Both the position numbers and the translations under genes were made by a program. 64,000 nucleotides of DNA, taken from Cyclobacteriaceae bacterium (GTDB taxonomy: Bacteria; Bacteroidota; Bacteroidia; Cytophagales; Cyclobacteriaceae). The notes under the pieces were generated by a model, which saw only the letters and a program-made list of their open reading frames with translations, searched no databases and had not been told where the DNA came from. This document shows, one piece after another, positions 1 through 64,000 of this stretch (position 1 is the first letter of the stretch; every line of letters begins with the position of its first letter). The DNA lies in contig CATQIH010000001.1 of the NCBI GenBank assembly GCA_958296015.1, forward strand, positions 124,001 to 188,000, read 5' to 3'.

Positions 1-13
1 TGAAAAAATAGCA

Positions 14-367
14 GTGTTTACCGAGCAACACATCAATACAATATTAAAAAATCCTTTTATGCCGCTTTTTATGGTCAGCGAGATTCATAAAACAGATTCC
101 CCTTTTTTTCAGTCGGTGATAGACAACATAAAACCCAACATTGATGGGTTTGTGACACAAGTGGAGAAAGAAATAGCCCTGAAGCATATTATTCCGATCC
201 ATCCTATACAGCTGTACATCAATATTATATCGCTATGTGTCTATCCGGTCATGGGAAAACCGCTTTTTAGCATGTTTGCAGGCATTGACGAGCCAGCCAT
301 GACACAATTGCTGGAAGACCGCAAAAAAGAAGTTGCCCAAATGATTATCAAACTTATTAAAGCATAA
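14..367 (+). CDS. TetR-family regulator, C-terminal part (5' end outside window)
   Basis: ORF open at window edge; helical C-terminal domain typical of TetR regulators; directly upstream of efflux operon. Confidence 0.55.
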   Translation: MFTEQHINTILKNPFMPLFMVSEIHKTDSPFFQSVIDNIKPNIDGFVTQVEKEIALKHIIPIHPIQLYINIISLCVYPVMGKPLFSMFAGIDEPAMTQLLEDRKKEVAQMIIKLIKA

Positions 368-393
368 AAAAATTTACCCAAAAACTGACATGT

Positions 394-1686
394 ATGTCAA
401 ACACTCACGTAAAAACCATGAACATAAATGCTACCATCCTACTAACGCTCTTGTGGATCAGTCCTCTCATCGTTCACTCTCAATCCATTACACTGGATAG
501 CTGCCTGGCAGCTGTCAGAAAAAACTATCCGGCGACCGACAAAGTAGCACTTCAGCAGAAAATAAATGGGTTGAGCCAGGAAAATATCAGAACAGCCCAT
601 CTGCCAGGCATTCAGCTTTTAGGTCAGGCAACGTACCAGTCGGAGGTCACCCGGTTGAATATTCCCATCCCGGACTTTCCTAAGATTGAACCACTGAGTA
701 AAGACCAGTACAAAATTTACCTGGATGTCAGCCAGACGTTGTACGATGCGGGAACGATGCGCATACAAACGGGCCTACAGGAATTATCGTCGCTCCTCGC
801 GCAGAAGCAAGTGGATATTACCCTGCAGGCTGTAGAAGAACAGGTTGTTAACTATTTTTTCAACGTGCTATCAGCCAATGAAAACACGGCGATCCTCAAT
901 GCTTCTAAAAAAGTACTTGAGAGTAATGTAAAACAATTGCAATCCGCTTTTGACCACGGCATCGCCAAGCAAAGCCAGGTGGATGTGCTGAAGGTAGAAG
1001 TCTTGAGACTGGATCAAAGTCTGATCGAGCTGGCAGCCAACCGGCAGGTAGCCATACAGGTAATTTCTCTGCTCTCCGGATTGGGCCTTAACCGCCAGGC
1101 TGAGTTTGTCATGCCCGACGATATCAGCCTCTATCCGAGTACCTTCACCAACCGGCCCGAACACCAACTGATTGAGCTACAGCAGGAAGTGCTAATCAAG
1201 CAGAATGCATTGACGGAGGCAGGAACGCGGCCCAGAATCAGTTTGTTTGGACAGGCCGGATACGGAAGGCCGGGATTGAATTTTTTGAGCAACGCTTTTA
1301 CCGATTACTATCTTGGAGGGCTTCGGTTAAGCTGGAATATTTCCTCTTTCTACACCAAAAAGAAAGCGCAGGACATTAACTTGTTTTCTGTGGAAATGGC
1401 AAAAGCAGATGCTGCGGTGCTAGACAAAAATCTAATGTCGCAATATACGGTACTGGCGGCTGAGATCGATAAATCAGAAGCCCTCATTGCCAAAGATAAG
1501 GAGATCATTGCGCTGCAATTAGCTGTTACCAAAGCATCCAACGCCGAACTCAAAAACGGCACGTCCACTTCCTCGGACTACCTCACCGAACTCAACGGGG
1601 AGATCAAAGCAAAGCAGCAAATGTCGCTTCACCAGATTCAGCAGCAATCAGCCAAATACAAACTCAAAATTCTTACAGGAAACTAA
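394..1686 (+). CDS. TolC-family outer membrane efflux protein
   Basis: 430 aa, signal peptide, OEP-like sequence (SLDSCLAAVRKNYP..., coiled coil); operon with HlyD and MFS genes. Confidence 0.88.
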   Translation: MSNTHVKTMNINATILLTLLWISPLIVHSQSITLDSCLAAVRKNYPATDKVALQQKINGLSQENIRTAHLPGIQLLGQATYQSEVTRLNIPIPDFPKIEPLSKDQYKIYLDVSQTLYDAGTMRIQTGLQELSSLLAQKQVDITLQAVEEQVVNYFFNVLSANENTAILNASKKVLESNVKQLQSAFDHGIAKQSQVDVLKVEVLRLDQSLIELAANRQVAIQVISLLSGLGLNRQAEFVMPDDISLYPSTFTNRPEHQLIELQQEVLIKQNALTEAGTRPRISLFGQAGYGRPGLNFLSNAFTDYYLGGLRLSWNISSFYTKKKAQDINLFSVEMAKADAAVLDKNLMSQYTVLAAEIDKSEALIAKDKEIIALQLAVTKASNAELKNGTSTSSDYLTELNGEIKAKQQMSLHQIQQQSAKYKLKILTGN

Positions 1687-1725
1687 ACCAAGCCTTTGGC
1701 TTAAACATAGATAAATCTTACTACA

Positions 1726-2709
1726 ATGAAAAAAAAACAAGTAATAGGTCTTAGCATACTAGCCGTTTTTGTGATTGTCGGCGTTTATTTCGGCATCCGG
1801 TGGTACCGATTTGCCGAAACGCATGAGTCGACAGATAATGCACAAATAGAAGGAGACATCAGCCCGATCATTCCCCGAGTAGATGGATACGTCAAGCAAA
1901 TTCTGGTAGACGATAACACCATCGTGAAAAAAGGAGCACTGCTGGCAGAGATTGATGATTCTGATCTGAAGCTGATGCTTGCACGACAAGAAACCACCCT
2001 GAATACGGCAAAGGTAGGCTACTCGGAAGCCAAAGCAAATCTTGATTATATACATTCTACGCTACAGCAGGCCAACCTGGATATTCTTCAGCGTAAAGAC
2101 GATCGCAACAGGCAGCAAGGTTTGATGACTGATGGTGCCACTACCCAGCAGGCATTGGACAACACCAAATTTGCCTATGACAAAGCCGTAGCTGCCAAAG
2201 CTAGTCTGGAAAAGCAAATTACAGTGGCTCAGTCCAAAATAGCCCAGGCGGAGGCGATGATCAGCCAGGCGGAAATAGCCATTGATGATGCCAAACTCAA
2301 GCTGAGTTATACCAAACTCACCGCCCCTATTGGTGGCTCTGTTTCTCAACTCAATATTGAAGTAGGTCAACTCGTACGGCCCGGACAAACGGTGATGTCG
2401 GTCGTAGACAAGTCTGACATCTGGGTCGTCGCCAACTTCAAAGAAAGTCAGATTGCAAAAATCAACGAAGGTCAGCACGTATCCATTAAGGTAGATGCCT
2501 ATGGCGACCGGGAGTTTGAAGGGGAAGTGCAATCTATAGAGGGTGCTACCGGGTCTAAGTTTGCCCTGTTACCTGCCGACAATGCCAGTGGCAATTTCGT
2601 TAAGGTAGAGCAGCGTATTCCGGTAAAAATCATCTTCACCAATACGCGGGAAGAAACTGTTCGGCTACGCCCCGGCATGAGTGTCATTCCTACGATTCTT
2701 TTAAACTAA
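1726..2709 (+). CDS. HlyD/EmrA-family membrane fusion protein
   Basis: TM near N-terminus, 'ESTDNAQIEGDISPIIPRVDGYVKQILVDDNTIVKKG' biotinyl-lipoyl-like motif. Confidence 0.92.
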   Translation: MKKKQVIGLSILAVFVIVGVYFGIRWYRFAETHESTDNAQIEGDISPIIPRVDGYVKQILVDDNTIVKKGALLAEIDDSDLKLMLARQETTLNTAKVGYSEAKANLDYIHSTLQQANLDILQRKDDRNRQQGLMTDGATTQQALDNTKFAYDKAVAAKASLEKQITVAQSKIAQAEAMISQAEIAIDDAKLKLSYTKLTAPIGGSVSQLNIEVGQLVRPGQTVMSVVDKSDIWVVANFKESQIAKINEGQHVSIKVDAYGDREFEGEVQSIEGATGSKFALLPADNASGNFVKVEQRIPVKIIFTNTREETVRLRPGMSVIPTILLN

Positions 2710-2719
2710 CCAGAGCCTT

Positions 2720-4309
2720 ATGATAGCACAACAAACCGCTGAAAAGCCTACGGTAGAATACGGTTTCAGAAGAGCCATTATCACCATCACCGTCATTACC
2801 GCTTCCTTGCTGGAACTGATTGATACCACCATCGTCAACGTTTCTCTGCCTGTGATCCGGGGCAACCTGGGAGCCACGTTGAGCGATATTAGCTGGGTGA
2901 TCGCTGGCTATGCCCTGGCCAACGCAATTGTTGTACCGCTGACCGGTTGGTTATCTACCGTATTGGGGCGCAGAAACTATTTTGTAGGTTCTATTTTCTT
3001 GTTTACGGCGGCATCTTTTATGTGCGGCCATAGTGAGTCGATTGAAAACCTAGTAGCATGGCGTTTTGTGCAGGGCTTGGGAGGCGGGGCTTTGCTGGCC
3101 ACGTCGCAGGCCGTGCTGGTAGAGATATTTCCCGAAGACCAACTGGGCTTTGCCAATGCCTTGTTTGGGATTGGCGCGGTGGTAGGTCCTACCCTGGGGC
3201 CACTGATTGGCGGCTATCTCACCGATGAGCTTTCCTGGCCGTGGATTTTTTATGTAAACATTCCCGTAGGCATATTGGCTGCCACGCTTTCCTTCGTACT
3301 CATCAAAGAGCCGCTGGAGAAAATGCGTACCGGAGCCTTTGACTGGCAGGGGTTGCTGCTACTGGTTGTAGGCATCGGATCGCTCCAGATATTTTTAGAG
3401 CGCGGTGCCGAGGAAGATTGGTTTGCCGAAGCCTACATCACCGTGCTGGCCTTTACTGCCGGGCTGGGCCTGATTGGCTTTGTGCTTTGGGAACTCTATA
3501 AAGCTGAAAATCCTGTTGTGGATCTCAGTATCCTCAAAAACCGCAGTACTGCCTTTGGTACAATTTTTATTTTTATTCTGGGATTCGGGTTGTACGGCGT
3601 ACTGTTTTTGTATCCGCAGTTCGTACAGATTCTGTTGGGCTACACTGCATACCAATCCGGAATTTCTTTGCTGCCGGGCGGTATTTCCGCTTTCTTAACC
3701 ATGCCTCTTCTGGCGATTGCGCTGAAGAACAAACTTTCGCCTAAAATCATGGCCGGGTTTGGCTTTCTATTGTTTTTCGGTTGCAGCTATATACTCTCTC
3801 TGGAAAATGTATCTTCAGGAGGAGATATATTCTGGGGAGACTTCTTCTGGGCACAGGTACTGCGAGGCGTAGCCACGGCCATGCTATTCGTTCCCCTCAC
3901 TACCATTGCACTATCAGGGTTGAAGGGTGCCAAGATCGCGCAGGGTTCGGGCCTGACGAATATGGCACGGCAACTGGGAGGTTCCTTTGGTCTGGCTGCC
4001 ATCGCTACGTTTACCCATTACACCTCTGCCGACCATAGAAGTGTGCTGGTAGATAAGATCGCTCACTACGGCACAGAGACACAGCAACGCATAGACATGC
4101 TGACCAATGCTTTTCTGGCCAAAGGCTTTGACCTGACCAATGCTACCCAAAAAGCATACATGGCCATAGAAGGATCAGTGCAAAGAAATACCTTGCAGCT
4201 CACCTACAACGATGCCTTTTTCTATATCAGTATTTTCTTTCTGCTGTGTATTCCTTTCTTGTTGTTTATCCCTAAAGTCAAGAATGATGGAACCCCTATG
4301 GCACATTAA
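2720..4309 (+). CDS. DHA2-family MFS multidrug efflux transporter (EmrB-like)
   Basis: 'ELIDTTIVNVSLPVIRGNLGA...ISWVIAGYALANAIVVPLTGWLS' DHA2 signature; 529 aa, many TM segments. Confidence 0.93.
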   Translation: MIAQQTAEKPTVEYGFRRAIITITVITASLLELIDTTIVNVSLPVIRGNLGATLSDISWVIAGYALANAIVVPLTGWLSTVLGRRNYFVGSIFLFTAASFMCGHSESIENLVAWRFVQGLGGGALLATSQAVLVEIFPEDQLGFANALFGIGAVVGPTLGPLIGGYLTDELSWPWIFYVNIPVGILAATLSFVLIKEPLEKMRTGAFDWQGLLLLVVGIGSLQIFLERGAEEDWFAEAYITVLAFTAGLGLIGFVLWELYKAENPVVDLSILKNRSTAFGTIFIFILGFGLYGVLFLYPQFVQILLGYTAYQSGISLLPGGISAFLTMPLLAIALKNKLSPKIMAGFGFLLFFGCSYILSLENVSSGGDIFWGDFFWAQVLRGVATAMLFVPLTTIALSGLKGAKIAQGSGLTNMARQLGGSFGLAAIATFTHYTSADHRSVLVDKIAHYGTETQQRIDMLTNAFLAKGFDLTNATQKAYMAIEGSVQRNTLQLTYNDAFFYISIFFLLCIPFLLFIPKVKNDGTPMAH

Positions 4310-4349
4310 AATATGTACCTGCTGATCATCTAAAGGAAAACTACAAAAA

Positions 4350-4979
4350 ATGAAAATTTCAATATTCGGGTCAACCGGCGCAACAGGACAAGAATTGGTC
4401 AAGCAAGGACTTGAAAAAGGATACAGTATATCCACCGTCGTCAGACATCCACTCGACATTACAAATCCTAACCTGACAGTCATCCAAGGAAATATATTTG
4501 ATAAGCCGTTGGTAAAAGATGTCATTGAAGGAAGTGACTTGGTGATTTCTGTATTAGCTTTTACGCCAAAATTATTTGGTCAGCAATCAACCGACCTTTA
4601 CTCAAAAACGGCTTCAGTGCTGGTAGAAGCCATGACTGAACTAAATATAAAAAAGTTAGCGTTTTGTACCTCGGCAGGGGTGGAAGAAGACCCGCATGAA
4701 ATTTGGTTTTACAAGCATATTCTCAAACCGCTTTATCTGAAGAAAGGATATGAAGACATGCAACTGGCAGAAAACATCATAACCGGTTCAACGTTGGATT
4801 GGATTCTAGTAAGACCTTCGCGACTTACAAACGGTGTTCTTACCACTGAATTTCGCATCGCTAAGAGATTCAGACCCGAAGGAGGGAGTACTATTTCAAG
4901 AGCTGACTTGGCTTTTTTTATTTTAGAGCAATTAGCAAGTAGCGCTTGGGTTCACAAAACACCGACACTGGCATATTAA
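4350..4979 (+). CDS. NAD(P)H-binding oxidoreductase (SDR-like, NmrA/BVR-B type)
   Basis: 'MKISIFGSTGATGQELVKQGLEKGYSI' Rossmann motif. Confidence 0.85.
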   Translation: MKISIFGSTGATGQELVKQGLEKGYSISTVVRHPLDITNPNLTVIQGNIFDKPLVKDVIEGSDLVISVLAFTPKLFGQQSTDLYSKTASVLVEAMTELNIKKLAFCTSAGVEEDPHEIWFYKHILKPLYLKKGYEDMQLAENIITGSTLDWILVRPSRLTNGVLTTEFRIAKRFRPEGGSTISRADLAFFILEQLASSAWVHKTPTLAY

Positions 4980-5044
4980 TGATCTCTCACTTGCTAAAAT
5001 CTGCTTTACGCCTATACTTGCCATTATCAGCAATTACTAAAGTG

Positions 5045-5425
5045 TTAGGGGCGATCATTTTTCATTACTTCTCTTCTGTGTGCCATTCCCCAATCAAGCA
5101 TAGTATCTACCACATTAATTAGATTTTTGCCAGATTCCGTTAATATATATTCGATTAAAACAGGGGTTTGATCATAAACCTTGCGCTGTACAATACCATT
5201 AACTTCCAGCTCTTTCAATTCTTTCGACAACATTCTAGGAGTTATTTTCTCAATATTTTCCTGTAAATCCTTAAACCGGTTTTTGCCATACAATAAAGAA
5301 GCAATGATCGGTAGCTTCCATTTCCCGGTAATCACATTAAGAGTATCCGTTAAGGCCAGGATGTATTGCCTTGGACATTGCTTTACCTTTTCCTCCTTAA
5401 CTAATTCTTTGAAGTCACTCATCAT
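5045..5425 (-). CDS. HxlR-family transcriptional regulator
   Basis: 'CPRQYILALTDTLNVITGKWKLPIIASLLYGKNRFKDLQENIEKITPRMLSKELKELE' winged helix HxlR signature. Confidence 0.93.
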   Translation of the reverse strand: MMSDFKELVKEEKVKQCPRQYILALTDTLNVITGKWKLPIIASLLYGKNRFKDLQENIEKITPRMLSKELKELEVNGIVQRKVYDQTPVLIEYILTESGKNLINVVDTMLDWGMAHRREVMKNDRP

Positions 5426-5449
5426 GAAGATATTAAATTGTTACTATAC

Positions 5450-5469
5450 AAAAGTATACTAATACTTTT
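5450..5469. promoter_or_regulatory. Perfect inverted repeat AAAAGTAT-ACTA-ATACTTTT, candidate HxlR operator
   Basis: 8-bp perfect arms in the divergent HxlR/SDR intergenic region. Confidence 0.5.
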
Positions 5470-5537
5470 TAGTAAACAAGTATATTTAATATAGTTGTCT
5501 TCGTAAACTTGTAACATAGTCAATTAAAAAAACAAAC

Positions 5538-6416
5538 ATGATTTTAATTACAGGAGCAACAGGAAATTTTGGTTCTAAAGCCATACAACACTTATTAAAT
5601 AAAGGAATAGCTGCCAAGGGCATTGCAGCATTGGTAAGGAACAGAGAGGATACGCAGCCTCTGTCAGACCAAGGTATTCATGTAAGGATGGGAGATTATG
5701 CGGATGTAGATTCCATGATAAAGGCCTTTGAAGGCGTTGAAAAAATGTTGCTGATTTCCAGCAGTGACCGGGGGCCGGTTGAAAACCGAACAAAGCACCA
5801 CATCAACGCGATTACAGCAGCCAAAGAAGCCAATGTAAAGCACATAGTCTATACTTCTTTTGTAAGAAAGCCCGACCATGAAGATTCTGCTATTGCTGAC
5901 TTTGAGAATTCTCATGTTGAGTCGGAGAAGTTTCTTAAAGAAATCGGTATCGATTATACTATTCTCCAAAATGGCATTTACCAGGAAATGATTCTTGCGT
6001 TTGTTGGTGAAAAGGTAGCTGAAACAGGAACTATTTTGTTTCCCGCGGCAGAAGGTAAAGCTAGCTGGGTACTTCGTGAAGAACTGGCTGAGGCAGCCAT
6101 TAACGTATTAACGACTGAAGGTCATGAAAACAAAACCTATAATTTGACCAACAACGCTTCGGTGGATTTTGAAAAAATAGCAAGGTATATTTCTGAAGCA
6201 TTGGGTAGAGAGGTGGGTTACAATTCTCCTGATGTTGAAAAATTCAAAGCTACTCTGGAAAAAGCAGGTGTGCCTGATATGTACATCGGTATGTTTGTCA
6301 TGTGGGGTACAGCAGTAGCCGAAGGTATGATGGATGCAGAAGATACCACTTTGGAGTCTTTACTGGGAAGAAAACCTACAACCGTTAAACAGTTTATTGA
6401 TCAGATTTACAGGTAA
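5538..6416 (+). CDS. NmrA-like NAD(P)-binding oxidoreductase
   Basis: 'MILITGATGNFGSKAIQHLL', 292 aa; divergent from HxlR gene. Confidence 0.9.
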   Translation: MILITGATGNFGSKAIQHLLNKGIAAKGIAALVRNREDTQPLSDQGIHVRMGDYADVDSMIKAFEGVEKMLLISSSDRGPVENRTKHHINAITAAKEANVKHIVYTSFVRKPDHEDSAIADFENSHVESEKFLKEIGIDYTILQNGIYQEMILAFVGEKVAETGTILFPAAEGKASWVLREELAEAAINVLTTEGHENKTYNLTNNASVDFEKIARYISEALGREVGYNSPDVEKFKATLEKAGVPDMYIGMFVMWGTAVAEGMMDAEDTTLESLLGRKPTTVKQFIDQIYR

Positions 6417-6462
6417 GCCGTATCGAGAAGAATTCGTTAAATCAATAGTAACATTTGCGACT

Positions 6463-7314
6463 ATGAATCCATTAAGTCACTTAAAAGTATTTGCAGATCA
6501 TCTACCGTTACAAAGTAAGCGAATGCCGGTGTTGTTCACTTCGCACGGTAGCCCAATAGATATTCCTCTCAGCAGGGAGGAATATCCCTTTTGGAACAGC
6601 CTGCACGAGCTGGGGCGCTCTCTGGAAAAAGAATATGAAGTGAAGGCAGTGCTGGTAGTTTCTGCTCACTGGTGTACAAGAGGCACCTTTATCAATATAG
6701 CCAACCAACAGCAACAGATTTATGACTATTACGGCTTCCCGAAGCATTACTATGATGTTAAATATCATGCGAAAGGAACTCCGGATATAGCCCACGAGGT
6801 ACATAAAATCATCTCCTCTGTTCGAGAAACAGAAGATTGGGGGCTTGATCATGGATCATGGCCTGTGCTTATGCATGTGTTTCCACAGGCCAATGTCCCG
6901 GTATTTCAGATGAGTTTAGATTATTATGCTACCCCAACCTATCACTATGAACTCGGACAGCAATAAAAGTCACTCAGGAACAAAGGAGTGCTTATCATAG
7001 GTAGTGGAGCACTGGTTCATAACCTAAAGATACTGGGGGAAAGAATGAGAACAGGAGATTTTTCACCTTTTGGGTGGGAAGCTGAGTATGAAGAATGGAT
7101 CAAAAGACAGGTGGCAGAAAGGAATTTCAAAAAGATTGTTGACTATGAACGTAGTCATGCTCTAGGCAAACTAGCCGCCCCTACTCCTGATCATTTTGTA
7201 CCTGTCCTCTATAGCTTAGGCCTTGCTGATAACAAGGATGACATTCAATTCTTTTATGACCATGAACCTGAAAAGGCCGCTTTTAGTGAGCTAAGTTTTA
7301 TCATTCATAGCTAG
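6463..7314 (+). pseudogene. DODA-type (LigB-like) extradiol dioxygenase interrupted by an in-frame TAA at 6964-6966
   Basis: ORFs 6334..6966 and 6988..7314 share one frame; joined product reads ...YHYELGQQ*KSLRNKGVLIIGSGALVHNL..., continuous family sequence except for one stop. Confidence 0.85.
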
Positions 7315-7462
7315 ATAAAACAAGCTTGCATACAATCTTTTATGATGAGACGATAAAGCTAACAAAAAGATTTGATATATTTGGTTACACTGCCAAAACA
7401 AGGTTCTGACGCAATAAATATCAGCATCATGGTTAGTATTCATCTTGCATGAAACCTAATAT

Positions 7463-8542
7463 ATGAAAGGAACGAACACAAATCGCCTTATCGGTCAAGT
7501 CATCATCCTGGCAGTATCTCTGTTATCAACAATGGCCGCCTGTCAAACTGCATCCAGAGAGTTTAGGATCAAGGATATGGGTAAGGACTATTCATTGCCT
7601 ACCGGAAAACTGGTGAAGGGTCTCTACCATCATATCGAGCAGGACGATGATGTGATCGGGGGCAATACCAGTATTCGAAACGTGGATGCCAAAGACTTAG
7701 AATGGAAGGGCAATCCCAATGGCAATGGATATGGATATTTTGAGCGTAACCGGGACCTGGGCCAGGTTTTTACCATGCCCAAGAACATGAACGTAACATT
7801 AGATGCACTGGTACTGAGGACTTCCAGGGGGAACAACGCCATCATGAATGGCACACCTGGCGCAGCACTTTATATCGTTTTTTATGAGGTTAAAACCAAA
7901 AAGGGGGAGCAGGTGAGCATCAACGAAAACGGAACCACCAAAGGCGATCAGGCCCTGCATGGCTTTGACCTACAATTCAATAGGGCAGATGATTTTATAG
8001 AGGGGGCTACGTATGTTTTCCTTGATCGTTTTACAGGGGGCATCTTTCCGGAGATAGCACCCACTTCGCAATATGTGTACGATAATGGAAAGGGTGGGTC
8101 GTTTGGAGAGCAAAAAGGTCACCTCCACTATTTTAGATGCGATTTTTTAAAAGATGCCGAAATTACCCTGGAGGCGGGCAAAACCTATGCCTTTATGATC
8201 GGGTTTTCCCAGCCGGGCGATGCCAGGGGGCTGGCCCTGGCCATAGATTCGGAAGTACATACCAAAGAAGCGGCTGCCTTTGTAAGAGACGAAAACGGAG
8301 CAATCCGCTGGGGTATTCGGCGCGAAGGTAATGGTACTATTCCACCAACCATGATCAGCCAAAGTGCCCCCCCAAAAGAAAAAACCGAGTCATACAACGA
8401 ACTGGTTTCGGAGTCTTTATTCCCAAAAGATCATGATGAAACCCTGACACCTACCAGCAATGGTTACCCGGATGTGGACACCTACAGAACGCTTCAGTTT
8501 TATTTAGAGATAAAAGATATGGTACTCATTAATGATAGGTAA
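7463..8542 (+). CDS. Hypothetical secreted/lipoprotein-like protein
   Basis: 359 aa, N-terminal hydrophobic segment ending in ...TMAAC; no family recognised. Confidence 0.6.
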   Translation: MKGTNTNRLIGQVIILAVSLLSTMAACQTASREFRIKDMGKDYSLPTGKLVKGLYHHIEQDDDVIGGNTSIRNVDAKDLEWKGNPNGNGYGYFERNRDLGQVFTMPKNMNVTLDALVLRTSRGNNAIMNGTPGAALYIVFYEVKTKKGEQVSINENGTTKGDQALHGFDLQFNRADDFIEGATYVFLDRFTGGIFPEIAPTSQYVYDNGKGGSFGEQKGHLHYFRCDFLKDAEITLEAGKTYAFMIGFSQPGDARGLALAIDSEVHTKEAAAFVRDENGAIRWGIRREGNGTIPPTMISQSAPPKEKTESYNELVSESLFPKDHDETLTPTSNGYPDVDTYRTLQFYLEIKDMVLINDR

Positions 8543-8611
8543 CCATTGGCATGTTATTGTACGTTTTTGCTATTATATGCTTCGCTCAGAATAAAGCCTT
8601 GTATCGTCCAT

Positions 8612-8713
8612 TATACTACGGTACAGTTTCGGTTTGTGGAGACACAAACCGAGGCGCGAAGGCCGTGGGCTGTGTCCTCACAGCCCACTTTAAGCCAAAT
8701 GTACCGTAGTATA
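8612..8713 (+). mobile_element. MITE-like element copy A (102 bp)
   Basis: TIRs TATACTACGGTACA...TGTACCGTAGTATA; flanks ATCGTCCAT (8603-8611) / ATCGCCCAT (8714-8722), 8/9 TSD. Confidence 0.92.
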
Positions 8714-9091
8714 ATCGCCCATATAATCAAAAATATAAGCCGGTTGCCGAGCGTTTAAAAAGCTTTTTGTATTAAATATCCATCACAGACTAGGATAAGG
8801 TAAAATTTAACTTAGTTTTAACCAGGTACTACAATATAAGACATTGGATTACAGAAAACCTATGAAACAAGATAAGCTCTATGACTTGAGGCAGATGTTG
8901 TTCTTAGAGGCTCAACGAGAACTCCTCAAAGACTTTGCGTAACTCTTATAAAAGGGTTTTTAAACAAATCTACTGTTTGTTTTGTAACAATTGTTGTTAT
9001 GGCTCCGTTGTTTCATAGATTTTTACAAACTCACCATTTGATTGCAAAACTATTGAGGCGTATAACCGATACCCAACATCCTTTAGAAATA

Positions 9092-12000
9092 CTACGTCTG
9101 CATACGTTTAAATTGGTTGGAGTATTCTGATGGGGGCATGCCAAACTGCTTCAAGAAATTGCGACCAAAACTTGTTTGGGAGTTGTAGCCTACCATATTT
9201 GTTATTTCGTAGATTTTATAATCCCCTTCTGTCAATAGTTCTGCCGCCTTTTTCAGTCGTGCTAGGTTGATCAGTTCGTTGGGCGTTAAATCAGAAATAG
9301 CTTTGATTTTTCTGTACAAGGTGGTTCGGCTCATGTTCATGATGTCAGCGAGCTGTTCAACATTCAAGTCCGTATCAGTGATGTTCCTGTTGATCGCTTC
9401 ATGCAACTCTTCCAGAAAATGTTCATCAGCTTTGGAATAGGCCATGCTTTTTATATGAGCCAGCGGAGAGCTGGAAAAATATTCTTTGATTTTGTGCCGG
9501 TTGGCCAACAGGTTGGCAATCTGTACCCGCAGGTGTTCAGGAGAGAATGGCTTGTCCATATAGGCATCGGCACCAGATTCAAGCCCTTCAATTTTGGCCT
9601 GTAGGGTGTTTTTTGCTGTAAGCAGAATGACTGGAATGTGGCTGTACTCGAGGTTGGATTTTATTTGTTTGCACAACTCAAAACCATCCATTATTTTCAT
9701 CATCACATCGCTGACGATCAATTGGATACATTCCTTGCTGAGAATCTCCAAAGCTTTTTTTCCATCAGCAGCTCTGAAGACCAGGTACTCCGCCTGTAGT
9801 TCTCCGCAGACAAACTCCAGCATTTCCTTGTGATCTTCCACCACCAGGATGGCGGGCTTCATAGGCCCTTTGGTTTCTTCCTGGTTATGGTCAGCATCAG
9901 GAGTTTCTGTGGGCTGCTCCTCATACAAATTAAACTCATGTTCCTGGTGTATGGGCAGTGTAAGCACAAAGATATTAAATTCCTTTGCCGGGTCTTTCAA
10001 GATCAGCGTTCCTTTATGTAACTCTGCCAGCGAACGCGAGAGGGGTAGCCCTATGCCAGTGCCCGTTGTGTCTTCGGTTTCTTTGAGCCGAAAAAAGGGG
10101 GTGAATATATTTTCTCTGGCTTCGGCAGGAATAAGAAGTCCGTCGTTTTTTATCTCCATGACGAAGAAATTATGCTCGGCCCCGGCAGAAAACAAAGCAA
10201 TGTGGACTTTATTTTCGGCATACTTAACGGCATTGTTCAACAGGTTACTGATGATCTTGGTAAGGGCTTCCGGATCTACGTAGGCTATCACAGGAATCTC
10301 CGGAAGATCCATGCTGAAAATCAGGTTTCTCTCTTCGGCAGCATGTTTGAATCTGGAGTAAATATCTTCGGACAATTGAGATATATTTGCGCTGACAAAG
10401 GTAAGACTGAAACCCTTGGTTTCTGTTTTTCGGAAATCCAGTAGCTGATTGGAAAGGTCCAGCAGACGGTTGGTGTTTTTCTCCATCACAGTAAGGCTTT
10501 CTTTGATCTCCGGTAAGCCTGTCGTTGTATTGATCAACTTTTCCAGGGGGCCTTTGATCAGAGTAAGTGGAGTACGTATCTCATGAGCTACATTGGTAAA
10601 AAACTCAATTTTGGCTTCATAGATTTCCCGTTCTTTCTGGTTTTCAAGCAGCTTTATTTTTCTCTTGTTTTTGCGTTCTGCTTTGTGGTGGTAATGGCGC
10701 ACCCCGGCATAACAGCAAACCATTCCTATTGCTGCATAAATAAGATAAGCCCAGGTACTGGCCCAAAAAGGAGGCAGAATCTCTATCATGAGGCTGGTAA
10801 CTTTGTCATTCCAGATGCCGCTACTATTGGATGCCCTTACCATAAAAGTATATGTTCCAGGTGCCAGCTCGGTAAAATAGACCCTTCGGTTTGTCTTTAG
10901 GTAAATCCAGCCTTCCTGTAGCCCCTGCATTTTGTAGGTATAGGCCGTCATCTCGGGTGCCGTATAACTGAGTGCCGCAAAATCGATACTAAAAGAAGAC
11001 TGATGATGGTTTAAAGTGATTTTCTTGGTATAGGTTAGCGATGAAGTGAGCGGTGAACTTCTTTTGCTGATCGGTAGCTCAAGGTTATACACCTGAAAAC
11101 CAGTAATACAGATGGGTGGAATGTAAGTGTTGGTGATGAATTGCCGGGGGTTAAAACGAATCATCCCATTCACACTTCCAAAATACAGGTTGTCTTGCTG
11201 GTCTTTGTAAGAAGAATTGTAATTAAACTGATCGCTCAGCAGCCCCTGTGCCTTGGTAAAGGTTTTTACTTCTTCAGACACAGGGTCGAAGCGCACCAGC
11301 CCTTTGGAAGTACTGATCCAGAGCTTCTTATCTGCATCTTCCAGCACCTGGTAAATAACATTGCTGGGAAACCCATTGCCAGTGGTATACCTTGTAAATT
11401 GTTTGCGCTGCGGTACAAATTTGCACAAGCCACCTTCGGTAGAAAACCATAAATTTTCTCTGCTGTCTTCGTAAATATCTGTTACGGCATTACTGATCAG
11501 ACTGTTTTGGATGTCATCTTTATGTTTTAGATAACCCTTTTTTCCGGTATTCGGGTCATAATAGTAAATCCCGTCTCTGTAGGTGCCCGCCCATATGGTG
11601 CCTGTATGATCCTCCAGCAAAATGGTATAATGAAAAACTTCGGGAAATTCTGAGAGCAAAGTAAAATTATCGCTTTTGCGGTTATAGCGGTGCAATCCTA
11701 AAGCCGTACCAATCAGGATATCTCCCGAATGGGTTTGAAGCATCGTATAAATAAAATTGCTTTTCAACGAGCCTGGAGCCGCCCCCGCTGTGTAGTGGCG
11801 GATGATTTTACCACTGCGTATATCCATTACATCCAAACCGTGTTCAAAAGTGCCAATCCATAGCTCCTGGCCGACAGCCAGCAGTCCGTGAATATTGTGG
11901 TGGGCCAGGCTGTTTTTTTCTTTGGAAGGCTGAAAGCTCGTAAAATGCCCTGTCGCAGGATTCATCTTATTCAAACCTGCATCCTCTGTTCCTATCCATA

Positions 12001-13081
12001 CGTTGCCAAACTGGTCCTGACATATTTCGCGGACAGCATTTCCGCTGATGGCATTTTCACCTGCCTTGGGAAAAAACTTCTCGAACGGTGTATACTGTTT
12101 AGGGCTATAGTTGGCACCACCAAAATACGTGCCTGCCCAAATGCCCCCTTCCCTGTCCTTGTACAAAGAGTATACAGCATTGTCTGAGATGGAATATGGG
12201 TCGTTATAGTTCTTCTCCAGATTGGTAACCTTGCCTGTTTTCAGGTTGTAAATAAAAATCCCGGATTCAGTGGCAAGCCAGTATTCGTTGGCATCGCTTT
12301 GTATAAAATCTCTGACGTATAGCTCCGACTTTTTGCAGTCAACGGGAAGCACATCCTGGTAGGTAGCTGTTGGAATATCAAAAACTTTCATCCCCTGGCT
12401 TTGTGTGCCTGCTAAGATGGACTGGTTGCCCGTGCTGTAAATCTTCTCAATCCATCGGGAAGAGGTGGGTGCAGACTGGCCGAAAATATCAAACTTTTTG
12501 AAAGAGTCGTTGGCAGCATCATATCGGTTGATCGTTCCTGCATTGGTAGAGACCCAAATGGTTCCGTCGGGAGTAACACAGATAGAGGTTGCATCAAAAT
12601 ATTTGTTGGAATCGTAAGCTTGCAGCAATTGCTTGCTTTCACGATACCTGTAAAGCGTATAACCAGCAATAAACCATAGATTGCCCGCCTGATCTTTACA
12701 AATGGCCCTGACTTTATTATTTAGTGTCTGCTGAAGCAGGATGAATTTTTCATCCTTTGCCTTGTACTTGTACAACCCATTGTCGGTTCCTACCCATAGC
12801 TGCCCTTCCTGCTCATACAATGTCTGAATAAAATTGCTGCCAATGCTTCCAGTATCTTCCGCATCATAGCGAAATACCTTAAAAGAGTAGCCATCAAATC
12901 TGTTAAGTCCGTCCTTTGTGCCCAACCACAGGAAACCCTGCTGATCTTGCAAAACGCTCATCACAGAGTTGTGAGAAAGCCCGTTCTCTACCTGGTAATG
13001 TCTGAAGTAATAAGGTTGTCCACAGAGGGTATTACTTACATATAATAAAAGCGGAAAAATGAAAAAGACAGCTTTTTTCAT
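9092..13081 (-). CDS. Hybrid two-component system regulator (HTCS): Reg_prop propeller, Y_Y_Y, HisKA/HATPase, REC, AraC HTH
   Basis: 'HYQVENGLSHNSVMSVLQDQQGFLWLGTKDGLNRFDGY', 'FFTNVAHEIRTPLTLIKGPLEKL', 'ILVVEDHKEML', C-terminal AraC. ORF extends to 13144, but MKKAVFFIFPLLLYV (signal peptide) at 13081 is the likelier start. Confidence 0.93.
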   Translation of the reverse strand: MKKAVFFIFPLLLYVSNTLCGQPYYFRHYQVENGLSHNSVMSVLQDQQGFLWLGTKDGLNRFDGYSFKVFRYDAEDTGSIGSNFIQTLYEQEGQLWVGTDNGLYKYKAKDEKFILLQQTLNNKVRAICKDQAGNLWFIAGYTLYRYRESKQLLQAYDSNKYFDATSICVTPDGTIWVSTNAGTINRYDAANDSFKKFDIFGQSAPTSSRWIEKIYSTGNQSILAGTQSQGMKVFDIPTATYQDVLPVDCKKSELYVRDFIQSDANEYWLATESGIFIYNLKTGKVTNLEKNYNDPYSISDNAVYSLYKDREGGIWAGTYFGGANYSPKQYTPFEKFFPKAGENAISGNAVREICQDQFGNVWIGTEDAGLNKMNPATGHFTSFQPSKEKNSLAHHNIHGLLAVGQELWIGTFEHGLDVMDIRSGKIIRHYTAGAAPGSLKSNFIYTMLQTHSGDILIGTALGLHRYNRKSDNFTLLSEFPEVFHYTILLEDHTGTIWAGTYRDGIYYYDPNTGKKGYLKHKDDIQNSLISNAVTDIYEDSRENLWFSTEGGLCKFVPQRKQFTRYTTGNGFPSNVIYQVLEDADKKLWISTSKGLVRFDPVSEEVKTFTKAQGLLSDQFNYNSSYKDQQDNLYFGSVNGMIRFNPRQFITNTYIPPICITGFQVYNLELPISKRSSPLTSSLTYTKKITLNHHQSSFSIDFAALSYTAPEMTAYTYKMQGLQEGWIYLKTNRRVYFTELAPGTYTFMVRASNSSGIWNDKVTSLMIEILPPFWASTWAYLIYAAIGMVCCYAGVRHYHHKAERKNKRKIKLLENQKEREIYEAKIEFFTNVAHEIRTPLTLIKGPLEKLINTTTGLPEIKESLTVMEKNTNRLLDLSNQLLDFRKTETKGFSLTFVSANISQLSEDIYSRFKHAAEERNLIFSMDLPEIPVIAYVDPEALTKIISNLLNNAVKYAENKVHIALFSAGAEHNFFVMEIKNDGLLIPAEARENIFTPFFRLKETEDTTGTGIGLPLSRSLAELHKGTLILKDPAKEFNIFVLTLPIHQEHEFNLYEEQPTETPDADHNQEETKGPMKPAILVVEDHKEMLEFVCGELQAEYLVFRAADGKKALEILSKECIQLIVSDVMMKIMDGFELCKQIKSNLEYSHIPVILLTAKNTLQAKIEGLESGADAYMDKPFSPEHLRVQIANLLANRHKIKEYFSSSPLAHIKSMAYSKADEHFLEELHEAINRNITDTDLNVEQLADIMNMSRTTLYRKIKAISDLTPNELINLARLKKAAELLTEGDYKIYEITNMVGYNSQTSFGRNFLKQFGMPPSEYSNQFKRMQT

Positions 13082-13312
13082 ATCATTGGTCATACGGTTA
13101 AAGGTAAAGTAATCACTTCTACAAAACGTTCCAGATATGTGCATTTTGTCTCAAATATCCTCTGAAACAGAAAAAAAATAGCATTGGAACGAATTGTAGA
13201 AACTATGGTATGAATTGACATCTACTAAACACAATAAATAATTAGGTTTAGAAAGTTGATGAAAAAATCAAAAACATACAAAGAACCTATTACCACAAAA
13301 CCATGACGAAAA

Positions 13313-16300
13313 ATGAAAAAAAGCGGACAAGTAACGAGTTTTAAATACGCAAGTCTCATCTTATACGGATTGATCATGCAATGGTCGGCTATCAGCCTGG
13401 CGTGGGCAGAAGATGGTAAGAACGATAAAATCGTAGCTGCAACTACAACAACCCTAGATAAAGAGCAAAAGGCACGGGAAGAGATCACTGTACAAGGCAC
13501 GGTAACTTCTTATGATGAAAAAACACCCATACCGGGAGTTTCCGTATTGCTGAAAGGCACCACGCAGGGTACCATTACCGGCATAGATGGTCAATACAGT
13601 ATCACTGCTTCGGAGAATGACACGCTGGTATTCACCTTTGTAGGTTATGAGCGGAAGGAGATGCCTGTGAATGCGCGTACCTCGATTGATGTGGAATTGA
13701 TGACGGATATTGCGCAGCTAAAAGAAGTAGTAGTGCTAGGGTATTACTCCAAAAACAGGGAAGACCTAACGGGTGCTGTAGCAACGGTAGACAATAAAGA
13801 GCTTGAGAAACAAGTGAACACATCTTTGAGTGACAAGCTTCAGGGGCGGATGGCAGGGGTTACGGTAAAATCAGGGGGAGGACAACCCGGACAGGCATCC
13901 AATATTCAGATCAGGGGTGTCAATAACTTCAATGGTACAGGACCTTTGTGGGTCATTGACGGATTGCAAACCACCGATACACGCGATTTCAATCCGAATG
14001 ACGTAGCGTCAATCCAAGTCATTAAAGATGCCTCCGCCGCAGCACTCTATGGTACCAGAGGTGCCAACGGTGTGGTCATCGTCACCACCAAGAGCGGCAG
14101 CGAAGGGCCTATGAAAGTAGACTTTAACGCTAAGTACGGAGTTCAGCATTTTGCCAATACTTATAACCTGATGAACAGAAGCACCTGGGCTAATACCATC
14201 GATATGGCTTATGAAAAAGCCGGGGAAGCTACTTTGCCAGGTACCAATCCTGATTTCAATCCCGGGGTTGATACAGACTGGCAGGATGCCTTCATACAGC
14301 AGGGCGTTATTCAGGAATATGACCTGGCCCTGTCCGGAGGAAATAAGAACGCACAGTACCGGGTATCGGGCAATTACTTCAACAACAAGGGAGCCATCAT
14401 CGACACGGATTTTGACCGGTATACAACAAGAATCAACGGTGGGTTTGAGAGAGGCAGGTTTAAGTTTGACGAATCGGCCCTGTTATCGTACTCAAAAAGC
14501 TCAGACCTGGTAGGAAACCCTTTTTCGGATGCTATCAGGATGCTGCCCGTCATTCCGGTATATGATCCGGCTACGCCTACAGGCTTTGGTATAGGAAACG
14601 CCGAAGCACCCACCCTGGGGTCTAATCCTGTTGCCCAGCAGCTGATGAACAACAATACGGTAGAGTCTTTCAGGGCGCAGGGAACGGTTGGTGGGGAATT
14701 TACGATCTTTGATTTTCTGAAATACAAACTCAACCTTGGGCTGGAGTTTAATAACAGTAACTTCAAAAACTTTAGAAAAGAAGGGCAGATTTTTTATAGC
14801 CAGCCTGAACCCTTCTCCAACCTGGGAGAACACAGCGACAGATTTTTGTCTACACTGGTAGAACATACGCTGAATTTCAACAAATCTTACGAGCAGCACA
14901 ACATCAGTGCGCTTGTGGGAATTTCCAGGTTCAAAACCAATTTCACCACCGTTGGGGCTACCGTCAGAGACCTGCCCAGAAACAGCGAGGGCGTCTACTT
15001 CGACCAGATAGGCCAGGGAGGAACTGCCGTGGGATACAGCGGCGAGGAGATTGAAACCGGGCTTTTGGGTTATATCGGCCATTTGGATTACGATTATGCC
15101 GGAAAATATCTTTTCTCGTTTAATATCAGAAGAGATGGCTCTACCAAATTTGGGCCTGCCTACAAATATGCCGTGTTCCCTTCAGCATCTCTGGGATGGC
15201 GCATCAGTGATGAATCTTTTTTCAGAGAAAATATCCCCGTGGTGAATGACTTAAAAATCAGAGCCAGCTACGGTTCGCTGGGTAATGATGCGATTGGAGA
15301 TTATCAGTATCAAGCCTACATCAACACCCTTTCGCGTTATATTTTAGGCAGTAGCCAGCATGTAGCCCCCGGTTCTACACAAAGAATACTGGCTAATCCT
15401 AATGTTCGCTGGAACGCTGTGATCAAGACGGATATTGGAGCAGATATCGGATTACTGGACAATGCCATTACCGCTACCTTCGACTACTACATCTCCAGGT
15501 CTGAAAACATGCTCATCAATGTGCCCATTCCCGGTACGTTGGGCAACGCCGGTGACCCTCCGCCTGTCAATGCGGCTTCTATGGTAAACAAGGGTATCGA
15601 ACTGGCACTCACTTACAGTAAAAAAACCGGGGATTTTACCTTTGATATTAGTGGAAACCTGACCACTATTAACAACAAGGTGCTGAACTTAGGTACGCCC
15701 GGTAATGCCTTGCTAGGTGCTGGCAACGCCAGAACGGAGGCAGATCATGCGCTGGGAGAATTTTATGTGCGGCTTACCGATGGCATTTTTCAGAACCAGG
15801 AGCAAGTAGACGGTTCTGCCCAACCGGATGCCAAGCCAGGAGACCAGCGGTTTGTAGATGTAAACGGCAGAGACGAAAATGGCGAACTCACCGGTGAGCC
15901 AGACGGGCAGATCAACGACGACGACCGGGTTTTTGCAGCAAGTCCCTGGGCAAAGTGGCAGGCAGGCTTAAACTTCAATGCCGTCTACAGAAACTTTGAC
16001 TTCACCATGTTCTGGAATAGCAGATACGGACAAAAGATATACAATGCCGCTGCGCTGCTGATGAGTAATACAGGAGATGTAGGAAACTACCAGGCGGGGC
16101 TGAACCCGTGGACGGAAGAAAACCGCTCCAACACCACCCCGCAGGCAGAGCATGGCGGTGGAGGTCTGATCAGAGGCGACACCGACCGGTTTATTGAAGA
16201 CGGTTCTTTTCTGAGATTGAATAACCTACAGCTTGGGTATACTTTACCTACGAGTTTGCTGGATAAGGCAGGATTAAGAAATGTGCGGGTTTATCTGACA

Positions 16301-16441
16301 GGGCAGAACCTGCTGACCATCACAAAATATACCGGCCTGGACCCAGATATTGGAGGAAGTGGAATATTAGCACCTGGGTATGATAATAATGCTTTTCCTA
16401 ATGTGAGATCTTATATAGCAGGAATTCAGATAGGATTTTAA
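13313..16441 (+). CDS. SusC/RagA-family TonB-linked outer membrane protein
   Basis: CarboxypepD-reg-like plug 'VQGTVTSYDEKTPIPGVSVLLKGTTQGTITGIDGQYSI', 'LQGRMAGVTVKSGGGQPG', C-terminal barrel. Confidence 0.95.
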   Translation: MKKSGQVTSFKYASLILYGLIMQWSAISLAWAEDGKNDKIVAATTTTLDKEQKAREEITVQGTVTSYDEKTPIPGVSVLLKGTTQGTITGIDGQYSITASENDTLVFTFVGYERKEMPVNARTSIDVELMTDIAQLKEVVVLGYYSKNREDLTGAVATVDNKELEKQVNTSLSDKLQGRMAGVTVKSGGGQPGQASNIQIRGVNNFNGTGPLWVIDGLQTTDTRDFNPNDVASIQVIKDASAAALYGTRGANGVVIVTTKSGSEGPMKVDFNAKYGVQHFANTYNLMNRSTWANTIDMAYEKAGEATLPGTNPDFNPGVDTDWQDAFIQQGVIQEYDLALSGGNKNAQYRVSGNYFNNKGAIIDTDFDRYTTRINGGFERGRFKFDESALLSYSKSSDLVGNPFSDAIRMLPVIPVYDPATPTGFGIGNAEAPTLGSNPVAQQLMNNNTVESFRAQGTVGGEFTIFDFLKYKLNLGLEFNNSNFKNFRKEGQIFYSQPEPFSNLGEHSDRFLSTLVEHTLNFNKSYEQHNISALVGISRFKTNFTTVGATVRDLPRNSEGVYFDQIGQGGTAVGYSGEEIETGLLGYIGHLDYDYAGKYLFSFNIRRDGSTKFGPAYKYAVFPSASLGWRISDESFFRENIPVVNDLKIRASYGSLGNDAIGDYQYQAYINTLSRYILGSSQHVAPGSTQRILANPNVRWNAVIKTDIGADIGLLDNAITATFDYYISRSENMLINVPIPGTLGNAGDPPPVNAASMVNKGIELALTYSKKTGDFTFDISGNLTTINNKVLNLGTPGNALLGAGNARTEADHALGEFYVRLTDGIFQNQEQVDGSAQPDAKPGDQRFVDVNGRDENGELTGEPDGQINDDDRVFAASPWAKWQAGLNFNAVYRNFDFTMFWNSRYGQKIYNAAALLMSNTGDVGNYQAGLNPWTEENRSNTTPQAEHGGGGLIRGDTDRFIEDGSFLRLNNLQLGYTLPTSLLDKAGLRNVRVYLTGQNLLTITKYTGLDPDIGGSGILAPGYDNNAFPNVRSYIAGIQIGF

Positions 16442-16455
16442 AAACTGAAAAAAAT

Positions 16456-17991
16456 ATGAACAAAAAATATATTTATATCAGCATCTTTTTGCTGACTTTG
16501 TTTGGACAACAAGGATGCAGCGACGACTTTCTGAATGCCTCGAACCCCAACAGGTTAACGACTTCTACTTTCTGGAAAACAGCAGATGATGCTTATCAGG
16601 GTACCATAGCTGCCTATGCCGGGCTTCAGGAAGAAGGAACCTGGAAAAGATGGATGGACATCGCCTTTGGCTCAAGAGCAGACCTGATCCTGAGCTATAG
16701 CCCCTGGGTGGAATTTTCTCAGTATTCTAAATTTCATCTGCCGGATTACAACTGGGTGTTACAGGGAGAAATCTGGGATGATCACTACAGAGGAATCTTC
16801 AGAACCAACCAGGTGCTGGCCAATGTTCCGAATATAGAGATGGATGAGGCTGAAAAAAATCAGCTGCTGAGCGAAGCCAGGTTTCTGAGAGCATTTTATT
16901 ACTTCGACCTGGTCAATCTGTGGGGAAATGTGCCTGTCGTGTTACAACCTTCCGACCCTAATGATTTGCCCGACTACAATACAGAAGCACAAGTGTGGGA
17001 ACAGATCATCAGTGATCTCACCGAAGCCATTCCCTACCTGCCCGACAGTTACGATGAAGATCAGGTGGGAAGAGTTACAAAAGGTGCAGCGAATGCGCTA
17101 TTAGGGAAAACCTACATGCAACTGCGCAGATGGCCAGAAGCCGAAGCTCAATTCGGAAAAGTTATCAACTCACCGGCAGGCTATGGACTGGTAGCCGACT
17201 TCAGGGACAACTTTAAGCATACCACAGAAAACAACATAGAATCTGTTTGGGAAATTCAGTTTTCAGACGAGTTCAAAGGGCCTTTCTGGGACAGAGATGT
17301 GCCTACCACGTCAGAGGGAAGCCGCAGGGCGATCTATTTTGCCCCCAGGTTTGCCAGCGGAAATGCCGATGCACAGCCTACTGCATGGTTCTTACAACAG
17401 TTTTTACTGGAAAAAGACAAGGATGGAAATATTGACCCCCGCACGGATGCAACCTTTCTATGGTTCAGGCCGGATTCTTTAGGCTCACAGGTTACTTACG
17501 GGGGGCAGTTGTTTGAGGAAGCCGTATTAGATTCTACCGCATTTGTAAGGAAATACCTCAACGATTACTGGAAGGACGTGGAAGATGAGCATTCTCCTAT
17601 CAACCTGAGGATCATCCGTTTTGCTGATGTGCTGCTCATGCACGCAGAAGCCCTTATGATGCAGGGAAAAACAGAAGAAGCTATTCCCTTGATCAACAGG
17701 GTGAGAGCGCGCGCCAACTTATTGCCCCTGAGTACCCCTGCTGGCGGATGGACACCGGAGCTGCTGCTTGGGCAGCTAAAGCATGAGAGGGTGCTGGAAC
17801 TAGGCGGAGAAAGTGTGAGATGGACCGATCTGAAAAGGTGGAATATGCTGACGACTGCCGAAGGGGTGGCCGAGCTAAAGACCCATGATCCTGAGTTTGC
17901 AGACTTTGAACTGGGTAAAAACGACCTGCTGCCCATACCCACAAGAGAAATAGACCTGGACCCTAAGTTGAAACAGAATCCTAACTATTAG
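16456..17991 (+). CDS. SusD/RagB-family nutrient-binding lipoprotein
   Basis: 'GQQGCSDDFLNASNPNRLTTSTFWKTADDAYQGTIAAYAGLQ'; follows SusC. Confidence 0.95.
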   Translation: MNKKYIYISIFLLTLFGQQGCSDDFLNASNPNRLTTSTFWKTADDAYQGTIAAYAGLQEEGTWKRWMDIAFGSRADLILSYSPWVEFSQYSKFHLPDYNWVLQGEIWDDHYRGIFRTNQVLANVPNIEMDEAEKNQLLSEARFLRAFYYFDLVNLWGNVPVVLQPSDPNDLPDYNTEAQVWEQIISDLTEAIPYLPDSYDEDQVGRVTKGAANALLGKTYMQLRRWPEAEAQFGKVINSPAGYGLVADFRDNFKHTTENNIESVWEIQFSDEFKGPFWDRDVPTTSEGSRRAIYFAPRFASGNADAQPTAWFLQQFLLEKDKDGNIDPRTDATFLWFRPDSLGSQVTYGGQLFEEAVLDSTAFVRKYLNDYWKDVEDEHSPINLRIIRFADVLLMHAEALMMQGKTEEAIPLINRVRARANLLPLSTPAGGWTPELLLGQLKHERVLELGGESVRWTDLKRWNMLTTAEGVAELKTHDPEFADFELGKNDLLPIPTREIDLDPKLKQNPNY

Positions 17992-18001
17992 TGAAGAGCG
18001 T

Positions 18002-20179
18002 ATGCAAAAGTGTTTTTTATGGAGATGTATGTCATTGCTTCTCATCTGCTGCTTTCAGGGCTTTGCGCTGAAAGCGCAGGTGAATGTGGTGGCCGATCTG
18101 TCGCAACCAGTTGATTTTCCGCTTATAAAAACCAAATTTGGTGTATACGAAACACCTATTCTGGATATAAAAGGTAAACTCAACACGATGTCGGCGCTGG
18201 ATTCACTGGGTGTCCAGTTGCTTCGCTACGAAAATGGCTGGGGAAAGAATGATATAGATTTTAATGGAGGGCAGATCAAAGGTACATCAGGCAAACTCGA
18301 ATACCACCGGGAGGACTATACCCGGTTTCTTCGGGCAGTAGTGAACAGTGGCTCCGATTTGCTCATCAGCCATAGCTATACGCCCGATCCGCTAAAACCT
18401 GCTGATGACTGGAGAGACAGACCCTCAAACCTGGACGTGTGGGAAAAAATCAACCATGACTATGCAGTATATGGCCGTGGATTAGGGTTCCACAGGCTGT
18501 ATTATGAAATATGGAATGAACCCGATTTTTTCTGGTTTTCTACTTTTGACAAGGAAACCTACTTCCAGCTCTATAAAAATGGGGCAAAAGGCGTAAAAAG
18601 CGGAGATATGGATGCAAAAGTAGGAGGGCCTGTCACGGCTTTTACCAACTGGCATACCGACTTTATCAAATTTGTAGAAGATAACCAGCTTCCGCTCGAT
18701 TTTTTGTCGGGCCACGCCTACGGAAATGCCGATGGGCAGGTAGAAGCTATGAGGAGAGCTTTGGGTACCTACGAGCGCAGTGAGGTAGATATGTTGTTGA
18801 CAGAGTTTGCTTCCTACCCCACAGAACCCAATACCGCTTACCAGCCGGGAGGAAAAGTGGAGCAATATGGTGCAGCAGCTGATTTTCTGAGTGATGTAAA
18901 AAACCTACTTCAGCATACCGATCTGACGCGGGTTTACTGGGCACAGTGGACAAGCGAAATGGGTTTGCTCACCTACGGAGGAAAGAAAAAAGCCTTGTAC
19001 AACGCCTTCAAAATATACAATGAGCTTCCAGTGGATCGAAAATCAGTCAGTGTTGGGCAGGGAATAGATGCCCTGGCGGCAGCCGATGCACATCGGGCAG
19101 GTATAGTGGCCTGGAGTACCCTTGAAGATCGTGAACAAGCACTGCATATTGATCTTCAAAATCTTCCCTTCGCTACCGGCACTGCCGAACTGTATCGTAT
19201 TGATGCAACCCATGCCAGCTACCTCGAAAACCGAAACAGCGAGAACCTGACCATAGTGGAAACATACCGTATTGCTGATCACGCTCTTAGCTGGGATGGC
19301 ACCCTTCCTGCCAAAGGAACCGTGTATCTCAAACTGTTTGACGACACGCACACAGCAGAGCCAGCAGAAAGAAAAGTAGCTACTGTGATACAGACAAAAA
19401 ACTGGTATTATGACCGGGGGAATACCCACTATGCTTACTTCAACCCACGCACATGGTACGCCCGCCTGGGTATGGGTTCAAGCAAAGACGAAGCACAGGC
19501 ACTGGTGGGGGCTATTGTGGAAGATATTCCTGCAAAGCTCCAGGTAAATTTGATCACCACAGGAGTACTCAAGGTTGTAAACGATCGTACCGCCCTGGGG
19601 GTTAGGGTGGATTATCAGCAGGTGGACGGACAGTATAGGTATAGCACCTTTCACCACCAGGGCCTTGCATCGGCTGAAGAGACATTTCCCTGGGGTACGC
19701 AGACAAAGCCGGATACCCTCTTTGAGGTAAAAGACCTTGGAGACTTTGTGGTGGATGTGGCTGCCAATGCGCCGGAAAAATTCAGAGGAAGAATTATACT
19801 TTCTTTTATCATGCAAAATACAGGTAAAAATACTAGTGCCACGGTAAAAGTCAGCCAAGCCAGTGAAGAAGTAATGCCTGTACAAGCGTTGGTTACGGCA
19901 ATTGAAAACAATCCGGAAAGCTATCCATTGAAGCTCTACCCTAATCCTGTAGAAAAAACACTAAAAATTGATCTGGCAACCTACCATAATCCGAAGCTGC
20001 ATCTTGCTGTTTATGATATTTCCGGTAAAATGGTGCTTCAGCGTAGCTGGAAAACTTTCTACCAGGAGCAGCTACAGCTTCCGGTAGACCATTTGAAAGA
20101 TGGCATATACCTGATGCATGTGAGCAATGCAAAAGGGCAGGTACATAGTAAAAAATTCATCAAGAGTACCGGAAATTAG
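18002..20179 (+). CDS. Glycoside hydrolase-like protein (clan GH-A, GH39-like) with T9SS C-terminal domain
   Basis: 'FHRLYYEIWNEPDFFWF' (NEP acid/base), 'LLTEFASYP' candidate nucleophile, 'LKLYPNPVEKTLKIDL...GIYLMHVSNAKGQVHSKKFIK' sorting domain. Confidence 0.8.
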   Translation: MQKCFLWRCMSLLLICCFQGFALKAQVNVVADLSQPVDFPLIKTKFGVYETPILDIKGKLNTMSALDSLGVQLLRYENGWGKNDIDFNGGQIKGTSGKLEYHREDYTRFLRAVVNSGSDLLISHSYTPDPLKPADDWRDRPSNLDVWEKINHDYAVYGRGLGFHRLYYEIWNEPDFFWFSTFDKETYFQLYKNGAKGVKSGDMDAKVGGPVTAFTNWHTDFIKFVEDNQLPLDFLSGHAYGNADGQVEAMRRALGTYERSEVDMLLTEFASYPTEPNTAYQPGGKVEQYGAAADFLSDVKNLLQHTDLTRVYWAQWTSEMGLLTYGGKKKALYNAFKIYNELPVDRKSVSVGQGIDALAAADAHRAGIVAWSTLEDREQALHIDLQNLPFATGTAELYRIDATHASYLENRNSENLTIVETYRIADHALSWDGTLPAKGTVYLKLFDDTHTAEPAERKVATVIQTKNWYYDRGNTHYAYFNPRTWYARLGMGSSKDEAQALVGAIVEDIPAKLQVNLITTGVLKVVNDRTALGVRVDYQQVDGQYRYSTFHHQGLASAEETFPWGTQTKPDTLFEVKDLGDFVVDVAANAPEKFRGRIILSFIMQNTGKNTSATVKVSQASEEVMPVQALVTAIENNPESYPLKLYPNPVEKTLKIDLATYHNPKLHLAVYDISGKMVLQRSWKTFYQEQLQLPVDHLKDGIYLMHVSNAKGQVHSKKFIKSTGN

Positions 20180-20278
20180 TTCCAGTGATAATGGGGACGT
20201 AATGTTTGACGGGCTAAACAGGTAAGATCTTGATGATTGATTAATAAAACTTTTTACAATCTAAAACCAAATACAACA

Positions 20279-29122: not shown

Positions 29123-31255
29123 ATGAAAAGAATCTTTATTCCTTTACTTCTTGTACTCTTTGTGGCTATCGGACTGCTGGCCCGGTTTGTAACAGCAAAT
29201 AAGTCTGTGGCATCGGGAAAAGACTGGGCAGAGTATCTGGGTGGTCCGCACAGAAACCATTACTCTACCCTAAAGCAGATCACTCCGGAAAATGTTGACC
29301 AACTCAGGGTGGCCTGGGAGTATCACACGGGAGATACCGGTCAGATTCAGTGCAATCCGATCATTGTGGATGGCGTGATGTATGGCATGACGGCCACCAT
29401 ACAACCTTTTGCTATTGATGCCGCTACCGGGAAAGAATATTGGCGAAAAAGCTATAAAGACAAGGATCAGTCGAGCACCAGCCGGGGGCTGGTCTATTGG
29501 AAGAAAGGAACTGATCAGCGCATTTTGTATACCAATCACGAATGGCTGTATGCTGTAGAAGCAAAGAAAGGAAAACCTGTTATTGCTTTTGGTGAAAACG
29601 GGCGGGCCAACCTGAAAGCCGGGCTGGGAGAGACTGCCGTGGATAAAATGGTGATTTCCAATACACCGGGTACGGTTTACGAAGACCTGATTATCATGCC
29701 CCTGCGTGTCTCGGAAGGTGCTGATGCAGCTTTAGGGCATATTCAGGCTTTTAACATCAAAACTGGTAAGCTCGCCTGGGTTTTCCATACCATACCCCAA
29801 CCCGGAGAATTTGGCTATGATACCTGGCCAAAAGAGACCTACAAAAATACGGAAGTAGGGGCCGCTAACAACTGGGCAGGGATGGCCGTTGACCGTGAAC
29901 GTGGCATTATATATGTACCGACCGGCTCCGCCGCGCACGACTTCTATGGGGCTAACCGTAAAGGCAGTAACCTGTTTGCCAACTGCCTGCTGGCATTGGA
30001 TACCAAAACCGGTAAACGCATCTGGCACTTCCAGTTTGTGCATCACGACCTGCTGGATCGGGATCCGCCCGCGCCCCCTAACTTGATAACCGTAACCCAT
30101 CAGGGAAAAAAGATCGATGCCGTTGCACAGGTCACCAAGCAGGGTTATGTTTTTGTCTTCAACAGAGAAACCGGTGAGCCGCTTTTTCCGATAGCAGAAA
30201 AGCCGGTGCCTGCCTCCGACATACCCGGAGAACAGGCATGGGCAACGCAGCCTTTTCCCACCAAGCCAGCACCCTATGCACGGCAAACTTTCACCGAAGC
30301 TGACATCAGTCCTTATGCCATCAATCAACAAGTGCTGATAGATCTGTTGAAAGAAAGCAGGTCGGAGGGACCCTTTACACCCCTGAGCAAACAGGGCACG
30401 GTGGTGTATCCCGGATTGGATGGAGGTGCTGAGTGGGGCGGTGCTGCGGCAGATCCTGAAGGCGTTCTCTACCTCAATAGCAGCGAAATGGCCTGGCATA
30501 TCAGTTTAGGCCCTGCCGCTTCTGAAGACCAATTGGCAAGCCTTTCCTCCGGCCAACAACTATATACTTTAAACTGTACGCCTTGTCATGGCCCTGAACG
30601 CAAAGGAAATCCTCACAGTGGTTTTCCATCGCTGGTAGCTATTGCCAACCGCCGCGAGCGGGGGCATGTCGGAAGTGTCATTACACACGGACAAGGCATG
30701 ATGCCTGCTTTTAGTAAGTTCTCTAAAGAGGAAGTGCAAGACCTGGTAGCATTTCTCTTTGAAGAGGAGACAGACAGTATCAAAGAGCCTGGATTAGCTA
30801 AAACGGAAGCAGTACCTAAAATTCCCTATGAAATTTCAGGATATACCAAATTTCTGGATAGCCTTGGCTACCCGGCCGTTCGTCCACCCTGGGGCACCCT
30901 GAATGCCATTGACCTCAACACAGGGGAGTACCTGTGGAAAGTTGCCTTCGGAGAATATCCTGAGCTGATAGCCAAAGGTATACCGCAGACCGGCTCGGAA
31001 AGCTATGGCGGTCCGGTCATCACTGCCAGTGGACTGTTGTTCATTGCTGGCACAAAAGATGGTAAATTCAGGGTGTATGACAAAAGCAATGGCGCACTTC
31101 TGTGGGAAACAAAGCTTCCTACACCAGCCTTTGCTACTCCCAGCACCTACGAAGTCAATGGAAAACAATATGTGGTGGTGGCCTGTGGCGGAACGAAACT
31201 GGATGCGCCGGGTGGAGATAGCTATGTTGCTTTTGCATTACCAGACGCTAAATAA
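29123..31255 (+). CDS. PQQ-dependent dehydrogenase (quinoprotein) with c-type cytochrome domain
   Basis: 'DWAEYLGGPHRNHYSTLKQITPENVDQLRVAWEYHTGD', CTPCH heme-binding motif, C-terminal PQQ propeller 'GTKDGKFRVYDKSNGALLWETKLP'. Confidence 0.93.
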   Translation: MKRIFIPLLLVLFVAIGLLARFVTANKSVASGKDWAEYLGGPHRNHYSTLKQITPENVDQLRVAWEYHTGDTGQIQCNPIIVDGVMYGMTATIQPFAIDAATGKEYWRKSYKDKDQSSTSRGLVYWKKGTDQRILYTNHEWLYAVEAKKGKPVIAFGENGRANLKAGLGETAVDKMVISNTPGTVYEDLIIMPLRVSEGADAALGHIQAFNIKTGKLAWVFHTIPQPGEFGYDTWPKETYKNTEVGAANNWAGMAVDRERGIIYVPTGSAAHDFYGANRKGSNLFANCLLALDTKTGKRIWHFQFVHHDLLDRDPPAPPNLITVTHQGKKIDAVAQVTKQGYVFVFNRETGEPLFPIAEKPVPASDIPGEQAWATQPFPTKPAPYARQTFTEADISPYAINQQVLIDLLKESRSEGPFTPLSKQGTVVYPGLDGGAEWGGAAADPEGVLYLNSSEMAWHISLGPAASEDQLASLSSGQQLYTLNCTPCHGPERKGNPHSGFPSLVAIANRRERGHVGSVITHGQGMMPAFSKFSKEEVQDLVAFLFEEETDSIKEPGLAKTEAVPKIPYEISGYTKFLDSLGYPAVRPPWGTLNAIDLNTGEYLWKVAFGEYPELIAKGIPQTGSESYGGPVITASGLLFIAGTKDGKFRVYDKSNGALLWETKLPTPAFATPSTYEVNGKQYVVVACGGTKLDAPGGDSYVAFALPDAK

Positions 31256-31314
31256 GTACATGAGAACAACACGATCCTGTATGCCTGTGCCGGGCACATC
31301 CGGCGTAATACTAC

Positions 31315-31420
31315 TATGCTAGGGCACATTTCAGATTTGTGCGTCCGCGTCCCGGCGGGGAACCGCACCACCGCAGGCTGTGTATTACAGCCCACTTTCA
31401 GGCAAATGTACCGTATTGTA
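31315..31420 (+). mobile_element. MITE-like element copy E, diverged subfamily (~106 bp)
   Basis: Left end TATGCTAGGGCACATTTCAGATTTGTG and right end GCCCACTTTCAGGCAAATGTACCGTATTGTA resemble copies A-D; degenerate 9-bp flanks TAATACTAC / CAGTACTAC (7/9). Confidence 0.75.
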
Positions 31421-31477
31421 CAGTACTACATAACCTGAGTTGCAGATCATGTGGCTACCGTGATCTGCTTGAGTCAA

Positions 31478-33900
31478 CTATTCTTCAGTTTCAACCATCC
31501 GCACAAAAGCACTTCTTTTGGGCGCAGGCATTTCGCTGCCGATGCCTTTCACGGTCTTCCAGATCACTTCGCTGAATGCATTATCCGGGATAGCATCTTC
31601 TTCTGATAAGTCGAAGTGCTCAGATTGTTCAGAAAGCTCATTTTTTTCGGTGTTCATGGCATTCAGATCTATTTGATTGGGTAATGCCTTATAAGGCGTA
31701 AGTGTGGGAGATGCCGTAAAACATTGCCACAAAGAACTGGCCGCTGCATCGTACTGGCTCATCGGGGGCAAACCCAAAATCAACTCCATAGTGCGCAATA
31801 CCGACGAGGTGGAGTACATTTCATGGATGACGCTGCCACGCTTGATGTAGGGGCTGGCTACCAGTAGTACGGAGCGGTGGGCATCCACATGGTCTGGACC
31901 ATTCTGGGCATCATCTTCCAGTATAAAAATGGCTGAGCTGGCCCAGAGGTCGCTGTTGGAGATGTGCTCTACAATTTTGCCCAATGCCAGGTCATTGTCG
32001 GCTACATAAGCTTTGGGGTAGGAACTCCTAATTTTGCGCCCGCTGTATGATCATTACCAATACGAATCACCTGAAATTGTGGGACGGCTTCCAGAGCCAA
32101 CAGAGAATCAAAGTCTGTTTTCCACTGTTTAAACCGATCTACGTCCCGGATGCTCAAGTCAAATCCGGCAAAATCCTGGTCTGTGTGTCCTTCCAGCGAG
32201 GGGAGTTGCGGTTTTCCGTCGTTGACAAATTCACCATAACTGCGGTACGATACGCCTGCCCTTTGGCAATAGTCCCAGATAAACCCCTGGGCAGGATAAG
32301 CAATTTTGCGGGAGCCTTCATAATCATAGGTGCCCCCGCGCCCACTGTAATAGCTGGGCCAGGTTTTTTCCACATAATCAGTGGCATAGGCAGCCATTGA
32401 CCAGTTGTGCCCATCGGCACTCACTTCTGCGTCCACATAAAAATTATCCAGCAGCACAAATTCCCGGGCCAGCTTGTGGTGGTTGGGGGATACTTTTTCA
32501 GGAAACAGGCAAAGAGCAGTATCGCCGTTACCTTCCGGCATGTCTCCCAGCACCTGATCGTAGGTTCTGTTCTCTTTGATGATATAGAATACATGCTTGA
32601 TGGGAGAAGTTTGTGCTATGGTTTGCGGAATCGGATTACTGGCCTCTCCTGCGGCTTTCTGCTCTTTCTCTTTGTTGTAAGGCGTGTTTTTGTATACAAT
32701 CCGGGAGTAGGCAGAAAGCGTAGCTTCATCAGGCAATGGCAGCACAGACAAAGAACCTTTGAAAAGGCGGGCAATGTATTGCGTGTCGTCGGTACGTTTT
32801 TCATAAGGATTGGGACCCCGTGGGTTGGCCTTGGAAGCGTTTCCTTTGCCATTGGTGACAAAAAGCTGATCACCCACTATGCGAACAGCAGTCGGATACC
32901 AGCCGGTGGGAATAAAACCCAGCGACTTGCTTTCTCCGGGGGTGGTAACATCAAAAACCGCCAGACAGTTGTTGTCTGCATTTGCCATAAAAAGCTGGGT
33001 TTCACCGTCGGATTCAGCCAGTGCCAGTCCGTTGGTAGTACTCCCGGCAGGTGCATCCGGATACAGGGTAGCCGAAATGTTTTCTACCACTTTTTGCTGC
33101 GCCAGATCAATCACCGAAACGGTGTTGGCATTGGCATTAGCCACAAAAAGATAGGCACTATCCTGGCTCATCACCATATCATTGGGATGGCTTTCTACCT
33201 GGATGGGTGCTAAAAATTGCTGGGTTTCCACATCAAAAACGGCTACCTCACTTCCGCCCCAAAGCGATATGTACAACAAAGCACGGCTGGCATCAAACAG
33301 GCAGGTATAAGCTTCGTGAGGCAAAGGGAATTTTTTAGTAACCTCAAGCCTATTGACATCAGCCACATACAAGGCACTGTCTTCTTTGGTGACGGCGTAC
33401 AGCGTGTTGCCGGTATCATTGATGGCAATACCTGCCACGGAAATTTTATTGGGCCAGGGGGCACCTAGCACAATAGAATCTGTCAAATGCAGTTTCCCTG
33501 AGGACAAAGCGTATTGTTTGACAGTATTCTTATTGCCTGCCGACACATACAGAAAACGATCGTTGGGGCTAAAACACAAGCCCACCCATGCCTGTGCAAT
33601 GGCGACTTCATCAATTACCTTTTCCTGCTGCACATCCACCAGTTGAATGCTCTGCATACCCTGTCCATTGTTGGTGACGGCCATATATTGCTGATCATGC
33701 GTCAGAGCCATATTGAGCGGCAGATCGCCTAGCGGAACGGTTTTTCCTGCCGGAGTCAGTGCCCAGCCATTGGGCAGCATCACCCGGGAGCTATCCAATT
33801 GGTCGTACAAAGCTTGTGAAGGGTTTTTGCTTATCTGCTTATCAGATGAACAACTTGCGCAAATCAGCAGACAGAAGCTAAATCTAAATAAATGATGCAT
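31478..33900 (-). pseudogene. YVTN beta-propeller / phosphoesterase-family protein split by a frameshift near 32015-32018
   Basis: ORFs 32002..33900 (N-part) and 31478..31984 (C-part) are collinear; frame change in a G4 (C4 on coding strand) run joins ...NDHTAGAKLGVPTPK to AYVADNDLALGKIVEH... Confidence 0.85.
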
Positions 33901-33909
33901 AGGCTGAGG

Positions 33910-34908
33910 TTAATGGTTGTAAAAATAGCCAACTACGGGCAGATGATCGCTGATGATGCGCATGGTATCGCTGGAAAAAAAGTGCTCCACCTGAATACTA
34001 TCTTTGACTGCTTCAGCATACATATTCTCATTGACCAGCATATGATCCAACCTGCGGCTGGGATGATCTGAAGGATGAGAATACACGCTGGTATCTATGG
34101 CATCAACAAACTTTTCCGAGAGTTGATCACTGGCCAGCAACAAGCCAATCTCCTCACTGCCAGGCGTGGCGTTCAAATCTCCGGCTACCATCATATTTTC
34201 TTCCGGGTTCTCACGTAATATCCGGTTAAATTGTGTAACCAGCAAATTGATCTGTCCCTTTCGCATGGCCACATTCCGCTCACCCCGGCCTGCTTTGAGG
34301 TGAACTCCAGTCAGCAGAAATGCATAATCTTCTGATGGAAACACATCCACAGACCACATCCGGGTATTGATTTGGTTTTGCGTTTCCTGGCTTCCATCTT
34401 CGGCAATATAACCGGGAAGTGGCGTGGTAGCATTGCCGTAGCCAGAGATTACACCCATCGGAAACCGGCTCATGATGACCACATTCATGTACCAACTGTG
34501 GCTGGGTACGTCGGCAAAAAAGCGATACTGCATATCAGGTAAAGAATCATTGGCTATTTTCTCCAGGTATTTAGCACTTTCAAATTCTTGCAGCACCACA
34601 ATATCTGCATCTGCTTTTCTCAACGCATCCACCAGCAGATGCAGCCGCTGCGGCATGTTTTTGGGCGGGTTGTCTTCCCGCTCATTGTTGATGTAAGGAT
34701 CATCATAAGGGTCTACAAAATGTTCCACATTCCAGGAGAGGACTTTAAACGTTGAATCTTGCGGATATTTGAAATCCGCAGGCACTACAATGGCGGAGTT
34801 CTCACCTGATCTTTCGCGCTTGCTGACATTAGCATCTGTGTAGTTTCTTTGGGTGCAGGCACACAAAAGCAGGCCCATGATCAGAAAGGTGGTGTGTTTG
34901 ATTGTCAT
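33910..34908 (-). CDS. Endonuclease/exonuclease/phosphatase family protein
   Basis: 'FKVLSWNVEHFVDPYDDPYINN', 'VVLQEFES', 'MVAGDLNATPGSEEI', 'ISDHLPVVGYF'. Confidence 0.92.
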   Translation of the reverse strand: MTIKHTTFLIMGLLLCACTQRNYTDANVSKRERSGENSAIVVPADFKYPQDSTFKVLSWNVEHFVDPYDDPYINNEREDNPPKNMPQRLHLLVDALRKADADIVVLQEFESAKYLEKIANDSLPDMQYRFFADVPSHSWYMNVVIMSRFPMGVISGYGNATTPLPGYIAEDGSQETQNQINTRMWSVDVFPSEDYAFLLTGVHLKAGRGERNVAMRKGQINLLVTQFNRILRENPEENMMVAGDLNATPGSEEIGLLLASDQLSEKFVDAIDTSVYSHPSDHPSRRLDHMLVNENMYAEAVKDSIQVEHFFSSDTMRIISDHLPVVGYFYNH

Positions 34909-35009
34909 GTGATGGATAAAATAGTAGGTAGTATTTCTTATTTTTTTTAGGGTAGGACAACTGCGCGATGTCCAGTTGTCCTACAAAAGAGCAGTGTATT
35001 GATGGAAAA

Positions 35010-36473
35010 CTACTGATTTGACCACCAGCCATTGGAAAGCAGGTTATCACCTTCATCAAGCAACTCCACAGCCTGGTGGTAGTTTGCGGTGTTCACGGAC
35101 TTGAGCAGGGGAGGATACACCATGCGCTGCATGATTTCATCGGTGAGCATGGCCGAACCCACATGAAATTCAGGAAATCCTACCCTTCGATAGTTCAGCC
35201 AGCCATCGTATCCCTGGTAATAAAAGTTGATGTATTCCTGCGTCCATACCTGCCGAAGGGCTTGCTGGGTATCAGTTGAAAGTTGCATATCTTCCTGAGT
35301 GAGGAAAGCGTCGATATCCGCTTCGGCCACGCCCCACCAGGCGCAACTGGCCCGGATACCCTCCTGGTAGTGTACAGCAGCATCGCCTGCCACATACCCT
35401 TGCAGGATGGCTTCTGCTATATAAAACGCAGCTTCTGCCTGTGAGAACAGCACTGAAGGCGCGGTGACACCATTCAGCCCAGAATACGGAGCTGCCAGCC
35501 CTTCAAAAGTTCGGATGATGTCCGGGCTTTCTCCCGTAGGAACGCCCAGATAAACAGGGTTACCCGTCTGATCTACATTCACCGGATTGTCGTCTTTGTC
35601 TACACCCAACACTGCCATATGAGGTCTTCTGGGATCCAAAATTGCCTGTAGTTTAGTGGCAAAGGTTTCTCCGAGTGCTACCGAACCAGGTGTGTTTGTG
35701 TTGATGGTAGATTCCAGTCCAAAACGCCCATCATAAATAATGGCGGCTGTTTCATCGGCAGTAGCAATCAGCTCATCGGTATTGATCAGGGCAGCAATAT
35801 CACTGATGACGGAAGGATCTACCTTCACCATTTTCATATACATCCGTAGCTTTAAGCTATTGGACAGCTTTCTCCATTTGGTATGGTCTCCCAGATAAAA
35901 AGGGTCGCCCCCACGCGTAAAGTTTCCCTGTGGTTTTGTCTCTAACAAGCTATAGGCCAACTCCAGAGAGTCCAGGTTGGCCCGATAGATGGCTTCCTGG
36001 GTATCAAAGGCTGGTCTGAAATTCAACTGATCTCCCTGAAGAGCTTCTGAGTAGGGCACCGGACCAAAAACATCGGTGAGGTAGGTGGTGAGATATGCTT
36101 CCAGCACCAGACCGGCTGCCAGGTAATCATCTAATTTTTCTTGCCTGGCTCTTTGTTTCAGGTCATCAATGTCGTAGAGGGTACCATAGATATTGTCATA
36201 AATTTCTTCAGAATCCGATCCCTTAAAATCGTAACGGTGGCGCTGGTCTATCAAGGAGGTATTGGTCCAGTATTGCCCTACATAATTACCAATATCGCCA
36301 TAGCTACGCGACCGGGTACCTGCATCATACACCACCTGGGTGAGCAACGAGGCTACGTCTATATTCGTCATCCGCGTTGGATCGGTATTGATTTCTTCAA
36401 AGTCGTGGCAGGAGGTAAGCAGGGTGAACAGTGCTACCACAAAAAGCCAGTGTTTGTTTTTATAATAAGTCAT
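35010..36473 (-). CDS. SusD-like lipoprotein (SusD/RagB group 2)
   Basis: 'LLTSCHDFEEINTDPTRMTNIDVASLLTQVVYDAG'; downstream of SusC. Confidence 0.93.
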   Translation of the reverse strand: MTYYKNKHWLFVVALFTLLTSCHDFEEINTDPTRMTNIDVASLLTQVVYDAGTRSRSYGDIGNYVGQYWTNTSLIDQRHRYDFKGSDSEEIYDNIYGTLYDIDDLKQRARQEKLDDYLAAGLVLEAYLTTYLTDVFGPVPYSEALQGDQLNFRPAFDTQEAIYRANLDSLELAYSLLETKPQGNFTRGGDPFYLGDHTKWRKLSNSLKLRMYMKMVKVDPSVISDIAALINTDELIATADETAAIIYDGRFGLESTINTNTPGSVALGETFATKLQAILDPRRPHMAVLGVDKDDNPVNVDQTGNPVYLGVPTGESPDIIRTFEGLAAPYSGLNGVTAPSVLFSQAEAAFYIAEAILQGYVAGDAAVHYQEGIRASCAWWGVAEADIDAFLTQEDMQLSTDTQQALRQVWTQEYINFYYQGYDGWLNYRRVGFPEFHVGSAMLTDEIMQRMVYPPLLKSVNTANYHQAVELLDEGDNLLSNGWWSNQ

Positions 36474-36485
36474 GCTGGTTGGTTT

Positions 36486-39400
36486 TTAAAAAGTGAGTTG
36501 AAGGTCTAGTCCGATGGTGCGGGTAGAGGGTGAACCTACCGCTTCCAGTCCTGGCGTGAGCTTACCATTGTTGACCACCGATTGCTCTGGATCGTAGGCC
36601 GGGAAATTTGTCCAGACAAACAGTTCGTTGCCATAGAGTGCCACCTGTGCGCTCTTAAATTTCCAGAAAGCAGGCAGATTATACGCAATACGCAGGTTTC
36701 TGAGTTTCAGAAAAGCTGTTTTGTATACATTTCCTTCAATCTGGTCGCGCTCATACATTGAATTATAATAGTAAGGCGCACCAGCCGAAACCGTATTGGG
36801 CACATACTCTCCGGATTCTTCGTCCAGCATCACGCCATCGCCAATGACCCCAAAGCGACCTTCTTCGTTCTGAATCCAGGTGCCGGAAGCCATGTCATAC
36901 TCCGAGCCGCTTTGGTAAGGGGCACCACTCTCCCGTCCGTATACTGTTTTTTGGGCCTTGCCGGTATAGCTCATCAGGAAGTGGGTGATAGAATAGGCAT
37001 TACCACCATGCTGGTAGTCAAACTGGAAAGAAAGGCTCAGGTTTTTGTAGTGCAGCGAATTAATCAGGCCCGCCCGCCAGTCAGGAAATACGTTGCCCAG
37101 GTAGTCTTCCTCATTGTCGCGCTGCGCCAGTCCGTCGTTGAAGATAATCTGGCCTTTGTACTTGTCATACCCTTTCCCGTAAATTCTACCCATCTGCTCG
37201 CCAGGCTGTGCCTTGACGATGACACGAGAACCCACATAGGAACCCAAAATATAGGTATCGATGATGCCCGGCACCAGTTCTTCCACCCGCCCTTTGTTGG
37301 CCGACCAGTTGGCGGAGATATCCCATCCAAAATGATCAGCGTAGATAGGCTTGGCAGTGAGCTGTAGCTCTATGCCCCGGTTGGAAACAGAACCAGCATT
37401 GAGCAAAGCATTCTGGTACCCGGAGGCCGGGTCTACGGGCATGGACAGAATCTGATCTTTGGTGACGGATTTGTAGAAAGTAGCGTCTAGGTTGAGGCGG
37501 TGTTCAAAAAAGTGTGCATTGAATCCTACCTCTACAGAGTTCGTTTTCTCCGGCTTCAGATCAGGATTAGGCCGGGTAGACGGATTGGAATACGCACCGG
37601 TGAGGGCATTGGAGGTTTGATAATACCGGTTTAACCGATAAGGATCAGTATCCGAACCTACCTGGGCAGCAGAGGCCCGGAATTTCAGATAAGAAAGTGC
37701 CGGGAAGTGGATATCGAACATTTCTGTGACATCTATAGCCAGCGCAGCCGACGGATAAAAATAGGAGTTATTGTCGGCAGGTAGCGTAGAGGTCCAGTCG
37801 TTTCTTCCGGTCACATCCAGAAAGATCATGTCTTTATAGTTTCCATTGATGATACCATAGGCTCCATAATGTTCTTCCTGTCTCCGGCTGGGTGATACCA
37901 GCGGGTCCTGCTGCGCATTGGCAATATTGAATACTCCCGGAATGATCAGCCCCTGTGCTTCGGCAGCGATGCCGTTTTCGTTGGCATACCGATGGTTGAA
38001 GCCGAGCGTTCCATTGAGATTGATATTGCCCAGCGACCAGTGTTGTGCCAGAATAATATCGGTATTGAGCAGCATGGCTTTCAGGTTCGATTCGCGGTAA
38101 TTTCCGTAAGCATTGCGTGGCTCTGACCAGGCCCTTTCCCGGGTTCTTAGTTCTGTATAAAAATCCAATCCCGTTCGGGCAGTTAATTTCAAGTCTTTGG
38201 TAAAATCATGCTCAAATTGAATTTTACCAAAAATGCGGTCTTTGTCCAGCGTGTTGATGGAATTATAGAGAATCCAGTAAGGGTTGGCACTCAGGGCAGC
38301 AATCTGGTTTTGCTGAATATCTTCCTGCCCATCGAGCCAGAGCTTATCGCGGTACCATGACAGGTTATCGTTGGCATTCAGCCAAAACACCTGGTAATGC
38401 GCGTTCTGCCGGTCATACCCTTCGGCAGGCAGGTTATCCGATGCCTGGTTGACGTAGTTGATTTTAGTAGAAAATTTTGATTTACCCGTTCTAATACCCG
38501 ATGACAGCGACAGGTTCAGGCGGTTGTACCCGGTGTTGGGCATGATGTATTTGTTATCCAAATAATCTACCGAGCCTCTGAAGTAAGCATTGTTGTTGCC
38601 TGCTTCTACAGATATGCCCGTGGTATTGGTGACGCCCGTTTCATAGAAGTCCCGCTCAATATTGTGGCTTTGCCAGGGTGTTTGTCCACCTGGTTTAAAC
38701 TCCCATATCTCTTCCTGTCGCTGAGGATCATACACAGCCGTATGCGGCGAATCGTACTGGTAAAAATCTTGTCCTATAAATTTTGGCCCCCAAGAGTGTC
38801 CGTTGCGGTTTTGAGGTCCGTCTGGGGAGTCTTTGAAAGCATAATAATCGTTCTCCGAGCGGTTGCCCGAACCAAACATGTGCTGGCGGGGTAACCAGCG
38901 ATTTACCTGCTGCAAAGAAGTGGAATGACGTAGATTGACCGTAAGGTCTTGATTGAACTTTCCGCTTTTGGTGGTAATCATCACCACACCATTGGCAGCC
39001 TGCGACCCATAAAGTGCCGCGGCAGAAGCACCTCTCAGTACGGTAACGTCCGCAATATCTTCAGGATTGAGTGCCGACAGACCGTCACCATAATCTACCG
39101 GAGCACCCAGATATGACCCTTCGCCGTCGCCGTTCTGGTCGTTGGTCACCGGCACACCGTCAATGACGATCAGGGCACGGTTGTTATCCAGGTTCAGAGA
39201 AGACTCTCCGCGCAATACAATGCGGGAAGAACCCAGGGGGCCGGTAGAACGGGTGAGCTGCATACCAGGTATTTTACCTGCCAGCGCCGTGGCCAGGTTA
39301 GGATTGCCGCCGCTGGTAATTTCCTTGTTTTCCAGTTTGGTGACCGAGTAACCCAAGTCCCTGGTTTCCCGCTCAATGCCCAGCGCGGTCACCACTACTT

Positions 39401-39848
39401 CGTTCAGGCTTTTGGTATCTTCTCTCATGCTTACCTGGACAACAGCACGGTCGTTTACGGTGATTTCTTCCGTGATGTAGCCTACAAAAGAGAAGATCAG
39501 CCGATTGGCACTGTCGGGCATATCCAGGCGAAAATTCCCTTCAATATCGCTAATCGTTCCCAGTGTAGTGCCTGCCACATTGACGTTGACACCAGGTAGC
39601 GGACTGCCGGAAGATTGATCGGTTACCGTACCCGAGACCTGCACAAACGCGGAAGATGCCTTTGGTGCTGCCTCAGCCCTGACCAGAGCCAGTGTATTTT
39701 TATCAAGAAATACGCTAATCTTCACTTCTTCCACTTTTTGGGCTATCACCTTGTTGGCCAGCAGGCCGGAGTATACCAGACAGACCAGTAGCAGGCCCGA
39801 AAGGGTGTGTCGGGTGCACATCAGTAATGTTTGCGTAATGTTTTTCAT
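36486..39848 (-). CDS. SusC/RagA-family TonB-linked outer membrane protein
   Basis: 'VSGTVTDQSSGSPLPGVNVNVAGTTLGTISDIEGNFRLDMP', 'LAGKIPGMQLTRSTGPLGSSRIVLRGESSLNLDNNRALIVIDGVPV'. Confidence 0.95.
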   Translation of the reverse strand: MKNITQTLLMCTRHTLSGLLLVCLVYSGLLANKVIAQKVEEVKISVFLDKNTLALVRAEAAPKASSAFVQVSGTVTDQSSGSPLPGVNVNVAGTTLGTISDIEGNFRLDMPDSANRLIFSFVGYITEEITVNDRAVVQVSMREDTKSLNEVVVTALGIERETRDLGYSVTKLENKEITSGGNPNLATALAGKIPGMQLTRSTGPLGSSRIVLRGESSLNLDNNRALIVIDGVPVTNDQNGDGEGSYLGAPVDYGDGLSALNPEDIADVTVLRGASAAALYGSQAANGVVMITTKSGKFNQDLTVNLRHSTSLQQVNRWLPRQHMFGSGNRSENDYYAFKDSPDGPQNRNGHSWGPKFIGQDFYQYDSPHTAVYDPQRQEEIWEFKPGGQTPWQSHNIERDFYETGVTNTTGISVEAGNNNAYFRGSVDYLDNKYIMPNTGYNRLNLSLSSGIRTGKSKFSTKINYVNQASDNLPAEGYDRQNAHYQVFWLNANDNLSWYRDKLWLDGQEDIQQNQIAALSANPYWILYNSINTLDKDRIFGKIQFEHDFTKDLKLTARTGLDFYTELRTRERAWSEPRNAYGNYRESNLKAMLLNTDIILAQHWSLGNINLNGTLGFNHRYANENGIAAEAQGLIIPGVFNIANAQQDPLVSPSRRQEEHYGAYGIINGNYKDMIFLDVTGRNDWTSTLPADNNSYFYPSAALAIDVTEMFDIHFPALSYLKFRASAAQVGSDTDPYRLNRYYQTSNALTGAYSNPSTRPNPDLKPEKTNSVEVGFNAHFFEHRLNLDATFYKSVTKDQILSMPVDPASGYQNALLNAGSVSNRGIELQLTAKPIYADHFGWDISANWSANKGRVEELVPGIIDTYILGSYVGSRVIVKAQPGEQMGRIYGKGYDKYKGQIIFNDGLAQRDNEEDYLGNVFPDWRAGLINSLHYKNLSLSFQFDYQHGGNAYSITHFLMSYTGKAQKTVYGRESGAPYQSGSEYDMASGTWIQNEEGRFGVIGDGVMLDEESGEYVPNTVSAGAPYYYNSMYERDQIEGNVYKTAFLKLRNLRIAYNLPAFWKFKSAQVALYGNELFVWTNFPAYDPEQSVVNNGKLTPGLEAVGSPSTRTIGLDLQLTF

Positions 39849-39901
39849 TATATTGTCGTGGTTTTTATGGTTGCGAATCTGTTAAAGGCATTTTATTATT
39901 T

Positions 39902-40457
39902 CGTTTGATATCCGGTTCCTGAAAGTGTGACGGTGTCTTCATGAAAATTATACTGAAGATTGTTGATATAACTCACAGAGCGTATCTTACTGGTGGTGTT
40001 CAGTTTCACTTCAGTACCGTCCGGAAGGGTAAGCATAGCAAAGACACACTAAGCTAATACTGGCGGCAGTGCCCAGCCAGCGACGGGTCTTTTGTTGCTT
40101 CACCGGTAGATTCTCAGCTTTCAGGGCGTCTATTCTTTGATTGAGTTGTTGTTTGGCTACGTTGAGGTTAAAAGTATACTACGGTACAGTTTCGGTTTGT
40201 GGAGACACAAACCGAGGCGCGAAGGCCGTGGGCTGTGTCCTCACAGCCCACTTTAAGCCAAATGTACCGTAGTATAGGTTAAAAGACCTGCTGTTTTTCG
40301 TTCCCAGGCAGATATTTTTGAAGATTACAGATTCTTCCGAATGTACTTTTTTCCAATACTCCAACACCACAAGCTCATCTTTGTCAGGTTGATGAGATAG
40401 GTGTTTGCTAACGAGTAGGTAGATTTCGTGTTGTGACATAGAAATGTTATTCTTCAC
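39902..40457 (-). pseudogene. FecR-family anti-sigma factor remnant, interrupted by MITE copy C and internally deleted
   Basis: N-part ...FKNICLGTKNSRSFNL continues after precise removal of the MITE and one TSD as NVAKQQLNQRIDALKAENLPVKQQKTRRWLGTAASISLVCLCYAY; then out of frame LTLPDGTEVKLNTTSKIRSV...TVTLSGTGYQTK* (FecR-like LPDG.EV.LN). Confidence 0.8.
40175..40276 (+). mobile_element. MITE-like element copy C (102 bp)
   Basis: Identical to copy A; perfect 9-bp TSD GGTTAAAAG (40166-40174 / 40277-40285). Confidence 0.95.
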
Positions 40458-40533
40458 CTACATCACGCGAAATGATACCACGTACCCCTATCTGTTAATA
40501 TTAAAGAATTGTGAAGTTAATGTTAATCAAAGT

Positions 40534-41079
40534 TCATTTGGATAAGTGTTGGTCAATGCTGGCTGATTCACGAAGAGATTTGAGTGCTTTGCTCATTTGA
40601 TTTTCCACAGTTTTTTCTGAAATCTCCAGCAGGTCAGCAATTTCCTGATAAGTAAAGCTATCTGTACGATGCAACACAAAGACCATTCTACAACGGTTGG
40701 GTAAGCCATCAATACGGTCTTGCCAGCCCTGCATGTTTTCCTGGTGAATCAGCAAGGCATCAGGCTCCTGTGCCGGATCTTGCCGGATTTCTTCCTGTAG
40801 AGTTTCATATCGAAAAGAAGGACGCCGCATATAACTGACGGCTTGGTTTCTGGCAGCTTTGTAAAGGTACGACTTGATGCTGCCGGTAATTTTGAGGGTT
40901 TTCCGTTTTACCCAAATATTAAAAAATACGTCGGATACAATCTCTTCTGCCAGCATTGCATCACCCACATAAGCGTTTACAAAAGGGCATAATGCATCAA
41001 AATAACGCTCAAAAAGATAATTCAAAGCTCCCCGGTCATCATTTTGTACGGCATTAAATAATTTTTGCTGGTCTATCAT
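40534..41079 (-). CDS. ECF RNA polymerase sigma factor (FecI-like)
   Basis: 'LFERYFDALCPFVNAYVGDAMLAEEIVSDVFFNIWVKRK', 'LPNRCRMVFVLHRTDSFTYQEIADLLEISEKTVENQMSKALKSLR'. Confidence 0.94.
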   Translation of the reverse strand: MIDQQKLFNAVQNDDRGALNYLFERYFDALCPFVNAYVGDAMLAEEIVSDVFFNIWVKRKTLKITGSIKSYLYKAARNQAVSYMRRPSFRYETLQEEIRQDPAQEPDALLIHQENMQGWQDRIDGLPNRCRMVFVLHRTDSFTYQEIADLLEISEKTVENQMSKALKSLRESASIDQHLSK

Positions 41080-41213
41080 GGCATGTCCCTTTTTTCCAAA
41101 GAGAACACATCAGCAGTAGATTCAATAAAAAATGAGGTTATCATTTTGTTATCAATCGGAGCGATGAAGGCAAACTGCTATGGCTCAATGTAGGGTCTCA
41201 TTTTTGAAATACA

Positions 41214-43559
41214 CTAAAAATAAACCCTCGCTGCCACCCAGGCACTTCTGCCGTAGCCATCTACCCCGGAGCCGTGTACCCGATAGTAAGTATCTAGCAG
41301 GTTTTGCCATCCTGCATGTAGAGAAAACCGGTCGTGCGTATAACCGGCATACAGGTTCACCACCTGCCATCCAGGCGTTCCCCCAGGGTTGATGCGATGG
41401 TCGTCCAGGTCGCCGCCGGAAAGACGATCCTGCCTGCCGGCAAACAACCACTCGGCACGGGCACTGATCCCATTGGCATGAAAATACTGTAACCCCAGCC
41501 TGCCATTGAGTGGAGGAATCCGGCGCATAGGTTCTTCATCGCTGGTGTTTTGTCCATACGTATAGGTAAGGCTGCCAAAAGCCGTAAGTTGCGTGGTGAG
41601 GGTTACCTCCGTTTCAGCTTCTATGCCCTGTATATATGAATTGTCTACATTCTGCTTGCGATACACCGGAAAACCTTCGTACGTATCGCTGCCCTGAAAA
41701 GTAGCGAGTACACGGGCAATCAGGTTGGATAACCGGGTACGATAGAACAGCAAAGCACCTGAGATGCGGTCGGCTTTGGTCTTGATGCCTGTCTCTATGG
41801 TTATAGACTTCTCCGGGGACAGGTTGCTGATGGGGACTTCAAAGCCGGAGTCAAAGCTGCCAAACTTGGTGAGATCGTCTATGTTGGGTGCCCGGAAGCC
41901 GGAGTTGAGGGCCGCCACAAGGCGTAGACCGGGAAGCACCGCATAGGAAGCGGCTGCATTGCCTACTACAGCCGTCGGACTGTTATAGATATTACCGAAG
42001 GCAGCGTCGGTAGCCGTAACCCGGAAGGTGTTGATGCGACCGCCATAGGTGAGCGTAAGCCGGGCAAAGTCCAGCGTATGGAGCGTAAAGAGGGCAAGGC
42101 TGGCCGACCGGGCACTGGCAGGATAGGCACCGCGTTTTTCGGTTACCAGGTTGTTCTCCAAATCAGTCTCCGTTGCCTGACTGCGAACCCGGTCATAGTA
42201 AAACTCCAAACCGGATGTGATGCTGTAAAAAGAGGCAGGTTCAGCACGTACTTCCAGCATACCGCCGTAGGTGTTTACCGCATCGCGCTCTCTGGCCAGT
42301 AGATTTTCATTTTGCCGCTGCTTGATGCGCCCTTCTACCGAACGGTTCAGTGAGACTGTAGCAGTGATTTGCTTGAACCATCGGCTGCTGTTGAACATTT
42401 CCCAGCGGACATAGCCCAAACGGCGGTCTTGCGGATCAAACTTCCAGGTCTGGTAGAGCGGTCTACCAGGGGGTTCCCAGGGTTGTAGGGCAGTCTGATC
42501 CCAACGGTGGACGTTATTTTGGTCCAGGAACTGGTAGGCAAGCGTCAGGCGTTGCCGACTGGTGAGGCGAAAGATCGCTTTCATGTCAGAAGAAAGTTCT
42601 CCATAGCCGGAAGGCGTGAGCTTACGACCCCCACCGGCGATGAGGTCGCCGAAATGACGGACGGAAAAGCCTCCGTAGAAAGCCGCACGGGAACCGCTGA
42701 CGGTGAGTTCGGCGCGGCCACTTCGTTCCATGCCGCCGGTCATCCATTTACCGTAAGCATTGCCCGACACATGAAAGCCATCGCTAAAGGCAGGGCTTTT
42801 GGTGAGCACCTGGATGACACCGCCCATGGCATCGCTGCCATAGGCTACGGAGCCGGAACCCCGGATCACTTCTATCTGCCGGATGCTGTTGGGGTCTATG
42901 GTGTTGAAATACTGGTTGGGTCCGTAGCGCGAAATAGCATTGTTGAGGCGAATACCGTCTATCATCTGTAGGGTTTGGTTACCCGTCATGCCCCGGATGA
43001 AGGGTGAACCACCACCGTGATTGGTCTTTTGTACCCACACGCCCGGTAAGCCAAAAAGTGCCTCTGCCGCCGACCGGGGCGCATACTGCACCAGTTGCGA
43101 CTGATTTAACACTGCAACGGCCTGTGGGCTTTCAAACTGTGGCTGAGGCATACGTTGCGCTGTCACAATCACTTCTTTGTTCAGCAGCATGATGCCCGGC
43201 TGTAGGGTGATCGTTCCCAGGTCGGTGGCTGTCTTGCCTACCACAATGTCTAGCTTGAACGCCTCAAAGCCTACTTTGCTGATGCTCAATAGAGAATCGC
43301 CAGGGGCCAAATCCAGGCTGAAATGACCTGCTTTGTCGCTGACCGTACCATTCAGACTGTTGACTACGCTGATGTTGGCATCGGCTACTGGTTGGCGGGA
43401 AGTGGCTTCCAGCAGGGTGCCTTGTACGCGTTGTGCATAGGCAATGATCGGAAGTAGCCATAGCAGTAAAGCATAACCCAGCGTACGCTGTATTTTAGGA
43501 AGGTAGATGTATTTTTTAAGGTAAACCGGCATGTTACTTATTGTCTTGAAATGCAGCAC
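41214..43559 (-). CDS. TonB-dependent receptor with carboxypeptidase-like plug extension
   Basis: 'VQGTLLEATSRQPVADANISVVNSLNGTVSDKAGHFSLDL', 'GVWVQKTNHGGGSPFIRGMTGNQTLQMIDGIRLNNAI'. Confidence 0.94.
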   Translation of the reverse strand: MLHFKTISNMPVYLKKYIYLPKIQRTLGYALLLWLLPIIAYAQRVQGTLLEATSRQPVADANISVVNSLNGTVSDKAGHFSLDLAPGDSLLSISKVGFEAFKLDIVVGKTATDLGTITLQPGIMLLNKEVIVTAQRMPQPQFESPQAVAVLNQSQLVQYAPRSAAEALFGLPGVWVQKTNHGGGSPFIRGMTGNQTLQMIDGIRLNNAISRYGPNQYFNTIDPNSIRQIEVIRGSGSVAYGSDAMGGVIQVLTKSPAFSDGFHVSGNAYGKWMTGGMERSGRAELTVSGSRAAFYGGFSVRHFGDLIAGGGRKLTPSGYGELSSDMKAIFRLTSRQRLTLAYQFLDQNNVHRWDQTALQPWEPPGRPLYQTWKFDPQDRRLGYVRWEMFNSSRWFKQITATVSLNRSVEGRIKQRQNENLLARERDAVNTYGGMLEVRAEPASFYSITSGLEFYYDRVRSQATETDLENNLVTEKRGAYPASARSASLALFTLHTLDFARLTLTYGGRINTFRVTATDAAFGNIYNSPTAVVGNAAASYAVLPGLRLVAALNSGFRAPNIDDLTKFGSFDSGFEVPISNLSPEKSITIETGIKTKADRISGALLFYRTRLSNLIARVLATFQGSDTYEGFPVYRKQNVDNSYIQGIEAETEVTLTTQLTAFGSLTYTYGQNTSDEEPMRRIPPLNGRLGLQYFHANGISARAEWLFAGRQDRLSGGDLDDHRINPGGTPGWQVVNLYAGYTHDRFSLHAGWQNLLDTYYRVHGSGVDGYGRSAWVAARVYF

Positions 43560-43562
43560 TAA

Positions 43563-46451
43563 TTAATTATTTTTCTTTTTAGGGTATTGATCTTCCCGCA
43601 GTGGGTTGCTCATGCGTTCGCGCTGCTCAATGGCTTCCTCGTCGCGCTGGTCGGCAGCCCTTTGAAAGTCTTCCGGGTCATCGAGCTGGGGAGAAGTGAC
43701 GACGGCTTTCCAATCGAAGTTTTCGTCAAAGGGATCCAGGGCTTTTTGCGGGTCAAAGATGCGTGGATCTACTGCATCAGCATCATAGGGGGTGGTATCG
43801 GCCTGGGCGGTAAACATATCCGACAGGTCGGTAGCCGTGGCATCGTACTGGTTGAGGTAAGGAATGCCGAGGATGTTCCAGAAGGTCTTGAAGATGCTGC
43901 CGAAGCTGTAGTGTCGGTGACTGACGTAGTGCTTTTTGGCATACGGTGAGTAGACCATCAGCAGACTACGGTGGGCATCTATGTGGTCTACGCCATCCTG
44001 GGAATCGTCTTCGGTCACCACAATCGTCATATCTTTCCAGTAAGGTGTGTGCGATAAGAACTCAACAACTCTACCCAGTGCCAGGTCGTTGTCTGCCATG
44101 TAACTTTCGCGAAAGGGAAAACCCGCCGCAGGACGATCACCGGCACCATGATCGTTGGGCAGGATGATGGTGAGCACCTGGGGCATCGTCTTGCCTGCGC
44201 CCATCCATCGCTCTTCGAACTCCTGTATGAATACATCGGCACGAAACTGGTCGGGGATAGCCATGTTGTAGGTAGCATACTGGCGGGAGGTTTTGTCGTA
44301 CAAAGGACCCGGAATAGGATAATTGACCAGAGGACGAACACCAAAGTACTTGAGGGTGGAATCGGCGTAACTACTGGCCAGCTCCACCCCAAAGCCGAAG
44401 TTGAAGAAACTAACCTGACTGCGGTCAAGATGGTCCCAGAGCGAACCGGCTTCGTTGTAGTCTTCGGGATAAATAGTCCCGGAAGAGCCTACCAGCCCAT
44501 AATTGCCGGGTGCCTTGGAACCCCGTACTACATCCCGTTTGCCCCCGTAGGCAGCCGATACACTGGTCTCCACCCATTCGTTAGGATAAGTACTCACCAG
44601 CCACCGGTGCCCGTCGGCAGAGTGGTCGGAGTCTACGTAGAAGTTGTCGGCCATGGCAAACCGCTGGCTGAGCAGCAAATGATTAGGCATAACGGTGGCG
44701 CTGTCTACGCTTTGGTCACCGGCTTTGTTGGTAAAAGAAACGTGTTGCCCATACCGGGCCAGGGAAGGCTCGCCCTGCCCGTCAGCCACCTGCCCAAACA
44801 CCTCGTCATAGGTGCGGTTTTCTTTAGAAATAAATACGATATGTTTGATCGGCGATGCCTTCTGCCCGGGATACAAGGGAATAGGATTATCCGCTCGGGC
44901 ATCCCACTGCGGATCGTTGTCGGGAATAAAGTCATAGTTGTTTTCAATAACCTGTTGGGTCAACCGGGGAAGGGCTGTATCGGCAGGAATATCCATGAGG
45001 GTAACAGCACCTTTCATCAGGCGACCAATATTGCTGCCTGCCGGTCCCGGTGCAAAGTCAGGGCCGCCATTAGGACCGCTACCGTAACCTTTGGCATTGG
45101 CCACGATAAGTTGGCGACCATCCGGGCTGACAGCCAGTTTGGAAGGAAACCAGCCTACGGGAATATGTCCGATGACTTTCATAGAGTCTATGGCGATGAC
45201 GGCTACCGCATTGATACCTGCCTCGGCCACATATAGCCGCTGCTGGTCGGGCGACAGGGCCAATCCGAAGGGAATGACGCCCCGCAGGTAGTGCAGGCGT
45301 TCATCGGGTTGTAGGTAGATGTTCTGCACCACCGTATCCTGTTGCGTACTGATCACGGAGATACAGTCGTTGTTGCCGTTACTGACAAAGACATACTTAT
45401 CGGTAGCCACCAGCGAATTAGGACTGGCCCCGCCCACAGCTTCGTATTCATGCCCGTCATGTCCACCACGTGGAAAGCCTTCTATCGTTTGCCCTACCAG
45501 GATGCCTGTTTTGGTTTTGGCTGTTACCAGCATATCTTCCTGCAAGTCTACCGTCCACACTGAGCAGGACTCCGGTACATTCGGATCGCCCAGACCAGGA
45601 ATTTGTACCGAATCATTGTGCACTCCTTCTTTCATTGCTTTGCTACCATACGCGGAAGCAGGAAAACGCAGTGCTTTTTCTTTCAGCGTAGCCGGGCCTT
45701 GATCCGGGTCGACAACTGGTTGGTACTCGAACATACCCACGTTGGCAATATATGCTTTCTGTCCGTCAGGAGAAAGAGCGAGGCCAAACGGGTAGCGTCC
45801 GGTCTTTACGTTTTTGATGATCCTGCGGCTGTCTACATCTACCACGGCCATTCGGAAACCGATCTGGTCCAGCACGTAGAGCGTTTTGCCATCCAGGCTG
45901 AGCTTCATATCGCCCAGGTAACCATTTGTATAGTCATTGCCATTGGGAGCCGTTACTGCCAGGTCTATCACGCCCTTCGGCTGACCAGAAGGTATGTCAA
46001 AGATATAGACCTTGTTTTCCTGTCCACCGGCAACGTATACTGTTTGGTTGTCGGGCGAGATGGCCAGCCCCATGAAGACCGCCCCCAGCAGGTCTTCGTC
46101 GTTTTCGGCCCCTTCGGGAATCTGCCGGACAACGGGCTGGCTGCCTGTGATATTACTGATGACAGAGATAGAGAAAGGACCGGTACCGGAGTTGGCGCTG
46201 ATGGCGGTTTGCCCGTCCGGGCTAAGCACCAGGCCGTAGGGATGAGGGGCTACGCGAAAGGTTTTGCCGTAGGGTGTCAGCAAGCGGCCGTTGGGCAGAA
46301 TGGTTGTGCCGGTGGTATCCAGGTGCGTATAGCGGTCGTGGGCTGGTGCCTGGGCGATCCATCGGGTAGTAGCGGGTTCCTGCGAACCGGAGCAGGCGGC
46401 CAGGAATAATACGGAGTAGAGCAATAAGCAGGGATAGGGGAGGTTTGGCAT
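43563..46451 (-). CDS. YVTN beta-propeller / phosphoesterase-family protein
   Basis: 'YGLVLSPDGQTAISANSG', 'HIVFISKENRTYDEVFGQ', 'LIIVVTEDDSQDGVDHIDAHRS'-type phosphoesterase motif (ORF reads TIVVTEDDSQDGVDHIDAHRS). Confidence 0.92.
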   Translation of the reverse strand: MPNLPYPCLLLYSVLFLAACSGSQEPATTRWIAQAPAHDRYTHLDTTGTTILPNGRLLTPYGKTFRVAPHPYGLVLSPDGQTAISANSGTGPFSISVISNITGSQPVVRQIPEGAENDEDLLGAVFMGLAISPDNQTVYVAGGQENKVYIFDIPSGQPKGVIDLAVTAPNGNDYTNGYLGDMKLSLDGKTLYVLDQIGFRMAVVDVDSRRIIKNVKTGRYPFGLALSPDGQKAYIANVGMFEYQPVVDPDQGPATLKEKALRFPASAYGSKAMKEGVHNDSVQIPGLGDPNVPESCSVWTVDLQEDMLVTAKTKTGILVGQTIEGFPRGGHDGHEYEAVGGASPNSLVATDKYVFVSNGNNDCISVISTQQDTVVQNIYLQPDERLHYLRGVIPFGLALSPDQQRLYVAEAGINAVAVIAIDSMKVIGHIPVGWFPSKLAVSPDGRQLIVANAKGYGSGPNGGPDFAPGPAGSNIGRLMKGAVTLMDIPADTALPRLTQQVIENNYDFIPDNDPQWDARADNPIPLYPGQKASPIKHIVFISKENRTYDEVFGQVADGQGEPSLARYGQHVSFTNKAGDQSVDSATVMPNHLLLSQRFAMADNFYVDSDHSADGHRWLVSTYPNEWVETSVSAAYGGKRDVVRGSKAPGNYGLVGSSGTIYPEDYNEAGSLWDHLDRSQVSFFNFGFGVELASSYADSTLKYFGVRPLVNYPIPGPLYDKTSRQYATYNMAIPDQFRADVFIQEFEERWMGAGKTMPQVLTIILPNDHGAGDRPAAGFPFRESYMADNDLALGRVVEFLSHTPYWKDMTIVVTEDDSQDGVDHIDAHRSLLMVYSPYAKKHYVSHRHYSFGSIFKTFWNILGIPYLNQYDATATDLSDMFTAQADTTPYDADAVDPRIFDPQKALDPFDENFDWKAVVTSPQLDDPEDFQRAADQRDEEAIEQRERMSNPLREDQYPKKKNN

Positions 46452-46722
46452 AATAAGGCTATAGGGCTTGAGTTAAGTCTGTTGGTTAATTTAATGACTT
46501 TATTAGTTAGTTCCTGAAAAACATACCATTGGCTACGGTTCCTTTGCTTTGATAGCCATGTTTTTATTTTAAATTTTAGTTAAGTATTCAGCGCAGAGGT
46601 AATACCGGGTTAATCTAACTAAACAAAGCCTTTGTAGCAATCTTGACGTACATATCTGTCATGCAAGTTAAATAAAATTTTAAAACAGCTTATAATTCTT
46701 GGAAGAGCATAAAGCTGAAGTG

Positions 46723-46766
46723 ATGCGTTAACATTTCTTAACACAACCTTCATCATGCGTTAACAT
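46723..46766. promoter_or_regulatory. Phased TTAACA repeats inside a duplicated ATGCGTTAACAT 12-mer; candidate OmpR/PhoB-type operator
   Basis: ATGCGTTAACAT at 46723-46734 and 46755-46766; TTAACA at 46728, 46738 and 46760 (spacings 10 and 22) upstream of the phosphatase at 46863. Confidence 0.45.
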
Positions 46767-46862
46767 GCGGGTGCTACCTTTGGCGAATTGATTCAACCAA
46801 ACTATGGTACATACGCCTTTGTTATAGAGTAGTCTGAGAGGATATTTTTTAAAAAAACAATC

Positions 46863-48113
46863 ATGCGTTTAAACAACTGGCTATTACCGGCACTCCTATT
46901 CTGTATGAGCTTAGCCCAGGGCCAACCCCGGGAAAAGAAAGCGGTATTCATTATCCTAGATGGTATCCCTGCCGATGTGATAGAAAAAGTGAAGACACCT
47001 CACCTGGATCAGATTGCCAAGGTGGGTGGCTATACCCGTGCCTACGTGGGCGGTGGTAAGGATACTTATTCCGAAACGCCTACCATTTCTGCCGTAGGCT
47101 ACAACAGCCTGCTAACCGGCACCTGGGTCAACAAACACCACGTGTGGGGCAACGATATCAAAGACCCAAACTACCACTACCAGACGATCTTTCGCTTTCT
47201 GAAAGCGCAGTATCCACAGAAAAAAACGGCTATCTTCTCTACCTGGCTCGACAACCGTACCAAACTCATCGGCGAAGGTCTGGCCGAAACCGGAAACATA
47301 TCGTTAGACTATCATTTTGATGGCTTCGAACTGGATACCGTGCAGTTTCCGCATGATGAAGCCAGGCAATACATCCACCGGATAGATGAGCACGTGACCC
47401 GGGAAGCGGCCCGTTACCTTAAAACAGCAGCCCCCGATCTGTCGTGGGTCTACCTGGAATATACCGATGATATGGGACATAAGCATGGTGACAGCAAACA
47501 AATGTACCAGGCTGTAGAAACAGCCGATGATCAGATAGGGCGTATCTGGAAAGCGATTGAATACCGGCAGCAAAACTTCCCGGAAGACTGGCTCATCCTC
47601 ATCACCACCGATCATGGCCGCGATCCGGCAACCGGCAAAGGACACGGCGGACAAACAGACAGAGAACGCACTACCTGGATCACCACCAATGCCCGGGATT
47701 TGAACGCTTACTTCCGCCAGTATCAGCCCGGCATCGTAGACATCATGCCTACCCTTGCCCGTTTTCTGGATATTGACATTCCCCGGGCGCAGGCGATGGA
47801 AATAGACGGCATTCCGTTGATAGGTCCTGTATCGCTGATAACGCCCAGCGTTCAACAACAAGGTCAACAGATACAGATATCCTGGAAAGCTCTGGAAGAC
47901 CGGGGCCAGGTAAAAGTATGGGTAAGCCAGACGAATCATTTTAAAGATAGCGGCCAAGCCGATGATTATACGCTGGTTGGTGAAGTTCCTTTACAGCAAG
48001 AGCACTTTTCGTTTGAAATGAAAAAGCCTGTTTCCAATCTTTATAAAATAGTATTGGAAGGGCCTCATCATTGGGCCGGCCAGTGGATTGGAACAGGGAG
48101 CAACCCAAAGTAA
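46863..48113 (+). CDS. Alkaline phosphatase family / type I phosphodiesterase-nucleotide pyrophosphatase protein, secreted
   Basis: 'KKAVFIILDGIPADVIEKVKTPHLDQIAKVGGYTRAYV', 'LITTDHGRDPATGKGHGGQTDRERTTWI'. Confidence 0.93.
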   Translation: MRLNNWLLPALLFCMSLAQGQPREKKAVFIILDGIPADVIEKVKTPHLDQIAKVGGYTRAYVGGGKDTYSETPTISAVGYNSLLTGTWVNKHHVWGNDIKDPNYHYQTIFRFLKAQYPQKKTAIFSTWLDNRTKLIGEGLAETGNISLDYHFDGFELDTVQFPHDEARQYIHRIDEHVTREAARYLKTAAPDLSWVYLEYTDDMGHKHGDSKQMYQAVETADDQIGRIWKAIEYRQQNFPEDWLILITTDHGRDPATGKGHGGQTDRERTTWITTNARDLNAYFRQYQPGIVDIMPTLARFLDIDIPRAQAMEIDGIPLIGPVSLITPSVQQQGQQIQISWKALEDRGQVKVWVSQTNHFKDSGQADDYTLVGEVPLQQEHFSFEMKKPVSNLYKIVLEGPHHWAGQWIGTGSNPK

Positions 48114-48164
48114 ATAACGTCTGCTGATCACCCTTTTCGAAGATTTTTTTCTATCATTGTCGTT

Positions 48165-50918
48165 ATGCGAAATGAATCGTACCCTATCACCATGCTGAAG
48201 ATAATGGCATTGCTGACTCTCGGCAGCTTGCTTTATTCCTGTAAAACCAGTCCTGGCTATACTTCTGTCAAAAGTTCGCCGCAGTACCATACCGGTTACG
48301 ATGACAGTACGCTGGCGCGCAACAACCTGCCGTTACTCATGCCATATAACAAGATCATTGACCCTGCCGGAAAAGCCATCCGCTATGGCGATCCCGCCCG
48401 GGAGAATCATACGCTGGCCTGTGCTTTTGATGCAAATAAAAAGTGGCTGGCAGTAACCGACCGTTTTGGTCTGGCGTTCATCAATCCGCATTTCAGTATA
48501 CAGCATCGTATGGCTTATGCCGAACAACCTCCATACGCCGATTTTGTCAGTAGTTTTTCCGGGCTTACCTGGTATACCCGTCATGACAGTACTTTTGTGT
48601 TTTGTGCAGGAGTAGATGTCGCTACTAATAGCTCCCTAGTGTTGCAGGTGTACTGGGATGGGGAAAAGGCTAGCATCGTTGGTTCGTTTGCTTTTCCTGC
48701 GGCGGGTACTGCGCCGCTGGCCTTACCCAATGGACTGACCATCGTGCAGCAAGATGATCAGGATTACCTGCTGGTCGTGCTCAATGGTAACAATACTTTG
48801 GCAAAAATAGACCTTGTCTCAGGCGAAAAAGTATGGGAAGTGCCCACCGGCATGGTACCTTACGGGGTGGCGGCTAATGCCCGTTATGCCTACGTGACCA
48901 ATTGGGGCGGAAAGGTGCCTGGCCCGTCTGAGCGGGAGGTAGCAGGCGTGCCCGATGCTTTTGGCAAAATTTTGATAGACCCTGCCACCGGTGCGGCGGC
49001 TTCCGGTACGGTCTCTATGCTCAACCTGGCCGACGGGCGTATGATCAAAGAAATTCCCGTAGGGCTGCATCCCAATGATATCCTGATGAACCAAAGCGGC
49101 TCGCTGGCCTTTGTGGCCAACGGCAATAGCGACAACGTTTCCGTGATTGATACCCAGACCATGACGGTGACAGACACCATCTCCGTGCGGTTGTTTGGGC
49201 AAGACCAGCCTTATTTTGGAGACACACCCAATGCCCTTTTGCTGAGCCTGGATGAACAGACCTTGTATGTAGCCAATGGGATGGACAATGCAGTGGCCGT
49301 TGTCTCGTTGGGTAAACTTGCCGGAGGTATTGCCGAAAAAAGCCAGGTTACAGGATTTATCCCCACCGAAGCTTATCCTGCCGGATTGGCACTGGGAAGC
49401 GATCACCAGTTGTACGTTGCCAACCTGGAAGCCACCGGAGCACGGGTGCCGGTGAATGACAGCAACGTGGAGGAGATCAGAAGTTTCTACGAAAAAAATC
49501 CCAGGGCTACTACCCGTGGTTTTTACAATGCGCACCATCAACTGGCCTCCCTGTCCAAAATTGCGTTGCCTGACACGCAGACGTTGGCACAATATACCGA
49601 GCAGGTAAAACAGTTGAACCTGGCGTTCCGCATTGAGCGCACCCATCTGCCACCGCGCCCGGAGATGAAACCCGTGCCGGTGCCAGAGCGCATTGGTGAG
49701 CCTTCGGTGTTTGAGCATGTGATTTATGTCATCAAAGAAAACCGTACCTACGACCAGGTGCTGGGCGACATGCCGGAAGGTGATGGCTATGCCGACCTGT
49801 GTGTTTTTGGCCAGCAGGTGACACCCAACCAGCATAAGCTCGCCCGGGAATTTCTGCTGCTGGACAACTACTACGCTTCGGGTAAGTCTTCGGCAGAAGG
49901 ACACCAGTGGACGGATGCGGCCATCACCACCGACTACGTGCAGAAAAGCGTCAGAGCATGGTTTCGCAGCTATCCGCACGTACAGGAAGATGCGATGGTG
50001 TACAGCCCCACCGGCTTTATCTGGAATAATGGGCTGGATCATGGCAAGTCGGTGCGTATCTACGGTGAGGCTTCTGTGCCGCACTGGGAAAGCGGAGAAA
50101 CCTGGAAAGAAATCTACCAGGCTTACCTTAAAGACAGCATGATCACCTTTACCAACACCACCACCATCTCCCGGGTAGCACCGATTCTTTCTCAGCAATA
50201 TCCTGCCTACGACAGCCATAATTTTCCGGATGTAGTCCGGGCGCGTACGTTTATCGAAGAACTCAAACAATACGAACAGAAACCCGGTGACCAGTGGCCG
50301 GCACTGATGATCGTGGCATTGCCCAACGACCATACGGCAGGTACCAACCCTGCATTTCCTGTGCCCCAGGCAATGGTGGCAGATAATGACCTGGCACTCG
50401 GGCAGATCGTAGAAGCTGTCAGCCGAAGCAGGTTCTGGAAAAACACGGTCATCCTGGTGACCGAAGACGATTCGCAGGCCGGTTGGGACCATGTGTCGGC
50501 CTACCGCACTACAGGGTTTGTTATCAGTCCGTATTCCCGCTTGGGCAGCACGGTGCATACTAACTACAACCAGACCAGTATGGTGCGTACCATTGAGCAG
50601 ATACTAGGCTTGCCGCCCATGAACATGATGGATGCCAGTGCCCTGCCGATGTTCGACTGCTTCCGGGCGCAGCCTGACCTAAAACCGTATGCTACGGAGC
50701 AAAACCAGGTACCGTTGGACGAGATGAACCCCTCGCTAGGCCAGTTGCAGGGCAAAGCTCGGCATTTTGCCAAAAAATCTATGGAGCCGCAGTTTACCCA
50801 TATCGACGGTGGCAGCGACGACCTGCTCAATCGCATTCTATGGTTTGCTACCCAAGGTGATCAGCCTTACCCGGTGCATTTTACCGATCCTGATGCAGAT
50901 GATGATGACGATGAATAA
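48165..50918 (+). CDS. YVTN beta-propeller / phosphoesterase-family protein
   Basis: 'HVIYVIKENRTYDQVLGDMPEGDGYADLCVFGQQVTPNQHKLAREFLLLDNYYASGKSSAEGHQW', 'ILVTEDDSQAGWDHVSAYRT'. Confidence 0.92.
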   Translation: MRNESYPITMLKIMALLTLGSLLYSCKTSPGYTSVKSSPQYHTGYDDSTLARNNLPLLMPYNKIIDPAGKAIRYGDPARENHTLACAFDANKKWLAVTDRFGLAFINPHFSIQHRMAYAEQPPYADFVSSFSGLTWYTRHDSTFVFCAGVDVATNSSLVLQVYWDGEKASIVGSFAFPAAGTAPLALPNGLTIVQQDDQDYLLVVLNGNNTLAKIDLVSGEKVWEVPTGMVPYGVAANARYAYVTNWGGKVPGPSEREVAGVPDAFGKILIDPATGAAASGTVSMLNLADGRMIKEIPVGLHPNDILMNQSGSLAFVANGNSDNVSVIDTQTMTVTDTISVRLFGQDQPYFGDTPNALLLSLDEQTLYVANGMDNAVAVVSLGKLAGGIAEKSQVTGFIPTEAYPAGLALGSDHQLYVANLEATGARVPVNDSNVEEIRSFYEKNPRATTRGFYNAHHQLASLSKIALPDTQTLAQYTEQVKQLNLAFRIERTHLPPRPEMKPVPVPERIGEPSVFEHVIYVIKENRTYDQVLGDMPEGDGYADLCVFGQQVTPNQHKLAREFLLLDNYYASGKSSAEGHQWTDAAITTDYVQKSVRAWFRSYPHVQEDAMVYSPTGFIWNNGLDHGKSVRIYGEASVPHWESGETWKEIYQAYLKDSMITFTNTTTISRVAPILSQQYPAYDSHNFPDVVRARTFIEELKQYEQKPGDQWPALMIVALPNDHTAGTNPAFPVPQAMVADNDLALGQIVEAVSRSRFWKNTVILVTEDDSQAGWDHVSAYRTTGFVISPYSRLGSTVHTNYNQTSMVRTIEQILGLPPMNMMDASALPMFDCFRAQPDLKPYATEQNQVPLDEMNPSLGQLQGKARHFAKKSMEPQFTHIDGGSDDLLNRILWFATQGDQPYPVHFTDPDADDDDDE

Positions 50919-51104
50919 GCGTGGCCCGATAGGGTAGAATATGCATCATGGCTTTTGAACATACCCGGGTACACTGAAAAACATTAAATTTTTGAATACT
51001 TTCTTTATATGGAAAAAAGGTACATCTTATAAGCACGATCATATTGGACAAACTTCTCTGAAAACTTATATATGTTACACGATCATTCAGAAATAATGAA
51101 AAAC

Positions 51105-51923
51105 CTTCTACTAAGCATACTATTTACCGCATTAGCTTTTGTTGCCCGTGCCCAGGAAACCGAATATGCCACCCAGCAAAATATTCATTATTACAACGAT
51201 TCGATCAATGAATCAAATGATTACATCAAGGAGCGGTGTGTGCTGGATATTTATTATCCGAAAAACGTGAAGGGCTACGCTACGATTGTCTGGTTTCATG
51301 GAGGTGGGCTGACTGGTGGAAGCAAAGAAATTCCTGAAGCACTGAAGGAAGAAGGCGTGTGCGTGGTAGGTGTGAACTATCGCTTGAACCCGAAAGTAAA
51401 AGCACCCAAATACATTGAAGATGCGGCTGCGGCGGTGAGTTGGGTGTTTCATCATATCAATAGCTTTGGCGGCGACTCTTCTCTGATCTTCGTCTCCGGT
51501 CACTCGGCGGGAGGCTATCTGGCCAGCATGGTGGGTTTGGATACATCATGGCTCAACCAACACGATATTGATGCGAACAGCATTGCCGGGTTGATCCCTT
51601 TTAGTGGTCATGCCATCACACACTTTACCGTGCGGGAAGAAAGGGGTATTCCGGGAACGCAACCCATTATTGACAGTCTGGCACCGCTCTATCATGTTCG
51701 TGCGGATGCTCCCCCTTTATTGCTCATCACCGGCGACAGAGAAATGGAGTTGTTGGGAAGATATGAGGAAAATGCTTACCTGATGCGGATGATGAAAGTA
51801 GCCGGACATAAACATACGGTACTCTATGAAATGGATGGATACGGGCACAACATGACCGAACCAGCCTTTCCATTGTTGCTCAACGAGGTTCATCGCATCA
51901 GCGAAGAAAAGAAGGGTAAATAA
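51105..51923 (+). CDS. Alpha/beta hydrolase (esterase/lipase-like), secreted
   Basis: 'YATIVWFHGGGLTGGSKEIP', 'IFVSGHSAGGYLASMVGLD'; ORF from 51072, likely start near MKNLLLSILF. Confidence 0.88.
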   Translation, partial: LLLSILFTALAFVARAQETEYATQQNIHYYNDSINESNDYIKERCVLDIYYPKNVKGYATIVWFHGGGLTGGSKEIPEALKEEGVCVVGVNYRLNPKVKAPKYIEDAAAAVSWVFHHINSFGGDSSLIFVSGHSAGGYLASMVGLDTSWLNQHDIDANSIAGLIPFSGHAITHFTVREERGIPGTQPIIDSLAPLYHVRADAPPLLLITGDREMELLGRYEENAYLMRMMKVAGHKHTVLYEMDGYGHNMTEPAFPLLLNEVHRISEEKKGK

Positions 51924-52838
51924 TTACCGGAAGGAATCCCTAAACTCACTGGGTGAAATATTCGTCTTGTTTTTAAACAACTTACTGAATGACTGCGAAT
52001 ATTCAAACCCCAACTGATACGCAATTTCACTGATAGAAAGCGAGGTAGTAGACAACTGTTCTTTGGCCTTTTCAATGAGTTTGCTATGAATGTGCTGCTG
52101 CGTGGTCTGTCCGGTCAGGGTGCGCAGCATATCACTCAGGTAGTTGGGCGACATATGAAGCTGGTCAGCTACATCATGCACGGTGGGCACGCCGGTTTGC
52201 GGCATATCCATGTCGAACAATGTTTTCAACAGCGACTCTACATCGGCCAGAAGTCCACGACTAGCCTGGTGACGGGTGATGAACTGGCGGTTGTAGAACC
52301 GGTTGGCATAATTTAGCAGCAATTCCAGGTGGGAAATCATCACATCCTGGCTATAGACATCAGCAGCTGACTGATATTCACCGGCAATGTGCTGCATGAT
52401 TCCTTCAATCATTTTCTCCTCTTTTTCAGAAAGGTGCAGTGCCTCATAAGCTTCGTAGGAGAAAAAGCCATAGTCGTTGACATTTTTTGCCAGAGAATAA
52501 TTTCGGATAAAATCAGGATGAAACAACAACAAAGAACCATGATGTACGCCGGCTTCATTTGCCTCAAAAACCACCTGCCGGGGCGCAATAAACGTCATGA
52601 TACCTTCATCAAAATCATAATAATGCTGACCGTATTTGAGTTTTCCATGATAGTCTTTCTTGATGCAGACCATATAAAAATTCAGCACGAATGAGGTGGA
52701 ATGCCTCGCAGGTTGGTTTTTTATGTCTGCATAATCAATCACGCTGATCAATGGATGCTTGGGTTTGGGCAATCCCATCTGCTGATGAATTTCAGAGATG
52801 GAATTGATAACATACGGACTATGGTTGCCTTTTTTCAT
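51924..52838 (-). CDS. AraC-family transcriptional regulator
   Basis: C-terminal 'SLSISEIAYQLGFEYSQSFSKLFKNKTNISPSEFR'. Confidence 0.94.
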   Translation of the reverse strand: MKKGNHSPYVINSISEIHQQMGLPKPKHPLISVIDYADIKNQPARHSTSFVLNFYMVCIKKDYHGKLKYGQHYYDFDEGIMTFIAPRQVVFEANEAGVHHGSLLLFHPDFIRNYSLAKNVNDYGFFSYEAYEALHLSEKEEKMIEGIMQHIAGEYQSAADVYSQDVMISHLELLLNYANRFYNRQFITRHQASRGLLADVESLLKTLFDMDMPQTGVPTVHDVADQLHMSPNYLSDMLRTLTGQTTQQHIHSKLIEKAKEQLSTTSLSISEIAYQLGFEYSQSFSKLFKNKTNISPSEFRDSFR

Positions 52839-53851
52839 TAACTGTTGTTGATATGCGTCATACTGGCCTCATCATACCGCGCACCGGTGGAGTTGCCCAA
52901 CGGCACAATGGATGCTAACTGGTCCATCTCTGCCTGACTAAGATTTATACTCGTGGCCGCAATGTTTTGTTCAACATATTTTACGTGCTTCGTCCCCGGA
53001 ATAGGCAAATACCCTTTGGCAATGACCCAGGCTATGGCCAGTTGCGAGGGAGTAATGTCTTTTTCACCGGCCATCTTTTGAATGGCTTGTACCAGTTCCA
53101 GATTTTTGTAAAACTGCTCACCCTGGTAACGCGGTATTTGCCTTCTGAAGTCATCTTCTGCAAAATCATCCGGACTGGTAATGTCACCCGTTAGGAAGCC
53201 CCTTCCCAGAGGGGAATAAGCTACAAACCCGATACCCAGTTCATCCAGGGTTTTCAAAATATCCGCCTCTTCAACGGTTCTCTCGAACAAGGAATATTCG
53301 GTTTGTACCGCCGTCAAAGGATGCACCTTATGGGCTTTTTTGATGGTTTCCGACGAAACTTCCGATAGCCCGATATACCTAACCTTTCCTTCTTTGACAA
53401 GTGCTGCCATCGCTTCAACCGTCTCTTCAACAGGTGTGTTGGGGTCCAGTCGGTGCAAATAGTACAGGTCAATATGATCGGTGTTCAGGTTTTTGAGGGA
53501 ACGTTCTAGGGCTTTTTTCACATAGGCCGGTTTGCCGTTGAAGTTCCAGGTAAGATGCTCGCTATCGTCTATTTCATACCCAAACTTACTGGCGATGATA
53601 TATTTGTCCCGGTTTCCCCGGATGGCTTTGGCAATAAGGCGTTCATTGAGCAACGGACCGTAAAGATCGGCAGTATCCAGCAGGTTGCCACCCAACTCCA
53701 ATGAACGGTGGATCGTAGCAATGGCTTCCTTTTCATCTGCGCTTCCGTAAACATCGGCTCCGGCGATCTGGGTCATCCCCATGCAGCCTAATCCTACTTT
53801 GGGCACTGCTAACCCCTGGCTTCCTAATGTCATTTTTTCAATCGTTTTCAT
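52838..53851 (-). CDS. Aldo/keto reductase
   Basis: 'LGLGCMGMTQ'-like GLGCMGMTQIAGADVYGSADEKEAIATIHRSLELGGNLLDTADLYG, 'IPGTKHVKYVEQNI'. Confidence 0.95.
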   Translation of the reverse strand: MKTIEKMTLGSQGLAVPKVGLGCMGMTQIAGADVYGSADEKEAIATIHRSLELGGNLLDTADLYGPLLNERLIAKAIRGNRDKYIIASKFGYEIDDSEHLTWNFNGKPAYVKKALERSLKNLNTDHIDLYYLHRLDPNTPVEETVEAMAALVKEGKVRYIGLSEVSSETIKKAHKVHPLTAVQTEYSLFERTVEEADILKTLDELGIGFVAYSPLGRGFLTGDITSPDDFAEDDFRRQIPRYQGEQFYKNLELVQAIQKMAGEKDITPSQLAIAWVIAKGYLPIPGTKHVKYVEQNIAATSINLSQAEMDQLASIVPLGNSTGARYDEASMTHINNS

Positions 53852-54004
53852 AGCTTCATATTTATGATGTGTACTAACGCAAAAGTCGGGAAAATATCAA
53901 TGAAGCCCGTATCCGAATCCCGGTATGATGTATCCAAAAAACAGAAGTTGATATGTTACTGCATACAAATACCTGGCGTTTGGTGTGTATGTGAATCAAT
54001 AATG

Positions 54005-54850
54005 TTAAAAATCAGTCAATGATAGTTCTTCACTCATTGACCATAATTTTTCACCCGCTTTCCGGTCAAATTTCTCATGAAAAGGTATGATATTTCTGTT
54101 GTGATTAAAGAACCTTCCCGATACATTCTGAACTTCTTCTGAAGTGGAAAGATAGGTGGATACGCCACAGACATCTTTTTCAAATGGTTTGTAAAAGACA
54201 GCCAACAGTTTCATGTACCAGGGTGAATGGGCTGTGAGGTTAGATTTTATTACACCAGGATTGAATGCGTTAGCAGTAACCTTCTCACCTTTCAGTCTTT
54301 TTGCCAACTCAAATGTAAAAATTTGCCTTGCATACATCGCATTGGCGGTGGCCATCATTCCATTGAATTGGTTGAGATGCTGTAAGTCATCAAAATTCAC
54401 TTTTGCATTTTTCAGGAAGCTCGGATTGCCGGTTACTGTAATGATCCTCGATGGTCCACTGGCTTTTAGCATATCCAGTAATTGATTGGTCAGTACAAAG
54501 TGACTCATATAATTAACCGCAAAACTTCTTTCTATCCCTTCGCTTGTGATCTGTTTTTGGTTGAAAATAGCACCAGCACAATTGGCTAAAACGTGTAGAT
54601 TGTCATATTTCCTTTTGAATTCATCAGCTAAATTTCGGATAGAAGATTGCAGAGACAAGTCAGCCGTCAGGTACGTTCCTTGGTCATTTCCTGTTCGGTG
54701 AGCAATCTCTTTTAAAGCTTGCTGGCTTTGTGCTGCATTGCGGTTGACAATAACAACTTTGGCTCCTTTCTGTGCCAATCCAATGGCCGTGGCTTTACCT
54801 ACACCGGATGAGCCGCCTGTGATTAGAAAAACCTTGTCTGTTTGATTCAT
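54005..54850 (-). CDS. SDR-family oxidoreductase
   Basis: 'KVFLITGGSSGVGKATAIGLAQKGAKVVIVNRN', 'FAVNYMSHFVLTNQLL'. Confidence 0.93.
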   Translation of the reverse strand: MNQTDKVFLITGGSSGVGKATAIGLAQKGAKVVIVNRNAAQSQQALKEIAHRTGNDQGTYLTADLSLQSSIRNLADEFKRKYDNLHVLANCAGAIFNQKQITSEGIERSFAVNYMSHFVLTNQLLDMLKASGPSRIITVTGNPSFLKNAKVNFDDLQHLNQFNGMMATANAMYARQIFTFELAKRLKGEKVTANAFNPGVIKSNLTAHSPWYMKLLAVFYKPFEKDVCGVSTYLSTSEEVQNVSGRFFNHNRNIIPFHEKFDRKAGEKLWSMSEELSLTDF

Positions 54851-54952
54851 TTTTTACTTTTTTAGGAATTCAAAATTCAGCATAATTAAGAAAGTTCTTT
54901 TAATCAAATCTATCTTTGTTCAAACTAAATCTAACTTTTACGTTATCTCAGA

Positions 54953-55453
54953 TCAAAGTCCTTTCTCATTACAGTTAGCGACCGATGCAGCGAAAGGTCC
55001 AGACTTATTGGTTGCATGGATCTTTTGTCGTTCAAAATAGTCTAAAATTCTTGTAGGTAAATATCTTGCAGTTTTGAATGTTTGGTCCTTGAACATTCCT
55101 TTGGTTACGGGAAACAGTTTTTCGTCGCCAAAGTCCAAAAAAAGGATTTCGTTTTGACTCAGCACGGTTTTGGAATTATACATCTGTTGTCCATCTTTCA
55201 ATGTGTCTTGCTTTGCAAACTCGTTAGCATTGCCCCAAATTTGTCCGTTACTTTGATAATTAGTTTGCTGCCAAGGATAAAAATTGTGTCCCAGCTCGCT
55301 TAGTTTTTCGGTAAAGCCTGAAGTCAAATATTGGCACTCGATTGGTTTTACTTGCTTTTTCCAAGAACTGGCCAAATAGTCATTTTGTGCAATTCCTTGA
55401 AAACTGGCAAGAATAAAAATAATGAATAATATAAGTTTTAATAGTTTGTCCAT
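54953..55453 (-). CDS. Hypothetical exported protein, possibly 3'-truncated
   Basis: 166 aa with signal peptide MDKLLKLILFIIFILASFQGIAQ; adjacent to gene remnants. Confidence 0.5.
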   Translation of the reverse strand: MDKLLKLILFIIFILASFQGIAQNDYLASSWKKQVKPIECQYLTSGFTEKLSELGHNFYPWQQTNYQSNGQIWGNANEFAKQDTLKDGQQMYNSKTVLSQNEILFLDFGDEKLFPVTKGMFKDQTFKTARYLPTRILDYFERQKIHATNKSGPFAASVANCNEKGL

Positions 55454-55499
55454 TGTTTAGAAAGTGTTTGTTTCAAATAGCAGCTAATAGTCTGGTATA

Positions 55500-55885
55500 A
55501 GAATAGTAACGGATTTTGAAATACTAACTTTATAGTAGCCAGTTCCAAGTTTTCACCTTCTTGTCGGATGAAATCCCAAGCTGCTTTCTCTGCCAATCCT
55601 TTTGATTTTTTCATAAGCAGATAGACCCTTTTGATTCGAGTCTGTCCAATCAGTTTCTGTGGTTACGGTGTTCGACTGTAAATTGCTGAATCCGACTGCA
55701 CCAAAGCTGGAAGCCATTACCACTCGCTTCACGCCTGCCTCTTTAGCGGCTTTTAGTACACGGAGTGTGCCCTCAATAGCTGTTTTTATCATTTCATTTT
55801 CCAACATCTTAGCACCAGCGTGCGTGGGTGAGGCAATATGTAAAACATGGTTGCAACCTTGCAAAGCTTCCTTCCAATTTTAAAA
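55500..55885 (-). pseudogene. NAD-dependent epimerase/dihydroflavonol-reductase-like remnant
   Basis: EALQGCNHVLHIASPTHAGAKM...GVKRVVMASSFGAVGF...SAYEK, then frameshift to KSKGLAEKAAWDFIRQEGENLELATIK; Rossmann N-terminus missing. Confidence 0.8.
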
Positions 55886-56255
55886 TTTTATGTGGCAAAG
55901 TTCCACTTAAAATTTTCATTTTGCTATCGCGAAAAGCCCAAATTTATTGTCTTGAAAAGTCCATTTAGATTGTCGGAGTAGATAGTTTCTTTACTTATCA
56001 CATGGGTAAATAACGCTGATAAGGCTAAACTGAATGTAGAAAAATCAGCATAGACGCTCTAGATATGTTAAACCGATGAATCGGTATGTCTGTAAGGCCG
56101 ATGTAATAAAATTGTTGTCCTACACAAAAGAGCCAATGGTGGTTCCATAAAGAAAATGCCCGCCGCTTCTAAAGCCAAGCCAACATGAAAGATCAAGCTA
56201 AAATATATGTAATTAAAGTTATGATAAGCGACACATTTTCGACTAATTGATTTTC

Positions 56256-56362
56256 TACAATACGGTACATCGCCTGAAAGTGGGCCGTGCTGGGCACCCC
56301 CTGCCAACGTGCGGTTCCCCGCCGGGACGCGGACTCACAAACCGGAAATATACCCTGGTATA
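56256..56362 (-). mobile_element. MITE-like element copy F, diverged subfamily (~107 bp)
   Basis: Ends TACAATACGGTACAT / ATATACCCTGGTATA; shares GTCCGCGTCCCGGCGGGGAACCGCAC with copy E; degenerate 9-bp flanks TTGATTTTC / TTAGTTTTC (7/9). Confidence 0.75.
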
Positions 56363-56408
56363 TTAGTTTTCATAACCCTAAAAAACGTGTACTACATCAT
56401 CAAGGTAA

Positions 56409-56795
56409 TTTAAATCCGACTTCAAAACTTAACAGGTGATACTTTTGCCGCTGATATTGGCTTAAATCTCCCCGTAGCTTATTGGTTAAGCTGTATTCTA
56501 TACTACGGTACAGTTTCGGTTTGTGGAGACACAAACCGAGGCGCGAAGGCCGTGGGCTGTGTCCTCACAGCCCACTTTAAGCCAAATGTACCGTAGTATA
56601 GCTGTATTCATAGCGGCAACTCAGCAAAAGCCTCTCTAGTTTTAAAGACAGTTCGACAGGCAAAACCGGTACCATGCGTTTGTAGTGGTGGTTGAGCACA
56701 ATCAGAGGATACATAGCAGCCGGGCCAAACCCGAAGCCACCTATGAGAACTTTGGGATTGGTTGTTTTGTCGTAGTCCGGTAAGAAAAGCTTCAC
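56409..56795 (-). pseudogene. 3' remnant of an ORF interrupted by MITE copy D
   Basis: Removing the MITE and one TSD joins ...LKLERLLLSCRYEYS to LTNKLRGDLSQYQRQKYHLLSFEVGFKLP* in frame. Confidence 0.65.
56499..56600 (+). mobile_element. MITE-like element copy D (102 bp)
   Basis: Identical to copy A; perfect 9-bp TSD GCTGTATTC (56490-56498 / 56601-56609). Confidence 0.95.
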
Positions 56796-58009
56796 TCGGG
56801 CATATGATCAAAATAGTCTTTGTCTATTTGTTTTCGCACATAAAACTGTGTGGTTTCAAACTGCTGATGACGCAGCTGCCGCTGCACGTACACCGGGTCT
56901 ACACCCTCTGAGAGTAGCAGTTGTGCTGCCGTATGACGCAGACTGTGGGCTGATACTCTCTGGTGCTTCAATCCGGCCATCGTCAAATACTTGTCTACGT
57001 GGTAGCGGATCTGCCGGGTGGTGAGACCAGGGAAAAGTAGCTGCTGCTCCTTTGCCAAACGCAAATGCGCTGAGAGATAGGTGCGCAGATAGAACGCACA
57101 GGCTTCAAAGAGTTTGATGGCTTGTTTGCTGTCCTTTCCCTTCCCCAGCACCCACAACCTGCTTCTCTCCAAATCTATGTCTTTGCCTTTAAGTCGTGTA
57201 ACTTCCACTGTGCGTAAGCCGCAATGTGCCATTAAAGAGACTATCACCTGCCATTTTAGCTCACTGATCATGCCCAATAACGCTTCCCGTTCTACTCTGC
57301 TGAGTGAATCTTTATAAAAGGTCTTTTCTGTTTTAAGTCCTGAGATCAGTAGTATATTCCGTACAGCGGCCAGCTGCATCTCCGACAAGGGGGTGGAAAG
57401 CTGATCATAACGCAGCAGTATCCATTGGGCAAACTGCTTGACAGCCGAAATATATAAGTTGATGGTAAAAGGAGAATAATCTTTGTCTTTGAGGTTCTGA
57501 ATAAACTGTTCAGTGAGAGGCGCAGTGAAACTGGCTTGTGCTGCCTGCATAAACAAAAAAAAAGCATTGAGTCCTTGTACATACTTGGCTTTGCTCTCTT
57601 TGCCTCTTAACGTGGTATTTTCTGCAATAAACTGCAAAATCAACTCATGAGCAGCCGGTGGTACATGGCTTTTTGGCGGGTCTGGCCTGACTGATGTGAT
57701 GCTATGCGCTTTGGCAAAGCGTAGAAACTTTCTTACCGGAGAAACCATACTGGCAGGTTTACCTGCTGTGTGTGCGGCACAACTGATATCATCTACGAAG
57801 TAGTTTTCCTGAATACAATACAGCAGATATTTGCGCACAAGGTAGCGGTAATTATTTTTCTTCTTCAGCTCTCTTTCAAAATAAGTCAATAGCTGGCTTA
57901 CTGTATAGGCTGAGGGATGGTCGGGCAATGAAGAAGATAGTATTAATTGATCGGGCATCGGATTTTCGGAAACAAAGTGAATGAAGGCTGGAGCATTTCT
58001 ATCGCTCAA
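56792..58009 (-). CDS. Tyrosine recombinase / phage-type integrase
   Basis: 'HCGLRTVEVTRLKGKDIDLERSRLWVLGKGKDSKQAIKL', 'HSLRHTAAQLLLSEGVDPVYVQRQLRHQQFETTQFYV' (R...HxLRH...H...Y). M at ~57952 is an alternative start. Confidence 0.92.
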   Translation of the reverse strand: MSDRNAPAFIHFVSENPMPDQLILSSSLPDHPSAYTVSQLLTYFERELKKKNNYRYLVRKYLLYCIQENYFVDDISCAAHTAGKPASMVSPVRKFLRFAKAHSITSVRPDPPKSHVPPAAHELILQFIAENTTLRGKESKAKYVQGLNAFFLFMQAAQASFTAPLTEQFIQNLKDKDYSPFTINLYISAVKQFAQWILLRYDQLSTPLSEMQLAAVRNILLISGLKTEKTFYKDSLSRVEREALLGMISELKWQVIVSLMAHCGLRTVEVTRLKGKDIDLERSRLWVLGKGKDSKQAIKLFEACAFYLRTYLSAHLRLAKEQQLLFPGLTTRQIRYHVDKYLTMAGLKHQRVSAHSLRHTAAQLLLSEGVDPVYVQRQLRHQQFETTQFYVRKQIDKDYFDHMPE

Positions 58010-58031
58010 AGGTAAGGAAAAGAAATAAATT

Positions 58032-58073
58032 TTTCAATACGTCGGAAATGTTGATTTCCGACTTTTATTGAAA
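58032..58073. repeat. Nested palindrome TTTCAATA-GTCGGAAAT-gttg-ATTTCCGAC-TATTGAAA
   Basis: 8 bp plus 9 bp inverted arms read directly; 23 bp upstream of the recombinase ORF. Confidence 0.7.
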
Positions 58074-58122
58074 ACGGTTTTTTGATTTTATTTCGTGATT
58101 AAAGTATTTCAATAAAAAACTA

Positions 58123-64000: not shown

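Follow-up and report, generated by a model that had tools for sequence, protein, structure and literature searches.

A 102-bp palindromic element in a Cyclobacteriaceae genome is probably a modular MITE of an IS4-like insertion sequence

The 102-bp element at positions 8612-8713 of the window (the whole 64-kb stretch of DNA analysed) is, judged from sequence and with a probability of roughly 0.9, a non-autonomous MITE of an IS4-like insertion sequence (IS) in which a palindromic interior takes the place of the transposase gene. It consists of perfect 14-bp ends, two perfect 10-bp hairpins and no gene, and an 11-bp stretch lies between hairpin B and the right end. Its parts, its target duplication and its relatives in the window are as follows:

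8603-8611, no strand, target duplication, left copy, 9 bp, ATCGTCCAT
8612-8625, + strand, left terminal inverted repeat, TATACTACGGTACA, the identical 14 bp being found on a 1,213-bp IS
8629-8652, + strand, hairpin A, TCGGTTTGTG-GAGA-CACAAACCGA, 10-bp stem, with stand-alone relatives
8653-8664, + strand, 12-bp linker, GGCGCGAAGGCC, pairing as a 3-bp arm only on the - strand
8665-8688, + strand, hairpin B, GTGGGCTGTG-TCCT-CACAGCCCAC, 10-bp stem
8700-8713, - strand, right terminal inverted repeat, 14 bp, perfect match to the left end
8714-8722, no strand, target duplication, right copy, ATCGCCCAT, differing from the left copy at one position
23008-23109, - strand, identical copy, exact duplication GAAGTAAAC
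31315-31420, + strand, old, degenerate copy, 3 and 2 mismatches in its ends, folding at chance level
40175-40276, + strand, identical copy, exact duplication GGTTAAAAG
56256-56362, - strand, probably an old and degenerate copy, lying 136 bp ahead of the one at 56499, 2 and 3 mismatches in its ends
56499-56600, + strand, identical copy, exact duplication GCTGTATTC

The outer 14-bp stem and the two 10-bp hairpins described in the first-pass annotation were confirmed, coordinates included. The predicted RNA fold reached -61.2 kcal/mol (z -10.5) on the + strand and -57.0 kcal/mol (z -10.1) on the - strand, with none of 200 shuffles as stable in either case, and 80/102 and 74/102 bases were paired, respectively; DNA parameters gave a z of -10.5. 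The proposed cloverleaf with a short GGC/GCC arm held for the - strand, where this arm is part of the minimum-energy fold, and failed for the + strand, where the GGC of the linker pairs elsewhere and hairpin A is stacked on the outer stem. Searches of Rfam and for tRNAs with the element gave no match to any family or tRNA.

The window genome, a 5.9 Mb draft in 66 contigs, contains 11 identical copies of the element (four of them in the window, at 8612, 23008, 40175 and 56499), five copies with 99% identity across 101 bases and numerous degenerate relatives. The mobile-element frame of the earlier annotation stood: 9-bp direct repeats flank all 16 near-identical copies, 13 of them exact and three with one mismatch (the copy at 8612 among the latter), the register of the duplication having been set by eye for the five copies with a differing last base. 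A TA duplication of the Tc1/mariner or IS630 type, which the TATA ends had brought to mind, was rejected because the target duplications are 9 bp long. Two deletion derivatives of 64 and 71 bp (L034:1141-1204 and L035:506-576) have kept both ends and the 9-bp duplication. Among 396 genomes of the order, a single one besides the window genome contained the ends extended by three bases, and none besides it did among 399 drawn from the phylum; the exact form is thus rare.

A search with the ends retrieved the 1,213-bp IS in two copies in the window genome, with the identical 14 bp at both termini and, for one of the copies, an exact 9-bp duplication, ATCGAGCAC. The transposase frame is broken identically in both copies (L068 on C11 and L069 on C26), so an active source is not seen in the assembly, and the common disruption means that either a broken copy was mobilised or an intact copy is concealed in the assembly. 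Botryobacter ruber has two relatives of 1,190 bp that are intact, share these ends and lie between exact 9-bp duplications; they encode 371-aa proteins with 65% identity to the broken home transposase over 379 positions and a DDE_Tnp_1 domain (PF01609). The best curated match of the 371-aa protein was the IS4 model at 133.9 bits, below the cut-off of 152, and the partner is therefore labelled 'IS4-like' only. The IS4 motif is Y-(2)-R-(3)-E-(6)-K, and YGYRYRIETMFKHLK in the translations of the partner IS fits it. A search of the named genomes with a transposase fragment found no related loci. The partner appears to be an IS4-like insertion sequence of Cytophagales. A 2.9-kb span at L031 had also been considered as the autonomous partner and was discarded, as its genes are of IS110 type and lie within a MITE: at L031:970-3863 (C7:186469-189362) IS110-type (DEDD) transposase genes interrupt a MITE copy in its hairpin region.

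The element and the IS thus have in common their ends and the length of their duplications, and the element is short, lacks a transposase gene and is present in several copies; the shared ends and 9-bp duplication are what point to a MITE of an IS4-like IS. An IS4-like DDE transposase would recognise the 14-bp ends, its insertion would leave the 9-bp target duplication, and the common ends and duplication length suggest that the partner transposase moves the MITE. Among known IS-derived bacterial MITEs, Correia/NEMIS, RUP and Nezha (PMC3733652) are likewise short, geneless, bounded by inverted ends of larger IS, flanked by target duplications and potentially strongly folded; they differ from the present element in its IS4-like partner, its 9-bp duplications and its palindromic interior, which has stand-alone counterparts and is exchanged between genomes. 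BrickBuilt of Porphyromonas gingivalis (PMC4596501) likewise belongs to the MITEs of Bacteroidota, contains an inserted module of repeats and is predicted to form stem-loops, but its interior is a tandem 23-nt minisatellite, its ends are of IS5 type and its duplications are of inconsistent length.

Both hairpins of the MITE are versions of one palindrome, GGTYTGTG..CACARACC, with a 10-bp stem, which also occurs alone in the genome. The pattern GGTTTGTG-loop-CACAAACC was found at 27 places in the window genome, most of them within MITE copies, and GGTCTGTG-loop-CACAGACC at 23 places outside MITE copies, with no control hits for either; both patterns also occur in further genera of the order. 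Outside the MITE, such hairpins are single, paired or arranged in alternating arrays, such as the six GGTCTGTG hairpins with a period of ~100 bp and no MITE ends at C3:73001-73272 (L087:2502-2773), a tandem layout resembling that of a BIME. The stem is exactly 10 bp long, as in both MITE hairpins, in 21 of 30 stand-alone hairpins, a set that includes mutually dependent array members and at least two hairpins (L095 and L096) that adjoin degenerate ends and may be MITE remnants. Their outer pairs, left free in a search that fixed the inner eight pairs only, vary in matched combinations (CA/TG, AA/TT, CC/GG and GA/TC).

This short, palindromic, interspersed, paired and alternating arrangement is shared with the REP/BIME/REPIN sequences that accompany RAYT transposases (PMC2817692, PMC3116915, PMC6006769), and the element could accordingly be a doublet of REPs spread by an IS200-like RAYT transposase and not an IS-derived MITE. 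Y1_Tnp genes are indeed present in the window genome, and the GTGG..CCAC of hairpin B resembles 'double foot' REPs (PMC6006769). However, the GTAG/GTGG tag was beside 0/30 stand-alone hairpins, and none of the nine Y1_Tnp loci inspected in the window genome is a RAYT gene flanked by hairpins, hairpins lying within 1.5 kb of only one of them, a partial gene adjoining a MITE copy. The 9-bp duplications of the element also contrast with IS200/IS605-type elements, which make no such target duplications (PMC2817692). With neither tag nor partner gene found, the REP/RAYT assignment of the hairpins was dropped, and we regard a REP doublet as extremely unlikely. At the locus with the partial gene (L085:1276-1791 on C46), the RAYT-like frame runs into the MITE copy, which possibly hit or formed its 3' end. 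Some IS elements use REPs as targets (PMC1525189). IS110 relatives are known to do so, and the IS110-type genes inside the hairpin region of L031, a single case, may be a similar insertion.

The same ends enclose other palindromes elsewhere in the order. In the Cytophagales assembly YX1bin7 (G107), six elements (L143, identical to L183, and L154, L155, L158, L164 and L166) contain CCTCACCCC..GGAGAGGGG palindromes, and a 115-bp element (L184) has the interior GCCACAAAG..CTTTGTGGC; a 101-bp element in G120 (L141) contains CGCGGAAGT palindromes and has one mismatch in its duplication. The elements of both assemblies are flanked by 9-bp duplications, and in most of them the ends are 0 to 1 mismatch away from those of the window element. 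Across the three genomes the interiors are unrelated in sequence, and the elements fold with z -6.9 to -10.5. In G107 the CCTCACCCC palindrome is also found by itself (L188, L191, L196 and L199), with no element ends within 4 mismatches in each 3-kb locus. Fixed ends combined with different palindromic interiors indicate that the MITE is modular, its interior being, on these comparisons, exchangeable. The remark in the first-pass annotation that there is more structure than transposition alone needs fits these data, as the hairpins form an additional module that occurs by itself in the window genome and gives way to other palindromes elsewhere. The direction would have been one of capture, the IS ends taking up palindromes that already existed, and not of spread from these ends. 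The open-access literature, outside which most subscription journals fall, yielded no match for MITEs with captured palindromes.

Conservation of the pairing was analysed in 12 distinct arm sets from the window genome, whose relatedness was uncontrolled. Standard pairs made up 94.6% of the pair cells, and the covariation score was above that of nearly all shuffles in this set of uncontrolled relatedness. Matched double changes were present at two pairs of stem A and at none of stem B, and 9/12 arm sets carried at least one mismatch. Divergence from the consensus was lower in the arms (22/520 sites) than in the linker (22/156; Fisher p 5e-5), a difference with p 0.054 once three copies with indels were dropped. 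In two old copies, L033 and L039, both stems had changes that were uncompensated, one of the observations that the first-pass annotation had named as refuting its reading. Younger copies keep their pairing well, though not for ever, and the degenerate copy at 31315 folds with a z of 0.08. Hairpin loops span 3 to 65 nt and the long ones are G+C-rich, which suggests slippage at extruded hairpins; at L031:8016-8200, L033, L037, L038 and L047 the loops are enlarged by segments of 17-65 nt that are G+C-rich and in part palindromic.

Once transcribed, the hairpins might lend stability to mRNA, take part in its processing or terminate transcription, functions that have been suggested for other MITEs in bacteria, and the very stable fold on both strands, the mostly intergenic location of the copies and the lower divergence of the arms are in line with such a function. 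No intrinsic terminator (a G+C-rich stem followed by a T run) was present in 8300-9100, which leaves the terminator role offered by the first-pass annotation without support, and the Rfam search was equally negative. According to a simple reading-frame caller, the gaps holding the 16 near-identical copies are tandem in 10 cases, convergent in four and divergent in two, the class of one divergent gap being uncertain as a long frame overlaps the copy (L012) with its 3' part; such a spread gives no pointer to gene 3' ends. The copy at 8612 is approached from the right by a convergent gene (9092-13144, - strand) for a hybrid two-component protein with Reg_prop repeats, HisKA, a response regulator and an AraC-type HTH. 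The suggested role in RNA processing or stability found no support in copies that occupy all gap types and an old copy without a fold, and the uncompensated changes of L033 and L039 in both stems, as well as those in 9/12 arm sets, also speak against it. Because no terminator was found, the gene gaps are mixed and the old window copy at 31315 is unfolded, a host RNA role for the hairpins is unlikely, and we consider it very improbable that these hairpins are kept for an action on mRNA or transcription. Pairing that is kept in young copies and lost with age is in better agreement with a role in the life of the element itself, or with passive inheritance.

Most plausibly, the structure matters at the DNA level or was simply inherited from captured palindromes. 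If active at all, the hairpins would act as DNA, as a cruciform or as hairpins on single strands during replication, rather than as an RNA device; cruciform formation, another suggestion of the earlier annotation, is possible. As cruciform arms or single-strand hairpins they could bring together the ends of so short an element or expose them to the transposase, the interior then being selected for its shape and not its sequence. This would agree with fixed ends around unrelated yet palindromic interiors in three genomes, with loop lengths that hint at slippage on extruded hairpins and with the covarying outer pairs of the stand-alone hairpins. We nevertheless hold such a transposition function to be possible but rather unlikely: the partner IS moves without such hairpins, the pattern is equally accounted for by palindromes that are common and were captured passively, and L034 and L035 have duplications but not the full hairpin pair, although these may be later deletions. 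A further conjecture, to which we give a small chance, is that IS4-like ends repeatedly acquire host-common palindromes across Cytophagales and that hairpins in a shape-selected interior help the ends to meet in DNA below its stiffness length.

As a kind of element, the MITE described here is known; what is unusual is its modular interior, swapped between fixed ends, and this exchange is the part worth following. It shows how palindromes that otherwise stand alone can be carried by a DDE transposon. A long-standing question is whether the structure seen in bacterial MITEs is of use to transposition, of use to the host or of no use, and the same ends with different hairpin interiors form a natural series, so that one transposase combined with swapped interiors can put this question to the test.
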